Positions 1 through 64,000 of a stretch of 64,000 nucleotides of DNA are shown here, in pieces; position 1 is the first letter of the stretch, and each line of letters opens with the position of its first letter. Source of the stretch: Aneurinibacillus aneurinilyticus ATCC 12856 (GTDB lineage Bacteria > Bacillota > Bacilli > Aneurinibacillales > Aneurinibacillaceae). The stretch lies in the NCBI RefSeq assembly GCF_000466385.1, contig NZ_KE952665.1, forward strand, positions 14,673-78,672, given 5' to 3'. Both the position numbers and the translations under genes were made by a program. The notes below the pieces were generated by a model that did not search any database, was not told the origin of the DNA, and saw nothing but the letters and a program-made list of their open reading frames with translations.

Positions 1-10
1 TACCTCTCGC

Positions 11-50
11 CACAAAAATGTGTCGATTTATCAAGTCAAATGTATATAGA
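11..50 (-). repeat. Dispersed intergenic repeat, copy R1
   Basis: Read on the minus strand, this 40-base stretch matches copy R3 (26437-26476) at about 36 of 40 positions and shares the core TTGATAAATCGACA. Copy R2 (4094-4126) is a shorter, more diverged relative. All three are intergenic. Function unknown. Confidence 0.6.
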
Positions 51-78
51 AAACCGGCATGTTAACATGTCGGTTTTT
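49..78 (+). terminator. Rho-independent terminator
   Basis: The stem AAAACCGGCATG pairs with CATGTCGGTTTT around a TTAA loop and is followed by a T-run. It would end a transcript entering from the left of the window. It directly abuts repeat R1. Confidence 0.7.
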
Positions 79-91
79 GTTGTATATCATC

Positions 92-126
92 GAAAAAATA
101 TTCTGATTATTTTTAGAAAAAATATT
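92..126. repeat. Direct repeat upstream of first ALDH gene
   Basis: GAAAAAATATT occurs twice, at 92-102 and 116-126, 24 bases apart (just over two helical turns). This could be a regulator site for the aldehyde dehydrogenase gene starting at 198. The region is AT-rich, so chance is possible. The GGTATAC palindrome found ahead of other genes of this cluster is absent here. Confidence 0.25.
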
Positions 127-197
127 TATTTTGCTAGCGTTTTCATATATAGTAATTGGTGGATTGAGATTCCAAAAATAAAAGGAGGCATTTGTTC

Positions 198-1688
198 ATG
201 CAGCTGGCTTCTCCATCGTTACATCCGAATGTTGAAAAATTCCTCAAGGAACCGAAAAAATTATTAATTAATGGCCAATGGGTGGAAGCTGCAAACGGTA
301 AAACGTTTGCCACGGTAAACCCGGCAACGAAGGAAGTACTGTGCCATGTCGCCGAGGGCGACGCAGAGGATATTGACAAAGCGGTAAAGGCAGCGAGAGC
401 GGCTCTCAACGGCCCTTGGAGCAAGGTAAGTCCGTCGCAACGCGGACAGCTTTTGTATCGTTTGGCCGATTTGATTGAACAAAATGCGGAGGAACTGGCT
501 CAATTAGAAACGCTTGACAATGGAAAACCGATTCGAGAGACGTCAAATGCGGATGTGCCGCTGACGGTGGACCATTTCCGTTACTATGCGGGCTGGGCAA
601 CGAAGATTTATGGGCAGACTATTCCAGTCTCCGTTCCTAATTATTTCAACTATACGAAACGGGAGCCAGTCGGTGTAGTCGGTCAAATCATTCCATGGAA
701 TTTTCCGCTCCTGATGGCGGCATGGAAGCTGGGAGCGGCTCTTGCCTGCGGCAATACAGTCGTGTTAAAGCCAGCGGAACAGACTCCCCTATCGGCGATT
801 CGCCTGGGTGAGCTTATTATGGAAGCCGGATTCCCGGAAGGGGTAGTGAACATTGTAACAGGATTCGGCGAGATGGCAGGCCAGCCGCTTGTCGAGCATT
901 ATGACGTAGACAAAATTGCGTTTACGGGCTCTACGGAAATCGGACGCCTGATTATGCAAAAAGCAGCGGGAACGTTGAAGAAGATTTCCTTGGAGTTGGG
1001 TGGTAAGTCGCCGAATATTATTCTACCAGATGCGGATATGTCACGGGCGATTCCGGGAGCGCTAAGCGGGATTTTCTTCAACCAGGGGCAAGTATGCTGC
1101 GCAGGCTCACGCCTGTATGTGCACAAAAAAGTATATGATAATGTGTTGAGCGATATGGTGTCCCATGCTCAGAAGATTAAAGTGGGCAACGGATTATTAT
1201 CGGATACAGAAATGGGACCGCTCGTATCTTCTGAACAGTTTAGCCGCGTTACGGATTACATTGACATTGGTAAAAAAGAAGGTGCACAAATCATTAGCGC
1301 TGTACGGGAAGAGGAGGCGCTGGAGCAGGGGTATTTCGTCACACCAACGGTATTCTCTGAAGTAACGGATGATATGACGATTGCCCAGGAAGAAATTTTC
1401 GGGCCGGTATTGGCGGCAATGCCGTTCGAAGATATAGATGATTTAGTCGAACGGGCCAACCGTACGACATATGGACTTGCTGCAGGCGTATGGACACAGG
1501 ATGTTTCCAAAGCCCATAGAATTGCAGATCGTATCAGGGCAGGTACGGTTTGGGTCAATTGTTATAATGTGTTTGATGCAGCTTCCCCGTTTGGCGGATA
1601 TAAGCAAAGTGGTATAGGACGCGAAATGGGCAGCTACGCACTTGAATTGTATACGGAAGTAAAGAGTGTATGGATAAATATTCGTTAG
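198..1688 (+). CDS. NAD(P)-dependent aldehyde dehydrogenase (class 1/2, DhaS/BetB-like)
   Basis: Oxidises an aldehyde to a carboxylate with NAD(P)+ in the cytosol. The 496-residue length is normal for the family. Visible motifs: PWNFP with the active-site Asn near residue 168, the FTGSTEIGR nucleotide-binding segment, LELGGKSP with the general-base Glu near 266, GQVCCAGSR with the catalytic Cys near 300, and EEIFGPV. The ATG at 198 lies 9 bases after GGAGG; a TTG at 192 is in frame but too close to the ribosome site. A strong terminator follows, so the gene is probably monocistronic. It lacks the palindrome of the neighbouring GntR regulon, so membership of that pathway is inferred only from proximity. 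Substrate cannot be set from sequence; betaine, phenylacetaldehyde and short aliphatic aldehydes are all possible for this group. Confidence 0.93.
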   Translation: MQLASPSLHPNVEKFLKEPKKLLINGQWVEAANGKTFATVNPATKEVLCHVAEGDAEDIDKAVKAARAALNGPWSKVSPSQRGQLLYRLADLIEQNAEELAQLETLDNGKPIRETSNADVPLTVDHFRYYAGWATKIYGQTIPVSVPNYFNYTKREPVGVVGQIIPWNFPLLMAAWKLGAALACGNTVVLKPAEQTPLSAIRLGELIMEAGFPEGVVNIVTGFGEMAGQPLVEHYDVDKIAFTGSTEIGRLIMQKAAGTLKKISLELGGKSPNIILPDADMSRAIPGALSGIFFNQGQVCCAGSRLYVHKKVYDNVLSDMVSHAQKIKVGNGLLSDTEMGPLVSSEQFSRVTDYIDIGKKEGAQIISAVREEEALEQGYFVTPTVFSEVTDDMTIAQEEIFGPVLAAMPFEDIDDLVERANRTTYGLAAGVWTQDVSKAHRIADRIRAGTVWVNCYNVFDAASPFGGYKQSGIGREMGSYALELYTEVKSVWINIR

Positions 1689-1721
1689 AGTAATCAGTAG
1701 CTTTGTCATAAGATAGGAGAT

Positions 1722-1763
1722 AAGGGAGCAGAAGCACCGCAAGGTATTCTGCTCCCTTTTTCC
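1722..1763 (+). terminator. Rho-independent terminator after first ALDH
   Basis: AAGGGAGCAGAA pairs with TTCTGCTCCCTT and is followed by a T-run. Confidence 0.85.
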
Positions 1764-1785
1764 ATGAAAGTATAGCAAGGATTAG

Positions 1786-1815
1786 TTGTTAGATTATTTT
1801 AAAAAGTACTATTAT
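1786..1815 (+). promoter_or_regulatory. Possible sigma-A promoter for permease gene
   Basis: TTGTTA (1786-1791) and TATTAT (1810-1815) are 18 bases apart, 32 bases ahead of the operator-like palindrome at 1848. A weak match, supported mainly by position. Confidence 0.3.
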
Positions 1816-1847
1816 TACAATAAATAATGTGTTAGACTTCAATAAAT

Positions 1848-1862
1848 GGTATACAATATACC
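1848..1862. promoter_or_regulatory. Predicted GntR operator O1
   Basis: GGTATACAATATACC is a perfect inverted repeat of GGTATA around CAA. It is the best copy of a motif seen seven times between 1.8 and 14.2 kb. Palindromes centred on GTATAC are typical targets of FCD-type GntR regulators, and one is encoded at 9737. It sits in the leader of the permease gene at 1992. Confidence 0.7.
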
Positions 1863-1884
1863 TTGATGAAGGGAGGTGTATTTC

Positions 1885-1902
1885 ATGAAACCTTGTATGT
1901 AG
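1885..1902 (+). CDS. Possible five-codon leader peptide (MKPCM)
   Basis: An ATG at 1885 sits 6 bases after a strong GGGAGGTG ribosome site and stops after five codons. It lies between operator O1 and the permease start. It may be a leader peptide, or a decayed gene start. Confidence 0.25.
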   Translation: MKPCM

Positions 1903-1991
1903 AGCGCATGTAAGCCGGTTAATATAACAGAATATTTAGTCTAAAGAGAGTATTAACAATAAAAGGGATAACTAGGCAAGGAGGGGTATGC

Positions 1992-3422
1992 ATGGACTGG
2001 GATATAGCGCATATCATTTATGCGTTAGGTGCTATCACCGTCGTGATGGCGATGCTTTTTCGCAAAGGAGTTATTATTCCTTCACTCGTTACTACCTTTC
2101 TGCTGGGTTGGGCGTATAAAGGAGGATTCGGCGAAGGAATTATAGCAGGATTGGCTGCGATTTACAACGCAAACATCATGGCGGCAAAAGAACTATTCAG
2201 CATTATTTTGCTTATTGCGTTCATGGTGGGAATGTTGAATGCACTCAAAGAGCTTGGTGCTGATCGAAAGATGATTGCGCCCATCCAGAGAATTATGGTA
2301 AATGGACATGCGGCTTACTGGATTTTATTCATAGCTACGGCATTGTTATCTACCGCATTCTGGCCCACACCAGCCGTTCCGTTGGTTGCAGCTGTATTAA
2401 TACCAGTTGCGCTGCGGGTCGGATTGCCACCAATGGGTATTGCTATCGCAATTACGCTGGCAGGACAAGGAATGGCACTGTCAGCCGATGCATTGATGCA
2501 GGTAGCACCAGCACTGTCTGCAAAGGCAGCCGGGATGCCTCAATTGTCGGAAGCAATATGGATAAAATCAATTATACTCACGTTAATTGTTGGTGGCGTA
2601 GCAAGTATTATCTCATATGTCCGTATCGCTAAAACGATTAAGAAGCCGAAAGGGCAAGGGCAGCTGGATGAATTGGACGAGAAGTATTTTGAAGAAGGCG
2701 AGGCAGAAGCCGCTGCTACGCTAGAGTTTATGCCCCAAAAAGAATCAGGGGTCACCGCAACTTTTTTCGCTATCTTTACTATCGTCATGTTTCTGCTTGA
2801 TATTGTCGCGATGAGTATGTTTGATATTAAAGGTGGAGATGCTGGGGCATTAATCGGAGGAACTGCAGCCATTATTATGCTTGTGGCAACAATTGTTAGG
2901 CACAGGGGAGAGGCATTCGAAGAAATCGGAGAGCGGCTGACTGAAGGGTTTGGCTTTGCCATTAAAATTATGGGATCTATCATTCCGATTGCTGCCTTCT
3001 TCTTTCTAGGTGGACAGGAGCATTCTACTGCTGTATTCGGTGAAGGGGCACCAGGGTTTCTGTTCGATATTGTAGAAGGGATGCAGGCTTATATCCCAAG
3101 CAATGAGTTTATCGCCGCCTTCGGCGTGCTGCTTGTAGGCATTGTGTGCGGGATTGACGGCTCCGGATTTGCCGGTCTGCCAATTACCGGAGCTCTTGCC
3201 GGCGCGTTATCACACGGGACAGGCATCGATACGTCGATGCTGGCAGCAGTGGGGCAGATGGGCTCCATTTGGTCTGGAGGCGGTACGTTTATCGCGTGGT
3301 CATCGCTCATTGCTGTTGCTGCGTTCGTCGGTGTTTCCCCGATTGAACTGGCACGAAAGAACTTTTTGCCCGTTATGATCGGACTTATCCTTGCTACCAT
3401 ACTTGCTGTTGTTATTTGGTGA
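1992..3422 (+). CDS. Multi-pass permease, ion-transporter superfamily-like
   Basis: A 476-residue, very hydrophobic protein with about eleven or twelve predicted membrane segments, and a charged cytoplasmic loop near residues 215-245 rich in Glu/Asp/Lys. Small-residue-rich segments such as the SAFWPTPAVPL and GIDGSGFAGLP stretches resemble the re-entrant loops of ion-transporter superfamily carriers (GntP, DcuC, citrate and Na+/H+ antiporter relatives). I infer uptake of an organic anion or amino compound. Operator O1 in its leader places it in the GntR regulon, so it is the likely importer of the pathway substrate. The ATG at 1992 follows GGAGGGG. It is convergent with yyaC and shares a terminator with it. 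Exact family not identified. Confidence 0.75.
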   Translation: MDWDIAHIIYALGAITVVMAMLFRKGVIIPSLVTTFLLGWAYKGGFGEGIIAGLAAIYNANIMAAKELFSIILLIAFMVGMLNALKELGADRKMIAPIQRIMVNGHAAYWILFIATALLSTAFWPTPAVPLVAAVLIPVALRVGLPPMGIAIAITLAGQGMALSADALMQVAPALSAKAAGMPQLSEAIWIKSIILTLIVGGVASIISYVRIAKTIKKPKGQGQLDELDEKYFEEGEAEAAATLEFMPQKESGVTATFFAIFTIVMFLLDIVAMSMFDIKGGDAGALIGGTAAIIMLVATIVRHRGEAFEEIGERLTEGFGFAIKIMGSIIPIAAFFFLGGQEHSTAVFGEGAPGFLFDIVEGMQAYIPSNEFIAAFGVLLVGIVCGIDGSGFAGLPITGALAGALSHGTGIDTSMLAAVGQMGSIWSGGGTFIAWSSLIAVAAFVGVSPIELARKNFLPVMIGLILATILAVVIW

Positions 3423-3434
3423 GTAAGCAGACGA

Positions 3435-3480
3435 AAAGCCGTTGGATAGTGGATTACACCACATGGTCAGCGGCTTTTTT
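3435..3480. terminator. Terminator shared by permease and yyaC
   Basis: AAAAGCCG pairs with CGGCTTTT and is followed by Ts. The right arm lies inside the 3' end of yyaC. Confidence 0.6.
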
Positions 3481-4020
3481 GACGTTCTTTTCGATGAGTG
3501 CCGATGCATTAAATAAGGCTGTAGCGATTGTTTTAGCCATATTGCGTACCGACTTTTCATTCGCATTTTGCAGCATCATATAGTTGTAAGGACCAGTTGT
3601 ATTTACAATGCCTTTGATATGAATATCGCCTATTTGAGGAAGTGACTTTTTCATGCTGTTGCCGGGAAAAAGGGGCCCTTCTACCAATTGAATGTAGCCG
3701 ATATGGTGTAGGTGGCCAAGGGAAGCGTCAATTGCCACAATAAACGGATCAGTATATTTTTCATAGATTTCCTGCATCGTATCCTGTAGATTCAAGGCGT
3801 GTACTGGCTCCTTAATTGTGCCGTAAATATGTGTATTTTTAAGCTCGCTGTCCTGAAGCAATGTGCCTATCATCGGTCCAAGCGCATCACCGCTCGCTTT
3901 AATGGTTCCGATGCAGACGAATACAAGAGGTCTTTCTCCGGCTGTCCTGAATAGAAGTGTCAGGCTGTTACATAAATGGACAGCGGCGTTTCTTTCTTTA
4001 TAATGCATTTGTATAATCAC
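3454..4020 (-). CDS. yyaC: Sporulation protein YyaC, spore-protease-like
   Basis: 188 residues, matching the YyaC family, which has the fold of the germination protease Gpr. The family signature is visible: a FVCIGT strand, then SGDALGPMIG, YGTIKEPVHALNL, and a VAIDASLG segment with the conserved Asp. In Bacillus the family is linked to sporulation; its substrate is not firmly known. The GTG start at 4020 is preceded by GGAGAG at good spacing. Monocistronic, divergent from the creatininase-family gene and convergent with the permease, so it interrupts the GntR regulon. Confidence 0.88.
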   Translation of the reverse strand: MIIQMHYKERNAAVHLCNSLTLLFRTAGERPLVFVCIGTIKASGDALGPMIGTLLQDSELKNTHIYGTIKEPVHALNLQDTMQEIYEKYTDPFIVAIDASLGHLHHIGYIQLVEGPLFPGNSMKKSLPQIGDIHIKGIVNTTGPYNYMMLQNANEKSVRNMAKTIATALFNASALIEKNVKKAADHVV

Positions 4021-4093
4021 ATCTATCTCTCCAAATATGTTTTTTTATAGTATACCACATCACATAAAGTTCACTTTGTGCTGCCAGTCATAA

Positions 4094-4126
4094 ACTATAT
4101 ACCTCTGATTTGATAAATTGACAAAT
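4094..4126 (+). repeat. Dispersed intergenic repeat, copy R2
   Basis: Matches copy R3 (26437-26476) at about 29 of 33 positions over the core ACTATATAC...GATTTGATAAAT. One of the differences turns TCGACA into TTGACA, which makes a consensus -35 box for the downstream gene. Confidence 0.6.
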
Positions 4127-4147
4127 AAATTCTACTTATTCTTTAAA
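4118..4147 (+). promoter_or_regulatory. Predicted sigma-A promoter of creatininase-family gene
   Basis: TTGACA (4118-4123) is followed after 18 bases by TTTAAA (4142-4147). The operator O2 starts five bases later, the usual place for a repressor site. Confidence 0.5.
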
Positions 4148-4151
4148 TTAT

Positions 4152-4166
4152 GGTATACAATATACA
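4152..4166. promoter_or_regulatory. Predicted GntR operator O2
   Basis: GGTATACAATATACA, one mismatch from the perfect palindrome O1, directly after the predicted -10 of the creatininase-family gene. Confidence 0.7.
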
Positions 4167-4207
4167 ATATAAAAAATAAAAAAACAATGAGATAGGGAGG
4201 CATATTT

Positions 4208-4963
4208 GTGAATATATATGATTTACAGCAAATGACCTGGCCAGAAATTAAGGAGGCATTGGAGCGGGCAAGACTAGCGATTGTACCGATTGGAGCGCAT
4301 GAGCAGCATGGACCGCATATGGTAGAAAGCTGCGATGCTGTTCTAGCGAAGAAAATGGCAGACAGACTGGCTGCACGGCTTCATCCGCTCACTGTCGTCG
4401 CTCCCGCAGTCACAATGGGCGTATCGCCACACCATATGAACTTTCCAGGCACCATTTCGCTGCAGCCGGAAACGATGGTAAGCCTGCTAAGGGATATTAC
4501 CTCCTCATTAAAGTATCATGGCATTGTGAACTTTCTCTGGTTAAATGCGCATGGAGGCAATCAATCTACATTATCGATTGCTTGTCAGAAGTTGAGCGTT
4601 GAGCTGGATGTAACGATTTATTATGCAAAAACGACGGCAAGTGCAAGCGAGGTTTATAAAGAGCGTATTTCTTCCTCACCGTTTGGTCATAGTTGCGAGC
4701 GGGAAGTATCTGAAGCGTATTATCTGGCACCAGAATTGCTGAGGAAAGAATGTTTGCAGCAGGGACAATTAAATGAAAATCCCCGTTGGCGTCATCTGCG
4801 TCCAGGTAATCCGCTTCAGGGATTTTATCGTTATGAGGAGATGACGGAGAATGGATGTATCGGAGATGCCACACAGGGCAGCTATGAGCTTGGCGAAAAA
4901 ATTGTCGAGACAGCGCTTGATCGGCTGGAAGAGGAGATCCGTTTTTTGCTGTACGCACAATAG
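4208..4963 (+). CDS. Creatininase-family metal-dependent amidohydrolase
   Basis: 251 residues, normal for the family (creatininase, MftE, ArfB), whose members hydrolyse cyclic or N-formyl amides or cleave peptide ends with two divalent metals. Visible metal-site motifs: PIGAHEQHG with Glu32 and His34, the conserved Asp43 of the ESCDA segment, NAHGGN with His115, and GHSCEREVSEA with His161 and Glu164, which corresponds to the HAG-E-ETS motif. The GTG start at 4208 follows AGGGAGG. The gene has its own promoter and operator O2 and is the only gene of its unit. In this regulon it probably opens an amide or removes a formyl group from an intermediate; the true substrate is unknown. Confidence 0.85.
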   Translation: MNIYDLQQMTWPEIKEALERARLAIVPIGAHEQHGPHMVESCDAVLAKKMADRLAARLHPLTVVAPAVTMGVSPHHMNFPGTISLQPETMVSLLRDITSSLKYHGIVNFLWLNAHGGNQSTLSIACQKLSVELDVTIYYAKTTASASEVYKERISSSPFGHSCEREVSEAYYLAPELLRKECLQQGQLNENPRWRHLRPGNPLQGFYRYEEMTENGCIGDATQGSYELGEKIVETALDRLEEEIRFLLYAQ

Positions 4964-5008
4964 TTTACGAAGAATTTATAGAAAAGTCTAATTTTTAAAT
5001 AAAATTCG

Positions 5009-5036
5009 TTGACATGTTGTTTATATGTGTTAATAT
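5009..5036 (+). promoter_or_regulatory. Predicted sigma-A promoter of the diiron-oxidase operon
   Basis: TTGACA (5009-5014), a 16-base spacer and TAATAT (5031-5036). Operator O3 starts 19 bases after the -10, so a bound repressor would sit at the transcription start. Confidence 0.6.
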
Positions 5037-5054
5037 AAAAGCAAGAAAAAATTT

Positions 5055-5069
5055 GGTATACAATATACT
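5055..5069. promoter_or_regulatory. Predicted GntR operator O3
   Basis: GGTATACAATATACT, just after the predicted promoter. Its centre is 94 bases from the centre of O4, which would allow looping. The leader between them (5073-5131) can pair AGAGC with GCTCT and GTCTGT with ACAGAT. Confidence 0.7.
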
Positions 5070-5148
5070 AAAAGAGCGAGTCTGTATGTTCTGTTAAACT
5101 AGAAGCGAGACAGATTAAAAGGACAAGCTCTACTTCTTTCGCCAATTT

Positions 5149-5163
5149 GGTATACAATATACA
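5149..5163. promoter_or_regulatory. Predicted GntR operator O4
   Basis: GGTATACAATATACA, ending at the ribosome binding site AAGGAGG of the gene at 5178. A protein bound here would block elongation or loop to O3. Confidence 0.7.
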
Positions 5164-5177
5164 AGGAGGAATGAATT

Positions 5178-5888
5178 ATGGCTGAATTAATGGACAAGGA
5201 AGTATTTCGTGAGAAGCTGGAGGCAGCGGTAAAAGGCAACAGCAGTGAGGTTGCTCCGTTTACAAACGCATGGGCTGAAGGACAATTAACGCGCGAGCAG
5301 TTCGCAAAATGGGTAGAACAGCATTATCACTATGTTGGACCGTTCGCAGATTACCTAGGGTATATGTACTCCAATTGTCCGTATGAGGATGCGAAGGATT
5401 TCCTCCTGCAAAACATGTGGGAAGAAGAGCTGGGGGGAGATCGTCATACCGATTTGCTCATCCGCTTTGGTGAAGTATGCGGCACGACGCGCGAGCAGGT
5501 TGAAAATCCGAATAACATGTTGGCGACGACACTGGGATTGCAGAGCTGGTGCTATGCGATGGCTATGCGTGAAAACTTCATTGTCGCAACCGCAGCGCTT
5601 ATCGTTGGCCTCGAATCGCAGGTTCCGGGCATTTATCGTAAGCAGACGCCGACCTTACGTGAGAAGTATGGATTTACTGACCATGAAATCGAATTCTTCG
5701 ACCTGCATATTGTTTCTGATGAAATCCACGGAGAGCGTGGCTATCAAATCGTCCTGAAATATGCGGATACCCCGGAGTTGCAGGATCGTTGCCTGAAGGC
5801 GGTACAAAAAGCAACAGAAATGCGCCGGATGTACATCGACGGTATTTATCGCGCTTTTGTAGATGAAAAACCGTACGCTACATTATAA
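5178..5888 (+). CDS. Heme-oxygenase-like diiron oxidase/oxygenase (PqqC/CADD-like)
   Basis: 236 residues, all-helical, of the TenA/PqqC superfamily. Automated tools may call it thiaminase or PqqC, but it carries the six-ligand set of heme-oxygenase-like diiron oxidases: Glu83-x6-His90 (EEELGGDRH), Glu146 (GLESQVP) and His177-x3-Asp181-x2-His184 (HIVSDEIHG). The spacing of the last triad equals that which I recall for Chlamydia CADD. Known members (UndA, BesC, SznF, CADD) use O2 to cleave C-C bonds, oxidise amines or remodel amino acids. First gene of an operon running to about 11243 with promoter, O3 and O4 upstream. The ATG at 5178 is 8 bases after AAGGAGG. A ferredoxin of the same regulon (14250) could supply electrons. 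Substrate unknown; the fold and metal site are a confident inference, the reaction is not. Confidence 0.82.
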   Translation: MAELMDKEVFREKLEAAVKGNSSEVAPFTNAWAEGQLTREQFAKWVEQHYHYVGPFADYLGYMYSNCPYEDAKDFLLQNMWEEELGGDRHTDLLIRFGEVCGTTREQVENPNNMLATTLGLQSWCYAMAMRENFIVATAALIVGLESQVPGIYRKQTPTLREKYGFTDHEIEFFDLHIVSDEIHGERGYQIVLKYADTPELQDRCLKAVQKATEMRRMYIDGIYRAFVDEKPYATL

Positions 5889-5987
5889 CAGAAAATTAAA
5901 AATATGAAGAGCGGCTCTCTCGTACAGGGAGGGCTGTTTGTACTCTATCGCTACTATATAACATTGCCAGGCTAAGGAGGAAATGTA

Positions 5988-7445
5988 GTGACGATAACTG
6001 CAGGCATAAAAATCTATCATAACTTAATCGATGGTCAATGGGTGGAGCCTTCTACGGGTCAATATTTTGAAAGCATAAACCCTGCCAATATTGATGATTG
6101 CGTAGGGAGATTTCCGGCTTCTGATGCAGCGGATGCACAGCGGGCTATTGCTGCCGCGCGTCAGGCGCAAAAAGATTGGGCGAAGTACCCTCCATCGAAG
6201 AAAGCGATCATCCTCTACAGGGCTGCCGATTTATTGGAAGAAAGAGCCGAGCAATACGGACGGGAATTGACCCGAGAAGAAGGAAAGGTGCTGGCGCAAG
6301 CGGTAATGGAAGTGCAACGCTCAGCGCAAACGCTACGCTATTACGCTTCTGAAGGATTGAATGTAGCTGGCCAGACATTACCTACTGATGACGGAAGCTT
6401 GCTCTATACGAGACAAGAACCTCTTGGTGTTGTCTCTGTAATTACACCATGGAATTTTCCTATTTCGATTCCTGCACGTAAAATTGCCCCTGCTCTGGTG
6501 ACAGGTAATACAGTTATTTTTAAACCAGCCTCTGATACACCGCTTGCCGGACTGCGTCTTGCAGAATGTTTGCATGAAGCGGGATTGCCTGCTGGTGTGC
6601 TGAACTTCATTACAGGTTCCGCAGGGAAAATTGGAGACATTCTTGTTTCGCATAAGGAGATTAATGCAGTTACGTTTACAGGTTCTACACATGCAGGGGC
6701 ACAAATCCATAAAAATGCTTCATTCAGGACGCGCCTTCAGCTTGAATTAGGTGGAAAAAATCCTCTTATTGTAATGGATGATGCTAATGTAGAGCAAGCG
6801 GTACAGATGACGATTGCCGGAGGCTTCAGCTTAACAGGGCAAGCATGCACAGGAACGAGTCGTGTATTTGTGATGGCAGCGATATATGACACATATGTCA
6901 AGCAGCTTGTAGAGGCGACAGAGAAGCTTACTATCGGTAACGGTCTGGATGAAGGAAACAAGCTGGGACCGCTCGCTAATGAAAATCAATTGCATAACGT
7001 GCTTGCATATGTGGAAAGTGGCAAGGCAGAAGGAGCCACGCTTCTTATTGGCGGTGAACAATTAACGGCAGGAAATTTGGGCAAAGGCTATTACGTATCG
7101 CCGGCTATATTCGTCGATGTGCACCCGGAGATGAAGATTATGCGTGAAGAAATTTTTGGTCCGGTTATCGGTGTACAGAAGGTTTCTTCATTTGATGAAG
7201 CACTGGCATTGGCTAATGATACGGAGTATGGATTAGCGGCAGCGATTTGTACATCTGATGAGAGTACAGCAACCCGATTTACTGAACAAATCGAGGCTGG
7301 TATGGTAAAAGTCAATAAACCGACAACGGGTGTTGCATATAATGCGCCATTCGGCGGCATGAAAAATTCCAGTACGGCCACTTACCGCGAGAGCGGACGT
7401 GATGCGCTAGGCTTTTATGTCCAGACCAAGACAATATATCGATAA
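5988..7445 (+). CDS. Aldehyde dehydrogenase, 2,5-dioxovalerate/semialdehyde type
   Basis: 485 residues. Motifs: PWNFP with Asn156, FTGST, LELGGKNP with Glu253, and GFSLTGQACTGTSRV with catalytic Cys287. The last segment is characteristic of alpha-ketoglutaric semialdehyde (2,5-dioxopentanoate) dehydrogenases such as YcbD/GucD, so a semialdehyde substrate is likely but not proven. GTG start at 5988, 7 bases after AAGGAGG. It lies 99 bases after the diiron-oxidase gene with no strong terminator between (an imperfect GC hairpin at about 5911-5940 may attenuate), so the two are probably co-transcribed. It is a different subfamily from the aldehyde dehydrogenase at 198, which suggests two different aldehydes. 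Confidence 0.9.
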   Translation: MTITAGIKIYHNLIDGQWVEPSTGQYFESINPANIDDCVGRFPASDAADAQRAIAAARQAQKDWAKYPPSKKAIILYRAADLLEERAEQYGRELTREEGKVLAQAVMEVQRSAQTLRYYASEGLNVAGQTLPTDDGSLLYTRQEPLGVVSVITPWNFPISIPARKIAPALVTGNTVIFKPASDTPLAGLRLAECLHEAGLPAGVLNFITGSAGKIGDILVSHKEINAVTFTGSTHAGAQIHKNASFRTRLQLELGGKNPLIVMDDANVEQAVQMTIAGGFSLTGQACTGTSRVFVMAAIYDTYVKQLVEATEKLTIGNGLDEGNKLGPLANENQLHNVLAYVESGKAEGATLLIGGEQLTAGNLGKGYYVSPAIFVDVHPEMKIMREEIFGPVIGVQKVSSFDEALALANDTEYGLAAAICTSDESTATRFTEQIEAGMVKVNKPTTGVAYNAPFGGMKNSSTATYRESGRDALGFYVQTKTIYR

Positions 7446-7511
7446 AATGGAAAGGGATATTGCTGCTCGTTAAGGGGGCGAATAAAGTGAAAAAAGAAGG
7501 GAGAATGCGAG

Positions 7512-7985
7512 ATGCGGCAAGTGCTACAGTTAGAGCTAGAAGAAGCGAAGGTCATGATTGAAGCGGCACGGAAAAAGGCGGAGGAAATTGGCGTGCTGGA
7601 GACGATTTGCATTGTGGATGGCGGCGGTTATGCGATTGCGCTAGAGAGAATGAACGGCTCCCGTATTACCGGGGTAGAAATATCGCTGGCCAAAGCGTTC
7701 ACAGCATCCGGACATAAGCGTTCCACACACTTATTTAATAAAGAAGGAGGACCGGCAGCCGTCGGAGGTGAAGCTTTCGGTATTCAACAGATGATTCCGG
7801 GCAAGTTCGCTATTTTTGTCGGAGGCTTTCCTATAGTAGTGAACGGAGAGGTCATAGGCGGAGTTGGCGTCAGCGGAGGAAATGGTGAGCAGGATACAGC
7901 GGTTGGTGTCGCCGCACTCGAAGCACTACAGAATTATCTGGGTAATGAATTCGAAGTTCTGGTACAGGCTGATATCAAAAAATAA
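7512..7985 (+). CDS. GlcG/HbpS family protein (PF03928-type)
   Basis: 157 residues covering the whole GlcG/HbpS/PduO-C domain: an N-terminal helix, the CIVDGGG strand-turn, a KAFTASGHKRST helix, a PGKFAIFVGGFPI strand and the closing GGVGVSGG motif. The family includes heme-binding HbpS of Streptomyces and small proteins found in glycolate and diol operons; the role of most is unknown. The ATG at 7512 follows GGGAG. It sits between the semialdehyde dehydrogenase and the MFS transporter in the operon. It might bind or carry an intermediate, or bind heme; neither can be told from sequence. Confidence 0.85.
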   Translation: MRQVLQLELEEAKVMIEAARKKAEEIGVLETICIVDGGGYAIALERMNGSRITGVEISLAKAFTASGHKRSTHLFNKEGGPAAVGGEAFGIQQMIPGKFAIFVGGFPIVVNGEVIGGVGVSGGNGEQDTAVGVAALEALQNYLGNEFEVLVQADIKK

Positions 7986-8026
7986 CGGAAGAAGAAAATC
8001 TTCTCCGGTACAAAGAGGCGGTACGG

Positions 8027-9502
8027 ATGGCACAGCCGTTGGTCAAACCGCATGGCGTGGTTCCCCCTCAGCGGACCGGTGCACGAGCGGCGGAATTAAA
8101 TCGCATGTTGCTGGCAATTTGCCTGGGGGCCTTTGTTTCCCATCTGACAGCAGGGATTGTCAACATTGCACTACCGGGGCTTTCTGCTACCTTTCAACAG
8201 GATATCTCCCTTATGCAGTGGGTTGCTTCCGGTTATCTGCTCGTTATCGCCGCCCTTCTGCCGATGATGGGAAAATGGGGAGATCGGTTTGGAAACAGAA
8301 GAATACACAATATAGGGTATATTATTTTCGGCCTTAGTTCGCTCCTGACTTTATTTGCAAATACGATATATGGCCTGCTTTTGCTTCGGGTTATTCAAGC
8401 ATTCGGCGCCGCTATGTTTCAGGCGACGAATATCGGACTCGTTAGTCGCTACTTTCCCGCTGAATCACGTGGACGGGCACTTGGATTCGTGAGCACTGCG
8501 GTTGCCCTTGGGGCATTAAGCGGTCCGATGATTGGCGGACTGATTATGGATTGGCTGAATTGGCACTGGCTATTTCTTATACATGTACCGGTGCTGGTCA
8601 TTGCCACCCTTCTTGCGTTCCGCTATATTCCAGCCGATCCGCCGGGAGCTGCACATACGCCGGATTGGGTCGGCGGGATATTGTTCGCAGTTGGTATCGT
8701 CGCATTTATCTTTAGTATTTCTAACGGAAATGCATGGGGATGGACCTCGTATGGTATTATGTTCACATTCGCTCTCAGCCTGCTGGCGCTTGCTGGATTA
8801 TACTGTTGGCTTGGTAGGCGCGTTAGACGAAAGCGGGAGCCGTTCATTAATGTATCCTTATTTGCAAAACCGACGGTTTTGGCCGGTATGTTTGTTGGAT
8901 TGACTACGTTCATCGCTGTGTTTGCTACACAAGTGACCCTTCCGTTCTATTTGCTAGGAGTGCGGCATTTTGCTCCGACGCAGGCCGGCATGATGATTAT
9001 GATGTATCCGGTTGCGTTAGGAATTATGGGACCGATTAGTGGCTCGCTATCCGATAAGCACGGGTCGTCAAGAATTACTATGATAGGACTTATCTTCATG
9101 TCTGGATCGCTTATTTTCCTATGTTCCATTGGCAATCAAACGCCAGTAAGCCTGCTCGCCCTTGGTCTGCTTGGCCTTGGTGCTGGGATGGGAATGGTTA
9201 CATCACCGAATTATAGTTTAATTATGGGAAGTGTTGATAAAAGCAATCTTGGCGCTGTCGGAGGGCTAGTGGCACTGGTACGCAATTTGGGATTGGTAAT
9301 CGGAACGGCAATGGGCATTGCCCTTTTGGATTATGCATTTCCTGGCTCCATTTCAAGATGGATGGCAACAAAAGAAGTAGCTTATGCGCCTTATGTAGTC
9401 TCAGGTCTGCGAACCGTATTTATGATATCATTTGCATTCTGCTTGCTTGGCATTTTATTTTTACGGCTTGCACTGCGGAGGCGGGCCCTGCAAGCAAAGT
9501 AA
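8027..9502 (+). CDS. MFS transporter, DHA2 (EmrB/QacA) type
   Basis: 491 residues with about fourteen predicted membrane segments. The cytoplasmic loop-2 motif appears as GKWGDRFGNRR, and the segment-5 motif typical of drug:H+ antiporters as LGALSGPMIGG. Members export drugs or metabolites or, less often, import substrates, using the proton gradient. It starts 41 bases after the GlcG-like gene in the same operon. In this catabolic setting it may export a toxic intermediate or move the substrate; the second transporter of the regulon is at 1992. The sharp basic C-terminus is normal. Confidence 0.88.
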   Translation: MAQPLVKPHGVVPPQRTGARAAELNRMLLAICLGAFVSHLTAGIVNIALPGLSATFQQDISLMQWVASGYLLVIAALLPMMGKWGDRFGNRRIHNIGYIIFGLSSLLTLFANTIYGLLLLRVIQAFGAAMFQATNIGLVSRYFPAESRGRALGFVSTAVALGALSGPMIGGLIMDWLNWHWLFLIHVPVLVIATLLAFRYIPADPPGAAHTPDWVGGILFAVGIVAFIFSISNGNAWGWTSYGIMFTFALSLLALAGLYCWLGRRVRRKREPFINVSLFAKPTVLAGMFVGLTTFIAVFATQVTLPFYLLGVRHFAPTQAGMMIMMYPVALGIMGPISGSLSDKHGSSRITMIGLIFMSGSLIFLCSIGNQTPVSLLALGLLGLGAGMGMVTSPNYSLIMGSVDKSNLGAVGGLVALVRNLGLVIGTAMGIALLDYAFPGSISRWMATKEVAYAPYVVSGLRTVFMISFAFCLLGILFLRLALRRRALQAK

Positions 9503-9519
9503 AAAATGGGGGGACATCA

Positions 9520-9706
9520 TGGGGGATGAACAGATGTTTAACGTTTTTTTCGAGCCGGTATGCTAGGCTATGGCAGCGGACTTTTGATGCTCCCGCTCAT
9601 CCATGTGGAAGCCGTAAAACGGTACCCTTGTTATCAGTTCTTCCTTGCTTTATGGTGCTGCGTTCTTGCCATAAGGTTGTGAATTTGCACAGCATCCAGT
9701 AAGCTT
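9520..9706 (+). pseudogene. Decayed 5' fragment of a TauE/SafE-like permease gene
   Basis: The 234-base gap between the MFS and gntR genes reads as a broken membrane protein. An ATG at 9520 opens a frame that stops after 15 codons. Adding one T to the seven-T run at 9544-9550 joins it to a frame encoding RAGMLGYGSGLLMLPLIHV, which fits the TauE/SafE motif G-x-x-G-x-G-x-G...P. A second shift near 9620 gives a further hydrophobic stretch (GTLVISSSLLYGAAFLP) and then a stop. Only about 60 codons of a roughly 250-codon family remain. Family assignment rests on one motif. Confidence 0.4.
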
Positions 9707-9736
9707 AGAGGAAAGAGATACAAGGAGGAATATTGT

Positions 9737-10414
9737 ATGCAAGCTGACACATGGGCAAAAGAAGAATTAAGCCCTATACGGGATAAAGTGTATCGCTATA
9801 TTAAAGAAATGATTTTGAACGGCGAATTGGTGGCAGGTGAGCGAATTGTGGAGCGTGAGTTGGCAGATAAACTTAATATTAGTCGCACACCGATTCGCGA
9901 AGCGCTTTTTCGCTTAGAATCTCAAGGCTTCGTAAAAACACTCCCCCGCAAAGGTGTGGTTGTCTCGAAAATGACCACAGAAGAAATTATTGAAATTTTT
10001 ACGATTTTATCCTCGCTGGAAAGCCTTTCAGTTAAGCTGGCCGCCAACAAAGTAACAGAGGAAGAAAAGATTCAGCTTGCCGACCAGATTAAAGAAATTG
10101 ATAAATTATTGGAGCGAACGGATTTGGATACGAAGCATCTTACTGATTTACACGTCGATGTGAACGAAACGATCTATAAGCTGGCGAGAAGCCCGCGTTT
10201 ATATGAAATGCTACACAGTCTGCTTGAATATATTCAGGCATTCGCAACAGTTGGACAGGAAGTGCCAGGCAGGTTACGCAAGTCGCTTGAAGAGCATCGC
10301 GCTATTGCGCTTGCAGTACAGCATGGGGACAGTGAATTGGCCGAACATCTGGCGAAAATCCATATTGCCAATTCAAAGGCAGCGTATCTTGAAGCGCTGC
10401 AAATGGAGTCATAG
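9737..10414 (+). CDS. GntR family regulator, FadR/FCD subfamily
   Basis: 225 residues. The N-terminal winged helix (about 10-75) has the classic GntR run IVERELADKLNISRTPIREAL; the C-terminal all-helical FCD ligand domain (about 80-215) has conserved Asp/His positions including HVDVNETIY and EEHRAI, which bind metal and a carboxylate effector in this family. ATG at 9737 after AAGGAGG. It is encoded inside the operon whose promoter carries O3/O4 and is the only GntR protein in the window, so it is the likely binder of the seven GGTATAC palindromes, probably as a repressor released by a pathway carboxylate. It may autoregulate through O3/O4. Confidence 0.92.
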   Translation: MQADTWAKEELSPIRDKVYRYIKEMILNGELVAGERIVERELADKLNISRTPIREALFRLESQGFVKTLPRKGVVVSKMTTEEIIEIFTILSSLESLSVKLAANKVTEEEKIQLADQIKEIDKLLERTDLDTKHLTDLHVDVNETIYKLARSPRLYEMLHSLLEYIQAFATVGQEVPGRLRKSLEEHRAIALAVQHGDSELAEHLAKIHIANSKAAYLEALQMES

Positions 10415-10441
10415 CGAATCGTTGATAAGGGAGGGTATACA

Positions 10442-10720
10442 ATGAGCAACAAAATTAAAGTGGAATTTTGCCAGAACAACGTAAACCGCCATGCCTCTTC
10501 ACGGCATGCTCTTGCGTTCGTGAAGGAGCATGTGTCTGAGGATACAGTGCATCTGGTAGAGATGAAATGCGGAGGAATTTGCGTTGCTTGCAAGATGAGT
10601 CCCTATGCACTAATCGATAAAAAGTATGTAACGTCCCTTGATGCGGAGGAATTTTTTCAACGGTTTAAAAAAGAGCTGGAAAAACAAACAGCGGCGGCTA
10701 TGGCCAGGAAGGCGATATGA
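10442..10720 (+). CDS. DUF1450 (YuzB-like) small cysteine protein
   Basis: 92 residues. It resembles the DUF1450 family of Bacillales: an N-terminal strand ending VEFC (Cys10), then MKCGGICVACKMSPYALID with Cys43, Cys47 and Cys50. The cysteine spacing suggests metal or Fe-S binding, as in thioredoxin-like ferredoxins, but this has not been shown for the family to my knowledge. It starts 27 bases after gntR, with ATG after GGGAGG, and ends one base before the RidA-family gene, so the three are co-transcribed. Family members are usually free-standing; its place in a catabolic operon is unusual. Confidence 0.75.
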   Translation: MSNKIKVEFCQNNVNRHASSRHALAFVKEHVSEDTVHLVEMKCGGICVACKMSPYALIDKKYVTSLDAEEFFQRFKKELEKQTAAAMARKAI

Positions 10721-10721
10721 G

Positions 10722-11243
10722 ATGCACATTGAAAAAAGGCTGGCGCTTTATGGTATCGAACTGACGGATTGTCCGGATATTACCAAATCGTACATTACGT
10801 CAACGACTGACAAATATCATGTATATGTTAGCGGAATTCAGGTGCATTGTCCTAGCAATCTATTCCATGAAGGCCATATTATTGGTAAGCAATTATCCAC
10901 GAAATGGTTAGAAGCGTGCGCACGCCGCAGTCTTGCAAATCAGTTAAGTATGCTAAAGCGCATTGTTGAGGATTTAGATATAGTCGACCATATTATTAAA
11001 ATGGTTTATTATATTAACGGTATTGGGACGAAAGAAGATTGGAGACAGGTAACAAAGGAAACAACGGATATTATGCGAGAAGTATTCGGTGAGGCAGGCG
11101 ATTGTGAAATATGTACAATTGCACCTGTTCCACTACCTCCGGGCCAGCCGGTACAGATCGATCTTCTCGTTTCCTTGCCATCTTCGCCGCGTTCGAACTC
11201 TTTACACGTATGTGAAGGAGTAAAAGGCAATGGATCATTTTAA
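10722..11243 (+). CDS. RidA/YjgF family protein (imine/enamine deaminase-like)
   Basis: 173 residues. It has the longer RidA-family layout (the group that starts ERL...GIELP and ends PVEVE-IV): MHIEKRLALYGIELTD, a VSGIQV strand, an ARRSLANQLSMLKRIVEDLD helix, VYYINGIG, and VFGEAGDCEICTIAPVPLPPGQPVQIDLLV. RidA proteins hydrolyse reactive enamines/imines to ketones and ammonia; some relatives are 2-aminomuconate deaminases. The canonical Arg of RidA, normally before the SAVG-like strand, is not obvious here (GDCEICTIA replaces the usual RSAVG), so activity may differ. ATG at 10722, one base after the DUF1450 stop. Last gene of the operon. Confidence 0.78.
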   Translation: MHIEKRLALYGIELTDCPDITKSYITSTTDKYHVYVSGIQVHCPSNLFHEGHIIGKQLSTKWLEACARRSLANQLSMLKRIVEDLDIVDHIIKMVYYINGIGTKEDWRQVTKETTDIMREVFGEAGDCEICTIAPVPLPPGQPVQIDLLVSLPSSPRSNSLHVCEGVKGNGSF

Positions 11244-11251
11244 TTTTATAT

Positions 11252-11266
11252 GGTATACAAAATACA
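11252..11266. promoter_or_regulatory. Predicted GntR operator O5 (downstream of RidA gene)
   Basis: GGTATACAAAATACA, identical over 16 bases with O6, but in a convergent 3' region and directly ahead of a terminator, with no downstream gene on that strand. It may be a relic, a roadblock, or an extra loop anchor. Confidence 0.5.
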
Positions 11267-11306
11267 AAAGCTAGTGCTTTGTTTATACAAAGCCCCTAGC
11301 TTTTTT
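11266..11306 (+). terminator. Terminator of the diiron-oxidase operon
   Basis: AAAAGCTAG/CTAGCTTTT and GCTTTG/CAAAGC form a long stem with a TTTATA loop and a T-run. Confidence 0.85.
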
Positions 11307-11391
11307 GTCGTATAAGAAAATAGATGTTTTTGCAAATCGTGCAGTTGGCAGGCAAAAAAGGATGAACGACAGCACCCCACATATTTTTCTT

Positions 11392-13086
11392 CTATGTTTT
11401 AAACTGGCTAATTTCAGTCTGTAGTTCATGAGAAAGTCTACTAAGCGAATCGGCTGCAGTGCTAACTTCTTCGATAGAGGCCAATTGTTCCTGGGCTGCT
11501 GCTGCTACCCCCTGTGTTCCATTGGCAATTGATTCCGAGACAAGGAGCAATTGTTCCAAAGAGGACGTCATCTGAAATGTACTGGCCGAGATTTGCTCTG
11601 CGCTGACGGAAACCTCCTGAACCTCTTCTGCCACCTGCTGAACGAGTGTGAAGATACGCGTAAACGCACTACCTGCTTCATCCACAATGACCGTGCCAGC
11701 TTCTGCTTCGTTGGTTCCATAGTCCATCGCTTGTATTGCCTGTTCTGTACGCTGTTGAATCTGGGTGATACGTGCGGCAATATGTTCTGTCGATTGTCGG
11801 GACTGTTCGGCCAGTTTTCGTACTTCGTCGGCAACGACGGCAAAGCCTTTGCCGTGTTCACCTGCCCGTGCGGCTTCAATAGCTGCATTTAATGCAAGTA
11901 GATTCGTTTGATCGGCAATTTGCTGAATTACTTGCGCAATATTGCAGATTTCCTGTGAGCTTTCTCCTAAGGCATGGATACTATCAGACGATTCTTTAAC
12001 GGATTTTTGAATGCTTTGCATTTGCTGTATGGCTCTTGTAATAACCTCTTGCCCTTGACGAGCCTCCTCAAGTACATCTGATGCTGAACCGGATACCATA
12101 GAGGTTGCCTTGGCTATTCGTTGCACAGCCTGTGCATTTTCACTGATTGCATGCTTGCTTTCGCTCATGCCTTTGGCCTGTCGCTCAGCGCCGCTGGCTA
12201 CCTCTTGAATAGTAGAAGCGACCTGGGTGGCGATTTCTGCCGTTTGCTCCGCACTAACGTACAGGTCTTTGGAGGAGGCGGCTACATGCTTTGCTGTACT
12301 ATCGGATTTCTGAATGAGCGTTCGAATGTTTTGCTTCATTAGGTTAAATGTTTGCGACATTTCACCCAGCTCATCTTTGTTTTTGACTATCACATCCGGT
12401 CCCGATAGGATACCGGCTGCGATTTCCCGTGCATTAGCTGTTAGTGCACGTACCGGAATGAAAATAAGGCGGCTGATATACATAGCGATAACACAGCTTC
12501 CGGCAAGCGCAAGCAAGCAAATAGTGAAAATCGTCATCTTAATAATCGTTACACGCTTGGTGGTTTCGGCGATGCTCTTCTGTAGAAGTTCCTGCTGCAT
12601 TAGCCCGAACTCTTTGGCCTTGGTGAGGAATTGTCTGCTTGTTACTTTTTCTTTTTCTTGTATTAAGCGTAAGTATTCTTGCTGGTTGTTTTGCTGCTTA
12701 TAGAAAATAATTTGGTAGGCTGTATCGTTGTAGGAGGTTTGGAGTTGATTCAATTGGCTGAGCTGGTTTTTATTGTCGGCCTGACTGGTGGTAGAACCGA
12801 GTTTCCCGCTGATTTTTATGTATTCATTTTTGGCTGCTTCATAGTATTTTAAGCTTCCTTCATCACCCGTCAGCAAATATTCGCGCAGGGTTGCCGATTG
12901 TTCATTGGCTAGAGTGGTCAATTCTTTCACTAGTATCATTTTCTCCATACGATCATTGACTACTTGCTGATAAATTCGATCAACTACTGAAAGTTGATAA
13001 CTAGCAATTCCTGTGGCGATGCCAGATAGCAGCAGGACAGCAAGAAATCCGTAAAACAATTTCTTCTGGATCGACATGCGCATCAT
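11392..13086 (-). CDS. Methyl-accepting chemotaxis protein (4HB sensor)
   Basis: 564 residues. TM1 about 9-31, an extracytoplasmic helical domain (about 33-190) of the four-helix-bundle/CHASE3 type, TM2 about 191-213, HAMP, and a full signalling hairpin with the invariant tip [21 protein letters not shown]. Ligand cannot be predicted. The ATG at 13086 is 6 bases after GGGGAG. Monocistronic, bounded by terminators. It sits inside the catabolic cluster, between the RidA gene and the aspartate-dehydrogenase gene, and may sense the pathway compound, but it has no GGTATAC palindrome upstream. Confidence 0.92.
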
Positions 13087-13202
13087 ACTATGCTCCCCTT
13101 TCTAAAATTTACTTACTCGCACAAAGAAATATGTGACTATTATAATAGTTTTGAAAATACTTTAGTTTTATTTATTTTAGCTGAAAAGTATTAATTTGAC
13201 GA

Positions 13203-13252
13203 TAGAAAAGAGAAAAACCTCCAAAATTTTCTGGAGGTTCTTCTCTTTTCTA
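13203..13252. terminator. Bidirectional terminator downstream of nadX
   Basis: TAGAAAAGAGAA and AACCTCC pair with GGAGGTT and TTCTCTTTTCTA, leaving AAAATTTTCT as loop. T-runs on both strands. Confidence 0.8.
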
Positions 13253-13275
13253 TGTCTATGTTCATAGATAAAAGT

Positions 13276-14091
13276 TTATACGCCTATCACAAAAGGATTC
13301 GTATACTGGCGTAACACTTTAACAATACTCATTGCGACAATGTATCCTGTTTTTGGATTGTGTGCTGAAGGGGTGTTTTGTAGGGATAGTTTAATTCTTC
13401 CGGCGAATCCTTCGACAATAATTTGATGTGTATTCCGTGTAATGGTAGGGTCCACATATACTTGGACATGTGTATTTTCAAATCCGATTCCTGCCAGACT
13501 CAAGGCTGCGGATACATTGACACTTTCGGGAAAAAGCAACGCCGATTCGTTAGCCGTTCCGTTAAAAATGAGAGTTGGTTCAGATACGGCAGAAAGTTCT
13601 ACCTTTTCTTCCGCGAATGTGCCATACCAGGCGACTGGAGGCTTACGCGTAATCAGTTCGATACGATCGATTTCTTCAAGAGTCATGGCACAAATACGGT
13701 CCAATCCACCGATAGCAGCGGAAGGAACGAGCAGTTGAGTATGGTATTGTGCTGCAGTAGCCCGTAATTCTTTCAATACATTTGCTTCGGCTAGTGCCCC
13801 GATGCTTGCCACGATGAAGGAAGCGTGACGGAGCGCGCGCACCCCGTATGTTTTTACGGCTGTATGTCCGGCTGCTTCTACAATAATATCCATATCCTCG
13901 GCAAAGAACGCGTCCTCATCTGATGTAATAAGGCAGGAAGCAGGCAGACGATAATCCCGGGATTCATTGCGGACAAGTGCGGCTTTTACTTCGATCTGTT
14001 CAGCATAGCGTTCCATGCTATATGACGCGACAGCATGTCCGATAGTACCAAGGCCGATAATTCCGATTTTAATCGCATTCAATCTTTTCAC
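13276..14091 (-). CDS. nadX: L-aspartate dehydrogenase family protein (NadX/DUF108)
   Basis: 271 residues, two domains as in the family: an N-terminal Rossmann fold with GIIGLGTIGHAV, then the DUF108 domain with PSAAIGGLD, ITRKPP, FNGTANESALLFPESVNVSAALSLAG, DPTITRNTHQI and NPKTGYIVAMS. Members convert L-aspartate (or a relative) to iminoaspartate with NAD(P)+, or run in reverse. Iminoaspartate is a natural RidA-type substrate and RidA lies in the same regulon. Operator O6 ends just before the gene. The GTG at 14091 is the longest start; a TTG at 14082 has a better-spaced AGGTAGGTG. Not next to nadA/nadC here, so a catabolic role is more likely than NAD synthesis; the amine substrate may not be aspartate itself. 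Confidence 0.85.
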   Translation of the reverse strand: MKRLNAIKIGIIGLGTIGHAVASYSMERYAEQIEVKAALVRNESRDYRLPASCLITSDEDAFFAEDMDIIVEAAGHTAVKTYGVRALRHASFIVASIGALAEANVLKELRATAAQYHTQLLVPSAAIGGLDRICAMTLEEIDRIELITRKPPVAWYGTFAEEKVELSAVSEPTLIFNGTANESALLFPESVNVSAALSLAGIGFENTHVQVYVDPTITRNTHQIIVEGFAGRIKLSLQNTPSAHNPKTGYIVAMSIVKVLRQYTNPFVIGV

Positions 14092-14100
14092 CTACCTAAT

Positions 14101-14115
14101 TGTATTTTGTATACC
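14101..14115. promoter_or_regulatory. Predicted GntR operator O6
   Basis: On the minus strand GGTATACAAAATACA, directly after a TATACT -10-like box and before the nadX start. Confidence 0.65.
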
Positions 14116-14173
14116 AAAAGTATATAAAAAAAGTGTGAATAATACTAGTTCAAATTGTAAAATATTAAATTTT

Positions 14174-14188
14174 AGTATATTGTATACC
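14174..14188. promoter_or_regulatory. Predicted GntR operator O7
   Basis: On the minus strand GGTATACAATATACT, identical to O3. It overlaps the likely -10 region of the ferredoxin promoter (TTGTAA at 14155, 17-base spacer). Centre is 73 bases from O6 in this divergent promoter. Confidence 0.65.
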
Positions 14189-14249
14189 AAAAGTGAAGTA
14201 TGTATGATATAGTTGGAATAATTAGAATACGAAAGGCAGGGAACAGAGG

Positions 14250-14567
14250 ATGCAAAAAATTGATTTCAAAACTAGTGGCAAAAAATTAGAGGTTTCTAAA
14301 GAATCAAATCTATTGCGCATGTCGATTCGTTACGAAGGTGGTATTCCCTATAAATGCGGGGGCGGCATTTGCGGTACATGCGTTGTAAAAATTGATGATG
14401 GAGCACAGAACTTGAGCAAAGTAAGCAAGAAGGAAGTCGAGAGATTGGGTGAAGACCTGATTGCTCAAGGGTATCGGCTTGCATGCCAAACGTTTGTTAA
14501 TGGAGATGTAGAATTGAACTGGGAAGAGAACCCGATCCGTCCGAAACGTAAAGCCGCTGCAAAATAA
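14250..14567 (+). CDS. Plant-type [2Fe-2S] ferredoxin
   Basis: 105 residues. The cluster ligands are Cys36, Cys41, Cys44 and Cys79 in the pattern C-x4-C-x2-C-x34-C (YKCGGGICGTC ... ACQ), the plant/vertebrate fold. It ends in a basic tail (PKRKAAAK). Small electron carrier in the cytosol. Divergent from nadX, with operator O7 over its promoter, so it belongs to the GntR regulon. In that regulon the obvious electron sink is the predicted diiron oxidase at 5178; no dedicated ferredoxin reductase is visible in the window, so a housekeeping reductase would be needed. ATG at 14250 after an AAAGGCAGGG ribosome site. Confidence 0.9.
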   Translation: MQKIDFKTSGKKLEVSKESNLLRMSIRYEGGIPYKCGGGICGTCVVKIDDGAQNLSKVSKKEVERLGEDLIAQGYRLACQTFVNGDVELNWEENPIRPKRKAAAK

Positions 14568-14657
14568 CTCTTTATTCGACAACCTATCCCCCTGTACAGA
14601 TAACCTAAAAATAGGGAAAATAGAAGTAAATAAATCAACGCAGGGGGATGCGGAACG

Positions 14658-15164
14658 GTGGAAAAAAATACAGGAATCGTGCAGTGGAGCAGGTGGTTTT
14701 TGGCTCTTGTCATGGGGATTGTTGTGATACGTATTTTCTTTTTTGCTCCGTATGTAGTAGAAGGCACCTCCATGTATCCGACCTTGGAAGATCATGAACG
14801 TATTGTAGTGAATAAATGGGTTTATCATATGAAGAGCCCAGGCTACGGAGATGTAATCGTATTGCATGCTAATGATAGGGAGGACTACATTAAGCGGATT
14901 ATTGGGGTGGGAGGCGATGAGTTAGAACTTACGAATGGTACGCTGTACCGAAATGGAAAGATAGTGGACGAGCCATACATTAATGAAGTAACGCTAGGTG
15001 AATTCGAAAAAATTAAAGTGCCGCCTGCTTCTTATTTTGTTATGGGTGATAACCGAAACCGAAGTATGGACAGCCGTGAAATCGGTTTTATCTCCCAGAG
15101 AAACATTGTTGGCCGGGCGGAGTTCATCTTTTATCCATTCAGAAAACTGGAACGGATTCAATAA
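14658..15164 (+). CDS. lepB: Signal peptidase I
   Basis: 168 residues, type I signal peptidase of the Gram-positive SipS class. One N-terminal membrane segment (about 8-28), then EGTSMYPTL with the catalytic Ser, DYIKRIIG with the catalytic Lys, and GDNRNRSMDSREIG. It cleaves signal peptides outside the membrane. GTG start at 14658 about 11 bases after AGGGGG; no ATG is in frame upstream. Own unit, terminator at 15280. Confidence 0.92.
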   Translation: MEKNTGIVQWSRWFLALVMGIVVIRIFFFAPYVVEGTSMYPTLEDHERIVVNKWVYHMKSPGYGDVIVLHANDREDYIKRIIGVGGDELELTNGTLYRNGKIVDEPYINEVTLGEFEKIKVPPASYFVMGDNRNRSMDSREIGFISQRNIVGRAEFIFYPFRKLERIQ

Positions 15165-15279
15165 TTTGTCCCGCTTTAACGAGCAGTAATACCCCTACCT
15201 CAATACTTGGAGAATTTTCTCCTTTCAACCACCTGGGTTTTTGTTACTACGTTAAATGATTTTTATATAGATAGGCTAT

Positions 15280-15331
15280 GTCGCCGTGTGCGGGAGAATG
15301 AGTTTCCTCGTTTGCACATGGCGACTTTTTT
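15280..15331 (+). terminator. Rho-independent terminator
   Basis: GTCGCCGTGTGC pairs with GCACATGGCGAC and is followed by a T-run. It serves the signal peptidase gene. Confidence 0.8.
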
Positions 15332-15353
15332 GATCGCTTGAAAAAATGGTTAT

Positions 15354-15806
15354 CTAGAATGCTTCTGCATACAAGTTTTTTTTCATCTGTGTCCACTTTA
15401 CTTTGAAAATCAGTTTGCTTTTTGCACCGTAGCCCATCATCCAGAAGCCGTATGTCTCGTACATGAAACTTGAGAAATGCATCTTTTGCCAGAACAGGAG
15501 ATTTTCCGGTGCACTTTCCAAAATAATGACCCAGTGGTGTTCCTTCGCGAATTCTTTCATAATCGTTACAATATCGGCCCCGATGTTTTTACCGCGCAGC
15601 TTGTGGGGAACGCGAATCATGCCAAGAAACATGGCTTCATTCTTATGATCAAAGAACAAATCAAGCATCACGTTGTTGGGCGTCATACCAGCGTCCCGCA
15701 TCTCTTCCTCTGTACGATAAAGATAATGGTGCTCTTCTTTTTGCTCTAAATGGTATGGGATACGATGCGTCTCGAAAACACGTTCGAATTCTCGCAAAAT
15801 CTTCAT
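15354..15806 (-). CDS. GNAT-family N-acetyltransferase-like protein
   Basis: 150 residues. A GNAT acetyl-CoA loop is recognisable as VPHKLRGKNIGADIVTIMKEFA, followed by the helix-strand pair HHWVIILESA that ends the fold. The acyl acceptor is unknown. Single gene, ATG at 15806 after GGAAG. The upstream 15807-16059 region holds no gene, only a cre-like site. Confidence 0.7.
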   Translation of the reverse strand: MKILREFERVFETHRIPYHLEQKEEHHYLYRTEEEMRDAGMTPNNVMLDLFFDHKNEAMFLGMIRVPHKLRGKNIGADIVTIMKEFAKEHHWVIILESAPENLLFWQKMHFSSFMYETYGFWMMGYGAKSKLIFKVKWTQMKKNLYAEAF

Positions 15807-15958
15807 GATACTTCCTTTCTATCCATGTTTTTGCTGCGCCTTTTTCATGTTTGTATGGATTGCTTGAAAATGATTCCTCACTCAATATACATGGATTTTG
15901 CATGCGCCGCAAATGCTGTTTCTAAACAATTTGTGAACAAAGAACGAATAGGAAACAA

Positions 15959-15974
15959 GCGAAGCGCTTTCAAA
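15959..15974 (-). promoter_or_regulatory. Possible cre (CcpA) site
   Basis: On the minus strand TTTGAAAGCGCTTCGC fits the catabolite-responsive element WTGAAARCGYTTWNN at all but one of the defined positions. It lies 85 bases ahead of surE and between divergent genes. Confidence 0.4.
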
Positions 15975-16059
15975 GAATGGGTTGTATTTTCGTGCTTTTT
16001 CACAAATGAACGAGTACAATGTATAGAAAGAAAAACATCGATGTGGAGGATTATGTACA

Positions 16060-16851
16060 ATGTATAAAGTAGTGGTAACAAACGATGATGGTATTCATGC
16101 ACTGGGTATTCATAAACTGGTGAAATCGCTTGATGGATTAGCGGAAATTATTGTCGTAGCGCCTGATACAGAACGAAGCGCAGAAGGCCAGAGAATTACG
16201 GTGCGGGAAGGTCTAACGGTTAAACGAGTGGATTTTCATGGAATGAAACATATACAAGCATGGGCCGTAAATGGAACCCCTGCTGACTGTGTGAAAATGG
16301 CGATTAACGTCATTTTGCGGGAACGTCCGGATTTGGTGATATCAGGAATTAATGCAGGGCTCAATCTTGGTAAAGACATTTATTATTCGGGAACTGTAAG
16401 CGCTGCGCGTGAGGCGGTCATTTATGAAGTGCCAGCGATAGCGGTATCGTATGAGAATCATTTCCATAAGGATGATTTCGGTGAAGTGGAGAAGCTTGTA
16501 CGTCCAATTTGGGAAGAAATTAAAATTCATGATATTCCAGTCGATGTGCTAATTAACATCAATGTTCCGCATATCAAAAGCGCTGAATTGCGTGGTGTGG
16601 TAGTAACTGGGCTTGATATTCATCATTACCGCGATCGCATTGATGAACGACCGGGAGTATCAGGAGTGCCGGAGTATTGGCTGGATCGTGAATATGGGGA
16701 GCTGAAAAAAATCAACAACAAGGATTACCACATGATTCGAAACAAGTATATTACGATGACGCCTATCCAAATCGATTCGACGGACTATACATTCTTTAAA
16801 AAGATGGAAGAATGGAAAGTGATTAAGAAGAACTTGCTTGAAGAAGAGTAG
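16060..16851 (+). CDS. surE: 5'/3'-nucleotidase SurE
   Basis: 263 residues. SurE hydrolyses nucleoside monophosphates (also exopolyphosphate) with a divalent metal. The N-terminal TNDDG motif (residues 7-11) gives the metal-binding Asp pair; APDTERSA carries the conserved Ser, and SGINAGLNLG with SGTVSAAREA completes the active site. ATG at 16060 after GGAGG. Followed after 17 bases by an uncharacterised gene, with which it is probably co-transcribed. Confidence 0.93.
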   Translation: MYKVVVTNDDGIHALGIHKLVKSLDGLAEIIVVAPDTERSAEGQRITVREGLTVKRVDFHGMKHIQAWAVNGTPADCVKMAINVILRERPDLVISGINAGLNLGKDIYYSGTVSAAREAVIYEVPAIAVSYENHFHKDDFGEVEKLVRPIWEEIKIHDIPVDVLININVPHIKSAELRGVVVTGLDIHHYRDRIDERPGVSGVPEYWLDREYGELKKINNKDYHMIRNKYITMTPIQIDSTDYTFFKKMEEWKVIKKNLLEEE

Positions 16852-16868
16852 AGAAAGGCGGAAATGTA

Positions 16869-17933
16869 ATGGAAGAATGGAAAATAATAAAGCCGTCCAT
16901 CCCTTTGCCTCCCAATCGTGCGTCTTTAGGTAGCGATACGCTTGGAAATACGCTGAACCAATTATCTTTTCAGGATATATACACAACGGTACAGGAAGAC
17001 GGTATGCGTTATTTTCCCAGATTAACTGCCGAGGGCGATGTAGAGGTATGTATCATATATGAGGATATTGATAGCTTTGGCGAGCAGGCGGAAGCGGAAG
17101 TGTATCTTGATTTTTCACGTCATAAAGACAATTGGATTGCAGTGCTATGGGTTGTAACCGATCCGGAAGATCCGCTCGGTTATCCGCTTTCCTTTCAAAT
17201 AACGAAGAGTACGGACCGTTATTTAGCGGTTCGTTTCCTTGAACAGGAACGCATTTGGGTACATTATTTGGCGGATGTGGAAGCGGGAATTATGCATTTG
17301 TATTCGGAAGCAATTTCTTTTTCCGATCAGGAAACGGAGCGGGCCGTGGAACTTATGCTTGCAGCTTATCGGTATGATCCGACGAAGGAAGAGGCCGATG
17401 AAATGCCCGAGACGACCATTTATGGAGAAAAGCTGGAATTATCTCGCTTGCGTGAGAAAGGGTTTTCGTTTTATTTTGATTATCGATTAATGGAGAATCG
17501 ATTTGGTGAAGAAGGAGCCCGGGAGCTTGTTATGAGCACGATATTTCGTGCATTCTGGATGATGCGACGTCATCCGAATCCTCAGGCGCGTGAAGCGAAG
17601 CTTTTGCTGTGGATTGGGGAGAAAATCGGAAAGAATCGAGCGGATGAAGAGACACACCTGCTCGTGGTAACGATGACACCGCAGTTGCTTGATGTATATC
17701 AAGTGGTGAATTTAAGCGAATTGGAAGCCAATCCGCTGGCTACGACATTGATGGCATTAACCGAATATCAATACCTTGAGGAAGAGACACCGCTTGAGAG
17801 CGGATATATCCCGATTGCAGGCTATGAGAACGGTACGCTTGTTCATATAGAATGGAGGGAAACGTCGCTCTTCAGATTGGATCAGGCATTTGCAGATGAA
17901 TATCCGCATCGACATAATCCTTACCGCGCATAA
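16869..17933 (+). CDS. Uncharacterised protein downstream of surE
   Basis: 354 residues, soluble, acidic, no signal peptide or membrane segment. No family recognised. It looks like a mixed alpha/beta protein: an N-terminal strand-rich part (about 40-150, with VEVCIIYEDID and NWIAVLWVV) and a helical C-terminal half with an ARELVMSTIFRAFWMMRRHPN segment. ATG at 16869 follows AAAGGCGG. Its first eight codons (MEEWKIIK) repeat the surE 3' end (MEEWKVIK), with 15 identical bases, so the start may have arisen by local duplication. Probably in the surE operon. Confidence 0.7.
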   Translation: MEEWKIIKPSIPLPPNRASLGSDTLGNTLNQLSFQDIYTTVQEDGMRYFPRLTAEGDVEVCIIYEDIDSFGEQAEAEVYLDFSRHKDNWIAVLWVVTDPEDPLGYPLSFQITKSTDRYLAVRFLEQERIWVHYLADVEAGIMHLYSEAISFSDQETERAVELMLAAYRYDPTKEEADEMPETTIYGEKLELSRLREKGFSFYFDYRLMENRFGEEGARELVMSTIFRAFWMMRRHPNPQAREAKLLLWIGEKIGKNRADEETHLLVVTMTPQLLDVYQVVNLSELEANPLATTLMALTEYQYLEEETPLESGYIPIAGYENGTLVHIEWRETSLFRLDQAFADEYPHRHNPYRA

Positions 17934-18023
17934 CTGGCACATTAACCATCACGTTCGACTGTCTGGTTTGTCGGTATTGTGGTAAAATTGAGGTAAGGGA
18001 AAGGAAGTGAAACCGATGGGAAG

Positions 18024-18452
18024 TTGTATCGTATAGGAGAAGTAGCGGCACAGGCGCAGGTAAGCAAGCGTACCATTGATTACTATACGAACCTGGGACT
18101 GTTAATTGCACGTCGCTCGGAAGCGAATTATCGTCTTTATCCGGAGGATACGCTGGAACGCCTAAGATTCATTGAAAGCCTGAAGCGGCGGAAGTTTTCG
18201 CTCGAAGAAATTAAGGAACAGATGGCTGGATGGCAGGCGGGTGGCATAAAGCGAGAAGCGATTGAAGTTGTACAGCATGTACAAGAAATCCAGGGTGACA
18301 TGCGTAGGCTCGAAGAACGCGTGCAAGAATTGAAGATGTATTTAAAAACGCTGGATGAAAAGCAGGCACGCTTGGTTGCACGGCAGTTGTCGGTACAGAG
18401 CGGTTCGCTTTTACAGACGCTTATGCTACTGCTTGGCGATGCGCCGTTTTAA
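18024..18452 (+). CDS. MerR-family transcriptional regulator
   Basis: 142 residues. The MerR helix-turn-helix is clear at the N-terminus (YRIGEVAAQAQVSKRTIDYYTNLGL), followed by LYPEDTLERLRFIESLKRRKFSLEEIK and a coiled-coil dimerisation helix (about 75-115). No effector-binding cysteines, so the ligand is unknown. The only possible start giving a full HTH is TTG at 18024, with poorly placed ribosome site (AAGGAAG at 18001). An out-of-frame ATG at 18016 ends after six codons. Poor initiation may keep levels low. Next gene is yugP, 58 bases on. Confidence 0.82.
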   Translation: MYRIGEVAAQAQVSKRTIDYYTNLGLLIARRSEANYRLYPEDTLERLRFIESLKRRKFSLEEIKEQMAGWQAGGIKREAIEVVQHVQEIQGDMRRLEERVQELKMYLKTLDEKQARLVARQLSVQSGSLLQTLMLLLGDAPF

Positions 18453-18510
18453 GAATAAATAAGTAAGCAGAGACTCATTTAAACAGATAAATAAAGGAGG
18501 CAGGAAAGTC

Positions 18511-19194
18511 TTGATGTTTACATGGATAACTCCCTTGATCTTGGCGGCATTTGCGCTGACGATCTGGGCACAATTTAAAGTAAAGGGCAACTTCAACAAA
18601 TTTTCGCAAGTTCCGGCGCAATCTGGAATGAGTGGAGCAGAGGTAGCACGCCGAATTCTTGACGATAATGGTCTACATCATGTGCCTGTCGAACCGGTTC
18701 CGGGAACATTGACGGACCATTTCGACCCGATGTCTAATGCGGTGCGCCTGTCAGAGCCAGTATATTACGGTAATTCGATTTCTTCCATTTCTGTTGCAGC
18801 ACACGAGGTCGGTCACGCGATTCAGCATAAGGAAGGGTACAGCATGCTTGTGCTGCGCCATCGTATGTTTCCTGCCGTGAATTTAACGTCCGGAATTGCC
18901 CCGTTTCTTTTGCTGGCAGGTGTATTCTTTAAGATGACCAACCTGTTGCTTATTGGGATTATTTTCTTCTCTGTAGCTGTAGCGTTCCAACTGATCACGC
19001 TTCCAGTGGAGTTTAATGCAAGCTCGCGTGCGAAGCGTCTTATGCTTGCGGAAGGCTTTGTTGCAAGGGATGAAAAAAGAGGGGTGGATAAAGTGCTGGG
19101 TGCAGCTGCGCTCACATATGTAGCTTCCACGCTGGTGGCCGTAATGCAATTACTTGAATACATCTGGATTTTCACGTCTAATAAAGAAGACTAA
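18511..19194 (+). CDS. yugP: Membrane zinc metallopeptidase, YugP family
   Basis: 227 residues. N-terminal membrane helix, then the zinc-peptidase motif AAHEVGHAIQH (HExxH), followed by two further membrane segments (about 130-165) and one at the C-terminus. The YugP family (peptidase membrane zinc metallopeptidase) has unknown substrates. GGAGG at 18496 is 10 bases from TTG 18511 and 13 from ATG 18514; either could start. Confidence 0.87.
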   Translation: MMFTWITPLILAAFALTIWAQFKVKGNFNKFSQVPAQSGMSGAEVARRILDDNGLHHVPVEPVPGTLTDHFDPMSNAVRLSEPVYYGNSISSISVAAHEVGHAIQHKEGYSMLVLRHRMFPAVNLTSGIAPFLLLAGVFFKMTNLLLIGIIFFSVAVAFQLITLPVEFNASSRAKRLMLAEGFVARDEKRGVDKVLGAAALTYVASTLVAVMQLLEYIWIFTSNKED

Positions 19195-19331
19195 CAGCAG
19201 ATACGGATGGGCTGTGTGCAATGCGCGCGGCCCATTTATAAATTGTCCGTCATGTGGTATAAATAAATTATATGGGTAGATGTACGTGTTCTATATTTTT
19301 TGCTGTAACAAAGGAGGTGTATCTGTCATTC

Positions 19332-19355
19332 TTGAGAGTGACAGAGTCTAGTTGA
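19332..19355 (+). CDS. Possible leader peptide coupled to corC-like gene
   Basis: TTG at 19332 opens a seven-codon frame (MRVTESS) 12 bases after a perfect GGAGGTG. Its stop TGA overlaps the TTG start of the next gene (TTGA). The main gene itself lacks a ribosome site, so translation may be coupled. Confidence 0.3.
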   Translation: MRVTESS

Positions 19356-20731
19356 GTACTGACCCACTGTCTGCCTTACTTTACCTTGCTGCCGTTTTTC
19401 TTCTGGTCTTTCTAAATGGTTTTTTTGTGGCAGCAGAATTTGCGATCGTGAAAGTCCGAAGCACTAGAATTAATCAACTTGTGATGGAAGGAAACAAGCG
19501 CGCCAATCTGGCAAAGACACTGACGGATAATCTGGATGCGTATCTGTCGGCGACCCAGCTGGGTATTACACTTGCCTCGCTAGGACTTGGATGGATTGGA
19601 GAGCCAGCTATCGCGGAATTGCTTGGACCGATTATGCATGCCTTGCATGTACCGGAGACGCTTACCCATACGCTCTCTTTCATTATCGCATTTGCGACAA
19701 TTACGTTTCTCCACATTGTATTGGGGGAACTGGCCCCGAAATCCATGGCCATTCAAAAAGCGGAGACGACGACATTGTGGACAGCGGGACCGCTGATTTT
19801 GTTCCACAAAATTATGTATCCGTTTATCTGGGCATTGAACCGAACGGCATTTTTCTTTCTGCGTTTTGTCGGCATTCAACCGACAACTGATCATGATTCG
19901 GCCCATACTGAGGAGGAAATCCGAATTTTGATGCAGCAAAGCCACAAAAGCGGTTTAATTGATCAGACGGAGCTAACGCTTGTGGACAATGTGTTTGAAT
20001 TCGCGGAGCGCAATGCCCGTGAAATTATGATTCCCCGTACCGATATGGTTTGTGTGTTTCAGGATGATGACTTTGAGGAGACATTCAAGGTCATTATGGA
20101 GGAAATGCACACGCGTTATCCGGTAGCGGCGGGAGATAAGGATAACATTATCGGTTTCGTCCATATTAAGGACATATACCGATTGTACATGAGCGATAAG
20201 AAGAACGATTTGAACTCTATCATTCGTCCGGTAGAACGTGTTCCTGAATCGATTCATATTAGCGATTTGCTGAAGCAAATGCAGCGCAACCGCTCTCAGA
20301 TGGCTATTGTTATCGATGAATATGGTGGGACGGCGGGGCTTGTAACCGTGGAAGATATTCTGGAAGAGATCGTTGGAGAAATCCAGGATGAATTTGACGA
20401 AGAGAGACCGCATATTGAGCAGAAAGCGGATACAACATATTCTGTAGACGGCCGCTTGTTGATTGAAGAAGTGAATGATCGTTTCGGATTGGATATTAAC
20501 TCCGACGATTATGATACAATCGGCGGATGGGTGTTCTCGCAGGTGGAGTTTCCGCCACAGGTAGGGCAGGTTGTTTATTCGCATGGCTATGAGTTTAAGG
20601 TCATTGAGGTTGACCATCTGCGTATTGTCCGTTTGATGTTGCGTAAACTGGATAAGGCTGAAGAAGAGGCCACGAAGCAGCAACACGGAGATGTTGGGGA
20701 AGAATTGTATGCCAGCGAAGTGAAGGAATAA
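19352..20731 (+). CDS. CorC/HlyC family membrane transporter (CNNM-CBS-CorC)
   Basis: 459 residues in the usual order: CNNM membrane domain (about 1-190, opening LVFLNGFFVAAEFAIVKVR), a CBS pair (about 210-335, with AREIMIPRTDMV and MAIVIDEYGGTAGLVTVEDILEEIVGEIQDEFDEE), and the C-terminal CorC/HlyC domain with YDTIGGWVF. Often annotated hemolysin; relatives transport Mg2+ or Co2+. The frame is closed by TAG directly before the TTG at 19352, so this or a later non-ATG codon must be the start. Confidence 0.88.
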   Translation: MSTDPLSALLYLAAVFLLVFLNGFFVAAEFAIVKVRSTRINQLVMEGNKRANLAKTLTDNLDAYLSATQLGITLASLGLGWIGEPAIAELLGPIMHALHVPETLTHTLSFIIAFATITFLHIVLGELAPKSMAIQKAETTTLWTAGPLILFHKIMYPFIWALNRTAFFFLRFVGIQPTTDHDSAHTEEEIRILMQQSHKSGLIDQTELTLVDNVFEFAERNAREIMIPRTDMVCVFQDDDFEETFKVIMEEMHTRYPVAAGDKDNIIGFVHIKDIYRLYMSDKKNDLNSIIRPVERVPESIHISDLLKQMQRNRSQMAIVIDEYGGTAGLVTVEDILEEIVGEIQDEFDEERPHIEQKADTTYSVDGRLLIEEVNDRFGLDINSDDYDTIGGWVFSQVEFPPQVGQVVYSHGYEFKVIEVDHLRIVRLMLRKLDKAEEEATKQQHGDVGEELYASEVKE

Positions 20732-20749
20732 AGAAAAGTGTCTATGCAA

Positions 20750-20786
20750 CCTGAGTTCGAAATTTCATCGGACTCAGGCTTTTTAT
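20750..20786 (+). terminator. Terminator after corC-like gene
   Basis: CCTGAGTT pairs with GACTCAGG followed by TTTTTATTTT. Confidence 0.75.
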
Positions 20787-20828
20787 TTTGCTTGAAAAAT
20801 TGTAAGAAACGTTATTCAAATTAAGAAA

Positions 20829-20889
20829 AAACCCTTTCAGGGTACCATAGTAAAATCTTTCTTTTAACTGTGATACCCTGAAAGGGTTA
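20829..20889. terminator. Bidirectional terminator
   Basis: AAACCCTTTCAGGGTA and TACCCTGAAAGGGTT form a near-perfect long stem. It probably serves the minus-strand racA-like gene. Confidence 0.7.
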
Positions 20890-20909
20890 TACATGTAATT
20901 TTCAGTTTT

Positions 20910-21581
20910 TTATGTTTGAGCTCTTTTGCGTTTTGCTTTGCTTGAAAAGCCGAAAAGAGGCCAGGAAAAACCCTTTTTCTTTTTCTCTTCCTGTTTTTGT
21001 ATGGCGCCGATCATTTGAATTTCAAAATTCATTTTGCGGAGTTCGAGACGAAGCTCTTCCTGTTTTTTTTCCATTTCTTCCATTTTAAGTAGAATTTCCT
21101 TGTAATATTGAGTAAGCATTAAATCTTCTGGCAGTGTTGTTTCTTTCTGCTGTTGTGCAGCAGAGGTTTCGTATGCCTGGCTAAGTTCGTGCATAGTGTC
21201 GAACAATTGCTGGCTTAAGTGGCGTTCCATCTCGTTCATTCGATTAAATAAATAGTGTGTTGTATCCGCTTTCGGTTTTTGAGGAGAGCTTTCCACAGGC
21301 AGATCGTAGTCAATATCCAAGTCTTTTTTTTCAGGGAGGATTCTTTCGAGCAATAGCACTTCCTCGACTTCTTTTAGCGTTTGAATTCCTGAATCTTTGA
21401 CTCGCTTAATTTCAATGAGCAGATTGAATGCTTGCTCGCTCAAGAGAAAATGTCCCTGGCTGTTTTTTTGCAGCACCATATATGGGCTGAATGTATCTAT
21501 CCAATTGCGTATAGTACGCACGCTTACATCCAATTTTTCGGCCACATCTTTTGACGCCATCCACATGCTATTGCTTTGCAT
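20910..21581 (-). CDS. RacA-like HTH/coiled-coil protein
   Basis: 223 residues. An N-terminal MerR-type helix-turn-helix (WMASKDVAEKLDVSVRTIRNWIDTF), a long Glu/Lys/Gln-rich coiled coil (about 110-200), and a short basic C-terminal tail (KGFSWPLFG...KAKRKRAQT). This layout matches RacA, which binds centromere-like sites and tethers the chromosome to the cell pole through DivIVA during sporulation. Two Spo0A-like boxes lie upstream, as fits racA. ATG at 21581 after AGGAGG. A generic MerR-like regulator remains possible; similarity to RacA is in layout more than sequence. Confidence 0.6.
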   Translation of the reverse strand: MQSNSMWMASKDVAEKLDVSVRTIRNWIDTFSPYMVLQKNSQGHFLLSEQAFNLLIEIKRVKDSGIQTLKEVEEVLLLERILPEKKDLDIDYDLPVESSPQKPKADTTHYLFNRMNEMERHLSQQLFDTMHELSQAYETSAAQQQKETTLPEDLMLTQYYKEILLKMEEMEKKQEELRLELRKMNFEIQMIGAIQKQEEKKKKGFSWPLFGFSSKAKRKRAQT

Positions 21582-21653
21582 TCTACATCATCCTCCTCAT
21601 CCTCACATGCTTTATAATAAAGAATACGGCATAAATAAAAAAGTTCCTACCGA

Positions 21654-21702
21654 CTCGACAAAGGTTATCAAAAGAAGTGTTGTTTCGCTTTTTTCGACAA
21701 AA
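21654..21702. promoter_or_regulatory. Spo0A box pair between racA-like gene and ydjO
   Basis: TTCGACAAAA at 21693-21702 is a perfect 0A box (TTTTGTCGAA on the minus strand); CTCGACAAAG at 21654-21663 matches 8 of 10. They lie in the divergent intergenic region. Confidence 0.5.
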
Positions 21703-21764
21703 AAGCATAAAAACCATGGAGAAAGGCATACTATGGATACTTTCATGGGAAGGGCGGGGAAGAT

Positions 21765-21968
21765 ATGGCTTTCATGCGAGGCAAACAGCAGGTGGAAGAA
21801 ATTCCAATGTTTGAGATGATTGTGTGGAGTTGCACGAACGATGTATGCAAGGGATGGATGCGACAGGAATACTCATTTTCGGCCGAGCCAGCCTGTCCAC
21901 TTTGTCAGTCGGGAATGATTCATGAGACGCGCCTGTTACCGCAGCTATCCCATTACATCGGCTCATAG
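21765..21968 (+). CDS. ydjO: Cold-inducible YdjO-family protein
   Basis: 67 residues. The YdjO pattern is present: W-S-C...C-K-G-W-M-R, then ACPLCQSGM and the closing RLLPQL. Four cysteines in two pairs suggest a small zinc ribbon. In Bacillus the family is cold-induced; function unknown. ATG at 21765. Its terminator lies inside the next, convergent gene. Confidence 0.8.
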   Translation: MAFMRGKQQVEEIPMFEMIVWSCTNDVCKGWMRQEYSFSAEPACPLCQSGMIHETRLLPQLSHYIGS

Positions 21969-21974
21969 TCAAGC

Positions 21975-22634
21975 TTACAAGGGCTTTTGCACAGGCAAAA
22001 GCCCTTTTTCTATTGCGTATTGCACCAGTTCAGCCCGTGTGGTCATATGTAGCTTTTTCATAAGACTCGTTTTATGGTTTTCCACCGTTTTTACACTGAT
22101 GAATAGTTTGTTTGAAATCTCTTTATTCGTATATCCTCTGGCTGTAAGACGTAGCACTTCTTCTTCACGTGCGGTTAACAGGGATTTGGATTCTTCTTTG
22201 GTGATTTCATGCTGGAAGCGAAGAATGGTTTCTTCCGTAAAAGTGGTATCAAAATATTTTTTCCCCTCTATAAGTGTGCGAATTGCGGTTAGTAGCTGGT
22301 AAGGATCCGTTTGTTTTAATACAAGACCATGAGCACCAAGTCGCAATGCTTCCTTTAAGTAAATCTCATCATCATACATTGTTAGAACAAGAACCGGCAC
22401 ATCAGGAAAAGAAAGACGGATTTCTTGTAAGGTTGTAAAGCCATCCATTCCTTTAGGCATAGATAAATCGGTAATGACTACATCAGGGTGAACGGCATGT
22501 AGACGCAGTAAGCCTTCCTTTCCATCAGCCGCTTCACCTACTACAATCATATCCGGTTGACTGTTTAGAAACATAGTAAGCCCAGAGCGAACAATCACAT
22601 GATCTTCAATGAGTACGATGCTAATTTTTTTCAT
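21975..22634 (-). CDS. NarL/FixJ-family response regulator
   Basis: 219 residues from the ATG at 22634. Receiver domain (1-120) with the acidic pair in IEDH, the phospho-acceptor Asp in DVVITDLSMP and Lys in VLKQTD; LuxR-type HTH (about 150-215) with LTAREEEVLRLTARGYTNKEISNKLFISVKTVENH. The longer frame reaching 22745 lies inside the kinase gene and is not needed: the ATG at 22634 overlaps the kinase stop by 14 bases, so the pair is translationally coupled. Partner of the kinase at 22621; targets unknown. Confidence 0.92.
   Translation of the reverse strand: MKKISIVLIEDHVIVRSGLTMFLNSQPDMIVVGEAADGKEGLLRLHAVHPDVVITDLSMPKGMDGFTTLQEIRLSFPDVPVLVLTMYDDEIYLKEALRLGAHGLVLKQTDPYQLLTAIRTLIEGKKYFDTTFTEETILRFQHEITKEESKSLLTAREEEVLRLTARGYTNKEISNKLFISVKTVENHKTSLMKKLHMTTRAELVQYAIEKGLLPVQKPL
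21979..22009 (+). terminator. Terminator of ydjO inside response-regulator 3' end
   Basis: AAGGGCTTTTGC, loop ACAG, GCAAAAGCCCTT, then Ts. The stem encodes the last residues (GLLPVQKP) of the convergent response regulator. Confidence 0.75.
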
Positions 22635-23655
22635 TGTCGGTTTCCTCCGTGCTCGTGAATGGTATGACAAAACGAAGAACGGTACCACGCCCAGGCGCAC
22701 TGCTGATGTGCATGCTCCCTTGAAGCAGTTTTGTCCGTTCTGCAAGATGCTTTAATCCGAGTCCGGTACTGTGCCGATAAACATGAATCGGATCAAACCC
22801 CTTCCCCTTATCTCGAATCGTAAGGCGGAGTCCGAAACGATTGGACAGGGGGCGCAAAGACAGGAAGAGCACCGGGCTTTTTGCATGCTTGGCTGCATTC
22901 GAGAGTATTTCCTGTACGATACGATAAATATGCAATTCCATAGAAGAGGACATGCGCAAACCTAAGGGGAGCTTGTAGCGCATTGTTATTTTTAATGAGA
23001 AGTGTTGCTCCATTTGGCGGATAAGAGATACGAGTGCAGCTTTAAGGCCAAGAATGTCAAGCGCTGGCGGGCGAAGTGTCACCGACAGCTGCTTTACTTC
23101 TCTCATCGTATCAGCAAGGGTGGCAGATGCTGTAGCGAACAGTTGTGTACCCGACTCCGGTACGATTTGCCGCAAAAGGCCGAGTGCCATCGAGATACTG
23201 TACAAGGATTGTCCAATTCCATCATGCAGCTCCTGTGCGAGCCGTTTACGCTCCGCTTCCTGTGCTTCGATGGTCTGACGAGCAAGTAGCTTGGCCATGC
23301 GAGCTTCTTCTTCCTGTTTTTTCTGGGAAATATCACGCAGCATAAGAAGCGTATGCTCGACTGTTCCGTCTTCTGCAGGAAGATATGTAGTGCTAAATGA
23401 GACAGGTATACTCTCGCCATACAAGGTTGGCATTTCCGATTCAAAATAGGAAGGTGCATTTTTTCCCATTAGCAGACAGCGCTCTTCATCATGTTCCACC
23501 TCTCTGTACTGACAGAATAGGCAATATGGCACTTTATGTCCTGTTTCCCAGCCGGTCATTCGGGTAGCAGCCGGATTGATTTCTTGAATAATACGGTTGC
23601 GATCCATAATGAGGACCCCATCCGATAATGCTTGAAACAGCATATGTTCAAGCAT
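22621..23655 (-). CDS. PAS-domain sensor histidine kinase (HisKA_3), NreB/DegS-like
   Basis: 344 residues, no membrane segment, so cytosolic. PAS domain (about 5-125), HisKA_3 dimerisation helix with the phospho-His in LAQELHDGIGQSLYS, and a HATPase domain with NAAKHA and GKGFD/GLGLKHLAERT. The PAS domain holds Cys45-x2-Cys48-x11-Cys60, then Met63 where the oxygen sensor NreB has its fourth cysteine, so a redox or Fe-S role is possible with three cysteines. The cognate regulator overlaps its stop. The ATG at 23655 follows AAGGAG. Confidence 0.9.
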   Translation of the reverse strand: MLEHMLFQALSDGVLIMDRNRIIQEINPAATRMTGWETGHKVPYCLFCQYREVEHDEERCLLMGKNAPSYFESEMPTLYGESIPVSFSTTYLPAEDGTVEHTLLMLRDISQKKQEEEARMAKLLARQTIEAQEAERKRLAQELHDGIGQSLYSISMALGLLRQIVPESGTQLFATASATLADTMREVKQLSVTLRPPALDILGLKAALVSLIRQMEQHFSLKITMRYKLPLGLRMSSSMELHIYRIVQEILSNAAKHAKSPVLFLSLRPLSNRFGLRLTIRDKGKGFDPIHVYRHSTGLGLKHLAERTKLLQGSMHISSAPGRGTVLRFVIPFTSTEETDNEKN

Positions 23656-23828
23656 AGCTCCCGCTCCTTTCTTGCTTTACCTAATTCTACTGTACCATAA
23701 ATAACGAATGCATTATGAAATGAGAACTAAAATATTCTTATTTTCTACCTATTTATATATTGCTAGAATTAGGAATAAGGTTATATAGTAATAAAGACAA
23801 ACTTCGACAAGAGGGGGAGGAGAGTGTC

Positions 23829-25802
23829 TTGAAATCATTGAGAAGCAAGCTGTTGGGGATGGTTTTACCTATTCTGATTGTATCGCTATCCACCATCGCA
23901 TGGATTAACCATTCTAAAGCAACGGAGTTTCTCGAACAAAATTTTAACGAGAAGGCCAATCTGCAGCTTGTTAACTTAAAGAAGCAGATTAGTACATGGA
24001 TTTCGGTACGGGAAAGCGTGCTTAACACAATATCTCAATCGGATGATGTGAAAAATGGAACGCCAGAGTCGGCTGTTCCCTTTCTAAAGAAAGAGTTGGA
24101 CATTAATCAAGAATTTGATTATTTCTTCGTAAGCGATGAGAAGGGAAATATGGTTACGACGGCTGGAGATAGGGCTAATATTGCTGATCGTCCATATTTT
24201 AAACGCGCTATGAGCGGGCTTCCCGCTATTTCTGATGTAGTTGTAGCGAAAACGACCGGTAAAAAAATCATCGTATTGGCTATGCCGTTAGAGACGGAGA
24301 ACGGTGAACGGAAAGGCGTTTTGGCCGGAGCTATTACGACAGATTATCTAACAAGTGTGCTGTCGGACGTCAAGCTCGGCAGGACAGGATATGCTTTCAT
24401 GGTCCAGAAAGATGGCATGGTTGTCGCGCATCCAGAAAAAGACAAAATTCTTAAAGAAAATGTACTGAAAGGCTCGAATCAAGACTTAATCTCTATCATA
24501 AAAAAATCGCAAACAGGACAGACTGGTTCTTTACGCTATACGGACAAAAATGAAGCTAAACTAAGCTACTATACATTTATTCCGCGAACAAGTTGGTCGC
24601 TTATTATTACTGCACCGGCGAGTGAAGCGACGGAACAATTATCATATCTCGCCAAAATCTCTATAGCAACCGCAGCCGGGGTTCTTATCTTTACATGTAT
24701 CATCCTTATATTGTTTGCTTCCCGCTTTGTGCGTCCGATTCGTCGCTTGAGTGATGTGACGGCTGAACTGGCTCAGGGGAATTTGACGGTGCGTGCCAAC
24801 GTGCATAGTGAAGATGAAGTGGGAAAATTGAGTCAGAACTTTGATAAAATGATTGAAAATATGAGTGACATTATTGAAACGATGAAGACGACTTCCACTC
24901 ATCTGGAACATTCTTCACAGAATATGACTATTTCCAGCGAGGAGACAAAGCGAGCCGCAGAAGAAGTGGCCCTTACCATTCAGGACCTGGCTACCGGTTC
25001 GACCGACATCGCTGACTCGGTTAGTGAAGTAACCGGAGAGATGGGTGCGATGAAGCATACGATTGACAATATCTCTGAGCAAGCATCTTGTATGGTTGGT
25101 GCGTTTACGAAAATGTCTGAGCTTTCTAGGGAAGGTCTAAAGGTTTCTGGACAGGCTGTGAGCCGGATGCAGGATGTAGATGAACGCATTCATGAATCGG
25201 CCGGGATGATGCGGGGGCTAGAGGATAAGTCAAACGAAATCGGCGGTATTGTTACTTTGATTTCCAGCATTGCGGAGCAGACGAACCTTCTTGCGTTGAA
25301 TGCCAGCATTGAAGCAGCCCGCGCAGGCGAACACGGCAAAGGTTTTGCCGTCGTAGCCGGTGAAGTGCGCAAGCTGGCCGAGCAGACCAATCAGGCTACT
25401 TCTCAGATCCAAACGCTTATCTCCGATACACAGAAGGAAGCGAACCGGGCATCGCAATCGATTTCGGACGGCGTATCTACCGTGCAGGAAGGACGTACTA
25501 TGGTTGAAAAATCAGGTGCATACTTCTCTGAGATGGCAGCTATGATTGATGAAGTGACGGAGTTAACTGAAGCGATTACCCGGGAGATAAAGCAGGTAGA
25601 GCATAATACGATGGTCGTTGCTGAATCGATGGAAAGCATCGCAGCCATAACCGAAGAAGCTTCGGCGAGCACAGAGCAGGTCGGTGCCTCTAGCGAGCAG
25701 CAGGCCGCTTCTGCTCAAGAAATTCTAAATGACAGTCATCGGCTTAAAGAGCTGTCCATTCAACTTCATGAAGTTGTCAACCGATTCCGCATCCATCAGT
25801 AA
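23829..25802 (+). CDS. Methyl-accepting chemotaxis protein with Cache sensor
   Basis: 657 residues from TTG 23829, which is 8 bases after GGGGGAGG; longer in-frame starts lack a ribosome site. TM1 near residues 8-28, a periplasmic-side dCache domain (about 30-275, with [12 protein letters not shown] and [19 protein letters not shown]), TM2 about 280-305, HAMP, and a signalling domain with the tip [22 protein letters not shown]. Cache domains of this kind bind amino acids, carboxylates or purines. Divergent from the histidine kinase gene. Confidence 0.92.
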
Positions 25803-25809
25803 AAAATAT

Positions 25810-25847
25810 GGCCTCACAGGTAATGTTACTTGCCTTGTGGGGCCTTT
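25810..25847 (+). terminator. Terminator after Cache chemoreceptor
   Basis: GGCCTCACAGG pairs with CCTTGTGGGGCC (one G-T pair) and Ts follow. Confidence 0.7.
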
Positions 25848-25924
25848 CACTGCCAGTTGCAAGCCTGGATAAGCTGTAGTACCATACCATTAACGGTATA
25901 TTTAAAAAGGAGAGAGAGAAGAAC

Positions 25925-26305
25925 ATGGATTGGTTATCTGTAGCATTGCTGGGATTGTTAATTGTATTTATTCTTTACCGCATATTGCCTCCGCGTGGCG
26001 TAAAGAAGATATCTGCGGATGAATTGCAGGAGATGATAAAGCAGGCGAAGGGCAAGCAAATTATCGATGTGCGCGAGCCGAATGAATACCGGAATGGGCA
26101 TATTCAAGGCGCTCGTAATATTCCACTTGGCCAGGTAAAATCGGCGGTAAACGGTATTCCTAAAGATAAGGAGACGTTTCTTATCTGCGAGAGCGGTTTT
26201 CGCAGTTCCCAGGCTGCGCGTATTCTGAAGAAAGAAGGCTTCACAAATCTTTATAATGTATCCGGCGGCATGAAGCGCTGGAAAGGAAGAGTTGTAAGAA
26301 AATAA
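25925..26305 (+). CDS. yqhL: Membrane-anchored rhodanese-domain protein (YqhL-like)
   Basis: 126 residues. One N-terminal membrane segment (about 3-20), then a single rhodanese domain with IIDVREPNEYRNGHIQGARNIPL and the active-site Cys in CESGFRSSQAA, ending in GGMKRWKG. Probably a sulfurtransferase or persulfide carrier at the membrane. Single gene; a hairpin at about 26318-26355 follows. Confidence 0.88.
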   Translation: MDWLSVALLGLLIVFILYRILPPRGVKKISADELQEMIKQAKGKQIIDVREPNEYRNGHIQGARNIPLGQVKSAVNGIPKDKETFLICESGFRSSQAARILKKEGFTNLYNVSGGMKRWKGRVVRK

Positions 26306-26436
26306 CGTGTACGATACAGGAGAAGGGAGAACGCCAGATGGTGTAGCCTTCTCTTTATTTTTGTGGAAAATGAGAAGAATAGAACGTGTTCCTTCACAGC
26401 AGAAGCTCCTGTATGGAAAAACCGGCTTCCTTCCAT

Positions 26437-26476
26437 ACTATATACATATGATTTGATAAATCGACACATGTTTGTG
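26437..26476 (+). repeat. Dispersed intergenic repeat, copy R3
   Basis: Best copy of the repeat shared with R1 (11-50, opposite strand) and R2 (4094-4126). It lies in the 353-base gap between yqhL and steA; the rest of the gap holds a hairpin after yqhL and no gene. Confidence 0.6.
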
Positions 26477-26658
26477 GTGAGAGGTAAGAAAAGAAGGAAG
26501 GACGGAAGTGGGCGGAAAAAGACACGCTGGCCTTTTTTCTGTTGGGGCACAGGGCGCATCTAACCTCTTCTTTTTTCCGAATCTCCTACTTCCAACCACG
26601 CTATCTTGTCAAAATACCAAGTGTAATTTATATAGATAGGGAAGGAGTTGAGCGGAGT

Positions 26659-27738
26659 ATGTTCATACGTCTAGGAAGAAACAACACTGTATGCGGCCCG
26701 GTTCGATATGGTCGTATAACAAAACATATGACAGCATCGCTGCGTCCCGGAGATATTGCAATTATCGAGCATACCGATATTGATGAATTGGCAGCCCGTG
26801 AACTTATTGAGCGAAAGGTAAAAGCGGTAGTGAATTGCGCAGTATCCTTTACAGGAGAATATGAAGTGCAAGGGGCAAGGCTTTTGCTTGATATGGGGAT
26901 ACCGCTGTATGATTGTCCAGCACAGTCCGGTCTGCCGGGAGAAGTTTCAAATGGTGAAAAAGTGGTTATTGATGGTCATTACTTATTTCGGGAACGGGAT
27001 AAGATGATGCTTACTCGCCTGTTGCCAGTAACTCATGAAGAGTGGAAAGTAACCTATCAAAAAGCAAAAAAAAATACATCTGAGAGGCTGGCACGCTTTA
27101 TTGATAATACCCTGCATTATGCATTGCGTGAGAAGGAGAATTTGTTTCGCCCGCTTCCGGGTTTATCGCTTCATACAATGATTTCTGGTCGGCACGCAGT
27201 AGTTGTTTCACGCGGTCGGCATTATGAAGAGGATTTGCAAGCGATTCGAAACTATATTACGGTATACCGACCTGTACTTATTGGAGTGGATGGCGGCGGC
27301 GATGCATTGCTTGCGCAGGGATGGCGGCCGGATATTATTATGGGGGATATGGATAGTGTAAGCGATCAGGCGTTGTATGAGACGAAGGATGTTATTGTGC
27401 ATGCCTATGCGGATGGACACGCTCCGGGAGAAGAGCGGATTCAATCGTTAGGGATACCTTACCATCTTTTGCGGGCGCCAGGCACGAGTGAAGATATGGC
27501 CCTGTTATACGCGTATGATAACAAGGCTTCGCTTATTGTCGGAATAGGCACCCATACATCAATGGAAGACTTTCTGGAGAAGAACCGCCACGGTATGGCC
27601 AGCACGCTGCTGGTACGAATGAAAGTAGGCAGTAAATTGGTCGATGCCAGGGGTATTCATCATTTGCACTCACCGTTTATATTTACAGGATTGCCCTTGT
27701 TTCGCCAGTTAAAAACACTTATGCAGACGAAGCGATGA
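26659..27738 (+). CDS. steA: SteA-like cytokinetic ring protein (thiamin-pyrophosphokinase-like fold)
   Basis: 359 residues. It matches the SteA family of actinobacteria and firmicutes: an N-terminal domain with IAIIEHTDIDELAARELIE and AVSFTGEYEVQGARLLLDMGIPLYDCP, then a TPK-like catalytic fold with IGVDGGGDALLAQGWRPDIIMGDMDSVSD and ending in LVGIGTHTSMEDFLEK. In Corynebacterium SteA works with SteB in cell separation; the nucleotide role is unproven. ATG at 26659; longer in-frame sequence upstream lacks a ribosome site. Overlaps the next gene by ATGA, giving a three-gene coupled operon. Confidence 0.83.
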   Translation: MFIRLGRNNTVCGPVRYGRITKHMTASLRPGDIAIIEHTDIDELAARELIERKVKAVVNCAVSFTGEYEVQGARLLLDMGIPLYDCPAQSGLPGEVSNGEKVVIDGHYLFRERDKMMLTRLLPVTHEEWKVTYQKAKKNTSERLARFIDNTLHYALREKENLFRPLPGLSLHTMISGRHAVVVSRGRHYEEDLQAIRNYITVYRPVLIGVDGGGDALLAQGWRPDIIMGDMDSVSDQALYETKDVIVHAYADGHAPGEERIQSLGIPYHLLRAPGTSEDMALLYAYDNKASLIVGIGTHTSMEDFLEKNRHGMASTLLVRMKVGSKLVDARGIHHLHSPFIFTGLPLFRQLKTLMQTKR

Positions 27739-28415
27739 AAGGGAGGGCTGCAATTATCGTTCCGGCCTACAATGAAGCGTCATACATCTCGGAAACATTG
27801 CGGACATTGCGCCAGCATCCTTCCTTCCTTGATTGTTGGCTCGTTGTAGTGGACGACGGAAGCGAGGATGGCACGGGCGTGCTTGCAAAAATATGGGCTG
27901 ATGATGTCGTCTGCTTACATAAGAACGAAGGAAAAGGCAAGGCATTAAGGCAAGGGATTGAAGCGGTGGACGCCGATTACTTTTTATTTGTGGATGCGGA
28001 TGTAGGAACAACAGCAAGATACACGGAGTGTCTTTTAAGCATAGTGAGGTCTGGAGAGTGTGAGATGGCTATCGCATGTCCGCCCGCCGCAGAGCGTGGT
28101 GGTTTTGGGCTGGCCAAACGTTTGGCCAGGCGAAAAATCCGGCAAATAACCGGCATAACAATACAGGCGCCTTTATCCGGCCAGCGTGCATTAACGCGCA
28201 GAGCGGTCGAAGCGGTAAAAGAATGGGATGTAGGCTTCGGGATTGAAGCTGCGATGACGGTGGATGTGCTTCGGGCAGGACTCCCGATACGTGAAGTACC
28301 GCTTGTAATTCGGCATCGTGAACACGGTAAAAGTCTGGAAGGCTTTTGGCATCGGGGACGGCAGTATTTAGCGATTCAAAAGGTGATGGCGAAGAGACGG
28401 GAGATAGGAAGATGA
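27735..28415 (+). CDS. Glycosyltransferase family 2
   Basis: 226 residues. GT-A fold with the opening IIVPAYNEASYI, VVVDDGSEDGT, the nucleotide-sugar DXD as FVDADVGT, and an acceptor-side PLSGQRALTRRAV helix like dolichol-phosphate-mannose synthases. No membrane segments, so cytosolic. It overlaps steA and the MraY-like gene by four bases each (ATGA), so the three products probably act together, perhaps on an undecaprenyl-linked sugar. Confidence 0.87.
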   Translation: MKGRAAIIVPAYNEASYISETLRTLRQHPSFLDCWLVVVDDGSEDGTGVLAKIWADDVVCLHKNEGKGKALRQGIEAVDADYFLFVDADVGTTARYTECLLSIVRSGECEMAIACPPAAERGGFGLAKRLARRKIRQITGITIQAPLSGQRALTRRAVEAVKEWDVGFGIEAAMTVDVLRAGLPIREVPLVIRHREHGKSLEGFWHRGRQYLAIQKVMAKRREIGR

Positions 28416-29209
28416 GCAAGTGGCTTATCATGTTTGCGGGAGGGTGGGTCATCAGTTTTACGGGGATGAAGAACCTTCGTTTTTTGTTCGAGCGAAGAAG
28501 ATGGATGGCACCAAATTATAATGGTGATGCTATTCCGCTGGGCTATGGGCTGGTGTTTTGGATAGCCTTGGTGTGGTTTGTCTTTTGTGAGCCTGCTTCT
28601 GTTTGGCTTATTGGTCCATCTATTATCGTCTCATTTGCCGGATGGCTGGATGATCGAATAGGTCAATCAAGAATGAAAGGATTGCGTGGCCACTTTGGCA
28701 TACTGTGGCGAGAAGGACGGATAACGACAGGAATGCTAAAGGTTTGGATAATCGGCAGTTGTGCCGCAGGTGTGGCATTTTTGGAGTCTGATACGGTTTC
28801 TTCATTTATTACAGACGTATTGCTGCTTGCATTAAGCGCGAATTTTATCAATTTGCTGGATGTGCGTCCCGGACGCGCTTTGAAAGGCTTCTGGTTTCTT
28901 TTGTTGCTCTGTGTGACGGTAGGCTCTGTGCATGATACGGAAATGCCGTTTTTTTTGTATCTTTTTATGTGCACAATCGTTGCTGCGCCGTCAGATTTTT
29001 CCGCACGGGCTATGCTAGGGGATACAGGAGCGAACCTGCTTGGTTTTCTTGGCGGAGCGCTTTGTGTGTACTCATTATCTCCGATGGTAAAATGGCTTAT
29101 TGTTGCATGGCTTATTATCCTTCATGTGTACACGGAGCGTGTTTCATTAACGACTGTCATCGAACAAAATGCGTTATTGCGCTGGATTGACCGATGGGGA
29201 AGGTCATAG
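28412..29209 (+). CDS. MraY/WecA-like prenyl-phosphate sugar transferase homologue
   Basis: 265 residues with about nine membrane segments, ATG at 28412 overlapping the glycosyltransferase stop. Family marks: FAGWLDDRIG (the DD motif) and AMLGDTGANLLGFLGG (the GD-G motif). The central catalytic motif, usually N-x-x-N-x-x-D-G-x-x-G-L, reads NFINLLDVRPGRALK, keeping N and D but losing the following Gly. It is shorter than MraY (about 320). It may add a phospho-sugar to undecaprenyl phosphate or be a non-canonical member. Confidence 0.78.
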   Translation: MSKWLIMFAGGWVISFTGMKNLRFLFERRRWMAPNYNGDAIPLGYGLVFWIALVWFVFCEPASVWLIGPSIIVSFAGWLDDRIGQSRMKGLRGHFGILWREGRITTGMLKVWIIGSCAAGVAFLESDTVSSFITDVLLLALSANFINLLDVRPGRALKGFWFLLLLCVTVGSVHDTEMPFFLYLFMCTIVAAPSDFSARAMLGDTGANLLGFLGGALCVYSLSPMVKWLIVAWLIILHVYTERVSLTTVIEQNALLRWIDRWGRS

Positions 29210-29344
29210 GATAAGAACCAAGAAAAACTGCGGGCGTCTTCACTTGTCCTTTTTCTACAAGAAAGCCAAATGGCCGTTTTATGTTATGTAAAAAGAACCG
29301 CTACAGGCAAAAGTGACTGATACGGTTCCGTTAGCATGTTTTTA

Positions 29345-29596
29345 TCACTGTTCTTTTTTTCTGAAGCGAGGCTGTACGAGATTTTTTTTGCGATCACGAT
29401 GCAGGATAAAGCCTCCGATGAATGCGACGCCGAGTGCAAACAGTACAAAGCCAAACAGAAATTTTCCGAGCAAAAATTGATTGATGGCTGGATCAAAGTA
29501 CAAGTACAGTGTATCCCGCATCGTTTTGAAGCCATATGCCGCGACGGCACCTGGAATGATGTAAATGATAAAAACGGCAACGAATCGTAACAGCAT
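29345..29596 (-). CDS. yqzF: DUF2627 membrane protein (YqzF-like)
   Basis: 83 residues, two membrane segments (about 5-25 and 40-65) and a basic tail. It matches DUF2627, which in Bacillus lies beside the bkd operon as here (divergent from bkdR). Function unknown. ATG at 29596 with a weak upstream AGGTAAAGG. Confidence 0.8.
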   Translation of the reverse strand: MLLRFVAVFIIYIIPGAVAAYGFKTMRDTLYLYFDPAINQFLLGKFLFGFVLFALGVAFIGGFILHRDRKKNLVQPRFRKKEQ

Positions 29597-29750
29597 AACC
29601 TTTACCTACCTTACTGTATAACTAACTTGATGAATCTTGTTGTTCTCATCTTATCCCTTTCTATTTCTTTTGTCTACTATTGCCCGAGCGGTCAAGCTTT
29701 GGTTAAATAATAAGAGTCTGCAATTTTTTTCATGGTGAGGGAGGAGACGC

Positions 29751-31817
29751 ATGAAGGTTGTGATTATGGGAGCCGGGCACGGAGGTACGGCACTTTTACG
29801 TGTGTTGCATCAGATGGATAGCGTAGATGTAATCGGTGTGGTCGATATTGATAAAGAGGCGCCCGGTATTACACTTGCCAAAAAAATTGGAATTGCAGTG
29901 GGCGCTTCTATACAATCTTTTTTTGCGCGTGGTGTAGATGTAGTGCTTGAAGTAACCGGTAGTGATACGGTGTATAGAAGATTGCAGGAGATAAAGCCCA
30001 AGGATACGGTTATCATTCCTGGAAATGTCGTTTCGGTAATCATGCGTCTCATCGAAGAACGAACCCAGCTTGTACAGGTATTGCATGGCAAGCAAAGGCA
30101 AATTGATACCGTACTTAATTCCACGCATGATGCAATGATCGCAGTTGATGTAAACGGGATTATTTCTCTGTATAATCGTGCTGCCGAGCGAATTTTGGGT
30201 ATAGACAGGGAGGAAGCACTAGGGAGAAAAGCAGAGGAAGTGATCCCTAATTCACGGCTCCATCTTGTGCTTCGCTCGGGTGAATCAGAACTGAATCAAG
30301 AGCAATCACTTGATAAAACCCGCCGCATTGTCACGAACCGGGTGCCGATTCTTGAACAGGACGGGCAGATTATTGGAGCAGTCGCTGTATTCCGCGATGT
30401 CACCGAAGTCGAGACATTAACGAACGAAATTACGACGCTCAAGGATATGCAAAGCCTGCTTGCGGCCATTATTCAATCGTCCAATGATGCCATCTCTGTT
30501 GTTGATATGCAGGGAAACGGCCTCATGATTAATCCTGCTTATACCCGCATGACCGGGCTGACAGAAGCGGACATTATCGGAAAGCCTGCTAATGTAGATA
30601 TTTCGGAAGGGGAGAGCATGCATATGCAGGTGCTCAGAACCGGTCAGTCGGTACGAGGGGTTCCGCTTAAAGTTGGCCCGAAAAAGCGGGATGTTGTCGT
30701 TAATGTAGCTCCCGTTGTTGTCGATGGTGTGCTGAAGGGGAGCGTGGGGGTACTTCATGACGTATCTGAGATTAAAAAGCTAACTGAAGAGCTGGAACGT
30801 GTGAAGCGTCTGGTACGTAAGCTTGCGGCCAGTTATACGTTTGATGATATTGTGGGCAAAAGTGAAGGCATATTGCATGCAATCGAACAAGGACGAAAAG
30901 CCGCCCGAACTCCAGCGACTGTGCTTCTGCGGGGGGAATCGGGAACGGGCAAGGAGTTATTCGCACATGCAATTCATAATGAAAGTTCACGAAAGTATAG
31001 TCAGTTTGTACGTGTAAATTGTGCCGCCATACCTGAAACGTTACTTGAGAGCGAACTGTTCGGCTACGAGGAAGGTGCCTTTACCGGTGCGAAGCGGGGA
31101 GGGAAGAAGGGCTTATTTGAAGAGGCGAGTGGCGGAACGATTTTTCTTGATGAAATCGGTGAACTATCCATGAGCACACAGGCAAAGCTATTGCGAGTGC
31201 TTCAGGAAAAAGAAATTGTTCGCATCGGCGGTACGAAAGCTGTTGCTGTTGATGTGCGTGTTATTGCAGCTACGCATGTCAATTTGGAGCGTGCGATGCA
31301 GCTTGGGACCTTTCGTGAAGATTTGTATTACCGGATCAATGTGCTTCCGATCGTCATTCCACCGTTACGCTATAGGGCCCAGGACATCGAGGAACTCGTA
31401 GAATATTTAATTCATAAATATAATCAAGAGTACGGAAGGAATGTGCAAAATGTGGCACCTGAAATGCTGCAACGGCTCGTGAATTATTCATGGCCGGGGA
31501 ATGTACGCGAGCTGGAGAATGTCATCAGCCGTTCGCTAATCAATATGAAGTTTCAGGAAACTACTGTGCAACCGTATCATTTGCCGGAGCTGGTAGCAAC
31601 TAATGAAGAGGAAGAAAATGCAGAAAAAGTAAAAAAGAGCATAGATAAGAAGCATAGGGAAGATGGTCGGACATTGAATGAGCGGCTTGAAGAAGTGGAA
31701 GCAGATATTATTAGAGAAGCGCTAATCAATTATGGCGGAAATAAGACAGAAACCGCCAAACAATTAGGTGTTTCTATTCGTAATCTGTATTATAAAATTG
31801 AAAAGTATGGATTATAG
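29751..31817 (+). CDS. bkdR: Sigma-54-dependent activator of branched-chain catabolism, BkdR
   Basis: 688 residues. Order: a Rossmann-like N-terminal domain (1-100, [13 protein letters not shown]), two PAS domains (about 115-230 and 235-345), an AAA+ domain (about 365-610) with Walker A GESGTGKE, the sigma-54 contact GAFTGA, Walker [11 protein letters not shown] and an Arg-finger region [12 protein letters not shown], then a Fis-type HTH ([29 protein letters not shown]). It drives the -24/-12 promoter at 31947. The N-terminal domain may sense a nucleotide cofactor or metabolite. ATG at 29751 after GGGAGGAG. Confidence 0.93.
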
Positions 31818-31835
31818 CAAAAAAATGCATGCAAA

Positions 31836-31849
31836 ATATTGCGCAATAT
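31836..31849. promoter_or_regulatory. Candidate BkdR enhancer palindrome
   Basis: ATATTGCGCAATAT, a perfect 14-base palindrome flanked by TGCA copies, about 100 bases upstream of the sigma-54 promoter, the usual enhancer distance. Confidence 0.45.
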
Positions 31850-31923
31850 GCAGTTTTTTGCAGGATTAAAATTTTTTCTTCTTGTACTTTTTGACGAAAA
31901 TTCAAATGTGTAGACATATTTTT

Positions 31924-31937
31924 AGGAAGCGTTTACA
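31924..31937 (+). promoter_or_regulatory. Candidate cre site upstream of sigma-54 promoter
   Basis: AGGAAGCGTTTACA matches 12 of 14 bases of the CcpA consensus TGAAAGCGTTTACA. It ends 10 bases before the -24 box, where CcpA could block activator looping or polymerase. Confidence 0.4.
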
Positions 31938-31946
31938 AAAATGGTA

Positions 31947-31963
31947 TTGGCATAGGCATTGCA
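31947..31963 (+). promoter_or_regulatory. Sigma-54 (SigL) -24/-12 promoter of the bkd operon
   Basis: TTGGCATAGGCATTGCA: TGGCA (31948-31952) and TTGCA (31959-31963) with the correct spacing of the -24/-12 consensus. It follows bkdR directly. Transcription would start near 31975. Confidence 0.8.
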
Positions 31964-32024
31964 AGGAAATATGATGGGTGAGCGATAATAATAAACTATA
32001 CTATGAATAATACATTTGATATGC

Positions 32025-32128
32025 CAAAGGTTTTCCTTTGATATACACTGTATACAGTGTATATCAAGCATTATTTATCCCGCTCAACGGGCAAACAGCC
32101 CCCTCACTTTACGTATGCTGCGTGGGGG
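32025..32128 (+). promoter_or_regulatory. Structured 5' leader of bcd with 30-base perfect palindrome
   Basis: Four successive inverted repeats: CAAAGG-TTTT-CCTTTG (32025-32040), a perfect 30-base palindrome centred on CTGTATACAG (32038-32067), CCCG-CTCAA-CGGG (32079-32091), and CCCCCTCAC with GTGGGGG (32099-32128). No T-run follows the last. This could be an operator plus RNA structure; no known riboswitch was recognised. Confidence 0.6.
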
Positions 32129-32192
32129 ATGAAGAACCCTAAGCTGATGGAAGTTTTACTTTATGATATCTCTGTAGGAGGCAGGAACAAGC

Positions 32193-33296
32193 ATGAAGAT
32201 ATTTGACTACATGGAAAGATACGATTATGAACAGTTGGTGTTTTGTCAGGATGAAAATTCCGGTTTGAAAGCCATTATTGCTATACATGATACTACACTG
32301 GGCCCTGCGCTAGGTGGGACACGGATGTGGACGTACGACTCGGAAGAAGACGCCATTGAAGACGCACTGCGCTTGGCGCGTGGCATGACTTACAAGGCAG
32401 CAGGCGCCGGTTTAAATCTGGGCGGTGGTAAAGCGGTCATAATTGGTGATCCGCGCAAAGACAAAACTGAAGAGATGTTTCGCGCATTTGGCCGGTATAT
32501 TCAGGGGTTGAACGGCCGCTATATTACGGCTGAAGACGTGGGCACAACCGTAGCTGACATGGATACGATTCATATGGAGACGGACTATGTAACCGGGGTT
32601 TCTCCGGCGTTTGGCAGCAGCGGTAACCCGTCTCCGGTAACAGCGTATGGCGTATACCGTGGGATGAAGGCAGCGGTGAAAGCAGCCTTCGGCAATGATG
32701 ATCTGGGCGGAAAGACGATTGCGGTACAAGGCGTAGGGAACGTTGCGTACAATTTATGCCGTCATCTGCATGAAGAAGGGGCGACGCTTATCGTAACGGA
32801 TATCAATAAAGACAATGTACAACGCGCGGTAGATGAATTTGGCGCTAAGGCGGTAGATCCGGATGATATCTACAATCAGAACTGCGATATTTTCTCTCCT
32901 TGTGCGCTTGGAGCTATTATTAATGACAGCACCATTCCACAGATTAAGGCCAAAGTAATCGCTGGTGCGGCAAACAATCAGCTGCGCGAAGAACGGCATG
33001 GTGATATTATTCAAGAGATGGGGATTGTTTACGCGCCAGACTACATTATAAACGCAGGTGGTCTTATTAATGTGGCTGATGAGTTACAAGGGTACAATCG
33101 CGATCGTGCCATGAAGAAGGTTGAGACTATTTACGATAATATTCAAAAAGTCATCGAGATCTCGAAACGGGATCATATCCCGACATACAAAGCCGCAGAT
33201 CGGATGTGTGAAGAACGCATAGCCAGCATGCAGCGTTCACGCAGCATGTTTTTGCAAGATGGCAAGCATGAGTTGTCTCGCATCCATCATAAATAA
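32193..33296 (+). CDS. bcd: Leucine (branched-chain amino acid) dehydrogenase
   Basis: 367 residues. It converts leucine, valine and isoleucine to their 2-oxo acids with NAD+. Motifs: GGTRMW, the substrate and catalytic lysines at Lys68 and Lys80 (LNLGGGKAV, the position known for leucine dehydrogenase), and the Rossmann [12 protein letters not shown] at 32193 after GGAGG, 218 bases downstream of the predicted sigma-54 transcription start. First gene of bcd-lpdV-bkdAA-bkdAB-bkdB. Bacillus subtilis has ptb before bcd and buk after it; both are missing here. Confidence 0.95.
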
Positions 33297-33319
33297 TAAC
33301 GAATTACCGGAGGTGCCCT

Positions 33320-34741
33320 ATGTCCAACGAATATGATGTAGTGGTGCTCGGCGGGGGAACGGGCGGCTATGTAGCCGCCATCCGTGCCTCTCAGCTGGGC
33401 ATGAGAGTGGCAGTGGTCGAAAAGGATAAATTGGGTGGAACGTGTCTGCATCGAGGCTGCATTCCAAGTAAAGCGTTGCTGCGTAGCGCAGAAGTATACC
33501 ATACGCTGAAGAATGGGGCACAATACGGTGTAGAGGCCGGAGATATTGGCATTAACTTCCTGCGAATGCAAGAGCGCAAGCGGGAAATTGTCAGCCAGTT
33601 GCATAAAGGTGTGCAGCATTTGATGAAGCAAGGAAAAATCGACGTATATGAAGGAATCGGCCGCATTATGGGCCCTTCTATCTTTTCACCTCAGGCGGGT
33701 GCTATTACAGTCGAGTATAAGAATGGTGAATCGGAAATTCTGGTACCGAAATTCGTATTGATTGCGACTGGATCCCGTCCGCGTACATTGCCTGGTCTAA
33801 CTATAGACAAGGAAACAGTAATTACGAGTGACGAAGCGTTGGAACTTACACAATTACCGAAATCGGTGCTCATTATCGGAGGCGGCGTTATCGGCATCGA
33901 ATGGGCATCTTTATTTAACGATTTGGGTGTAGAGGTTGAGATTGTCGAGTATGCGGAACGCATCCTGCCGCTTGAAGATGAAGAAATCAGCAAAGAAATG
34001 GCGCGCCTGCTCAAAAAACGAAAAATCAAAGTACATACCGGAACGAAAATTCTGCCTGAAACACTTGAGTATGGTGAGGGAGCGGCCATTATCAAAGCTG
34101 AGCAGAACGGTAAAGAAATCGAATGCAGAGCCGAAAGAATTCTTGTATCTGTGGGCCGTCAGGCCAACATCGAAGACATCGGACTTAACAATGTAGAAGC
34201 GGATGTCGAAAATGGTGCGATTAAAGTTAACGAAATGTTTCAGACCAAAGAAGCGCACATTTACGCTATCGGGGATGTAATCGGAGGGCTGCAGTTGGCC
34301 CATGTTGCTTCGCATGAAGGCATTGTCGCAGTGGAACATATGGCTGGCCAGCATCCGCATCCGATTGATTATACGATGGTTCCGAAATGCACATACAGCC
34401 GTCCCGAAGTGGCTAATGTCGGCTTGACCGGGGCAGAAGCAAAAGCGCAAGGATATAGCGTTAAAACAGGAAAATTTAATTTCCGCGCCATTGGCAAAGC
34501 GCTTGTTTACGGTGAGTATGACGGATTTGTCAAGATAGTTGTGGATGAGAAGACTGATGATGTGCTGGGCGTGCATATGATTGGCCCACATGTTACTGAC
34601 TTGATTGCTGAAGGCGCGCTGGCACGTGTGTTGGATGCTACCCCATGGGAGATCGCACATACGATTCATCCGCACCCGACATTAGCGGAGATCATGGGTG
34701 AAGCGGCGCTGGCTGTGGACGGTAAAGCGATCCATTCCTGA
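33320..34741 (+). CDS. lpdV: Dihydrolipoyl dehydrogenase (E3) of BCKDH
   Basis: 473 residues. FAD-binding GGGTGGYVAAIRA at the N-terminus, the redox disulfide in GGTCLHRGCIPSKAL, a second NAD-binding GGGVIGIEWAS, and the C-terminal dimer-interface catalytic pair in HPHPTLAE. It reoxidises the lipoyl group of the E2 chain. 23 bases after bcd; ATG after GGAGG. Confidence 0.95.
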   Translation: MSNEYDVVVLGGGTGGYVAAIRASQLGMRVAVVEKDKLGGTCLHRGCIPSKALLRSAEVYHTLKNGAQYGVEAGDIGINFLRMQERKREIVSQLHKGVQHLMKQGKIDVYEGIGRIMGPSIFSPQAGAITVEYKNGESEILVPKFVLIATGSRPRTLPGLTIDKETVITSDEALELTQLPKSVLIIGGGVIGIEWASLFNDLGVEVEIVEYAERILPLEDEEISKEMARLLKKRKIKVHTGTKILPETLEYGEGAAIIKAEQNGKEIECRAERILVSVGRQANIEDIGLNNVEADVENGAIKVNEMFQTKEAHIYAIGDVIGGLQLAHVASHEGIVAVEHMAGQHPHPIDYTMVPKCTYSRPEVANVGLTGAEAKAQGYSVKTGKFNFRAIGKALVYGEYDGFVKIVVDEKTDDVLGVHMIGPHVTDLIAEGALARVLDATPWEIAHTIHPHPTLAEIMGEAALAVDGKAIHS

Positions 34742-34808
34742 TAAAATAAGATATCAAAGCGGGGCTTCCCGCTTTCTACTCATCAAAAATTAAGGAGGCG
34801 AGCCTATT

Positions 34809-35801
34809 ATGACAGAGCATCGTCATCAAGCGGCAGGTTTAACTGACGAACAGGTTCTGGATATGTATTATCATATGCTTTTAGCCCGAAAAATCGACGA
34901 ACGGATGTGGCTGTTGAATCGTGCAGGCAAAATTCCGTTTGTTATCTCCTGCCAGGGACAGGAGGCGGCACAGGTGGGAGCGGCATTCGCATTTAATCAT
35001 GAGACAGATTATGCGTGCCCGTACTACCGGGATATGGGCGTGGTGCTTGCATTCGGTATGAGCGCGAAAGATATGATGTTGTCGGCGTTCGCCAAAGCGG
35101 AAGATCCAAACAGTGGAGGTCGTCAAATGCCCGGGCATTTCGGCAGTCGCAAGCATAATATTCTGACTGGCTCAAGCCCGGTAACGACACAGGTGCCGCA
35201 TGCTGTGGGCCTCGCCCTTGCCGGAAGAATGGACGGTAAGAATCCGGTCGTATTTACCTCATTCGGCGAAGGCTCCAGCAATCAAGGCGATTTTCATGAA
35301 GGAGCTAACTTTGCTGGTGTGCATAAACTTCCTGTTATTTTCTTCTGCGAAAATAATAAATATGCTATTTCCGTGCCTCTTGCGAAACAGCTTGGCTGCG
35401 AGAGCGTGGCAGATCGTGCGCAAGGCTATGGATTTCCGGGTGTTTCGATCGACGGCAACGATCCGATTGAAGTATACAAGGTCACCAAAGAAGCGGTAGA
35501 ACGGGGCCGTAACGGAGAAGGCCCAACATTAATCGAAGCGGTCACATACCGTCTGGTGCCTCATTCGAGCGATGATGATGATCGGGCCTATCGTTCGCGT
35601 GAAGAGGTCGATGAAGCGAAAAAGAAAGATCCGATCTTGCGATTTGCTGCTTACCTGCGCCAGGTAGGTCTTTTGCCAGAGGAAAAGGAAGAAGAATTAA
35701 GCGAGCAAGCAGCAAGAGAAGTGGATGAAGCGACCGAATACGCGGAAAATGCACCATATCCGGAACCGGAATCTGCACTTACGCACGTATATGGGGAATA
35801 A
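34809..35801 (+). CDS. bkdAA: Branched-chain 2-oxoacid dehydrogenase E1 alpha
   Basis: 330 residues. The thiamine-diphosphate motif reads GEGSSNQGDFHEGANFAGVHKLPVIFFCENN, and the phosphorylation-loop region as YRLVPHSSDDDD. It decarboxylates branched-chain 2-oxo acids with the beta chain. ATG at 34809 after AAGGAGG, 67 bases after lpdV with no terminator between. Confidence 0.95.
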   Translation: MTEHRHQAAGLTDEQVLDMYYHMLLARKIDERMWLLNRAGKIPFVISCQGQEAAQVGAAFAFNHETDYACPYYRDMGVVLAFGMSAKDMMLSAFAKAEDPNSGGRQMPGHFGSRKHNILTGSSPVTTQVPHAVGLALAGRMDGKNPVVFTSFGEGSSNQGDFHEGANFAGVHKLPVIFFCENNKYAISVPLAKQLGCESVADRAQGYGFPGVSIDGNDPIEVYKVTKEAVERGRNGEGPTLIEAVTYRLVPHSSDDDDRAYRSREEVDEAKKKDPILRFAAYLRQVGLLPEEKEEELSEQAAREVDEATEYAENAPYPEPESALTHVYGE

Positions 35802-35817
35802 GAGGGGGGAGAATAAA

Positions 35818-36801
35818 GTGGCTATCATTTCATATATTGATGCGGTAACCCAGGCACTTCGGGAAGAAATGCAACGCGATAAACGCGTATTTGTAATGGG
35901 TGAGGACGTAGGTGTACGAGGCGGCGTATTCCGCGCTACGAATGGGCTATATGAAGAGTTCGGAGAGGAACGTGTTATTGATACGCCTCTCGCAGAATCC
36001 GCGATTGCAGGCGTTGCGATTGGTGCAGCTGCCTACGGTATGCGCCCGGTGGCGGAAATGCAGTTTGCCGACTTTATTATGCCTGCGGTTAATCAAATTG
36101 TAAGCGAAGCAGCGAAGATGCGGTACCGTTCCAATAATGATTGGCATTGCCCGCTTGTTATCCGTGCTCCATATGGCGGTGGCGTGCATGGAGCGCTTTA
36201 TCATTCACAGAGCGTAGAGGCGATGTTTAATAGTACGCCAGGTCTTAAAGTAGTAGCGCCTTCCACTCCGTATGACGTAAAAGGAATGTTGAAAGCGGCC
36301 ATTCGTGATGATGATCCGGTGCTTTTCTTTGAGCATAAACGCTGCTATCGATTGATTAAGGGTGAAGTGCCTGAAACAGATTACACAGTTCCGATCGGAA
36401 AAGCCGAAGTAAAACGCGAGGGCGAAGACATTACGGTTATAAGCTATGGACTTACTCTTCACTTTGCGCTACAGGTGGCTGAGAAGCTGGCTGAGGAGGG
36501 CATTAGCGCGCATGTGCTTGATCTGCGTACGCTGTATCCGCTTGATAAGGAGAGCATTGTTGAAGCCGCCCGCAAAACCGGAAAAGTATTGATTATCCAT
36601 GAGGATAATAAGGAAGGTGGCGTCGGCGGTGAAGTGGCAGCTGTAATTGCTGAAGAGTGCCTATTTGATCTTGATGCGCCGATCCGACGTTTGGCAGGAC
36701 CGGATGTACCGGCTATGCCATACAGCCCGACGCTTGAAAAATTCTTTATGCTGAACCCGGATAAGGTAATGGCCGCAATGCGTGAGCTGGCCGAATTTTA
36801 A
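35818..36801 (+). CDS. bkdAB: Branched-chain 2-oxoacid dehydrogenase E1 beta
   Basis: 327 residues from GTG 35818, which follows AGGGGGGAG; a longer in-frame extension upstream lies within bkdAA and is not used. Transketolase-like fold with GEDVGVRGGVFRATNGL, EMQFADFIMPAVNQIVSEAAKMRY and the C-terminal HEDNKEGGVGGEVAA. Forms the E1 heterotetramer with the alpha chain, 16 bases away. Confidence 0.95.
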   Translation: MAIISYIDAVTQALREEMQRDKRVFVMGEDVGVRGGVFRATNGLYEEFGEERVIDTPLAESAIAGVAIGAAAYGMRPVAEMQFADFIMPAVNQIVSEAAKMRYRSNNDWHCPLVIRAPYGGGVHGALYHSQSVEAMFNSTPGLKVVAPSTPYDVKGMLKAAIRDDDPVLFFEHKRCYRLIKGEVPETDYTVPIGKAEVKREGEDITVISYGLTLHFALQVAEKLAEEGISAHVLDLRTLYPLDKESIVEAARKTGKVLIIHEDNKEGGVGGEVAAVIAEECLFDLDAPIRRLAGPDVPAMPYSPTLEKFFMLNPDKVMAAMRELAEF

Positions 36802-36838
36802 AGATTAGAGATAAGTGAAAAAGGAGGCAACACGCGTT

Positions 36839-38194
36839 ATGGAAACCCAGGTGCTTATGCCCCAGCTAGGCGAGTCCGTTACGGAGGGAACTATTGCCAA
36901 ATGGCTGATAAAGCCGGGCGATACCGTGAAGAAATACGAACCGTTATGTGAAGTAACAACAGATAAAGTGAATGCTGAAGTACCGTCAACTGTTGAAGGA
37001 ACGGTAACGGAACTGGTAGCCAGAGAAGGCGATACGCTGTCTGTAGGCGAATTGATTTGCTACATTGAGACGCGGGCAGGAGGTGCGAAGGCTCCTGTAG
37101 CAGCGCAACCGACTGATACGAAAGAGATCGCGTCTGAGACGCCAGCGGCTGAATCCCCCAAAGCGAACATCCCTTTGCCATCGAAGGGAAGCGTAGTGAA
37201 TTCTGCGGCGAAAGCAGCCGGGAAGCGTTATTCTCCGGCAGTAATGCGCCTGGCACAAGAGAACAATATTGACCTAGCCCAAATAGGGGGCACGGGCAGG
37301 GAAGGTCGGATCACTCGCAAGGATGTTCTGGCTTTCATCGAGAATGGGGGCATGACAACGCAGTCGGCTAAACAGCCGGGGCCAATCAACGAGGAAGAAG
37401 CTGCCATGAACGTAGTTCATGTGGAGTCCCCTTCTCAGACGGCCCCTGCACCAAGTGTTCGTCCCGCCGTGAGTACACCGGAAATTAACGCATATCCGGG
37501 TGATACGGAAATTCCGGTTAATAATATCCGCAAGACGATTGCAAGCCGCATGGTGCAAAGCAAGCATGATGCACCGCATGCCTGGACGATGATTGAGGTC
37601 GATATGACCAATCTTGTGAAGCTGCGCAATAGCCTAAAAGCTGAGTTTAAAGCAAAAGAAGGCTTTAATTTGACATTCATGCCCTTCTTTATTAAGGCGG
37701 TCGTAGAATCGATTAAAGAATTTCCGATTATGAATTCGGTTTGGGCAGGCGACAAGATCATTATGCGTAAAAGCATTAATGTTTCCATTGCGGTAGCGAC
37801 TGATGATGCCTTGTTTGTTCCGGTTATTAAAGATGCCGATCAGAAGAGCATCTACGGATTAGCTCGTGCAGTGGATGAGCTGGCGGCGAAGACACGCCAT
37901 GGTAAATTGTCGATGGATGATATGTCAGGCGGCACGTTCACCGTTAACAACACAGGTTCGTTCGGCTCTGTATTGTCAGCGCCAATTATTAATCAGCCGC
38001 AGGCGGCCATCATAAGTATGGAATCCATTGTGAAGCGTCCGGTTGTTGTTGATGATATGATTGCGATTCGTGATATGGCGAATCTGTGCCTATCGCTCGA
38101 CCATCGTGTGCTTGATGGCTTGGTGTGCGGGCGTTTCCTGCAGAGTGTAAAGCAGAAGCTGGAAGCATACGGTTCACATACAAGCATCTATTAA
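36839..38194 (+). CDS. bkdB: Branched-chain 2-oxoacid dehydrogenase E2 (acyltransferase)
   Basis: 451 residues from ATG 36839 after AAGGAGG (a GTG at 36815 is in frame but spans the ribosome site). One lipoyl domain (1-75) with the lipoyl Lys in EVTTDKVNAEVPS, a peripheral-subunit-binding domain (about 130-165, SPAVMRLAQENNIDLAQI), and the acyltransferase core (about 220-450) with the catalytic LDHRVLDG. It moves the acyl group to CoA, giving isobutyryl-, isovaleryl- and 2-methylbutyryl-CoA. Confidence 0.95.
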   Translation: METQVLMPQLGESVTEGTIAKWLIKPGDTVKKYEPLCEVTTDKVNAEVPSTVEGTVTELVAREGDTLSVGELICYIETRAGGAKAPVAAQPTDTKEIASETPAAESPKANIPLPSKGSVVNSAAKAAGKRYSPAVMRLAQENNIDLAQIGGTGREGRITRKDVLAFIENGGMTTQSAKQPGPINEEEAAMNVVHVESPSQTAPAPSVRPAVSTPEINAYPGDTEIPVNNIRKTIASRMVQSKHDAPHAWTMIEVDMTNLVKLRNSLKAEFKAKEGFNLTFMPFFIKAVVESIKEFPIMNSVWAGDKIIMRKSINVSIAVATDDALFVPVIKDADQKSIYGLARAVDELAAKTRHGKLSMDDMSGGTFTVNNTGSFGSVLSAPIINQPQAAIISMESIVKRPVVVDDMIAIRDMANLCLSLDHRVLDGLVCGRFLQSVKQKLEAYGSHTSIY

Positions 38195-38236
38195 TACATC
38201 GCATGGCTTGGAATACGTAGACATAATAAGGGAATA

Positions 38237-38312
38237 AAAGAGGGGAGAAGAGAAGAAGGGGTGCCTGACGAATGAAGTCTGTATATCCTCTTCCTCTCTG
38301 TCTCCTTTTTTA
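38237..38312 (+). terminator. Likely terminator of the bkd operon
   Basis: A purine-rich arm (AGGGGAGAAGAGAAGAAG) faces a pyrimidine-rich arm (CTTCCTCTCTGTCTCC) with several G-T pairs, followed by six Ts. Imperfect but long. Confidence 0.5.
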
Positions 38313-38322
38313 GTATGCAAAA

Positions 38323-38332
38323 TTTTGTCGAA
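38323..38332 (+). promoter_or_regulatory. Spo0A box upstream of methylmalonyl-CoA mutase
   Basis: TTTTGTCGAA matches the 0A box consensus at 10 of 10 bases, 120 bases ahead of the mutase start. Confidence 0.4.
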
Positions 38333-38452
38333 CCAAGCAGGAATTCTGTAAGAAAAAAAAGAATATGTAAAAAGATTGGAACTATTTTTGTAGTTTCAAT
38401 ACCAGAATAGATAAAAGAGACCATACGGAGTGTTCTGTAAGGAGGGAAAACC

Positions 38453-40105
38453 ATGGGCAAAAACAAAAAAAAGAAAGCGCTTCGAGCGTGGGAAGAAAAA
38501 GTAGAGACACGCCTTGCCAAGGTGCCGGAGCGCAAAGAGAAGTTCGAAACCTCGTCAGGCATTGAGGTTGAACGGGCGTATTTTCCGGAAGATCTGACAG
38601 ACGAGTATATGGAAAATACCGGATTTCCTGGCGAATATCCGTATACGCGCGGTGTACAGCCAACGATGTATCGGGGACGCTTCTGGACCATGCGTCAATA
38701 TGCAGGATTCGGTTCTGCAGAGGAAACGAATAAGCGGTTTAAGTATTTGCTTGAGCAAGGACAGACCGGCCTGAGTTGTGCATTCGATTTGCCTACGCAA
38801 ATCGGTTACGATTCCGATGACCCTATGTCTACTGGAGAGGTGGGCAAAGTGGGTGTAGCGATCGATTCGCTTGAAGACATGGAAATTCTACTGGATGGAA
38901 TTCCGCTTGACAAGGTAAGTACATCGATGACGATTAATGCACCGGCATCCGTGCTGCTGGCGATGTATATTGCCGTTGGAGAGAAGCAGGGCGTACCTTC
39001 CGAGAAGCTATCGGGTACAATTCAGAATGACATTTTGAAAGAATATATTGCGCGCGGCACGTATATTTTCCCTCCGAAGCCGTCCATGCGCTTAATTACT
39101 GATATTTTTGCCTACTGTTCGGAGAATGTTCCGAAATGGAATACAATTAGCATCAGCGGTTACCATATCCGCGAAGCCGGCTCGACAGCTGTGCAGGAAG
39201 TTGCATTCACATTAGCGGACGCCATCGCCTATGTAGAAGCTGCGCTTGAGGCAGGACTCGATGTTGATGGCTTTGCTCCGCAGTTGTCCTTTTTCTTTAA
39301 TGGTCACAACAATTTCTTCGAAGAAATCGCCAAATTCCGGGCGGCTCGTCGCATCTGGTCCCGTCTGATGAAAGAGAAATATGGCGCGAAGAATCCGAAG
39401 TCATGGCAGTTCCGTGTGCATACGCAGACGGGCGGCTCTACGCTAACTGCGCAACAGCCGGATAACAACATTGTACGTGTGACCATTCAGGCGTTAGCGG
39501 CTGTATTGGGCGGAACGCAAAGCCTACACACAAACTCAAGGGACGAAGCATTGGCATTGCCGACAGAAGAGTCAGCCCGTATCGCGCTGCGTACACAGCA
39601 GATTATCGCTTATGAGACGGGGGTAACGGATACGGTCGATCCGCTGGCCGGTTCTTACTACGTAGAAAGCCTTACCGATCAAATCGAGCAGCAAGTGCTG
39701 GATTATCTGAAAAAAATTGAAGATATGGGCGGTGCGGTATCAGCTGTAGAACAGGGGTATATGCAACGTGAAATTCATGAGAAGGCATACGAGTTTCAGA
39801 AAAAGGTGGAAACGGGCGAAGAAGTGGTCGTCGGTGTAAACCGTTTCCGCATTGAGGACGAAAAACAGCCTGAGCTGCTTCGCGTCGATCCAAGCCTGGG
39901 TAAAGTGCAGCGCGCTAAGCTTGAACAGCTTCGGGAACGCCGCGATAACGACAAAGTGAACGAAACGTTGAAAGCGCTTCGCAATGGAGCCAGAGGTCAG
40001 GATAATCTCATGCCGCTAATTTTGGATGCGGTTCGTGTCTATGCGACCATTGGAGAAATTTGTGGCGTCCTGCGCGAAGAATTCGGCGAATACCGTCCGG
40101 TGTAA
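38453..40105 (+). CDS. Methylmalonyl-CoA mutase, catalytic (large) subunit
   Basis: 550 residues: the substrate-binding TIM barrel without the cobalamin-binding domain, which is encoded next door, as in split mutases. The residues that separate methylmalonyl-CoA mutase from isobutyryl-CoA mutase are of the mutase type: Tyr83 in TMRQYAGF and Arg201 in ARGTYIFPP (Tyr89 and Arg207 in the Propionibacterium enzyme). It isomerises (R)-methylmalonyl-CoA to succinyl-CoA. ATG at 38453 after GGAGGG. Begins a unit with the fusion gene at 40120 and probably pccB. A meaB-type chaperone gene is not in the window. Confidence 0.93.
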
Positions 40106-40119
40106 GGAGGATAAGAGAG

Positions 40120-40980
40120 ATGGAGAGAAAAATACGCGTACTTGTAGCAAAGCCTGGCCTTGACGGACATGACCGCGGTGCCCTCGTCATTGCGCAGGCG
40201 TTGCGTGATGAAGGAATGGAAGTAGTATATACCGGCTTACGCCAGACACCGGCGCAAATCGTAGCCAGCGCTATTCAAGAAGATGTGAATGTGATTGGCC
40301 TGTCCTGCCTGTCTGGTGCTCATAATGAATTGTTTCCTGAGGTGATTCGTCTGTTGAAAGAGCAAGGGGCAGACGATATTATTGTTATCGGTGGCGGAGT
40401 CATTCCAGATGAAGATATTCCGTTCCTGGAAGAGCAAGGTGTTGTGAAAGTGTTTACTCCTGGAACGAAAACGAAAGATACGGCTGATTTTATCCGTCAT
40501 AAGGTGTCGGAGAAGCAAGGAGCTGCCGAGTCCATTATGAGTTCGCCGGAGAAGATTGAGCATATTGGGATCGCGGTGAAAAATTTAGATGAATCCGTCA
40601 AATTTTATACCAAAATGCTTGGTTTGAAACTGCTTGGATTCGAGACGGTGGAAAGCGAGCAGGTACGTGTAGCTTTCCTTGAAATCGGCGAAACTCACAT
40701 TGAGCTTTTAGAGCCGACAAGTGAAGACAGTGCGATTGCGAAATTTATTGCCAAGAAGGGTGAAGGCATCCATCATATCGCGCTTAAGGTTGATGATCAG
40801 AAGGAACGCCTGAATAAGCTGAAAGAGGCCGGAGTACGGTTGATTAGTGAAGAACCGAAACTGGGCGCACATCAAAATATGGTAGCTTTTCTGCATCCAA
40901 AATCGACGCACGGCGTATTGCTTGAGCTGTGCCAAAAAGTCGATACGCCGATGCTTTCCGACCATACAGACAAACAGTAA
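40120..40980 (+). CDS. Fusion: mutase cobalamin-binding subunit + methylmalonyl-CoA epimerase
   Basis: 286 residues, one uninterrupted frame. Residues 1-128 are the B12-binding domain: [11 protein letters not shown] with the cobalt-ligand His17, [10 protein letters not shown], and [12 protein letters not shown]. After a short linker (about 129-143), residues 144-278 are a complete VOC-type epimerase: [13 protein letters not shown] (His148), [19 protein letters not shown] and VLLELCQ, giving the metal ligands. Thus one protein supplies both the epimerase and the small mutase chain. ATG at 40120 after AAGGAGG, 14 bases after the mutase gene; a longer in-frame extension lies inside that gene. 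An internal ATG at about 40537 has only a weak ribosome site. Confidence 0.92.
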
Positions 40981-40996
40981 AGTAGAGTGGAGAGGC

Positions 40997-41023
40997 AACA
41001 AGGCGGGAAGCTCCTGCCTTGTT
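40997..41023 (+). terminator. Hairpin between fusion gene and pccB
   Basis: AACAAGGC pairs with GCCTTGTT around GGGAAGCTCCT, with a short T-run. It may be a weak terminator or attenuator. Confidence 0.5.
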
Positions 41024-41060
41024 TTCCATATGCAATGGATAGGAGGATTACACAAAAAAT

Positions 41061-42614
41061 ATGAGCACCATGTATGAAAGAATTGACGAAATGTATGAGA
41101 GACGCCGCAAAGTAGAGCTTGGTGGTGGAGATAAGCGCATTGATGCGCAGCATAATCGGGGCAAATTGACTGCACGGGAACGCATTGATTTGTTTTTAGA
41201 CGAAGATACATTCGTAGAACTGAATCCATTTATTGAACATCGTGCGACTAACTTCGGTATGGATAAAATGGAGGGACCGGGTGAAGGTGTGGTCACTGGA
41301 TACGGGAAAGTAAACGGTCGACTTGTGTTTATTTTCTCACAGGATTTCACTGTATTTGGAGGGGCCCTTGGTGAGATGCACGCTCTAAAAATTGCCAGGA
41401 TTATGGATCTTGCGGCAAAGAACGGTGCACCGGTTATCGGACTTAATGACTCCGGTGGCGCCCGCATCCAAGAGGGGGTCGAATCGCTTGACGGATACGG
41501 TCATATTTTCTACCGGAATTCCATTTATTCCGGCGTCATTCCTCAAATTTCCGTTATCATGGGACCGTGTGCAGGCGGAGCAGTGTACTCTCCAGCGATT
41601 ACTGACTTCGTCTGCATGGTAGAAAAGACAAGCCAGATGTTTATTACGGGACCTAAAGTTATCGAAGCTGTAACAGGAGAAAAGATTACATCAGAAAACC
41701 TGGGTGGGGCGAAAGTACATGCCTCCATTAGTGGAAATGCGCATTTCACAGCTCCAAGTGAACCAGAAATGCTGGAGCAGGTGCGTCGTCTGCTAAGCTT
41801 CCTGCCACAAAACAACAAGGAGAATCCGCCGGTTGTCGCACTTGAACATAAAGATGACGGCTGGGATGATGAACTGGCAGAAATCGTGCCTACAGCAGCA
41901 ACTAAGGTATATGATGTTCGCAAAGTCATCCATAAAATTGTTGACGGCGGCGATTTCATGGAGGTACAGCCGGATTTCGCAAAAAACATTGTCATTGGCT
42001 TCGGACGTATTGATGGCCATAGCATTGGGATTATTGCAAACCAGCCAAAATTTATGGCTGGAGGCTTAGATATTAATTCATCCGATAAGCTATCCCGTTT
42101 TGTCCGTTGCTGTGACGCATTTAACATTCCGCTTATTACGTTTGAAGATGTATCGGGTTTCTTTCCTGGCATTAATCAGGAGCATGGCGGGATTATCCGT
42201 CATGGAGCGAAGATTTTGTATGCTTATTCTGAAGCGACTGTACCGAAGATTACGGTTATTCTGCGTAAAGCGTTTGGTGGTGCGTATGTAGCCCTCAATT
42301 CAAAAGCAATTGGCGCCGATATCGTTTATGCATGGCCGAATGCAGAGATTGCAGTCATGGGTGCGGAGGGCGCAGCCAATATTATCTTTGCGCGCGAGAT
42401 TGAAAACAGCGAAAATCCTGCGGAAACAAGACAGGCCAAAATAGATGAGTATCGTGAACGTTTTGCCAACCCGTATGTGGCGGCAAGCCGTGGAATGGTA
42501 GACGATGTCATTGATCCGCGTGAAACAAGGAAAAAGCTGCGCGAAGCGCTGGATATGCTACGTACGAAACAGGAGACACGACCAGCCAAGAAACATGGTA
42601 ATATTCCTTTATAA
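41061..42614 (+). CDS. pccB: Propionyl-CoA (acyl-CoA) carboxylase carboxyltransferase subunit
   Basis: 517 residues, the usual length for PccB/MmdA/YqjD. N-terminal half with RGKLTARERI, a GGSLGEMHA-like segment (GGALGEMHA) and the oxyanion hole GPCAGGAVYSPA; C-terminal half with a second FGGAYVALNSK crotonase core and closing NPYVAA. It moves the carboxyl group from biotin to propionyl-CoA, making (S)-methylmalonyl-CoA for the neighbouring epimerase and mutase. Neither a biotin carboxylase nor a biotin carrier gene lies in the window. It could instead be the alpha chain of a decarboxylase complex. ATG at 41061 after AGGAGG. Confidence 0.9.
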   Translation: MSTMYERIDEMYERRRKVELGGGDKRIDAQHNRGKLTARERIDLFLDEDTFVELNPFIEHRATNFGMDKMEGPGEGVVTGYGKVNGRLVFIFSQDFTVFGGALGEMHALKIARIMDLAAKNGAPVIGLNDSGGARIQEGVESLDGYGHIFYRNSIYSGVIPQISVIMGPCAGGAVYSPAITDFVCMVEKTSQMFITGPKVIEAVTGEKITSENLGGAKVHASISGNAHFTAPSEPEMLEQVRRLLSFLPQNNKENPPVVALEHKDDGWDDELAEIVPTAATKVYDVRKVIHKIVDGGDFMEVQPDFAKNIVIGFGRIDGHSIGIIANQPKFMAGGLDINSSDKLSRFVRCCDAFNIPLITFEDVSGFFPGINQEHGGIIRHGAKILYAYSEATVPKITVILRKAFGGAYVALNSKAIGADIVYAWPNAEIAVMGAEGAANIIFAREIENSENPAETRQAKIDEYRERFANPYVAASRGMVDDVIDPRETRKKLREALDMLRTKQETRPAKKHGNIPL

Positions 42615-42746
42615 TACGTATCATTTTATCCGATAGCCGTTCATGGCTATGCTAGGGAAGTAGCAGTACCCCCGTTCCTTTGTGTATAATGAAACACGTA
42701 GTGTGAATGTACGCGTTTCATTACATAAAGCGGGGGTGTTTTGTAT

Positions 42747-43868
42747 ATGGTGCAGGAAGAACGTATTGTTCGGGAGTTCATGGAACTTGTGCAGGTGGAC
42801 AGTGAAACAAAAAACGAACGAGCGATCTGTGATGTATTAAAAGAGAAGTTTTCTGCTCTCGGGTTGGAGGTTGTTGAAGACGATGCAGCAGAGAAGACGG
42901 AGCATGAAGCGGGCAATCTTGTTGCAACACTCAAAGGCACAGCAGACGATTGTCCGACGATTTATTTTACATGTCATATGGATACGGTTGTGCCTGGTGC
43001 AGGGATTAAACCGAGTGTAAAGAACGGCTATATTGTTTCGGACGGCACAACGATTCTTGGAAGCGATGACAAAGCGGGTATTGCCGCCATGCTTGAAGCG
43101 GTGCGCGTGCTTAAAGAACAGCAAAAGCGACACGGTACCGTTCAATTTTTGATTACGGTCGGTGAAGAATCGGGCCTGCAGGGCGCAAAAGTATTTGATC
43201 CCGCATTGCTTCAGGCCAAGTACGGATTCGCGCTTGATAGTAATGGTAAGGTAGGCGACATTATTATTGCCGCGCCATTCCAGGCGAAAGTTACGGCCAC
43301 TATCCGTGGCCGCTCCGCTCATGCCGGTGTGAATCCGGAAGCAGGCATTAGTGCCATTCAGGTTGCCAGCAAAGCGATCTCCCGTATGTCGCTCGGTCGT
43401 ATCGATGAGGAGACGACCGCTAATATTGGCAGCTTTGAAGGAAGTGGTCCGACGAATATCGTTTGCGATCAAGTCCAGATTCACGCGGAAGCACGCAGCC
43501 TTGTGGAGGAAAAATTGAATGCACAGACGAAGAAAATGAAGCAAGCATTCGAAGAAGCTGCTGGAGAATATGGGGCAGAGGCCGATGTGGAAGTTGTTCT
43601 GGCATACCCCGGATTCAAATTTACGGAAGAGGATCTAGTCGTTCGCAGAGCGATAGAAGGTGTTAAAGCGGTTGGGCGTAAGCCTCGTCTGCTTGCAAGC
43701 GGAGGCGGGAGCGATGCGAATATTTTATCCGGCCACGGAATCCCGACAGCCAATCTAGCGATCGGTTACGAAGATATTCATACGACCAGCGAGAAAATCC
43801 CGGTTGAAGAACTGGTAAAAGCCGCTGAATTAGTAGTAGCCCTCTGTGAACAATCCGGGAAAATATAG
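42747..43868 (+). CDS. M20-family peptidase, PepT-like (YqjE-like)
   Basis: 373 residues. M20 metallopeptidase with FTCHMDTVV (metal His and catalytic Asp), GSDDKAG, the general base in VGEESG, ALDSNG, a small dimerisation domain starting RGRSAHAG, and a final EDIHTTSEK with the last His. PepT-like enzymes remove the N-terminal residue of short peptides. In Bacillus the homologous yqjE also follows the carboxyltransferase gene. ATG at 42747, 8 bases after GGGGGTG; the TTG at 42741 is less likely. Confidence 0.9.
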   Translation: MVQEERIVREFMELVQVDSETKNERAICDVLKEKFSALGLEVVEDDAAEKTEHEAGNLVATLKGTADDCPTIYFTCHMDTVVPGAGIKPSVKNGYIVSDGTTILGSDDKAGIAAMLEAVRVLKEQQKRHGTVQFLITVGEESGLQGAKVFDPALLQAKYGFALDSNGKVGDIIIAAPFQAKVTATIRGRSAHAGVNPEAGISAIQVASKAISRMSLGRIDEETTANIGSFEGSGPTNIVCDQVQIHAEARSLVEEKLNAQTKKMKQAFEEAAGEYGAEADVEVVLAYPGFKFTEEDLVVRRAIEGVKAVGRKPRLLASGGGSDANILSGHGIPTANLAIGYEDIHTTSEKIPVEELVKAAELVVALCEQSGKI

Positions 43869-43889
43869 TGTAAAAATAAGCTATAATCA

Positions 43890-43927
43890 AAAAAGATGGG
43901 GCCTATTTTAAAGCTCCATCTTTTTTG
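43890..43927 (+). terminator. Rho-independent terminator
   Basis: AAAAAAGATGGGGC pairs with GCTCCATCTTTTTT. Confidence 0.8.
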
Positions 43928-43980
43928 TCCTTTCCTTCGGACATTCTGCATATGTTTGCTGTAGAGGGGGCGGGAACAAA

Positions 43981-45120
43981 ATGATTGTATGGTCATTCGG
44001 GACAGTGACGCGCATCGTTCGTGAGGAAGAATCTGTTCAAGAGCTAGAAGTGCATATAATGGATGACGAGATGGCACGGGCTTTGAATTATCCTCAATTG
44101 ACTGGTCGTATCCGGGAAGGGGAACGGGTTGTCTTGAATACAACCGCAGTTGATTTGAGGCTTGGTAGTGGCGGCAAACATTTTGTCTCAGCCAGAATAG
44201 GTGTAGATGGAAAGCCGCTTGTAGACATGGACACCGCCAAAAGATACGGTCATATCATGAAATTGCGTTATACACCATTTCAGCATGCTGTGCAGACGGT
44301 AGAAGAGGAAGAGAGTGCGTACCATGAAATTTTTTGCGATATAGAGGGAAAAACATTAGATAGGACTCCGGTCATCATCGGAGAAGTACACAGCATGCTG
44401 CCGGCATTTGTGCTTTCTATTCGCCATTTACAGAGACGTACGGGTGGAAGGGCGCCAAGGATTTGTTACATTATGAGTGAGGGCGGAGCCTTGCCGATGG
44501 CATTAAGCGAGCATGTACGAAGCTTGCGCTCGCTTGGGTTTTTGAGTGGAACTATTACGTATGGGCATTCATTTGGCGGGCAAACCGAGTGTGTTAACTT
44601 ATATACGGCACTGCTTGCGGCACGTTTTGTATGGAAGGCGGATATGATTGTCGTCATGCCCGGACCGGGCATGACCGGTACCGGCACCCCTCTTGGGTTC
44701 AGTGGTATGGAACAGGTGAGCATCCTTGAGACCGCCCATAAGCTTGGAGGGTTGCCTATACTTATTCCACGAGTAAGTCTTGCTGATTTGCGTAAACGCC
44801 ATGTAGGTATTAGTCATCATACTATTACGGTACTGCAGTTTGCCCGTGAAACTCCGCTTGTGCTTAATCTTGAGCATCATCCTGAGCTAATCGCACAGTT
44901 AAAAGAGCAATCCGAACAGCATACACTTATTTTTCATGAACCATTAGATATGGAGGAGTGGAGGGAAGTGGAAGAACGATTTCCTATTTCTATAGCGACG
45001 ATGGGGCGCACGGCCCAAGTAGATTTGATTTTTTTTGCTCATGCCTATTATGCAGCACGTTTGGCCTGGATAAAATACGAGAAGCAGGAGAAGATGCAAG
45101 AAATGGATTTGTTCACCTGA
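43981..45120 (+). CDS. DUF3866 family protein
   Basis: 379 residues, soluble. It matches DUF3866 of Bacillales: an N-terminal beta domain (1-110, with GERVVLNTTAVDLRLGSGG) and a larger alpha/beta part with YIMSEGGALP, GHSFGGQTECVN and VVMPGPGMTGTGTPLGFSG, glycine loops that look like a ligand or nucleotide site. Function unknown; commonly beside nudF, as here (26 bases apart). ATG at 43981 after GGGGGCGGG. Confidence 0.8.
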   Translation: MIVWSFGTVTRIVREEESVQELEVHIMDDEMARALNYPQLTGRIREGERVVLNTTAVDLRLGSGGKHFVSARIGVDGKPLVDMDTAKRYGHIMKLRYTPFQHAVQTVEEEESAYHEIFCDIEGKTLDRTPVIIGEVHSMLPAFVLSIRHLQRRTGGRAPRICYIMSEGGALPMALSEHVRSLRSLGFLSGTITYGHSFGGQTECVNLYTALLAARFVWKADMIVVMPGPGMTGTGTPLGFSGMEQVSILETAHKLGGLPILIPRVSLADLRKRHVGISHHTITVLQFARETPLVLNLEHHPELIAQLKEQSEQHTLIFHEPLDMEEWREVEERFPISIATMGRTAQVDLIFFAHAYYAARLAWIKYEKQEKMQEMDLFT

Positions 45121-45145
45121 ATATGCTTCAATAGAAGGGAACATT

Positions 45146-45703
45146 ATGCAGGAAAGGATGAACATAACGTTTATGCTAGAGAAAACAATTGCAAGCAAGC
45201 CGATATATGACGGAAAAATCATCAAAGTAAAAGTGGATGACGTAGAATTGCCGAATGGAAAAACCGCAAAGCGGGAAATCGTCAATCATCCGGGAGCAGT
45301 AGCGGTCATGGCTATTACGGAAGACAATCGTATGGTAATGGTACGTCAGTTCCGTAAACCGTTGGAGAAGATTATTGTAGAAATCCCGGCAGGAAAACTG
45401 GAACCGGGCGAAGATCCGGAAACATGCGCTAAGCGCGAGTTGCAAGAGGAGACTGGATATACTTGCAAAACATTGCGGCATCAGGCCTCTTTTTATACGT
45501 CTCCGGGCTTTGCTGATGAACTTGTACATCTATACCGGGCTGAGGGAGTCAGGCCCGGTGAAGCCCAGCCAGATGAAGATGAATTTGTTGAACTCCTTCA
45601 TGTGACGAAGGAAGAAGCACAGAGGCTTATCGAAAACGGTGAAATACAGGATGCGAAAACAATACTTGCTGTTTACGCATGGAAGCTGGATGCATTGTCA
45701 TGA
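45146..45703 (+). CDS. nudF: ADP-ribose pyrophosphatase (Nudix)
   Basis: 185 residues. The Nudix box is complete (GKLEPGEDPETCAKRELQEETGY), and the upstream VRQFRKPL and downstream SPGFADE segments mark the ADP-ribose subgroup. It splits ADP-ribose into AMP and ribose 5-phosphate with Mg2+. ATG at 45146 follows GAAGGGA; ATGs at 45158 and 45173 are alternatives. Stop overlaps the next gene (ATGA). Confidence 0.92.
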   Translation: MQERMNITFMLEKTIASKPIYDGKIIKVKVDDVELPNGKTAKREIVNHPGAVAVMAITEDNRMVMVRQFRKPLEKIIVEIPAGKLEPGEDPETCAKRELQEETGYTCKTLRHQASFYTSPGFADELVHLYRAEGVRPGEAQPDEDEFVELLHVTKEEAQRLIENGEIQDAKTILAVYAWKLDALS

Positions 45704-46896
45704 ATTTCATGAAGGAGTGCTTTGCTGATCTGCATATTCATATCGGCCGGACAATGTACAATCGCCCGGTGAAAATTACAGCTTCACGCATGCTGACGCT
45801 TACAAATATTGTAGAGGAAGCAATTACGCGTAAAGGAATGCATATGATTGGGATCATTGATTGTCATTCTCCTGAAGTACAAGAGGAAATCGACAGTCAT
45901 CTGAAAACGGGACAGATGCAAGAACTTTCAGGTGGCGGCTACCGCTATACGACCCCGAAAGGGGAAGTTACACTAATTGCTGGCATTGAAGTGGAGCTTG
46001 CAGTAGGTAGCGGACTCGCACATTTTCTCGTCTATTTGCCGGACCGCTCCGCATTCGCTACATTTCGGGAATGGTATCAGACCAAAGTAAAAAATATTCA
46101 TTTGAGCACGCAGCGTATGTATACGGACCTGGAAACACTTATAACGAAGGCGGAAGCGGTAGGTGGGATTGTTATTCCTGCCCATGCATTTACACCGCAT
46201 AAGAGCATATACGGCGCGTGTGTGGATAGCCTTGCCTCCGTTCTTCCAGTACATCGGTTCGCCGCTTTGGAGCTGGGTTTAAGCTCGGATTCCGATTTGG
46301 CAGACGGCTTGGCTGAGCTTGCGGAACTGACATTCGTTACGAATTCGGATGCGCATTCCATCACCAAAATTGCACGTGAGTATCAGAACTTGCGGGTAAA
46401 GCAGCCCGACTTTACGGAATTGGTGCTGGCGCTGGCTCGTAAAGAAAATAGACGTGTAAAGGAAAATTACGGTTTGCATCCGCAACTGGGTAAATACTAT
46501 CGGACGCGTTGTACAAACTGTGAAGAATTGGTTGCACAGGTGGATTCACCGCGTTGTCCGCATTGCGGCAAAGAAGGAAAGAAAGTAATTACACGAGGTG
46601 TATACGAACGGTTCCAAGAGATTTCCACTCAGCCTCCTGCTTCCCATCCGATGCATCGCCCACCTTATCGTTATCACATCCCGCTTGAATTCATACCGGG
46701 GCTTGGACCGGGACGAATGAAAAAGCTGTTGGGCGCATTTGGCACTGAAATGAATATTGTACATCATGTGTCCGTCGAGCAGCTTACGGAAGCGGTAGGC
46801 GCTACGGTAGCCCAGGCGATTGATCGAAGCAGGCATGGCGAGATATCGTTTGTCGAAGGCGGTGCCGGTGTATACGGAAAAATCTCGCTTGAGTAA
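45700..46896 (+). CDS. Endonuclease Q (EndoQ) family, PHP-type DNA repair nuclease
   Basis: 398 residues from ATG 45700, overlapping nudF by four bases. PHP domain with ADLHIHIGR, GIIDCHSPEV, IAGIEVEL, IPAHAFTPH and TNSDAHS giving the metal site; then a zinc ribbon with two CxxC pairs (RCTNCEE ... RCPHCGKEG), and C-terminal helix-hairpin-helix segments (FIPGLGPGRMKKLLGAFG). This is the architecture of EndoQ, which nicks DNA 5' to deoxyuridine, deoxyinosine, xanthosine and abasic sites. Known mainly from Thermococcales and a few Bacillus. Coupling to a Nudix hydrolase suggests nucleotide-damage control. Confidence 0.85.
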   Translation: MNFMKECFADLHIHIGRTMYNRPVKITASRMLTLTNIVEEAITRKGMHMIGIIDCHSPEVQEEIDSHLKTGQMQELSGGGYRYTTPKGEVTLIAGIEVELAVGSGLAHFLVYLPDRSAFATFREWYQTKVKNIHLSTQRMYTDLETLITKAEAVGGIVIPAHAFTPHKSIYGACVDSLASVLPVHRFAALELGLSSDSDLADGLAELAELTFVTNSDAHSITKIAREYQNLRVKQPDFTELVLALARKENRRVKENYGLHPQLGKYYRTRCTNCEELVAQVDSPRCPHCGKEGKKVITRGVYERFQEISTQPPASHPMHRPPYRYHIPLEFIPGLGPGRMKKLLGAFGTEMNIVHHVSVEQLTEAVGATVAQAIDRSRHGEISFVEGGAGVYGKISLE

Positions 46897-46922
46897 TACG
46901 TTGCCCCTGTCTTACATATATA
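46893..46922 (+). promoter_or_regulatory. Candidate sigma-E promoter of spoIIM
   Basis: GTAATACG, a 14-base spacer and CATATATA resemble the sigma-E -35/-10 pair (KMATATT, CATACANT). spoIIM is a mother-cell gene in Bacillus subtilis. The match is partial. Confidence 0.35.
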
Positions 46923-46954
46923 TCGTAGTAAGAGACCGACAGGGGGGATTCCCA

Positions 46955-47614
46955 TTGGTAAGGAGTAAACTTGGACAAACATTACAGCAAAATGTGCGGG
47001 AGAATTCATCACTCTACTTGTTTACCATTGTGCTGTTCATCATGGGAGTTGGGTTCGGGGCGGTCGTAGTCAATTCGCTCGGACTGACACAGAAACAGGA
47101 ATTGTTCATGTATGTCAGTCAATTCTTTCATGAACTGAAGAGTGATAACATTACCGATCCGTTTCGCAGCTTTCAGAACTCGCTGGGCCACTATTTAAAA
47201 TACGTAGGTTTTATGTGGATTCTTGGATTATCCATCATTGGTTTGCCACTCATTCTTTTAATGGTATTTCTTAAAGGTGTTGTCGTAGGATTTACGGTAG
47301 GATTTCTTGTAAACCAATTGCAGTGGAAAGGTCTTTATTTTGCTATCGTATCAGTGTTGCCGCAGAATCTGCTTGTTATTCCTGCTATTATCATCGTAGC
47401 GACAGCGGGGATTTCGTTCTCGCTGCATCTTGTGCAATCAAGATTTCTGAAGCGTGGGGGAGCACTGTATCCGCGTTTTCTTGTCTATAGTGCATTAATA
47501 TTGATTATGGGTGGAATTGTAACGATAGCTGCTGCCCTCGAAGCGTTTATTTCCCCGACGCTAATGAAGCATGCCAGCGCGACTCTCCTGAAATTTATAA
47601 TAATTATTATCTAA
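46955..47614 (+). CDS. spoIIM: Stage II sporulation protein M
   Basis: 219 residues from TTG 46955, 7 bases after AGGGGGG; longer in-frame sequence lies in the EndoQ gene. About five membrane segments, with the family segment VGFTVGFLVNQL and a large soluble loop between the first two helices. SpoIIM is the membrane scaffold of the DMP (SpoIID/M/P) engulfment complex. Confidence 0.9.
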   Translation: MVRSKLGQTLQQNVRENSSLYLFTIVLFIMGVGFGAVVVNSLGLTQKQELFMYVSQFFHELKSDNITDPFRSFQNSLGHYLKYVGFMWILGLSIIGLPLILLMVFLKGVVVGFTVGFLVNQLQWKGLYFAIVSVLPQNLLVIPAIIIVATAGISFSLHLVQSRFLKRGGALYPRFLVYSALILIMGGIVTIAAALEAFISPTLMKHASATLLKFIIIII

Positions 47615-47689
47615 TAAGAGTTCTATTTGACTCCCTATTCCTGCTCAACTATAATGATGATGTAGGAAGCTGCTCGGGGAGGTCTTTTT

Positions 47690-48178
47690 ATGATGGAAGA
47701 AAGAATTGACAGGATCAGACAGCAATTGCACGCACATAGCTATAAGCTGACTCCGCAGCGTGAAGCTACGCTCCGCGTCCTGTTGGAAAATGAAGAGGAC
47801 CATTTATCCGCTGAAGACGTCTACTTGCTTGTGAAAGAGAAAGCCCCTGAGATTGGTCTGGCTACCGTGTATCGCACATTGGAATTAATGAGCGATTTGC
47901 ACATTTTGCAAAAAATTAATTTTGGTGATGGAGTGGCCCGTTATGAGTTTCGTAATGAGGACGCCGAACACCACCATCATCATTTGATTTGTGTTGTGTG
48001 TGGCACGGTAGATGAGATTCATGAGGACCTTCTTGGTGAAGTAGAGCAGGCGGTTAGCGATAAATTCAAGTTCCATATCCTTGATCACCGCTTATCGTTT
48101 CATGGAGTGTGCCATCGTTGTACTGATAAGATGGATGCAAATGAAATCGCCAATGTCAAAAGTAATATTCCTGAATAA
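47690..48178 (+). CDS. fur: Ferric uptake regulator Fur
   Basis: 162 residues. Winged helix with LTPQREATLRVLLENEEDHLSAEDVY and GLATVYRTLELM; metal-binding stretch HHHHHLICVVCGTVDEIHED, and a second CxxC pair in GVCHRCTDK, which holds the structural zinc. Among Fur-family members the gene order beside xerD points to Fur itself rather than PerR or Zur. ATG at 47690 after GGGGAGG. Confidence 0.9.
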   Translation: MMEERIDRIRQQLHAHSYKLTPQREATLRVLLENEEDHLSAEDVYLLVKEKAPEIGLATVYRTLELMSDLHILQKINFGDGVARYEFRNEDAEHHHHHLICVVCGTVDEIHEDLLGEVEQAVSDKFKFHILDHRLSFHGVCHRCTDKMDANEIANVKSNIPE

Positions 48179-48214
48179 AAAAGCAGGGGCTCATACAGGA
48201 GCCGCTGCTTTTTT
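48177..48214 (+). terminator. Terminator of fur
   Basis: AAAAAAGCAGGGGCTC pairs with GAGCCGCTGCTTTTTT. Between here and 48409 no gene is seen. Confidence 0.85.
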
Positions 48215-48408
48215 GTGCTTTTTCCCTATAAGTGTTTCGAAATGCCTTAGAATATAAGGGAAATTGCTCAAGCCCTATGCTTCGAGTGGTTGTACAAAAA
48301 ATGCCCTGCTGATGGAATGGCGAAATCCTGATTTTAATTAATAACAGTGAACGATAACAAGAAAGCGAGTTTTCTTGTTTTACAGCGATATATCGTTTAT
48401 TATCCATT

Positions 48409-48450
48409 AAAAAAGCGTGTGGCTTATGCAAAGGAGCCACACGCTTTTTA
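48409..48450 (-). terminator. Terminator of the penicillin-binding protein gene
   Basis: AAAAAGCGTGTGGCT pairs with AGCCACACGCTTTTT. Confidence 0.85.
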
Positions 48451-48457
48451 GTATTTA

Positions 48458-50542
48458 CTATTTTGCTTTTTTTGCCGTCTCTTGTGTATTTGGTACGGCG
48501 GTAGCTGGGTCATACGGTTTGTCGGTCGGTCCTAATCCGATATATTTGTCGTATGATTCATAGATGGCGCGCGCGATTCGTCCGGCGGATTGACCACCAT
48601 AGCCGCCCTCCGGTACGACAACAGCTACGGCTAGTTTTGGATTTTCAACCGGAGCGAATGAGACAAAGACACCGTTATTGATTTCTTTGTACTTATGCCA
48701 GTTAACCCCTTTATCGAAATTCAATGAGTCCGGTACATAAATATCCTGCTGAGAGGTACCGGTCTTGGCCGCTACGCGGTACGGGAATCCGGCGAAAACT
48801 CCGGCAGCAGTTCCGCCTTGTTGTGTAACCATGTTCATTCCTTGGTGGATAATTTGCCAATAGCTGTCTGGCTCTTCAAGCTTGCTTAGTACTTCAGGTT
48901 TGAAAGGCTGAACTACTTTGCCGTTATTATCTACAATACGATCGACCAGTTGCGGACGCATGCGTGTACCTTTGTTGGCTACAGTCGCCACATATTGTGC
49001 GAGCTGCATTGTCGTATACCGTCCCTGCTGACCGAAGGATGCTTGCACCATAGCTGCTTTCGGACCATACTTTTTATTCATCGTCAGGAAATCCTCACCT
49101 CCCGCTGATTCGCCAGGAAGATCGATACCCGTTTTGACGCCAAGCCCGAATGCATGATAATACTTCTGATATACGCTAACCGAATTCTTTTTGTATTTCT
49201 CACTTAATAGCTTACCGATGTTCGCCATGTACGTATTCGACGACTTTTGGATCGCTTTTTGCGGAGTTAGCATGCCGTAGTTATGACCGCTATCATTACG
49301 GATAATGTCCCCTGCACCACCATAGCGGTAGGCGCCCGGATCAGACCAGGAATATGGGGCAATTCTTTCCGATAGTCCCATCAGCACCGTTGCCGGTTTT
49401 ACGACAGAACCGGCCGGTACGACAGATGCAGGATGTTTATAATTTTCCATTTCCGCGTCTTTTCCGGTTTTTGGGCTCACGTCATGCGGCGCGCTGCGAA
49501 TCGTTCCGTTCGTAAAGGAGAACTTGTTTTTTTCGTATGTTTCTTTATCGGGACCTGAAGTCCAGATGTTCGGATCGTATTCTGGATAGCTGACCATCGC
49601 CACAACTTTCCCTGTCTTTACTTCGATCGCTACCGCATACGCATTTTTCGCATATGCAGCATTACGGCCTGTAGCACGAAGCTTCGGCAGAAAATTCTTA
49701 ATGAAGTCACGCGTCTCAAGCTGCACCCGTTGATCGATAGTCAGATACAAGTTGTTCCCTCGTTTTGGAGGAACCTCTTTAATCTGTTGAAGGATCGTCT
49801 GATCTGCTGCGACTTGGTACATGCGGTAGCCGTTCTCGCCCCGCAATGCTTCTTCATAGCTTCGCTCGATGCCTTCATATCCTACCATTTGGTTTGGCAG
49901 GTAGGATTCTTTACGTTGCCGATAGTACTCAATGCCCTGGTTGTCAGCAACGTTAAACTGGCGTACATAACCGATAGCTTGTACAGCTACTTGTTTTGGG
50001 TCGTATTCCCGGATTGGTTTGGTTACGACGGATACACCATCTAGCTCGTTGCGATGCTCGGCCAGATAGGCGATCTCTTTCTGGGATAAGTCATACTTTA
50101 AATCTTTCTCAAGAAACTTTGATGTCATGCGCATGGACTTTTCGACTTTGCCGTCTTTATATTCGTAGCCCACATCCATTTTTTTGAGTAAATCTTCTTT
50201 CTTGGTGCCGGGCAGAATCTTTTCCAGTTTAGTAACAAGATTAATGTAATACTCTTTGTCCATATAATCTTTTTCCTGGAATACAGCCGCAAAAGAACCG
50301 CGACTATGCACGATCAGATTGCCGTTCTTGTCATAAATGTTACCACGTAGTGCCGGGATAGGCACTTTTTTGTCTGACTTTGCTGTTGCTTTTTGCTCAT
50401 ATTCCTCACCGTCGACAATCTGTACGTACGACAGACGGAAAATAATGACCGCAAAAATGAGAAACACAAGCAGAAGCAGCATATTTAAGCGATTGAATAC
50501 CTGCTTTGTTCGGGCGTTTTCATTTTCTTCATGATTATACAT
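48458..50542 (-). CDS. Class B penicillin-binding protein (PBP2/PbpA-like transpeptidase)
   Basis: 694 residues. One N-terminal membrane helix (about 18-40), the class B dimerisation/pedestal domain (about 55-280) with RGNIYDKNGN, and a transpeptidase domain with the active-site SVVK tetrad (PAGSVVKPA), the SSN motif (KSSNTYMAN) and KTGT (AAKTGTSQQ). Cross-links peptidoglycan outside the membrane, with a partner SEDS polymerase encoded elsewhere. Oriented against the fur-xerD genes. ATG at 50542 with AAGGTG 11 bases upstream. Confidence 0.92.
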   Translation of the reverse strand: MYNHEENENARTKQVFNRLNMLLLLVFLIFAVIIFRLSYVQIVDGEEYEQKATAKSDKKVPIPALRGNIYDKNGNLIVHSRGSFAAVFQEKDYMDKEYYINLVTKLEKILPGTKKEDLLKKMDVGYEYKDGKVEKSMRMTSKFLEKDLKYDLSQKEIAYLAEHRNELDGVSVVTKPIREYDPKQVAVQAIGYVRQFNVADNQGIEYYRQRKESYLPNQMVGYEGIERSYEEALRGENGYRMYQVAADQTILQQIKEVPPKRGNNLYLTIDQRVQLETRDFIKNFLPKLRATGRNAAYAKNAYAVAIEVKTGKVVAMVSYPEYDPNIWTSGPDKETYEKNKFSFTNGTIRSAPHDVSPKTGKDAEMENYKHPASVVPAGSVVKPATVLMGLSERIAPYSWSDPGAYRYGGAGDIIRNDSGHNYGMLTPQKAIQKSSNTYMANIGKLLSEKYKKNSVSVYQKYYHAFGLGVKTGIDLPGESAGGEDFLTMNKKYGPKAAMVQASFGQQGRYTTMQLAQYVATVANKGTRMRPQLVDRIVDNNGKVVQPFKPEVLSKLEEPDSYWQIIHQGMNMVTQQGGTAAGVFAGFPYRVAAKTGTSQQDIYVPDSLNFDKGVNWHKYKEINNGVFVSFAPVENPKLAVAVVVPEGGYGGQSAGRIARAIYESYDKYIGLGPTDKPYDPATAVPNTQETAKKAK

Positions 50543-50689
50543 TGGTTGATCACACCTTGCCGTGAGTTTACTCCAAAGATAAATTCTATCATGCGGAAAG
50601 TAAATTGAAAATGAACGAAAGGTATAAAATTTATATGGGATGAATAGGATGAAAGAAAAACGGGCTGAAATGCAGGAAGGAGAGGCAGC

Positions 50690-50926
50690 ATGTTTATCCC
50701 ATACAGCCGTATTGGAGAAGGCGTTCGATTGCTTGCTATTTTCATATTTTGCACATTCATATTTTATACAATTATTTCGTATGTCAGCGATACGATAAGG
50801 CCGTTAGAGCCATACAAAGAACCGCATGGCAAGGCGGTAAAAGTAATGCAGCATACGCCGGCATTCGAAGGAACATATAAGGAGATGAAGCGCCGTCTGT
50901 TTGATTTCTACTGGTATGGCGAATAA
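50690..50926 (+). CDS. yqzK: DUF4227 membrane protein (YqzK-like)
   Basis: 78 residues with one membrane segment (about 12-34) and a short outer part ending RRLFDFYWYGE, the DUF4227 signature. Lies between fur and xerD exactly as yqzK does in Bacillus subtilis. ATG at 50690 after GGAAGGAGAGG. Function unknown. Confidence 0.82.
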   Translation: MFIPYSRIGEGVRLLAIFIFCTFIFYTIISYVSDTIRPLEPYKEPHGKAVKVMQHTPAFEGTYKEMKRRLFDFYWYGE

Positions 50927-51030
50927 TTTTTTGTTCAATAGCAGGAAACGACGTATCATTGTGGAATAAAGTAATAAAGGACAGGCTTGTGTGACATATA
51001 GAGGAGATTGGATGTTGAGGAGACTAGGAA

Positions 51031-51918
51031 ATGAATGAGTTAATTACCCATTTTATCCATTACTTAACAGTGGAAAGAGGGTTAGCGAAGAATACGCTGG
51101 AGTCATATCAACGGGATTTGCATGCATACTGTGCCTATCTGGAACGTGAAGGTTTCACGGATTTGAATGAGACGAACCGCATGCAAATTATGGGCTATTT
51201 GCTCCATCTTCAGGAACAGGGCCGGGCTACGGCGACACTCTCACGTAATCTGGCATCCATTCGCGCTTTTTACCAGTTTTTATTGCGGGAAAAGTTTATT
51301 GATAAAGATCCAAGCGTTAATTTAGAATCACCTAAGATTGAAAAAAGACTGCCTCAGGTGTTATCGGTGGCGGAAGTAGAAACATTATTGAACGGACCGG
51401 ATACGCGCCTGCCCTCTGGCCTGCGTGATAAAGCTATGCTTGAACTTCTATATGCAACAGGCATTCGGGTATCGGAACTTGTATCGTTGAATCTATCCGA
51501 TGTGAATTTGAATATGGGTTTTATTAAATGCTTCGGTAAAGGATCGAAAGAACGTATCATCCCCCTCGGACGTCTGGCGATTGCAGATGTAAGCCGCTAT
51601 CTGGAACGAGGACGGCCCATGCTTAGGAAGCGTGGACAGGAAGAAGCCTTGTTTTTGAATCATCATGGCCGCCGTCTGTCACGTCAGGGCTTTTGGAAAA
51701 TCATTAAAAAATATGCCCAATTGGCCAACAGTCATAAGGAAATTACTCCGCATACGCTACGGCACTCCTTTGCAACACATCTGCTTGAAAATGGTGCCGA
51801 TTTACGTTCAGTGCAAGAAATGCTTGGACATGCTGACATTTCGACTACGCAGATTTATACACATGTCACACGCTCCCGTCTAAAAGAAGTATATGCCAAA
51901 GCCCACCCACGGGCATAA
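51031..51918 (+). CDS. xerD: Site-specific tyrosine recombinase XerD
   Basis: 295 residues. SAM-like core-binding domain (1-90) and catalytic domain with Arg in [11 protein letters not shown], Lys in [23 protein letters not shown] (His, Arg), [14 protein letters not shown] (His and nucleophile Tyr). Resolves chromosome dimers at dif with XerC. ATG at 51031, 8-9 bases after GGAGA. A hairpin (51921-51954, GGGCACTT with GAAGTGCC) follows. Confidence 0.93.
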
Positions 51919-52031
51919 AAAAGGGCACTTTGGGGCAAAGTTTGAAGTGCCTTCCCTACTTTTCGCATGTATCATTCGGAAAGTGAAAAATTGGAAGAAA
52001 GCAGGGTATATGGTATAAGGAGGAGATAAGC

Positions 52032-53213
52032 ATGAAGCGATTCAAGCGGATATTTCTTATCGTACTGGATAGCGTCGGCATCGGTGAGTTACCGGATGCA
52101 AAAGACTATAATGATGAAGGAGCACACACGCTCGGCCATATCGCCGAGCGCATGGATGGTCTGAATGTACCGAATCTGGCGGCTCTCGGCCTCGGACATA
52201 TTGAACACCTTCAAGGGGTTTCTGCTGATGCTCCACCTGTAGCCGCATTTGGCAAGATGAAGGAAATTTCGCTTGGCAAAGACACGACAACAGGGCATTG
52301 GGAAATTATGGGTCTGCGCGTTGAAATACCGTTCAAAACATGGCCGAATGGATTCCCCGAAAGTCTAATTGCGCCTTTCTCGGAGAAAATCGGGCGTGGG
52401 GTGTTAGGCAATAAGCCGGCCTCCGGTACGGAAATTATCGAAGAGCTGGGCGAAGAACATATGAGAACAGGCGATGTTATCGTGTATACTTCAGCGGATA
52501 GCGTATTTCAGGTTGCGGCGCATGAAGATGTTGTTCCCCTTGAGGAATTGTATAAAATCTGCCAGATTGCACGTGAGTTAACACTTGAAGATAAGCATTC
52601 GGTTGTACGTGTCATCGCCCGCCCGTTTGTTGGAGAGCCGGGCAATTTTACCCGCACAGCAAATCGGCGTGATTTCTCCGTATCTCCACCGGGTAAGACG
52701 GTGATGAATAAGCTTGAGGATGCGGGTTATACCTCGATTGCGCTTGGGAAAATTTCGGATATTTATGCAGGAGAAGGTGTAACCGAATCGATTAAAACGA
52801 AGTCCAATATGGACGGTGTGGATAAGTTGCTGAATACGATGGACAAACAATTCACCGGTTTGGCTTTCATCAATTTGGTCGACTTTGATGCGTTGTATGG
52901 ACACAGGCGTAACCCGACTGGCTATGGCGAAGCACTTGAAGAATTCGACCGCAGGTTACCGGAAATTCTGACGGCGATCACAGACGATGATCTGCTTATT
53001 ATTACGGCCGATCATGGCAATGATCCAATACACCATGGGACGGATCATACACGCGAATATGTACCGCTGCTAGTCTATCATAAAGGACTGACGGCAGGTA
53101 AAGCGTTAGGTATACGTGAGACATTTGCTGATATCGGTGCTACGATTGCAGATAATTTCGGGATAGAGAAGCCGAAGATTGGAACAAGCTTTTTACACAC
53201 GGTTATCGAATAA
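52032..53213 (+). CDS. deoB: Phosphopentomutase
   Basis: 393 residues. Alkaline-phosphatase-superfamily fold with [21 protein letters not shown] (catalytic Thr), and ITADHGNDP...[12 protein letters not shown] carrying the metal ligands. Interconverts ribose-1-P/deoxyribose-1-P with the 5-phosphates. ATG at 52032 after AAGGAGGAG; operon with punA 42 bases on. Confidence 0.95.
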
Positions 53214-53254
53214 GATGTTCTTGGATCAAAATAGTGTGCAGGGGGTAGAGGGGG

Positions 53255-54073
53255 ATGTCAATTGCAGCGCATATTTCTGAAGTGCAAGCATATATCGCAG
53301 GCAAAACGGACATCAAGCCGGAAATCGGCTTGATTCTTGGTTCCGGACTTGGTGTGCTGGCTGATGAAATCGAAACTCCGGTTACGATTCCGTATGGAGA
53401 AATTCCACACTTTCCAGTGTCTACGGTGGAAGGTCATAAAGGTCAGCTCGTTATTGGCAGACTCGAAGGGAAGTCTGTCTGCGCCATGCAGGGCCGATTC
53501 CATTATTATGAAGGGCACGGCCTGGATGAGGTGACGTTTCCGGTGCGTGTCATGAAAGCGATTGGTGCGGATAAAATAATCGTGACAAACGCAGCGGGCG
53601 GCATAAATGAAAGCTATAAAGCCGGTGACTTAATGTTGATTAGGGATCATATCAATTTAACCGGTCGCAATCCGCTTATTGGTCCGAATGATGAAGGCAT
53701 GGGGGTTCGTTTCCCTGATATGTCTGCTGCTTATTGTCCGGATTTGCGGGCGCTTGCGCTGGAAGTGGCACAGCAAAATGGTATAAAGCTACAGGAGGGT
53801 GTGTATGTCGGTATGCTTGGACCGAGCTATGAGACACCCGCGGAAATTCGTATGCTGCGCACGCTGGGCGGTGACGCGGTCGGTATGTCAACTGTACCGG
53901 AGGTGATCGTCGCGCGTCATGCAGGCATTCGTGTGCTAGGTATCTCCTGCATCAGTAACATGGCAGCCGGTATTTTACCTCAGCCGTTATCGCATGATGA
54001 AGTGATGGAAACAGCTGAGAAAGTCAAGCATACGTTTCTGACTTTGGTAAAGGCTGTCATTCAAAAAGTATAA
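53255..54073 (+). CDS. punA: Purine nucleoside phosphorylase I
   Basis: 272 residues, trimeric-type PNP. Motifs: LGSGLGVLAD, HKGQLVIGRL, QGRFHYYEGH, TNAAGGINESYKAGDL, GPSYETPAEIRML and the base-binding SCISNMAAG. Releases the base and makes (deoxy)ribose-1-P for DeoB. ATG at 53255 after GGGGG. Terminator follows. Confidence 0.95.
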   Translation: MSIAAHISEVQAYIAGKTDIKPEIGLILGSGLGVLADEIETPVTIPYGEIPHFPVSTVEGHKGQLVIGRLEGKSVCAMQGRFHYYEGHGLDEVTFPVRVMKAIGADKIIVTNAAGGINESYKAGDLMLIRDHINLTGRNPLIGPNDEGMGVRFPDMSAAYCPDLRALALEVAQQNGIKLQEGVYVGMLGPSYETPAEIRMLRTLGGDAVGMSTVPEVIVARHAGIRVLGISCISNMAAGILPQPLSHDEVMETAEKVKHTFLTLVKAVIQKV

Positions 54074-54083
54074 TGCAACACAG

Positions 54084-54119
54084 AAAAGCCTGAAACGATG
54101 TTTTTGTTTCAGGCTTTTT
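54084..54119 (+). terminator. Terminator of deoB-punA
   Basis: AAAAGCCTGAAAC pairs with GTTTCAGGCTTTT. Confidence 0.85.
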
Positions 54120-54130
54120 GTCTATTAGAC

Positions 54131-54454
54131 CTAGTAAAAGCGTATTGCTCTAAAATGAATATATAATACGTAAAACGTATAAATATGCTATTTATATTAC
54201 GTATCTCTTAATAATTAATGACTGCGATTTTTATGATTTTTGAACAAAATGTTACTATTTCCATAAAATAAAGCGGTTACTTATCAGATTTTCATAATTA
54301 TTTTGCTTTACAATGCTAAGTTTCTGTTTTATATTTATATTGCTTATTCAGAAAATTATTTTACGAAAAACGTAGATTTTTCTTTAAATTGTACTATAAT
54401 CGTAATCGCAGATATTCTGAATAGCCATTCATTCAATAGAGGGGGGGATGATTG
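54131..54454 (+). promoter_or_regulatory. AT-rich control region ahead of lrp-opp
   Basis: No gene is seen. Three ACGTAT half-sites occur at 54166-54204 with nested palindromes (ATACGT-AAA-ACGTAT and TATAAATA-TGC-TATTTATA). A CodY-like box lies at 54343-54357 (CTTATTCAGAAAATT, 12 of 15 to the consensus). These could give nutrient and autogenous control of the regulator and transporter. Confidence 0.4.
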
Positions 54455-54931
54455 GTGCGTAAGCTGGATTTGTTGGATTTTCAGATTCTTCAAATCCTTC
54501 AAGTTGATGCTCGAAAGTCTTATACAGAGATGGGGCATATGCTTGGAGTCAGTGAAGGAACCATACGTTCTAGGATTAATCGCATGATTGAAGACGAAAT
54601 TTTTCAATTTATCGTACATACAGACCCTGTGAAAGTCGGACTGCATGTACAGGCAATCATTGGTATGTCCACCAAGCTTGGATATCAGGAGAAGGTTGCC
54701 GAACAATTGGGGAAACTGCGTGCGGTGCGCTTTATCGGGGCATTTTCTGGACGCAATGATTTAATTATTCAAGCGTATTTCCGTTCGAATGAAGATTTGA
54801 CCGCATTCGTAAATGAGGACCTGGCGAATATTGAAGGGATTGCTTCAGCGGAAGTATCGATTGAATTGAAGCAGTACAAGGATTCATTCTCATATGTAAC
54901 CGCTGATGGAGTAGAGGACACCGCTGGTTAA
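54455..54931 (+). CDS. Lrp/AsnC-family regulator
   Basis: 158 residues. N-terminal HTH (LDLLDFQILQILQVDARKSYTEMGHMLGVSEGTIRSRINRM) and C-terminal RAM domain (about 65-145). GTG at 54455 is 7 bases after a G-run; TTG at 54452 is too close. It lies 57 bases ahead of the peptide transporter operon and probably controls it in response to an amino acid. No terminator lies between. Confidence 0.88.
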   Translation: MRKLDLLDFQILQILQVDARKSYTEMGHMLGVSEGTIRSRINRMIEDEIFQFIVHTDPVKVGLHVQAIIGMSTKLGYQEKVAEQLGKLRAVRFIGAFSGRNDLIIQAYFRSNEDLTAFVNEDLANIEGIASAEVSIELKQYKDSFSYVTADGVEDTAG

Positions 54932-54988
54932 TAGACACAGTGCAGCTGTCCTGCTCATATACATTTAAGATTAAGGAGGTCAATTGCT

Positions 54989-56707
54989 GTGAAGAGAGGT
55001 TTTTCGATTATTGTAAGCTTGGTGCTTCTCTTAACGTTAGCGCTTACAGGCTGTGGTGGCGGAACGAAAGAAACCGGCGAAAGCGGGAATCAGAAGAGCT
55101 CCGGTAATACTGGAAACAATATTTTACATGTAAATAACTCATCTGAACCTGGATCCTTGCATCCAGCGAAGTCACAAGGAACGCATGATTCCTGGCCGCT
55201 CCGTCATCTGTTCGTAGGTTTGACGATGAAGGAGCCGAAGGGAAATACAGGCGATTTCGAAATTAAGGGCGCCATGGCAAAAGATGGCTGGAAGATTAGT
55301 CCTGATAAGAAAACGTATACATTTGAGCTGCGTGATGGGTTGAAATGGTCCAACGGAGATCCGCTTACTGCACATGATTTCGAATATGCATGGAAGTATG
55401 CGTTGAATCCAGCTACTGCTTCTGAATATGCGTACCAGCTCTACTACATCCAGGGCGCTGAACAATACAATTCATCCAAAGAGAAAGACCCGGCGAAGCT
55501 AAAGGCACTGGAGGACAAAGTAGCCGTAAAAGCGAAAGACGATAAAACGCTGGTAGTTACACTTGTAAATCCGACGCCATATTTTGATGAGCTTGTTTCT
55601 TTTTATACGTATTTCCCGGTAAATAAGAAAGTTCAGGAGCAAAATCCGAATTGGGCGAACGAGGCCAAAACGTTCGTATCAAACGGACCATTCAAGCTGA
55701 CAGAATGGAAGCATAAAGACAGCATGAAGATGGTCAAAAACGAAAATTATTTTGAAAAAGACCGCATTAAGCTTGCAGGCATCGACTGGACGATGGTAGA
55801 GTCCGAAAATACGGCATGGCAAATGTACCGCTCCGGCCAGTTGGATCTCTCGTATCCGCTGCCTGGTGATGTTGTGGGTCAATTGAAAGCGCAAAACGCA
55901 CCGGACTTTAAAATCGTTCCAGAATACGCCACCTACTTCTATCGCTTCAATACTCAAAAGAAACCGTTTACAAATGTAAAAGTTCGTAAAGCATTGACAA
56001 TGGCCATCGACCGTAAGACGATTACAGAAAGCATTGCACAGGGTGGACAGAAACCTGCATTTGCGCTTGTTGCTGAAGGTTCGAAAGACGCAAACGGCAA
56101 GGATGACTTCCGCCAGGTAGGCGGGGATTATTTCAAGGAAGATGTTACAGAAGCGAAGAAGCTGCTTGCTGAAGGGCTGAAAGAAGAAGGCATGGACAAA
56201 ATGCCGAAATTCAACATTATGTATAACAACAATGATCTTCATAAGCGTATTGCCGAAGCGATTCAGGAGATGTGGCGTAACAACCTCGGCGTGGATGTCG
56301 GAATTGAAAACGTAGAGTTCCAGGTGAAAATCGATCGCGAGCACAAGCTTGATTACGATGTAGCTCGTGCAGGATGGATTGCGGACTTTATCGACCCGAT
56401 GACGTTTGTAGACATGTTCACGAGTGTAAGTACGCAGAATGATACCGGCTGGAAGAGCCAGGCATACGATGCAGAAGTAAATCAAGCAAAGAAGTCCAGC
56501 AACGCAGAAGTGCGTATGGCAGCGATGCATAAAGCCGAAGACATTATTATGAAAGACATGCCGATTCTGCCGATTTACTTCTATACAAAAGCTTATACAT
56601 TAAAAGAGAATGTTACAGGTGTATTCACTCCGCCGGATGAGTACCCGGTACTGAAGTATGCAAAGTTTGTTGATGAGAAGGATAAGAAGAATAAAGAGAA
56701 GCAGTAA
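54989..56707 (+). CDS. oppA: Peptide ABC transporter substrate-binding lipoprotein (OppA/DppE-like)
   Basis: 572 residues. Lipoprotein signal (residues 1-22, lipobox LTGC), then the family 5 binding-protein fold with FELRDGLKWSNGDPLTAHDFEYAWKYALNP and FNTQKKPFTNVKVRKALTMAIDR. Anchored outside the membrane, it binds oligopeptides. GTG at 54989 after AAGGAGG. A hairpin (56720-56756) between it and the permease gene would let it be made in excess. Confidence 0.92.
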   Translation: MKRGFSIIVSLVLLLTLALTGCGGGTKETGESGNQKSSGNTGNNILHVNNSSEPGSLHPAKSQGTHDSWPLRHLFVGLTMKEPKGNTGDFEIKGAMAKDGWKISPDKKTYTFELRDGLKWSNGDPLTAHDFEYAWKYALNPATASEYAYQLYYIQGAEQYNSSKEKDPAKLKALEDKVAVKAKDDKTLVVTLVNPTPYFDELVSFYTYFPVNKKVQEQNPNWANEAKTFVSNGPFKLTEWKHKDSMKMVKNENYFEKDRIKLAGIDWTMVESENTAWQMYRSGQLDLSYPLPGDVVGQLKAQNAPDFKIVPEYATYFYRFNTQKKPFTNVKVRKALTMAIDRKTITESIAQGGQKPAFALVAEGSKDANGKDDFRQVGGDYFKEDVTEAKKLLAEGLKEEGMDKMPKFNIMYNNNDLHKRIAEAIQEMWRNNLGVDVGIENVEFQVKIDREHKLDYDVARAGWIADFIDPMTFVDMFTSVSTQNDTGWKSQAYDAEVNQAKKSSNAEVRMAAMHKAEDIIMKDMPILPIYFYTKAYTLKENVTGVFTPPDEYPVLKYAKFVDEKDKKNKEKQ

Positions 56708-56719
56708 CGTCTAAATTCA

Positions 56720-56756
56720 GGGGAATGCTTAGGTTTTCCGGGCGTTCCCCATTTTT
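56720..56756 (+). terminator. Intercistronic hairpin after oppA
   Basis: GGGGAATGC pairs with GCGTTCCCC, followed by ATTTTT. Probably a leaky terminator that lowers downstream expression. Confidence 0.6.
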
Positions 56757-56784
56757 CAAGTAAAAATAGAATGGAGGGTATACG

Positions 56785-57714
56785 TTGTTACGGTATACTT
56801 TACAGCGCTTGGGCTGGGCCCTCTTAACTCTTTGGGTGGTTGTAACGCTCACTTTTAGTTTGATGCATCTGATTCCCGGCAACCCGTTCGCTAAGGAGGG
56901 TAATATGCCTCCCGGCGTGTTTGAGAATTTAATGAAATACTATAATCTGGACCAGCCATTGTATGTTCAGTATTGGTTGTACCTCAAGTCGCTGCTTGCT
57001 CTGGATTTTGGTCCATCATTGAAATCAAGCACCATTACAGTAAACGATTATATTTCGGAAGGCTTTCCGGTTTCCCTGCATCTTGGACTGCAGGCATTAC
57101 TTATCGGCGTAACGCTTGGTATCATTTTAGGCGTTATCGCTGCGCTTTACCATAACCGTTTTCCTGATTATTTATCTATGATTTTAGCGATTATTGGCAT
57201 TTCTGTACCGAACTTTATTCTTGCTACTGTTTTTATCAACTATGTAGCCGTTGAATGGGGCTGGCTGCCTGCGGCGACATGGGGAACATGGAAACATACG
57301 ATTCTGCCTTCTCTGGCATTGGCAGCGATGCCGATGGCATTTATCGCGCGTCTCATGCGCTCCAGCATGCTTGAGGTGCTTAGCCAGGATTATATTAAAA
57401 CCGCTAAAGCTAAGGGCTTGGCACGCAATGTTGTTATTATTAGACATACGCTGCGCAACGCAATTCTGCCGGTCGTCACTGTACTTGGCATTATTACTGC
57501 AAACCTTGTCACAGGAAGTTTTGTTATTGAACATATCTTTGGAATTCCAGGCATGGGCGAAATGTTTGTAAAGGGCATCTTTAACCGCGATTATCCGGTT
57601 ATTCTGGGTTCCACAGTTTTTTATAGCGCGATTCTTATTTTTCTTATTTTCCTGGTGGACGTTATGTACACTTGGATTGATCCGCGTATCAAAGTTGCAG
57701 GGGGGAGTAAGTAA
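56785..57714 (+). CDS. oppB: Peptide ABC transporter permease (OppB/DppB)
   Basis: 309 residues, six membrane segments. Starts LRYTLQRLGWALLTLWVVVTLTF, carries HLIPGNPF, and the ATPase-contact EAA loop as DYIKTAKAKGLARN. TTG start at 56785 after GGAGGG. Stop overlaps the start of oppC by one base (TAATG). Confidence 0.93.
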   Translation: MLRYTLQRLGWALLTLWVVVTLTFSLMHLIPGNPFAKEGNMPPGVFENLMKYYNLDQPLYVQYWLYLKSLLALDFGPSLKSSTITVNDYISEGFPVSLHLGLQALLIGVTLGIILGVIAALYHNRFPDYLSMILAIIGISVPNFILATVFINYVAVEWGWLPAATWGTWKHTILPSLALAAMPMAFIARLMRSSMLEVLSQDYIKTAKAKGLARNVVIIRHTLRNAILPVVTVLGIITANLVTGSFVIEHIFGIPGMGEMFVKGIFNRDYPVILGSTVFYSAILIFLIFLVDVMYTWIDPRIKVAGGSK

Positions 57715-58643
57715 TGCAGCCTGAAACTCGACTGACCGCTGATATGTTCCGTCCTGTAACGGACAACTTTAAAGATGCGGAAACGATCGGGCGTCCAAGC
57801 ATCTCCTACTGGGCAGATGTATGGCGTCGTCTACGAATGAATAAGCTGGCCATGGTCGGCCTTGTGGTCATTATTCTTCTTGTTCTGATGGCGATTATTG
57901 GTCCGATGATTAGTGGGTATACGTACTATAAGCAAGATTTCACATCCAAAAATCTACAGCCGAGCGCGGAACACTGGTTCGGTACCGATTCTTCGGGTCG
58001 TGATATGTTTACTAGAATTTGGTTTGGTGCTCGCATTTCCTTATTCATCGGGGTAGCAGCTGCATTTATTGATTTTGTGCTCGGCGTTATATACGGTGGT
58101 ATCTCCGGCTTGAAAGGCGGTCGTGTAGATAATATTATGATGCGCATCGCCGAGGTATTGTATGGTATCCCTTATTTATTGATGGTTATTCTGCTAATGG
58201 TCGTAATGGGGCCGGGCTTGCTGACCATTATTATTGCGATGACGATAACAGGCTGGATTCCGATGGCTCGTCTTGTACGCGGTCAGGTTCTGCAATTGAA
58301 GGAGCAGGAATATGTGCATGCGGCAACCGCGCTTGGCGCTGATACGAAGTGGATTCTAATGAAGCATATCATCCCGAATACAATGGGACCCATTCTTGTA
58401 AATGTCACGCTGACTGTTCCGACTGCGATTTTCGCGGAAGCGACATTGAGCTTTCTCGGGCTTGGCATTCCGGCGCCTCGTGCGAGCTGGGGAACGATGG
58501 CTAACGATGCGCTGGTAAGTCTACTGATTGGAAATGTGTATCAATTGTTCATTCCGGGTTTCTTTATCTCACTTACGATGTTCGCCTTCAATGTACTGGG
58601 CGATGGTATGCGCGATGCACTCGATCCGAGAATGCGCAAATAA
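57714..58643 (+). CDS. oppC: Peptide ABC transporter permease (OppC/DppC)
   Basis: 309 residues, six membrane segments, with WFGTDSSGRDMFTRIWFGARIS after the first loop and the EAA loop EQEYVHAATALGADTKWI. Pairs with OppB. Translationally coupled to it. Confidence 0.93.
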   Translation: MQPETRLTADMFRPVTDNFKDAETIGRPSISYWADVWRRLRMNKLAMVGLVVIILLVLMAIIGPMISGYTYYKQDFTSKNLQPSAEHWFGTDSSGRDMFTRIWFGARISLFIGVAAAFIDFVLGVIYGGISGLKGGRVDNIMMRIAEVLYGIPYLLMVILLMVVMGPGLLTIIIAMTITGWIPMARLVRGQVLQLKEQEYVHAATALGADTKWILMKHIIPNTMGPILVNVTLTVPTAIFAEATLSFLGLGIPAPRASWGTMANDALVSLLIGNVYQLFIPGFFISLTMFAFNVLGDGMRDALDPRMRK

Positions 58644-58669
58644 CCTGAAAAGCAAAGGGTGAATAACCT

Positions 58670-59674
58670 ATGGAAAATATATTGGAAGTACGCGATTTGC
58701 ACATCTCGTTCCATACGTACGCGGGCGAGGTCAAAGCTGTACGGGGTATAAACTTCGAGGTGAAAAAAGGCGAAACGGTAGGGATTGTGGGCGAATCCGG
58801 TTGCGGTAAAAGTGTCACGGCCCAATCCATTATGAAGCTATTACCACAGCCACCTACGCAATATAAGCAGGGCAGCATCCTTTTTAGCGGTCAGGATTTA
58901 TTGAAAAAAAGTGAAAAAGAGATGCAGAAAATCCGGGGAAACGATATCGGAATGATTTTTCAGGATCCGATGACATCGCTGAATCCGACGATGAAAACCG
59001 GTCGGCAGATTACGGAGAGTCTCATAAAGCATCAAGGAATGTCTGCTGGTGAGGCGCATAAACAGGCAATTGAACTACTTAAAATGGTAGGGATTCCACA
59101 GCCGGATAAGCGGGCCAACCAATATCCGCACGAATTCTCAGGTGGAATGCGCCAGCGTGCCATGATTGCCATTGCGCTCGCCTGCCGTCCCAAACTATTA
59201 ATCGCCGATGAGCCGACGACGGCGCTGGATGTAACGATTCAGGCGCAAATTCTCGAATTGATGAAAGAACTACAGGCGAAAACAGGAACATCGATTATTA
59301 TCATTACGCACGATCTTGGCGTTGTGGCCGATATGTGCGATCGCGTCGTTGTTATGTACGCCGGCGAAGTAGCAGAAACGGGTACAGTGGATCAAATCTT
59401 CTACCAGCCACAGCATCCGTATACGAAAGGGCTTCTCAAATCGGTACCGCGGCTTGATATGAGGAGAAACGAACCGCTTGCACCGATTATTGGTACCCCT
59501 CCAGACTTGCTGCATCCGCCCGTCGGCTGTCCGTTTTTTGCTCGCTGTGAATACGCGATGGAAGTATGCCGTAGCCACAAGCCAGAACTTGAAGAAATGG
59601 GTGGGAATCATCAGGCGGCCTGTTGGCTGCACCATCCGCTGGCAAGCAACCGGAAGGAGGGGTTTGCACAATGA
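58670..59674 (+). CDS. oppD: Peptide ABC transporter ATP-binding protein (OppD/DppD)
   Basis: 334 residues. Walker [10 protein letters not shown]-loop [10 protein letters not shown], signature [12 protein letters not shown], Walker [14 protein letters not shown], and the oligopeptide-type C-terminal cysteine region ([18 protein letters not shown]) that can hold an Fe-S cluster in this family. ATG at 58670; ends overlapping oppF by ATGA. Confidence 0.94.
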
Positions 59675-60702
59675 AATTGACACTGAGAGAGGCTCCGGCA
59701 AAAAAAGACAAAAAACAAGACACATTGCTTCAGGTGCGTAATCTAAAAAAATACTTTCATACAAGCGGTGGGACAGTAAAAGCTGTAAGCGATGTAACGT
59801 TTGATATCAAAGTCGGTGAAACGCTTGGTATCGTAGGAGAATCCGGTTGCGGAAAATCGACAATGGGCCGGACGATTCTTCGTCTATATGATGCGACTGA
59901 GGGCGAAGTATTGTTTGAAGATAAAAATGTGCACAAGGCGAGTACACGTGAATTGAAGAAGCTTCGTCGTGACATGCAGATGATTTTCCAGGATCCGTAT
60001 GCTTCACTGAATCCAAGGATGACGATCGGGGAGATTATTGGGGAGGCAATCGATTTGCATAAGCTGGCAAGCGGTGCAAAGCGCAAAGCACGTATTCAGG
60101 AGTTGCTCACGCTTGTCGGCTTGAAGCCGGAGCATATCAACCGGTTTCCGCACGAGTTTTCCGGGGGGCAACGGCAGCGGATTGGCATTGCACGTGCACT
60201 GGCAGTTGAGCCGAAATTCATTGTGTGCGATGAACCGATTTCCGCATTGGACGTATCCATTCAGGCGCAAGTGATAAATCTGTTGAGTGATCTTCAGGAT
60301 AAGATGGAACTGACGTATTTATTCATCGCCCATGATTTGTCGATGGTAAAACATATTAGCGATCGGGTGGCGGTCATGTATCTAGGCAAAATCGCAGAGC
60401 TTTCTGAAAGCGAAGAGCTGTATGCGAATCCGCTTCACCCTTATACGGAGGCGCTTCTTTCCGCGATACCGATTCCAGATCCAGAGGTGGAGAGGAAACG
60501 TCAGCGTATTGTACTAAAGGGCGACGTGCCAAGCCCGATGAACCCGCCGAGCGGTTGCCATTTCCGGACGCGCTGTCCGTATGCTATGGAGTCATGCACA
60601 AAAATCGATCCGGTATGGCAGGAGGTAAAACCTGACCATTTTGTCGCCTGTCACCTTTATAATAAAGACATTATGGGGGCGGATGTCAGAAAGATACGCT
60701 AA
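59671..60702 (+). CDS. oppF: Peptide ABC transporter ATP-binding protein (OppF/DppF)
   Basis: 343 residues from ATG 59671 after GGAGGGG. Walker [44 protein letters not shown], and a C-terminal [18 protein letters not shown] region. Dimerises with OppD to drive the permease pair. Last gene of the operon. Confidence 0.94.
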
Positions 60703-60740
60703 AAGAAAGCAGAGTGGCAGCGATGCCCTCTGCTTTCTTA
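60703..60740. terminator. Shared terminator of opp and ilvE
   Basis: AAGAAAGCAGAG/GGCA pairs with TGCC/CTCTGCTTTCTT in the convergent gap. Confidence 0.7.
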
Positions 60741-60741
60741 G

Positions 60742-61812
60742 CTATTCTGCCTCTACGGTCCAGCCGAATGGATCTTCTTTTTCTCCTGTTTGAATGCCGC
60801 AGATTGTATCGTAGATTTTCATAGATAATGAACCTGACTCGCCGCCATTAATAACTAGATTTTTGTCGTTCCATTTCAAATTACCGATTGGAGAAATCAC
60901 TGCCGCAGTTCCGGTACCGAACGCTTCTTCAAGCGTACCCTCGGTATATGCGGCGTACAGTTCTTCTATTGAAATTCTTTTTTCTTTAACAGGAATGTTC
61001 CATTCCTCCAGTAATTGAATAACAGAATCCCTTGTCACCCCAGCCAAGATACTTCCATTCAGTGCGGGTGTCCATACTTCTCCATTCACTTTAAAAAATA
61101 CGTTCATGCTGCCGACTTCTTCTATGTACGTTTTTTCAACGCCATCGAGCCAGAGTACCTGGGCACAGCCTTGTTTTTGCGCTTCTTCCTGCGCTTTGAA
61201 GCTTGCCGCATAGTTGCCTGATGTTTTTGTATGTCCTGTACCGCCTTTTACAGCGCGGACATAGTTATTCTCCACATAAATACTGACAGGGTTAATGCCT
61301 TCCGCATAATAGGCGCCAACCGGCGAAAGGATGACGATGAATGTGTACGTATGGGCAGGACGGACGCCCAGATAAGGTTCTGTTGCAATGATGAACGGTC
61401 GAATATATAAAGATGTTCCTTCATCTGCCGGTACCCAGTCTTTTTCTATACTGACCAATTTTTTGATAGCCTCAACAAGAAATGTTTCGTCAACGGGTGG
61501 AATACTTAATCTTTCATTAGATAGATTAAGTCTTTCCATATTTTTTTCTGGACGGAACAGGAGAATTTTGTCTTCTTTTGTCCGATAGGCTTTCATGCCC
61601 TCAAATACAGCTTGTCCATAGTGGAAGACGACGGCGGCGGGGTCCAGTGATATTGGTGCATACGGTACGATTCTCGGATGATGCCATCCTGCTTCCAGCG
61701 TATAATCCATCATAAACATATGATCCGTAAAACAAGTTCCGAAAGCTAATTCGTTTGCATTTGGTTTGGTTTTTTTGTTTTCTGCCAATGTGACTTCTAT
61801 CTCATAACTCAT
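60742..61812 (-). CDS. ilvE: Branched-chain amino acid aminotransferase
   Basis: 356 residues, class IV PLP aminotransferase of the long IlvK/YwaA type. Motifs: FHYGQAVFEGMKAYR, IRPFIIATE, the PLP lysine in GGTGHTKTSGNYAAS, EEVGSMNVFF and the EAFGTGTAAVISPIG segment. It links the branched-chain amino acids to the 2-oxo acids used by the Bkd enzymes and for branched fatty acids. No T-box seen in the upstream gap. ATG at 61812. Confidence 0.94.
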   Translation of the reverse strand: MSYEIEVTLAENKKTKPNANELAFGTCFTDHMFMMDYTLEAGWHHPRIVPYAPISLDPAAVVFHYGQAVFEGMKAYRTKEDKILLFRPEKNMERLNLSNERLSIPPVDETFLVEAIKKLVSIEKDWVPADEGTSLYIRPFIIATEPYLGVRPAHTYTFIVILSPVGAYYAEGINPVSIYVENNYVRAVKGGTGHTKTSGNYAASFKAQEEAQKQGCAQVLWLDGVEKTYIEEVGSMNVFFKVNGEVWTPALNGSILAGVTRDSVIQLLEEWNIPVKEKRISIEELYAAYTEGTLEEAFGTGTAAVISPIGNLKWNDKNLVINGGESGSLSMKIYDTICGIQTGEKEDPFGWTVEAE

Positions 61813-61977
61813 AAGCTTCTCATTCCCCCTGCTTTTGCAAAGTATGTTCTGGTATTCTTACTGAATCAGTACAAAATTTAAAATGTTATAACTAAACTTT
61901 ACACAAATTGAGGTGCAAAGTAAATGTTTGCATTTCATATGTGCACTTAAGCAAAGCGGTTATATTTTTGTACATAG

Positions 61978-62007
61978 GTATATAATTCCAAGCCTTATGG
62001 CGACAAT
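61978..62007 (+). promoter_or_regulatory. Predicted sigma-F/sigma-G promoter of dacF
   Basis: GTATA (61978-61982), a 16-base spacer and GGCGACAAT (61999-62007) fit the sigma-F pattern GYATA / GGnnAnAHT. dacF is a forespore gene in Bacillus subtilis. Confidence 0.6.
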
Positions 62008-62038
62008 AGGTACTATCTTGATTTGGAGGGACCTGTGA

Positions 62039-63238
62039 ATGAAGAAGTTGCCTATTGTACTGCTATGCTTATCCTTGATGATACCGTCCTTGGGCGGATT
62101 TGCCTCTGCCCAGGAAAAAGCGAAATCGGCCACCGATCAGAAGCAGGAACAGCAAGGGGATGCGGATCTGGCTCCAAATGCTGTATCGGCTGTTTTAATT
62201 GATCGGGATACAGGTACAATTTTATATGAGAAAAATGGACACAAGGCGCTGCCGCCTGCCAGCATTACCAAGGTTATGACCATGCTTCTTATCATGGAAG
62301 CGCTGGATAAGGGTGAAATCAAGCTTACGGATAAAGTGAGAACGAGCGAATATGCCGCTTCGATGGGAGGTTCGCAGATTTTTCTGGAGCCGGGTGAAGA
62401 AATGTCTGTTGAGGATATGTTGAAAGGCATCGCGCTTGCCTCTGGAAACGATGCTTCTGTAGCAATGGCAGAACATATTGCGGGGACGGAAAAGGCATTC
62501 ATCGATAAAATGAATGCGCGAGCCAAACAATTAGGAATGAACGATACGACATTCCTGAACACGAATGGGTTACCGGTGTCAGGACATGTATCCTCGGCAC
62601 ACGATATTGCATTGATGTCGCGTGAGCTATTGAAGCATGAGGGTATTACTAAATATACAGGCCTATATCAGGATTATTTGCGTAAAAACTCGAAAAAACC
62701 GTTCTGGTTGGTCAATACGAATCGTCTTGTTCGCTTCTATACCGGGGCTGATGGACTGAAAACGGGGTATACGTCAGAAGCGAAGTACTGTTTAACCGCG
62801 ACTGCCAAGCGCGGAAATATGCGTGTCATTGCTGTAGTAATGGGCGCTCCAGATTCGAAGACCAGGAATCAGGAAGTTGCTTCGATGATGGATTATGCAT
62901 TCAATCAGTACGATAGCCAGCCGCTTTACAAAGAAAACCAGGTGATAAAGACTGTACCGATCGAAAAAGGCAAACAGGAAACGGTTAATATTGTGGTGCC
63001 GTATCGCTTCAGTATGCTAGTGAAAAAAGGTGAAAAAGCGGATCAGTATCAGAAAGAAATTAACTTGAAAGCCGATTTGAAAGCGCCGATTACAAAAGGT
63101 GTCAAAATTGGCGAAGTGCTGATTAAAAAAGATGGGAAAACGGTAAGTAGTGTTGATTTAGTCGCAGCCAATAGCGTAGAAAAAGCTGGATGGTGGGAAT
63201 TGTTTAAACGCTCGACACGTAAAATGTTCGGCGGCTAA
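62039..63238 (+). CDS. dacF: D-alanyl-D-alanine carboxypeptidase DacF
   Basis: 399 residues. Signal peptide (1-24, ending ASA), then a class C PBP5-type fold with SITK (PPASITKVM), SGN (LASGNDAS) and KTG (LKTGYTSEA), and a C-terminal beta domain with an amphipathic tail anchor (WWELFKRSTRKMFGG). It trims pentapeptides and tunes cortex cross-linking. Position ahead of spoIIAA is the Bacillus order. ATG at 62039 after GGAGGG. Confidence 0.93.
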   Translation: MKKLPIVLLCLSLMIPSLGGFASAQEKAKSATDQKQEQQGDADLAPNAVSAVLIDRDTGTILYEKNGHKALPPASITKVMTMLLIMEALDKGEIKLTDKVRTSEYAASMGGSQIFLEPGEEMSVEDMLKGIALASGNDASVAMAEHIAGTEKAFIDKMNARAKQLGMNDTTFLNTNGLPVSGHVSSAHDIALMSRELLKHEGITKYTGLYQDYLRKNSKKPFWLVNTNRLVRFYTGADGLKTGYTSEAKYCLTATAKRGNMRVIAVVMGAPDSKTRNQEVASMMDYAFNQYDSQPLYKENQVIKTVPIEKGKQETVNIVVPYRFSMLVKKGEKADQYQKEINLKADLKAPITKGVKIGEVLIKKDGKTVSSVDLVAANSVEKAGWWELFKRSTRKMFGG

Positions 63239-63246
63239 ATTTGATG

Positions 63247-63291
63247 AAAAATCGGGAAAGGGAGAACTGTGCCATATTTTCCCGGTTTTTT
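63247..63291 (+). terminator. Terminator between dacF and spoIIAA
   Basis: AATCGGGAAA pairs with TTTCCCGGTT and is followed by Ts. Confidence 0.6.
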
Positions 63292-63296
63292 TCTAG

Positions 63297-63338
63297 TTTT
63301 GTCGGAGGGCAGGAATCGCTGAAGGCATTGTAGAATTT
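63297..63338 (+). promoter_or_regulatory. Spo0A box and sigma-H promoter of spoIIA
   Basis: TTTTGTCGGA (63297-63306) matches the 0A box at 9 of 10 bases. Next come GCAGGAATC (63309-63317) and, after 12 bases, GTAGAATTT (63330-63338), matching the sigma-H -35 and -10. This is the known layout of the spoIIA promoter. Confidence 0.75.
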
Positions 63339-63370
63339 TCCTGTATCACGAAGCGAAGGAGTGGCCCCGC

Positions 63371-63721
63371 GTGAGTTTACGAGTGGATATGGAAACGGTG
63401 AATTATGTATTGATTGTAAGGTTGGAAGGCGAATTAGATCATCACACGGCGGACATGTTGCGTACTGAAATGGAGAAGCATCTGGCAGAGAATCAGGTGC
63501 AACACATTTTATTGAGCATGGCGAATCTGCACTTTATGGATAGCTCCGGTCTGGGAGTGATTCTGGGCAGATACAAGCAGATTGCGGCACGTGGTGGTGA
63601 TATGGTTGTGTGCTCCATAAATCCGGTCATTTATCGTTTGTTTGAGTTGTCCGGTCTGTTCAAGATTCTGAAAATCAAGGAGTCCGAACAGGAAGCGCTC
63701 CTTGTATTGGGGGTGGCGTAA
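63371..63721 (+). CDS. spoIIAA: Anti-sigma-F factor antagonist SpoIIAA
   Basis: 116 residues, a single STAS domain. The phosphorylated serine lies in MDSSGLGVILGRYK. Dephospho-SpoIIAA releases sigma-F from SpoIIAB in the forespore. GTG at 63371 after GAAGGAG. Adjacent to spoIIAB with no gap. Confidence 0.95.
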   Translation: MSLRVDMETVNYVLIVRLEGELDHHTADMLRTEMEKHLAENQVQHILLSMANLHFMDSSGLGVILGRYKQIAARGGDMVVCSINPVIYRLFELSGLFKILKIKESEQEALLVLGVA

Positions 63722-64000
63722 ATGAAGCCGAAAACTGATAATAATTTTATGCGCCTGGAATTTGCCGCTCGTAGTGAAAACGAAGGTTTTGCCCGTATTG
63801 CGGTTGCTTCTTTTTTATCCCGTCTTGATATAACGCTTGAAGAGGTGGAGGAGATCAAGACAGTTGTCTCCGAAGCAGTCACCAATGCGATTATTCATGG
63901 GTACGAAGAAGATGAGAGCGGTACGGTTATCATCGAAACAACATATACTGCAGCCAATATTGAGATTACTGTGGCGGATCACGGCATTGGTATTGCTGAC
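63722..64000 (+). CDS. spoIIAB: Anti-sigma-F factor SpoIIAB (partial)
   Basis: The first 93 codons are present; the window end cuts the gene. GHKL-type serine kinase fold with the N-box VSEAVTNAIIHGY and the G1 box VADHGIGIAD. It binds sigma-F and phosphorylates SpoIIAA. ATG at 63722 directly follows the spoIIAA stop. Confidence 0.95.
   Translation, partial: MKPKTDNNFMRLEFAARSENEGFARIAVASFLSRLDITLEEVEEIKTVVSEAVTNAIIHGYEEDESGTVIIETTYTAANIEITVADHGIGIAD

Follow-up and report, generated by a model that had tools for sequence, protein, structure and literature searches.

A co-regulated gene cluster around a predicted heme-oxygenase-like diiron oxidase, most likely for the breakdown of a nitrogen-bearing compound

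Heme-oxygenase-like dimetal oxidases (HDOs) such as CADD (pABA synthase), UndA, BesC and HrmI and, by fold, PqqC have in common a fold and a set of three histidines and three carboxylates. Of the more than 10,000 HDOs, about a dozen are functionally validated according to PMC13108848, which describes biosynthetic roles (natural product or cofactor) and in whose main text a term search returned 'ferredoxin' 0 times. The multicomponent oxygenases with a BenC- or MmoC-type reductase and a ferredoxin form a second group of described systems; they consist of like parts, namely a reductase, a [2Fe-2S] carrier, an oxygenase and a small accessory protein. The locus described here lies in a window of 64 kb (the whole stretch of DNA that was analysed) and comprises about a dozen genes around a predicted O2-using iron enzyme, which share one regulatory DNA signal and most likely serve to break down a nitrogen-bearing compound. 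The cluster recurs in relatives of Bacillus and in soil relatives of Burkholderia. Its oxidase shares the predicted fold and the ligand set of the HDOs, but unlike those described in PMC13108848 it sits in a regulon of catabolic type with co-regulated ferredoxins. A search of open-licence PMC papers with gene and enzyme names found no description of the cluster, in line with the original prediction, which could name no pathway for this combination.

The oxidase gene (5178..5888, + strand) encodes a CADD-related protein with a Haem_oxygenas_2 Pfam match. The predicted metal ligands E83, H90, E146, H177 and H184 were found in all 50 rows of the alignment and D181 in 49, the remaining row carrying Glu. 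The AlphaFold model (pLDDT 92.7) matched CADD (Z 28.4), PqqC (27.9), UndA (25.0) and HrmI (25.0), and its superposition on CADD (rmsd 1.6 A over 213 residues) showed the seven-helix heme-oxygenase-like fold. Judged by alignment and model, the oxidase is, as the original prediction had it, a predicted diiron protein of the HDO type, and it retains all six CADD-type ligands. Among solved proteins it comes closest to 4-aminobenzoate synthases (E 4e-21 by sequence; 25% identity and Z 28 by fold), and the oxidase could accordingly be read as a CADD-type para-aminobenzoate synthase in a cluster that serves folate metabolism. However, Tyr27 and Lys152, the residues that CADD sacrifices, align with T29 and Q156 of the oxidase; position 29 was occupied by T, S or A in 49/50 rows, the exception being Tyr, and position 156 was Q in 49 rows and Lys in none. 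The score against the CADD model of NCBIfam (TIGR04305, 102.4 bits) stayed below the cut-off of 200, and no folate gene was recognised within the cluster. With both self-sacrificed residues missing, the identity as a pABA synthase was dropped, and we consider the folate reading extremely improbable.

The original prediction that five transcription units share one palindrome was confirmed. Copies of the consensus, TGGTATAC-NN-TATACCA, precede the genes for the permease, the creatininase-like protein, the oxidase, the NadX-like protein and the ferredoxin by 17-137 bp. A pattern scan with TGGTATACAATATAC at up to 3 mismatches returned 12 matches in the window against 1.57 expected, a number reached by 0/100 shuffles. 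Seven sites had 0-1 mismatch to TGGTATACAATATAC, all of them in the cluster and without strand assignment. These putative operators lie upstream of the permease gene (1847..1863, site centre 137 bp from the start) and of the creatininase-like gene (4151..4167, 49 bp), twice in front of the oxidase operon (5054..5070 and 5148..5164, 116 and 22 bp), and on the nadX-like side (14100..14116, with the TGGTATACAATATAC match starting at 14102, 17 bp) and the ferredoxin side (14173..14189, with the TGGTATACAATATAC match starting at 14175, 69 bp) of a divergent pair. The seventh (11251..11267) follows the operon's final gene and has no gene ahead of it; three related genomes retain it between their ridA and mcp genes. 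The exact sequence GTATACAATATAC occurred five times in the 5.3 Mb genome, always within the cluster, and its reversed control not at all (0). With the 17-mer TGGTATACNNNATACCA at 1 mismatch only the seven cluster sites were recovered genome-wide. At 3 mismatches the genome total of TGGTATACNNNATACCA matches (481) was not above the control (549), and single weak sites therefore mean nothing. The regulator encoded in the oxidase operon (9737..10414, + strand) carries a GntR helix-turn-helix and an FCD domain (PF00392 and PF07729, both above cut-off) and is a presumed repressor. As gntR was present in 89/90 loci and an operator upstream of some cluster gene in 90/90, the regulator is presumed, by association, to bind the palindrome.

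Similarity to the oxidase was the basis on which these 90 loci were selected, and the presence of the oxidase in all of them is therefore no finding. The relatives from the contig scan were the best 80 of 528, which biases the conservation counts in favour of close orthologues; L022 and L023 (duplicates of L015 and L017) were dropped, and loci under 9 kb (L001-L009) as well as L104 were left uncounted. The 90 orthologous loci contained 544 operator matches (21 with 0, 100 with 1, 185 with 2 and 238 with 3 mismatches), compared to a mean of 26.5 and a maximum of 88 for permuted palindromes (n=40). Within reach of a cluster gene lay 517/544 of the matches, where shuffles predict 11, and cluster coding sequence, which makes up half of the DNA, contained 14/544. 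Operators in the four Burkholderiales loci had 3 mismatches each. The genes for the aldehyde dehydrogenase and the GlcG-like protein stood beside the oxidase gene in 90/90 loci.

Co-conservation, on which the original prediction had been made to depend, was also found at the genome level. Among 61 genomes, close NadX-like (at least 48% identity) and creatininase-like (at least 61%) genes were present in exactly the 8 that carry an oxidase orthologue (8/8) and in 0/53 others, where weaker homologues (31-37%) occurred twice for NadX and once for creatininase. An oxidase orthologue was detected in 1/398 evenly drawn Bacillota genomes, the window genome itself. Eight relatives lacking the orthologue had 3 one-mismatch sites in total (reversed control 6). 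The numbers of 2-mismatch sites genome-wide were near the control in G002 (16 vs 10) and G005 (23 vs 20) and higher in G013 (37 vs 10) and G014 (39 vs 10), an excess for which the cluster accounts only in part. Nine other operator-like stretches (G007, G013, G014, G037) were inspected as candidates for further regulon members and none was judged to be one; they contained a relative of the second permease (23% identity), an ALDH (37%) and an MFS protein (39%), with otherwise no match to cluster families.

Among the electron carriers, the [2Fe-2S] ferredoxin FdA (14250..14567, + strand; Fer2 Pfam, four conserved Cys) was encoded in 85/90 loci and a second [2Fe-2S] ferredoxin, FdB, in 80/90. The window encodes instead a DUF1450 protein with four conserved Cys (10442..10720, + strand; Pfam), which was found in 6/90 loci, none of which has the second ferredoxin. 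A reductase gene was present in 4/4 Burkholderiales loci (BenC-like but below cut-off in the one scanned), and in L026 a 1-mismatch operator was located where a TrxR/FNR-like reductase gene starts. These findings support the proposal of a ferredoxin as the likely electron donor; the second ferredoxin, an orphan protein of about 110 residues and the reductases of some clusters had been missed. The orphan protein is missing from six cluster-bearing genomes, including the window genome. In G013 and G014 its gene is located on a contig other than that of the cluster and still has an operator upstream, at 17 bp and 19-26 bp, respectively. Its model (pLDDT 81) gave a best Z of 3.4, short of a convincing fold match, and neither Pfam and NCBIfam nor, at E 0.001, the PDB yielded a match; from this a new fold does not follow. 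Since most clusters add the second [2Fe-2S] ferredoxin and the orphan protein, and some a reductase, the oxidase probably serves a multicomponent oxygenase. It would differ from the described ones in its terminal component, which is an HDO here and Rieske or ferritin-like there, and in a small protein that has none of the matches named above. Tentatively, and with clearly less than even confidence, we suggest that this is the first HDO to form the terminal component of a multicomponent oxygenase in catabolism, with an NAD(P)H reductase, two different [2Fe-2S] carriers, a small orphan beta-rich accessory protein and a single repressor, that FdB and DUF1450 are interchangeable in it, that the operator of the repressor has been retained across Bacillota and Burkholderiales, and that a class of nitrogen compounds without a known degradation route is opened by it.

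The aldehyde dehydrogenase (ALDH; 5988..7445, + strand; Aldedh Pfam) supports the proposed handling of an aldehyde. Its best NCBIfam model among those shown was that of alpha-ketoglutaric semialdehyde dehydrogenase (586.9 bits, equivalog cut-off 770), and none of the models shown met its equivalog cut-off. RidA and ALDH are combined in pathways of the 2-aminomuconate type; this candidate was rejected, as the ALDH scored 355 with the 2-hydroxymuconic semialdehyde dehydrogenase model against 587 with the best one. The protein encoded at 13276..14091 (- strand) belongs to the NadX-like aspartate dehydrogenase family (Asp_DH_C, PF01958, 103 bits; NF009828, 205 bits against a subfamily cut-off of 177), with no NCBIfam equivalog cut-off reached. 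It shares with NadX (2dc1) the C-terminal domain with an N-x-H pair, N220 and H222; of 58 rows, at least 97% keep this pair, which is the same in 2dc1 and which we take to be functional.

In Burkholderiales an enzyme of the ornithine-cyclodeaminase family (OCD) stands in place of NadX, a swap that the original prediction had not included, and this replacement hints at an aspartate/iminosuccinate step. By sequence, the OCD falls into the superfamily of the iminosuccinate reductase BhcD but is nearer to other models; the Caballeronia protein scored 113.5 bits against the BhcD equivalog (cut-off 500) and higher with six models, among them pyrroline-2-carboxylate reductase and EutC, all below cut-off. 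Within the stretches covered, neither NadX nor OCD was encoded in 24/90 loci, only 8 of which are shortened by contig ends. Some clusters may thus do without the aspartate step, or its gene may lie elsewhere. No NadA/NadB or beta-hydroxyaspartate-cycle genes were recognised by inspection of the genes that recur in the clusters.

The creatininase-family hydrolase (4208..4963, + strand) matched the creatininase Pfam model with 208.8 bits and TIGR04448 with 100.1 bits (equivalog cut-off 235), and the amide cleavage ascribed to it was not borne out beyond its family membership. Imine hydrolysis by the RidA-like protein (10722..11243, + strand) is doubtful, because Ile stands where 47/52 RidA rows of the clusters have an arginine that we take to be catalytic; it is missing in the window protein and in four related rows. 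RidA was encoded in 53/90 loci. All genes were located as the original prediction had listed them, and Pfam matches support its families for the creatininase, Haem_oxygenas_2, Aldedh, HbpS-like, MFS, GntR and FCD, DUF1450, Asp_DH_C and Fer2 proteins, whereas at E 0.001 neither Pfam nor NCBIfam matched the permease or the RidA-like protein.

Homologues of that permease (1992..3422, + strand) were found in 87/90 loci, and no PDB profile matched it at E 1; a second permease likewise reached no cut-off in Pfam or NCBIfam and gave no PDB profile match at E 1. A DHA2-like MFS transporter (8027..9502, + strand; MFS Pfam, best model below cut-off) was encoded in 4/90 loci, all from Aneurinibacillus, and a different MFS protein in Caballeronia. 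The chromate transporter ChrA was present in 69/90 loci; in the window strain comparison revealed a decayed pair, not listed before, with the N-terminal piece of one and the C-terminal piece of the other (9545..9668, + strand). These exporter-type proteins would also suit a cluster for the synthesis of some small, specialised amine or amino acid and its release via ChrA or MFS, with the permease as an exporter or for precursor salvage, and PMC13108848 describes the HDOs characterised so far as biosynthetic. Among 30 recurrent families, examined mostly by eye, no carrier protein, ligase or NRPS/PKS was recognised. The ALDH, the aspartate-dehydrogenase-family enzyme and the GntR/FCD control point instead to uptake and use, as do an ABC importer family found in 10 loci, a porin in the Caballeronia cluster and a methyl-accepting chemotaxis protein (mcp; 11392..13086, - strand) that occurs in 4/5 Aneurinibacillus loci and for which no operator of its own was seen. 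We therefore regard biosynthesis as unlikely.

A sulfonate-specific form of the catabolic model would have the oxygenase release sulfite from amino-sulfonates, homocysteate for instance, with the resulting aspartate semialdehyde passing via aspartate to oxaloacetate and ChrA exporting sulfite or sulfate. The substrate-binding protein of the ABC importer in L075, the one scanned, resembles the SsuA family below cut-off (88.7 against 163.5 bits) and its sequence cluster occurs in the 10 loci; an MpsC/DUF34 module has operator-like sites with 2-3 mismatches nearby in L032, L033, L058 and L075, and ChrA handles a sulfate analogue. The importer is, however, confined to Paenibacillus and Brevibacillus loci, SsuA-family proteins carry other compounds too, and inspection of the recurrent families revealed no sulfite exporter or sulfite oxidase. 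This makes the sulfonate version quite improbable.

With slightly better than even confidence we favour a substrate-induced catabolic regulon in which the oxidase forms the last component of a multicomponent oxygenase. The model builds on the observed regulon, gene set, family membership and ligand conservation, and proposes a transport direction, an electron path, a catabolic role, an aspartate node and a substrate class. The GntR/FCD repressor would hold all units off from the palindrome until released by the substrate or an intermediate, and the permease would carry the substrate in; its presence in 87/90 loci and the chemoreceptor argue for uptake. Electrons would pass from NAD(P)H via a reductase, which some clusters encode and which the cell would provide elsewhere, the window included, and one or two [2Fe-2S] carriers (FdA and FdB, or FdA and DUF1450 in the window strain) to the diiron site of the oxidase, the terminal O2-activating component. 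The oxygenated substrate would then break to an aldehyde, which the ALDH would convert to an acid. The NadX-like or, in Burkholderiales, OCD-family enzyme would perform an amino- or imino-acid step, most likely from aspartate to iminosuccinate/oxaloacetate, as suggested by the conserved N220 and H222 and by BhcD being one of the families to which the OCD shows a match. The substrate may be an amino-acid-like compound that is oxygenated to aspartate or aspartate semialdehyde, for example an N-substituted aspartate or a gamma-substituted 2-aminobutyrate.

Several observations count against this catabolic model: the suitability of ChrA and MFS for production and export, the biosynthetic roles that PMC13108848 describes for characterised HDOs, the 24 loci with neither NadX nor OCD, the presence of RidA in only 53/90 loci with its window copy lacking the arginine, the ALDH scores below equivalog cut-offs, the OCD lying nearer to models other than BhcD, the orphan protein missing in six cluster genomes and the 3 mismatches of each Burkholderiales operator.

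One HDO orthologue group now has a defined regulon, an inducer screen in the form of operator and GntR, putative redox partners and, in Cupriavidus, a compact gene set, so that its substrate can be sought directly. Context was also gained for two transporter families, a small protein family, DUF1450 and the GlcG/HbpS subfamily, whose member in the window (7512..7985, + strand; HbpS-like Pfam) has a counterpart in 90/90 loci. A YyaC-like DUF1256 paralogue (3454..4020, - strand), which the original prediction had passed over, was encoded in 45/90 loci.

The gene cluster is a genuine regulon, conserved and centred on an uncharacterised heme-oxygenase-like diiron protein (HDO), and no description of it was found in the open-licence PMC literature searched. 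The parts list and shared operator are well fixed by the evidence, as is the enzyme class of the oxidase; the evidence is moderate for the putative electron path to the oxidase and does not fix the substrate.

The palindrome and the gene positions claimed in the original prediction were both borne out in the window, where seven near-perfect operator copies lie between 1847 and 14189 and 12 matches with up to three mismatches were detected against 1.57 expected. All five copies of the exact 13-mer in the 5.3 Mb genome lie inside the cluster, and the seven top 17-mer matches genome-wide are the seven cluster sites; at three mismatches the genome-wide 17-mer total showed no excess over the control. 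Six of the seven operators are followed by cluster gene starts 17-137 bp downstream, while the seventh (11251-11267) lies beyond the RidA-like gene and precedes no gene. Three further Aneurinibacillus genomes likewise keep an operator between ridA and mcp (L014, 4231; L015, 10351; L016, 16726).

For comparison, proteins from the window, Caballeronia, Cytobacillus and Paenibacillus served as tblastn queries to annotate 92 loci, and two duplicates were dropped. The resulting 90 loci, which combine the best 80 among 528 relatives with loci from plasmids and relative genomes, are skewed to close orthologues, with the oxidase (90/90) as selection criterion. In this set, ALDH and GlcG-like genes were each found in 90/90 loci, GntR in 89, the permease in 87, the creatininase-like gene in 86, ferredoxin FdA in 85, an orphan protein of ~110 aa in 81, a second ferredoxin (FdB) in 80, a second permease in 75, ChrA in 69, NadX-like in 62, RidA-like in 53 and YyaC-like in 45. 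The oxidase orthologues form a tight group (68-99% identity) that takes in Cupriavidus and Caballeronia plasmid records. Co-occurrence was assayed without close-orthologue bias across 61 genomes, made up of 60 relatives and the window genome itself. An oxidase orthologue was present in eight, and close NadX-like and creatininase-like genes were confined to exactly these eight, in agreement with the proposed co-conservation; weaker homologues (31-37%) occurred in G002, G012, G014 and G035. Among 398 evenly drawn Bacillota genomes only the window genome carried the orthologue, which is thus a sparse, patchy trait.

At up to three mismatches, TGGTATACNNTATACCA gave 544 matches in the 90 loci against 11 expected when each locus was shuffled three times under a first-order Markov model, and 40 control palindromes with permuted half-sites gave a mean of 26.5 and a maximum of 88. 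At most one mismatch was found in 121 matches across 82 loci. At least one operator lies upstream of a cluster gene in 90/90 loci, the Burkholderiales loci having one apiece with three mismatches, and only 14/544 fall within cluster coding sequence, though such sequence makes up half of the DNA. In G013 and G014 the orphan gene and the cluster are on separate contigs, and operators precede the unlinked gene by 17 bp (G013) and 19-26 bp (G014). No other single observation speaks as strongly as these sites for the palindrome marking a functional set and not mere neighbourhood. Operator-like sites outside the cluster are also in excess in these genomes (37 and 39 versus 10 in the control, two mismatches), perhaps serving further GntR regulators whose sites resemble this one.

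The oxidase (5178..5888, plus strand) matches Pfam Haem_oxygenas_2, and its predicted model (pLDDT 92.7) is closest to CADD, PqqC, UndA and HrmI. CADD residues E81, H88, E142, H174, D178 and H181, its metal ligands, align with E83, H90, E146, H177, D181 and H184, kept in 50/50 alignment rows except for one Glu at 181. Tyr27 and Lys152, the residues CADD consumes, are replaced by T29 and Q156, and identity as a 4-aminobenzoate synthase is rejected on this ground. Because modelled fold and aligned ligand set match, the oxidase is assigned as an HDO. A ninth match among the 61 genomes, L009 (G001:C85:2923-3624), is a CADD-like oxidase, 29% identical, in an Aneurinibacillus genome without the cluster orthologue; just one alignment row has Tyr at the Tyr27 position, and this oxidase would keep that residue only if the row is its own.

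FdA (14250..14567) has conserved cysteines C36, C41, C44 and C79, and FdB likewise has four. The DUF1450 protein (10442-10720; C10, C43, C47, C50) occurs in 6/90 loci, all six lacking FdB, which suggests that it may be an alternative electron carrier; FdB without DUF1450 occurs in 80/90 and neither carrier in 4/90. Since five of the six DUF1450 loci are from Aneurinibacillus and the sixth from Melghirimyces, this exclusion reflects few independent events. A reductase gene is present in 4/4 Burkholderiales loci, the one Caballeronia copy scanned being BenC-like, below the cut-off, and a thioredoxin-reductase/FNR-like family (scanned in L026) is linked to the cluster in 10 loci. The L026 gene has a one-mismatch operator 40 bp inside the ORF-caller start; this start is probably called too early. 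The beta-rich orphan protein (L071, 7357-7692, and relatives) accompanies FdB in 80/80 loci. It is predicted to consist mainly of strands and one helix, and no Pfam, NCBIfam, fold or solved-structure match was obtained. It was missing genome-wide (E 0.01) from G000 (the window genome), G002, G003, G005, G007 and G037, and is therefore not indispensable.

The Cupriavidus loci look compact, with permease, FdA, orphan protein, FdB, an ornithine-cyclodeaminase-family enzyme (OCD), oxidase, ALDH, GlcG-like, reductase and GntR genes; tblastn found no creatininase-like, RidA-like or NadX-like genes there. From this gene set, the core chemistry seems to combine oxygenation with the oxidation of an aldehyde and a step at the amino/imino-acid level. 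As would be expected of peripheral steps, the hydrolase (creatininase-like or, in Caballeronia, alpha/beta) and additional transporters vary by lineage. The NadX and OCD families have few known reactions in common, aspartate/iminosuccinate (NadX and, for OCD, BhcD) among them. OCD matched BhcD (PDB 6rqa, E 3.5e-21); its top match was 3hdj, whose name carries the qualifier 'probable'. Since OCD fits pyrroline-2-carboxylate reductase models better than BhcD, and 24/90 loci lack both OCD and NadX-like (13276..14091, minus strand), an aspartate node is only a tentative hypothesis, somewhat more apt to fail than to hold. Any named substrate would be a guess, and an improbable one.

The arginine present in 47/52 cluster RidA rows is missing from the window protein, the five rows without it being the five Aneurinibacillus ones. 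Between the MFS gene and gntR, an N-terminal piece of one ChrA is followed by a C-terminal piece of the other (9545-9668); the pair is present in three other Aneurinibacillus loci (L015-L017) and, as read from these fragments, is decayed in the window. YyaC is otherwise known as a spore-protease-like protein; the YyaC/DUF1256 gene at 3454-4020 is a separate paralogue, 45% identical to the other copy, which lies elsewhere (C65), and the gene takes two different positions among its 45 loci. Neither of two membrane transporter families (window 1992-3422; L071 5516-6898) reached a Pfam/NCBIfam cut-off, and neither gave a PDB profile match. In some Paenibacillus/Brevibacillus loci (L075, 206-5032; L032, 4-5008) the cluster is flanked by an MpsC/DUF34 module together with an ABC importer, which in L075 is SsuA-like, and operator-like sites are nearby.

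Follow-up and report, generated by a model that had tools for sequence, protein, structure and literature searches.

Background

Dipicolinic acid (pyridine-2,6-dicarboxylate) is a small molecule packed in bacterial spores, and its breakdown is reportedly started by DipD, the catalytic component encoded in the dip cluster of Alcaligenes faecalis JQ135. In the study of Mu et al. (2022, AEM 88:e00360-22), the components besides DipD are reportedly a heme-binding protein (dipF), a ferredoxin reductase (dipG) and ferredoxins (dipJ, dipK and dipL), and dipicolinic acid reportedly undergoes an 18O2-derived hydroxylation to give 3-hydroxydipicolinate. The same study is said to have found DipD to be unlike any known oxygenase and the dip cluster to occur widely among alpha-, beta- and gammaproteobacteria. 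Much earlier work on dipicolinate oxidation, by Arima and Kobayashi in 1962, reportedly described both 3-hydroxydipicolinate and alpha-ketoglutarate.

The known heme-oxygenase-like dimetal enzymes (HDOs) make natural products or cofactors. A 2026 review describes the characterized HDOs as biosynthetic and states that no HDO investigated to date requires a protein effector; it notes a redox partner only for MboA (MboB), and DipD, dipicolinate and ferredoxin are not mentioned in its text (PMC13108848). CADD, one of the closest solved structures discussed below, requires a sacrificial tyrosine (Tyr27) and an amine-donor lysine (Lys152) (PMC11965152). We describe here an HDO gene and its surroundings in a 64,000-nucleotide stretch of Aneurinibacillus aneurinilyticus ATCC 12856, referred to as the window.

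The oxygenase gene and its predicted dimetal site

The HDO gene lies at 5178-5888 on the forward strand and encodes a protein of 236 amino acids, as judged from the open frame, homology and a structural model. It is a real gene, since a good ribosome-binding site (AAGGAGG) stands directly 5' of the ATG and orthologues are present in related genomes: 88-99% identical within the same genus and family (96% in Aneurinibacillus danicus, 88% in A. tyrosinisolvens) and about 70% identical in many other Bacilli and in proteobacteria. The initial annotation had named six metal ligands in the protein, E83, H90, E146, H177, D181 and H184, all of which we found at exactly these positions. Its claim of a heme-oxygenase-like dimetal pattern is borne out by the ligand alignment, by conservation in the family and by the fold.

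When the protein was shuffled 20,000 times, only 3 shuffles matched the full spaced pattern, making a chance origin unlikely; homology is better evidence for the ligand set than this shuffle test. The six residues align with those of CADD (E83=E81, H90=H88, E146=E142, H177=H174, D181=D178, H184=H181) and also pair with six equivalent residues of NePabS. They are invariant among 16 orthologues from Bacilli, gamma- and betaproteobacteria (67-96% identity). In a wider alignment of 23 sequences, which takes in five distant homologues including relatives only 23-29% identical, five ligands do not vary and conservation of D181 is 90% or higher. The Pfam family Haem_oxygenas_2 (PF14518) matches the protein with an E-value of 6.6e-39.

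Structure prediction, which had been suggested as a check, yielded an AF2 model with a mean pLDDT of 93.2 and a pTM of 0.89. Its top match in the PDB is the Fe/Mn form of CADD, 8va9 (TM 0.83 by query and 0.92 by target; rmsd 1.7 A), and other fold matches include PqqC, UndA, BesC, HrmI and FlcD. The stretch from E83 to H90 is the least confident part of the modelled core (block pLDDT 73). As the ligands align to those of CADD, the six predicted side chains probably converge at one site.

Predicted membership of the HDO enzymes is thus well supported by alignment and model together. The description 'diiron oxidase' in the initial annotation holds as far as the dimetal HDO class is concerned, within which diiron and Mn/Fe sites are indistinguishable from sequence. 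It had also expected standard annotation to miss the enzyme. This proved only partly right: Pfam uses the family name 'Iron-containing redox enzyme' and PGAP calls the Caballeronia orthologue an 'iron-containing redox enzyme family protein'. Two further PF14518 proteins in the source genome (contigs C86 and C100; loci L002 and L003) lack the H-x3-[DEH]-x2-H motif and are no close kin of the HDO.

A gene cluster under a common operator

Upstream of the HDO gene, on the same strand, lie a permease of an unnamed family (1992-3422; 476 amino acids), recognized as an open frame that recurs across loci, and a creatininase-family amidohydrolase (4208-4963) identified by Pfam, with its ExH(x8)D and HGGN metal motifs intact. 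Downstream, again on the forward strand, follow an aldehyde dehydrogenase (ALDH2; 5988-7445) with the catalytic cysteine (GQAC) and ELGG present, an HbpS/GlcG-like 'heme-binding' protein (7512-7985) assigned by Pfam and neighbourhood, and, all by Pfam, an accessory, lineage-specific MFS transporter (8027-9502), a GntR/FCD regulator (9737-10414) and a DUF1450 protein with four cysteines (10442-10720), which occupies the position taken by the second 2Fe-2S ferredoxin in other genomes. A RidA-like gene (10707-11243) has a weak Pfam match and resembles the RidA genes of other loci. An L-aspartate dehydrogenase-family enzyme (AspDH; 13276-14091, reverse strand) and a 2Fe-2S ferredoxin (FdxA; 14250-14567, forward strand), our proposed electron donor to the HDO, complete the set. 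The nearest NCBIfam model for ALDH2 is alpha-ketoglutaric semialdehyde dehydrogenase, with a score below the cut-off; the AF2 model of the permease, built from six sequences, had a pLDDT of 42, too low for use.

The sequence TGGTATACAATATAC occurs at seven sites in the window, each with at most one mismatch and each in or beside the cluster; 0.09 sites were expected with up to two mismatches allowed. Two copies precede the HDO gene (5054-5068 and 5148-5162, forward strand), the second just before its ribosome-binding site. Others are found upstream of the permease gene (1847-1861, forward), upstream of the creatininase-like gene (4151-4165, forward), twice between the AspDH and ferredoxin genes (14102-14116, with one mismatch, and 14175-14189, both reverse) and downstream of the RidA-like gene (11251-11265, forward, one mismatch). 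Across the 5.3-Mb genome, sites with at most one mismatch are confined to this region. Furthermore, all 26 genome loci, that of the gammaproteobacterium Saccharospirillum among them, have an operator-like site no more than about 200 nt 5' of the HDO gene, frequently as the full palindrome TGGTATACAATATACCA; in beta-type loci the gene is preceded by related sites built around a GTATAC core. The HDO gene therefore belongs to a regulon marked by a common TGGTATACAATATACCA-like operator, to which the GntR/FCD protein would presumably bind.

An importer, an oxygenase, ferredoxins, a reductase, an aldehyde dehydrogenase and an amino-acid dehydrogenase under one regulator look catabolic. The initial annotation did not see this context, which we consider the more informative part and which points to catabolism; from it we infer ferredoxin dependence, a catabolic role and the function of each later enzyme. 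The protein shares the heme-oxygenase-like fold and the 3-His/3-carboxylate motif with UndA, BesC, HrmI and other characterized HDOs, whose roles are biosynthetic, whereas here ferredoxins accompany the enzyme in a seemingly catabolic regulon.

Several minor features of the cluster were also observed. The operator copy at 11251-11265 has no obvious gene to control, and a half-site like it takes the same relative place in locus L016 (10354). The DUF1450 gene with four cysteines (10442-10720, forward) is limited to the window and loci L016, L017 and L018, and these four lack the second 2Fe-2S ferredoxin and the small conserved protein (HYP109) of other clusters; it is possible that the DUF1450 protein replaces an electron carrier. 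Between the permease and creatininase genes lies a YyaC-family (spore protease-like) gene (3454-4020, reverse strand), an arrangement also seen in about 20 loci of Bacilli; a neighbor connected with spores in this way would be in keeping with dipicolinate as substrate.

Likeness to the dip cluster and candidate pathway

In Cupriavidus and Caballeronia the genes run HDO-ALDH-HbpS-reductase, with an additional group ferredoxin-small protein-ferredoxin; the first series would fit dipD-E-F-G and the second dipJ-K-L, and this fit points to a DipD-like identity. Gene set and order appear to match those reported for the JQ135 dip cluster, where the neighbors are likewise a regulator, a heme-binding protein, a ferredoxin reductase and ferredoxins; in the betaproteobacterial orthologue loci the order is apparently the same. 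Two differences should be mentioned: the dip cluster is reported from proteobacteria only, while the HDO cluster also occurs in Bacilli, and the Bacilli clusters carry a creatininase gene and, mostly, AspDH and RidA genes, with no linked reductase seen. We assign a probability of about 0.7 to the reading that the window protein is DipD-like, probably a DipD orthologue, and forms the oxygenase part of a catabolic dipicolinate system. By the same analogy dipicolinate would be its substrate, and the cluster is most likely a catabolic operon for the use of dipicolinic acid by spore-formers and proteobacteria. A literature search by enzyme names found nothing relevant on this operon.

The pathway may be pictured as follows. 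The permease would bring in the substrate, and the HDO would hydroxylate dipicolinic acid to 3-hydroxydipicolinate, with O2 activated at the 3-His/3-carboxylate dimetal site. Electrons would reach it from the 2Fe-2S ferredoxin or ferredoxins of the operon, themselves reduced by the adjacent ferredoxin reductase in proteobacteria and by an unlinked reductase in Bacilli, and the HbpS-like protein would be an accessory component. Purely by conjecture, ring opening in later steps might leave an N-acyl enamine. The creatininase-like amidohydrolase, a RidA-like imine hydrolase, the aldehyde dehydrogenase and AspDH or the ornithine cyclodeaminase-family enzyme (OCD) would then convert the cleaved product to central metabolites and ammonia; more tentatively, the first three would yield alpha-ketoglutarate and ammonia. 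The GntR regulator would switch the regulon through its TGGTATACAATATACCA-like operators. A dedicated ring-cleaving dioxygenase was not found in the HDO clusters, which counts against this picture of the route after hydroxylation.

The same ferredoxin-dependent catabolic HDO might instead act on another nitrogen-containing substrate, such as a different carboxylate of pyridine or pyrrole, or a compound resembling an amino acid that is broken down to aspartate or glutamate. AspDH/OCD, RidA and aldehyde dehydrogenase would fit any pathway ending in an imine and a semialdehyde, and an Arthrobacter cluster that encodes a flavin monooxygenase, an amidase, an aldehyde dehydrogenase and a Rid protein contains a permease 36% identical to that of the window. 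Against this stands the unusual set of partners (heme-binding protein, reductase, ferredoxins and an atypical monooxygenase), which matches the dip cluster as reported, and we regard a different substrate as rather unlikely. The Arthrobacter cluster itself, on a plasmid of Arthrobacter sulfonylureivorans (locus L071, 12556-24633), further comprises a flavin reductase and an adenylate-forming enzyme, its monooxygenase being of the LLM type; it looks like another cluster for catabolism of a nitrogen heterocycle. Azetidine-2-carboxylate, imidazole-acetate, hydroxyproline and picolinate, also considered on the basis of the gene set, would be purely conjectural rivals as pathway substrates.

If the DipD-like reading is true, DipD is a heme-oxygenase-like dimetal oxygenase of a multicomponent, catabolic kind, and spore-formers too possess dip-type clusters. 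Recognition of a large group of HDOs, spanning phyla and with linked ferredoxins in a catabolic regulon, would assign DipD to a structural class and offer a mechanism open to testing (a dimetal site and ligand mutants), aromatic ring hydroxylation would join the reactions to test for the HDO scaffold, and dipicolinate breakdown, as a spore-related sink for carbon and nitrogen, would extend to spore-formers themselves. Such a group of HDOs, probably including DipD, catabolic, multicomponent and carried by spore-forming Bacilli, is not found in the 2026 review (PMC13108848). At about even odds, we may go further and hypothesize that the HDO is a pyridine-ring monooxygenase that needs ferredoxins, the HbpS-like protein and mostly a small non-ferredoxin protein, that it is convergent with the soluble diiron monooxygenases, and that spore-formers use it to recycle spore dipicolinate.

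Other assignments within the fold

Two alternatives would place the protein outside a catabolic dimetal system. It might be a metal-free enzyme like PqqC or TenA, both of which share its fold, with an incidental ligand set: TENA_THI-4 (PF03070) also matches (E-value 6.7e-12) and PqqC is among the fold matches. However, the PF14518 match is much stronger, and invariance of the six ligands in orthologues of 67-96% identity argues against an incidental set. PqqC and TenA are metal-independent, and PqqC, said by the initial annotation to lack the ligand set, indeed retains one of six, its aligned residues being H84, G93, E147, S178, Q182 and D186. We consider this reading very improbable. PqqC identity was rejected on these residues and on a TIGR02111 score of 47.5 bits (cut-off 240), and TenA (thiaminase II) identity on a TIGR04306 score of 19.3 bits (cut-off 130).

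The other alternative, a self-sacrificing p-aminobenzoate synthase of the CADD/NePabS type, acting in folate biosynthesis, has in its favor that CADD (CT610) and NePabS are the nearest solved structures by sequence, and CADD by fold, that all six ligands are shared, and that the CADD family model TIGR04305 matches weakly. Yet the score, 102.4 bits, is about half the NCBIfam cut-off of 200, and in alignments to both proteins the sacrificial Tyr27 of CADD is replaced by Thr29 and the donor Lys152 by Gln156, the latter invariant in the 16-orthologue alignment; with both residues missing, the score below cut-off and a different conserved neighbourhood, catabolic in composition, we reject this function as very improbable.

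Distribution of the cluster

Most of the window gene set was found again in 26 genome loci, with the permease, ALDH2, HbpS, GntR, ferredoxin and AspDH/OCD genes recurring in Bacilli, gamma- and betaproteobacteria; an HbpS-like gene lies near the HDO gene at every locus examined. Among the Bacilli, carriers are Aneurinibacillus, Paenibacillus, Brevibacillus, Cohnella, Ammoniphilus and Melghirimyces. In Bacilli, the surroundings of the HDO genes yielded no ferredoxin reductase gene, and the window likewise holds the HbpS-like gene and one 2Fe-2S ferredoxin with no linked reductase; in the proteobacterial orthologue loci heme-binding protein, reductase and ferredoxins are all linked. In the Cupriavidus and Caballeronia clusters the reductase is added and AspDH gives way to an OCD-family enzyme, a layout shared by two further Cupriavidus-type loci, and one more proteobacterial locus has a reductase-type cluster without OCD. 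Since creatininase and AspDH are found in Bacilli and Saccharospirillum, and OCD instead in betaproteobacteria, the lower pathway may differ between these groups.

Orthologues of at least 69% identity were detected in 10 of 151 relatives, counting the source genome itself. One of 369 genomes in a gammaproteobacterial class sample carries an orthologue, as do 4 of 398 in a Pseudomonadota sample (at least 67% identity). The gene is present in 81 of 399 genomes sampled from the family that holds Cupriavidus, a sample with no recognizable Alcaligenes; in two of these (G1153 and G1163) the positions match those of the Cupriavidus EM10 and CH34 matches. The permease occurs in 7 of 72,556 plasmid records, and in six of the seven the HDO is present as well. 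High identity across phyla combined with patchy presence suggests horizontal transfer. In a midpoint-rooted tree, several forks of which are weak, the proteobacterial HDO sequences nest among those of Bacilli.

The smallest form of the cluster, in a proteobacterium (locus L079, 9629-11387), consists of HDO (48% identical), HbpS and GntR genes only; over the 20 kb read there, no recognized ALDH2, ferredoxin or permease of the HDO gene set was found, and this reduced cluster possibly acts on a different substrate. A small conserved protein of about 100 amino acids, with hardly any cysteine, is encoded beside or between the ferredoxin genes (for example, L021, 15684-16013, a copy with no Pfam match, and L043, 14078-14428, reverse strand) and is a candidate coupling protein of the oxygenase. 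Finally, many Bacilli carry paired short genes of the chromate-transporter (ChrA) family inside the operon (for example, L021, 12968-14082; L018, 12797-13899; L016, 7629-8779), of which the window retains only a 27-amino-acid remnant match at 9545-9625.
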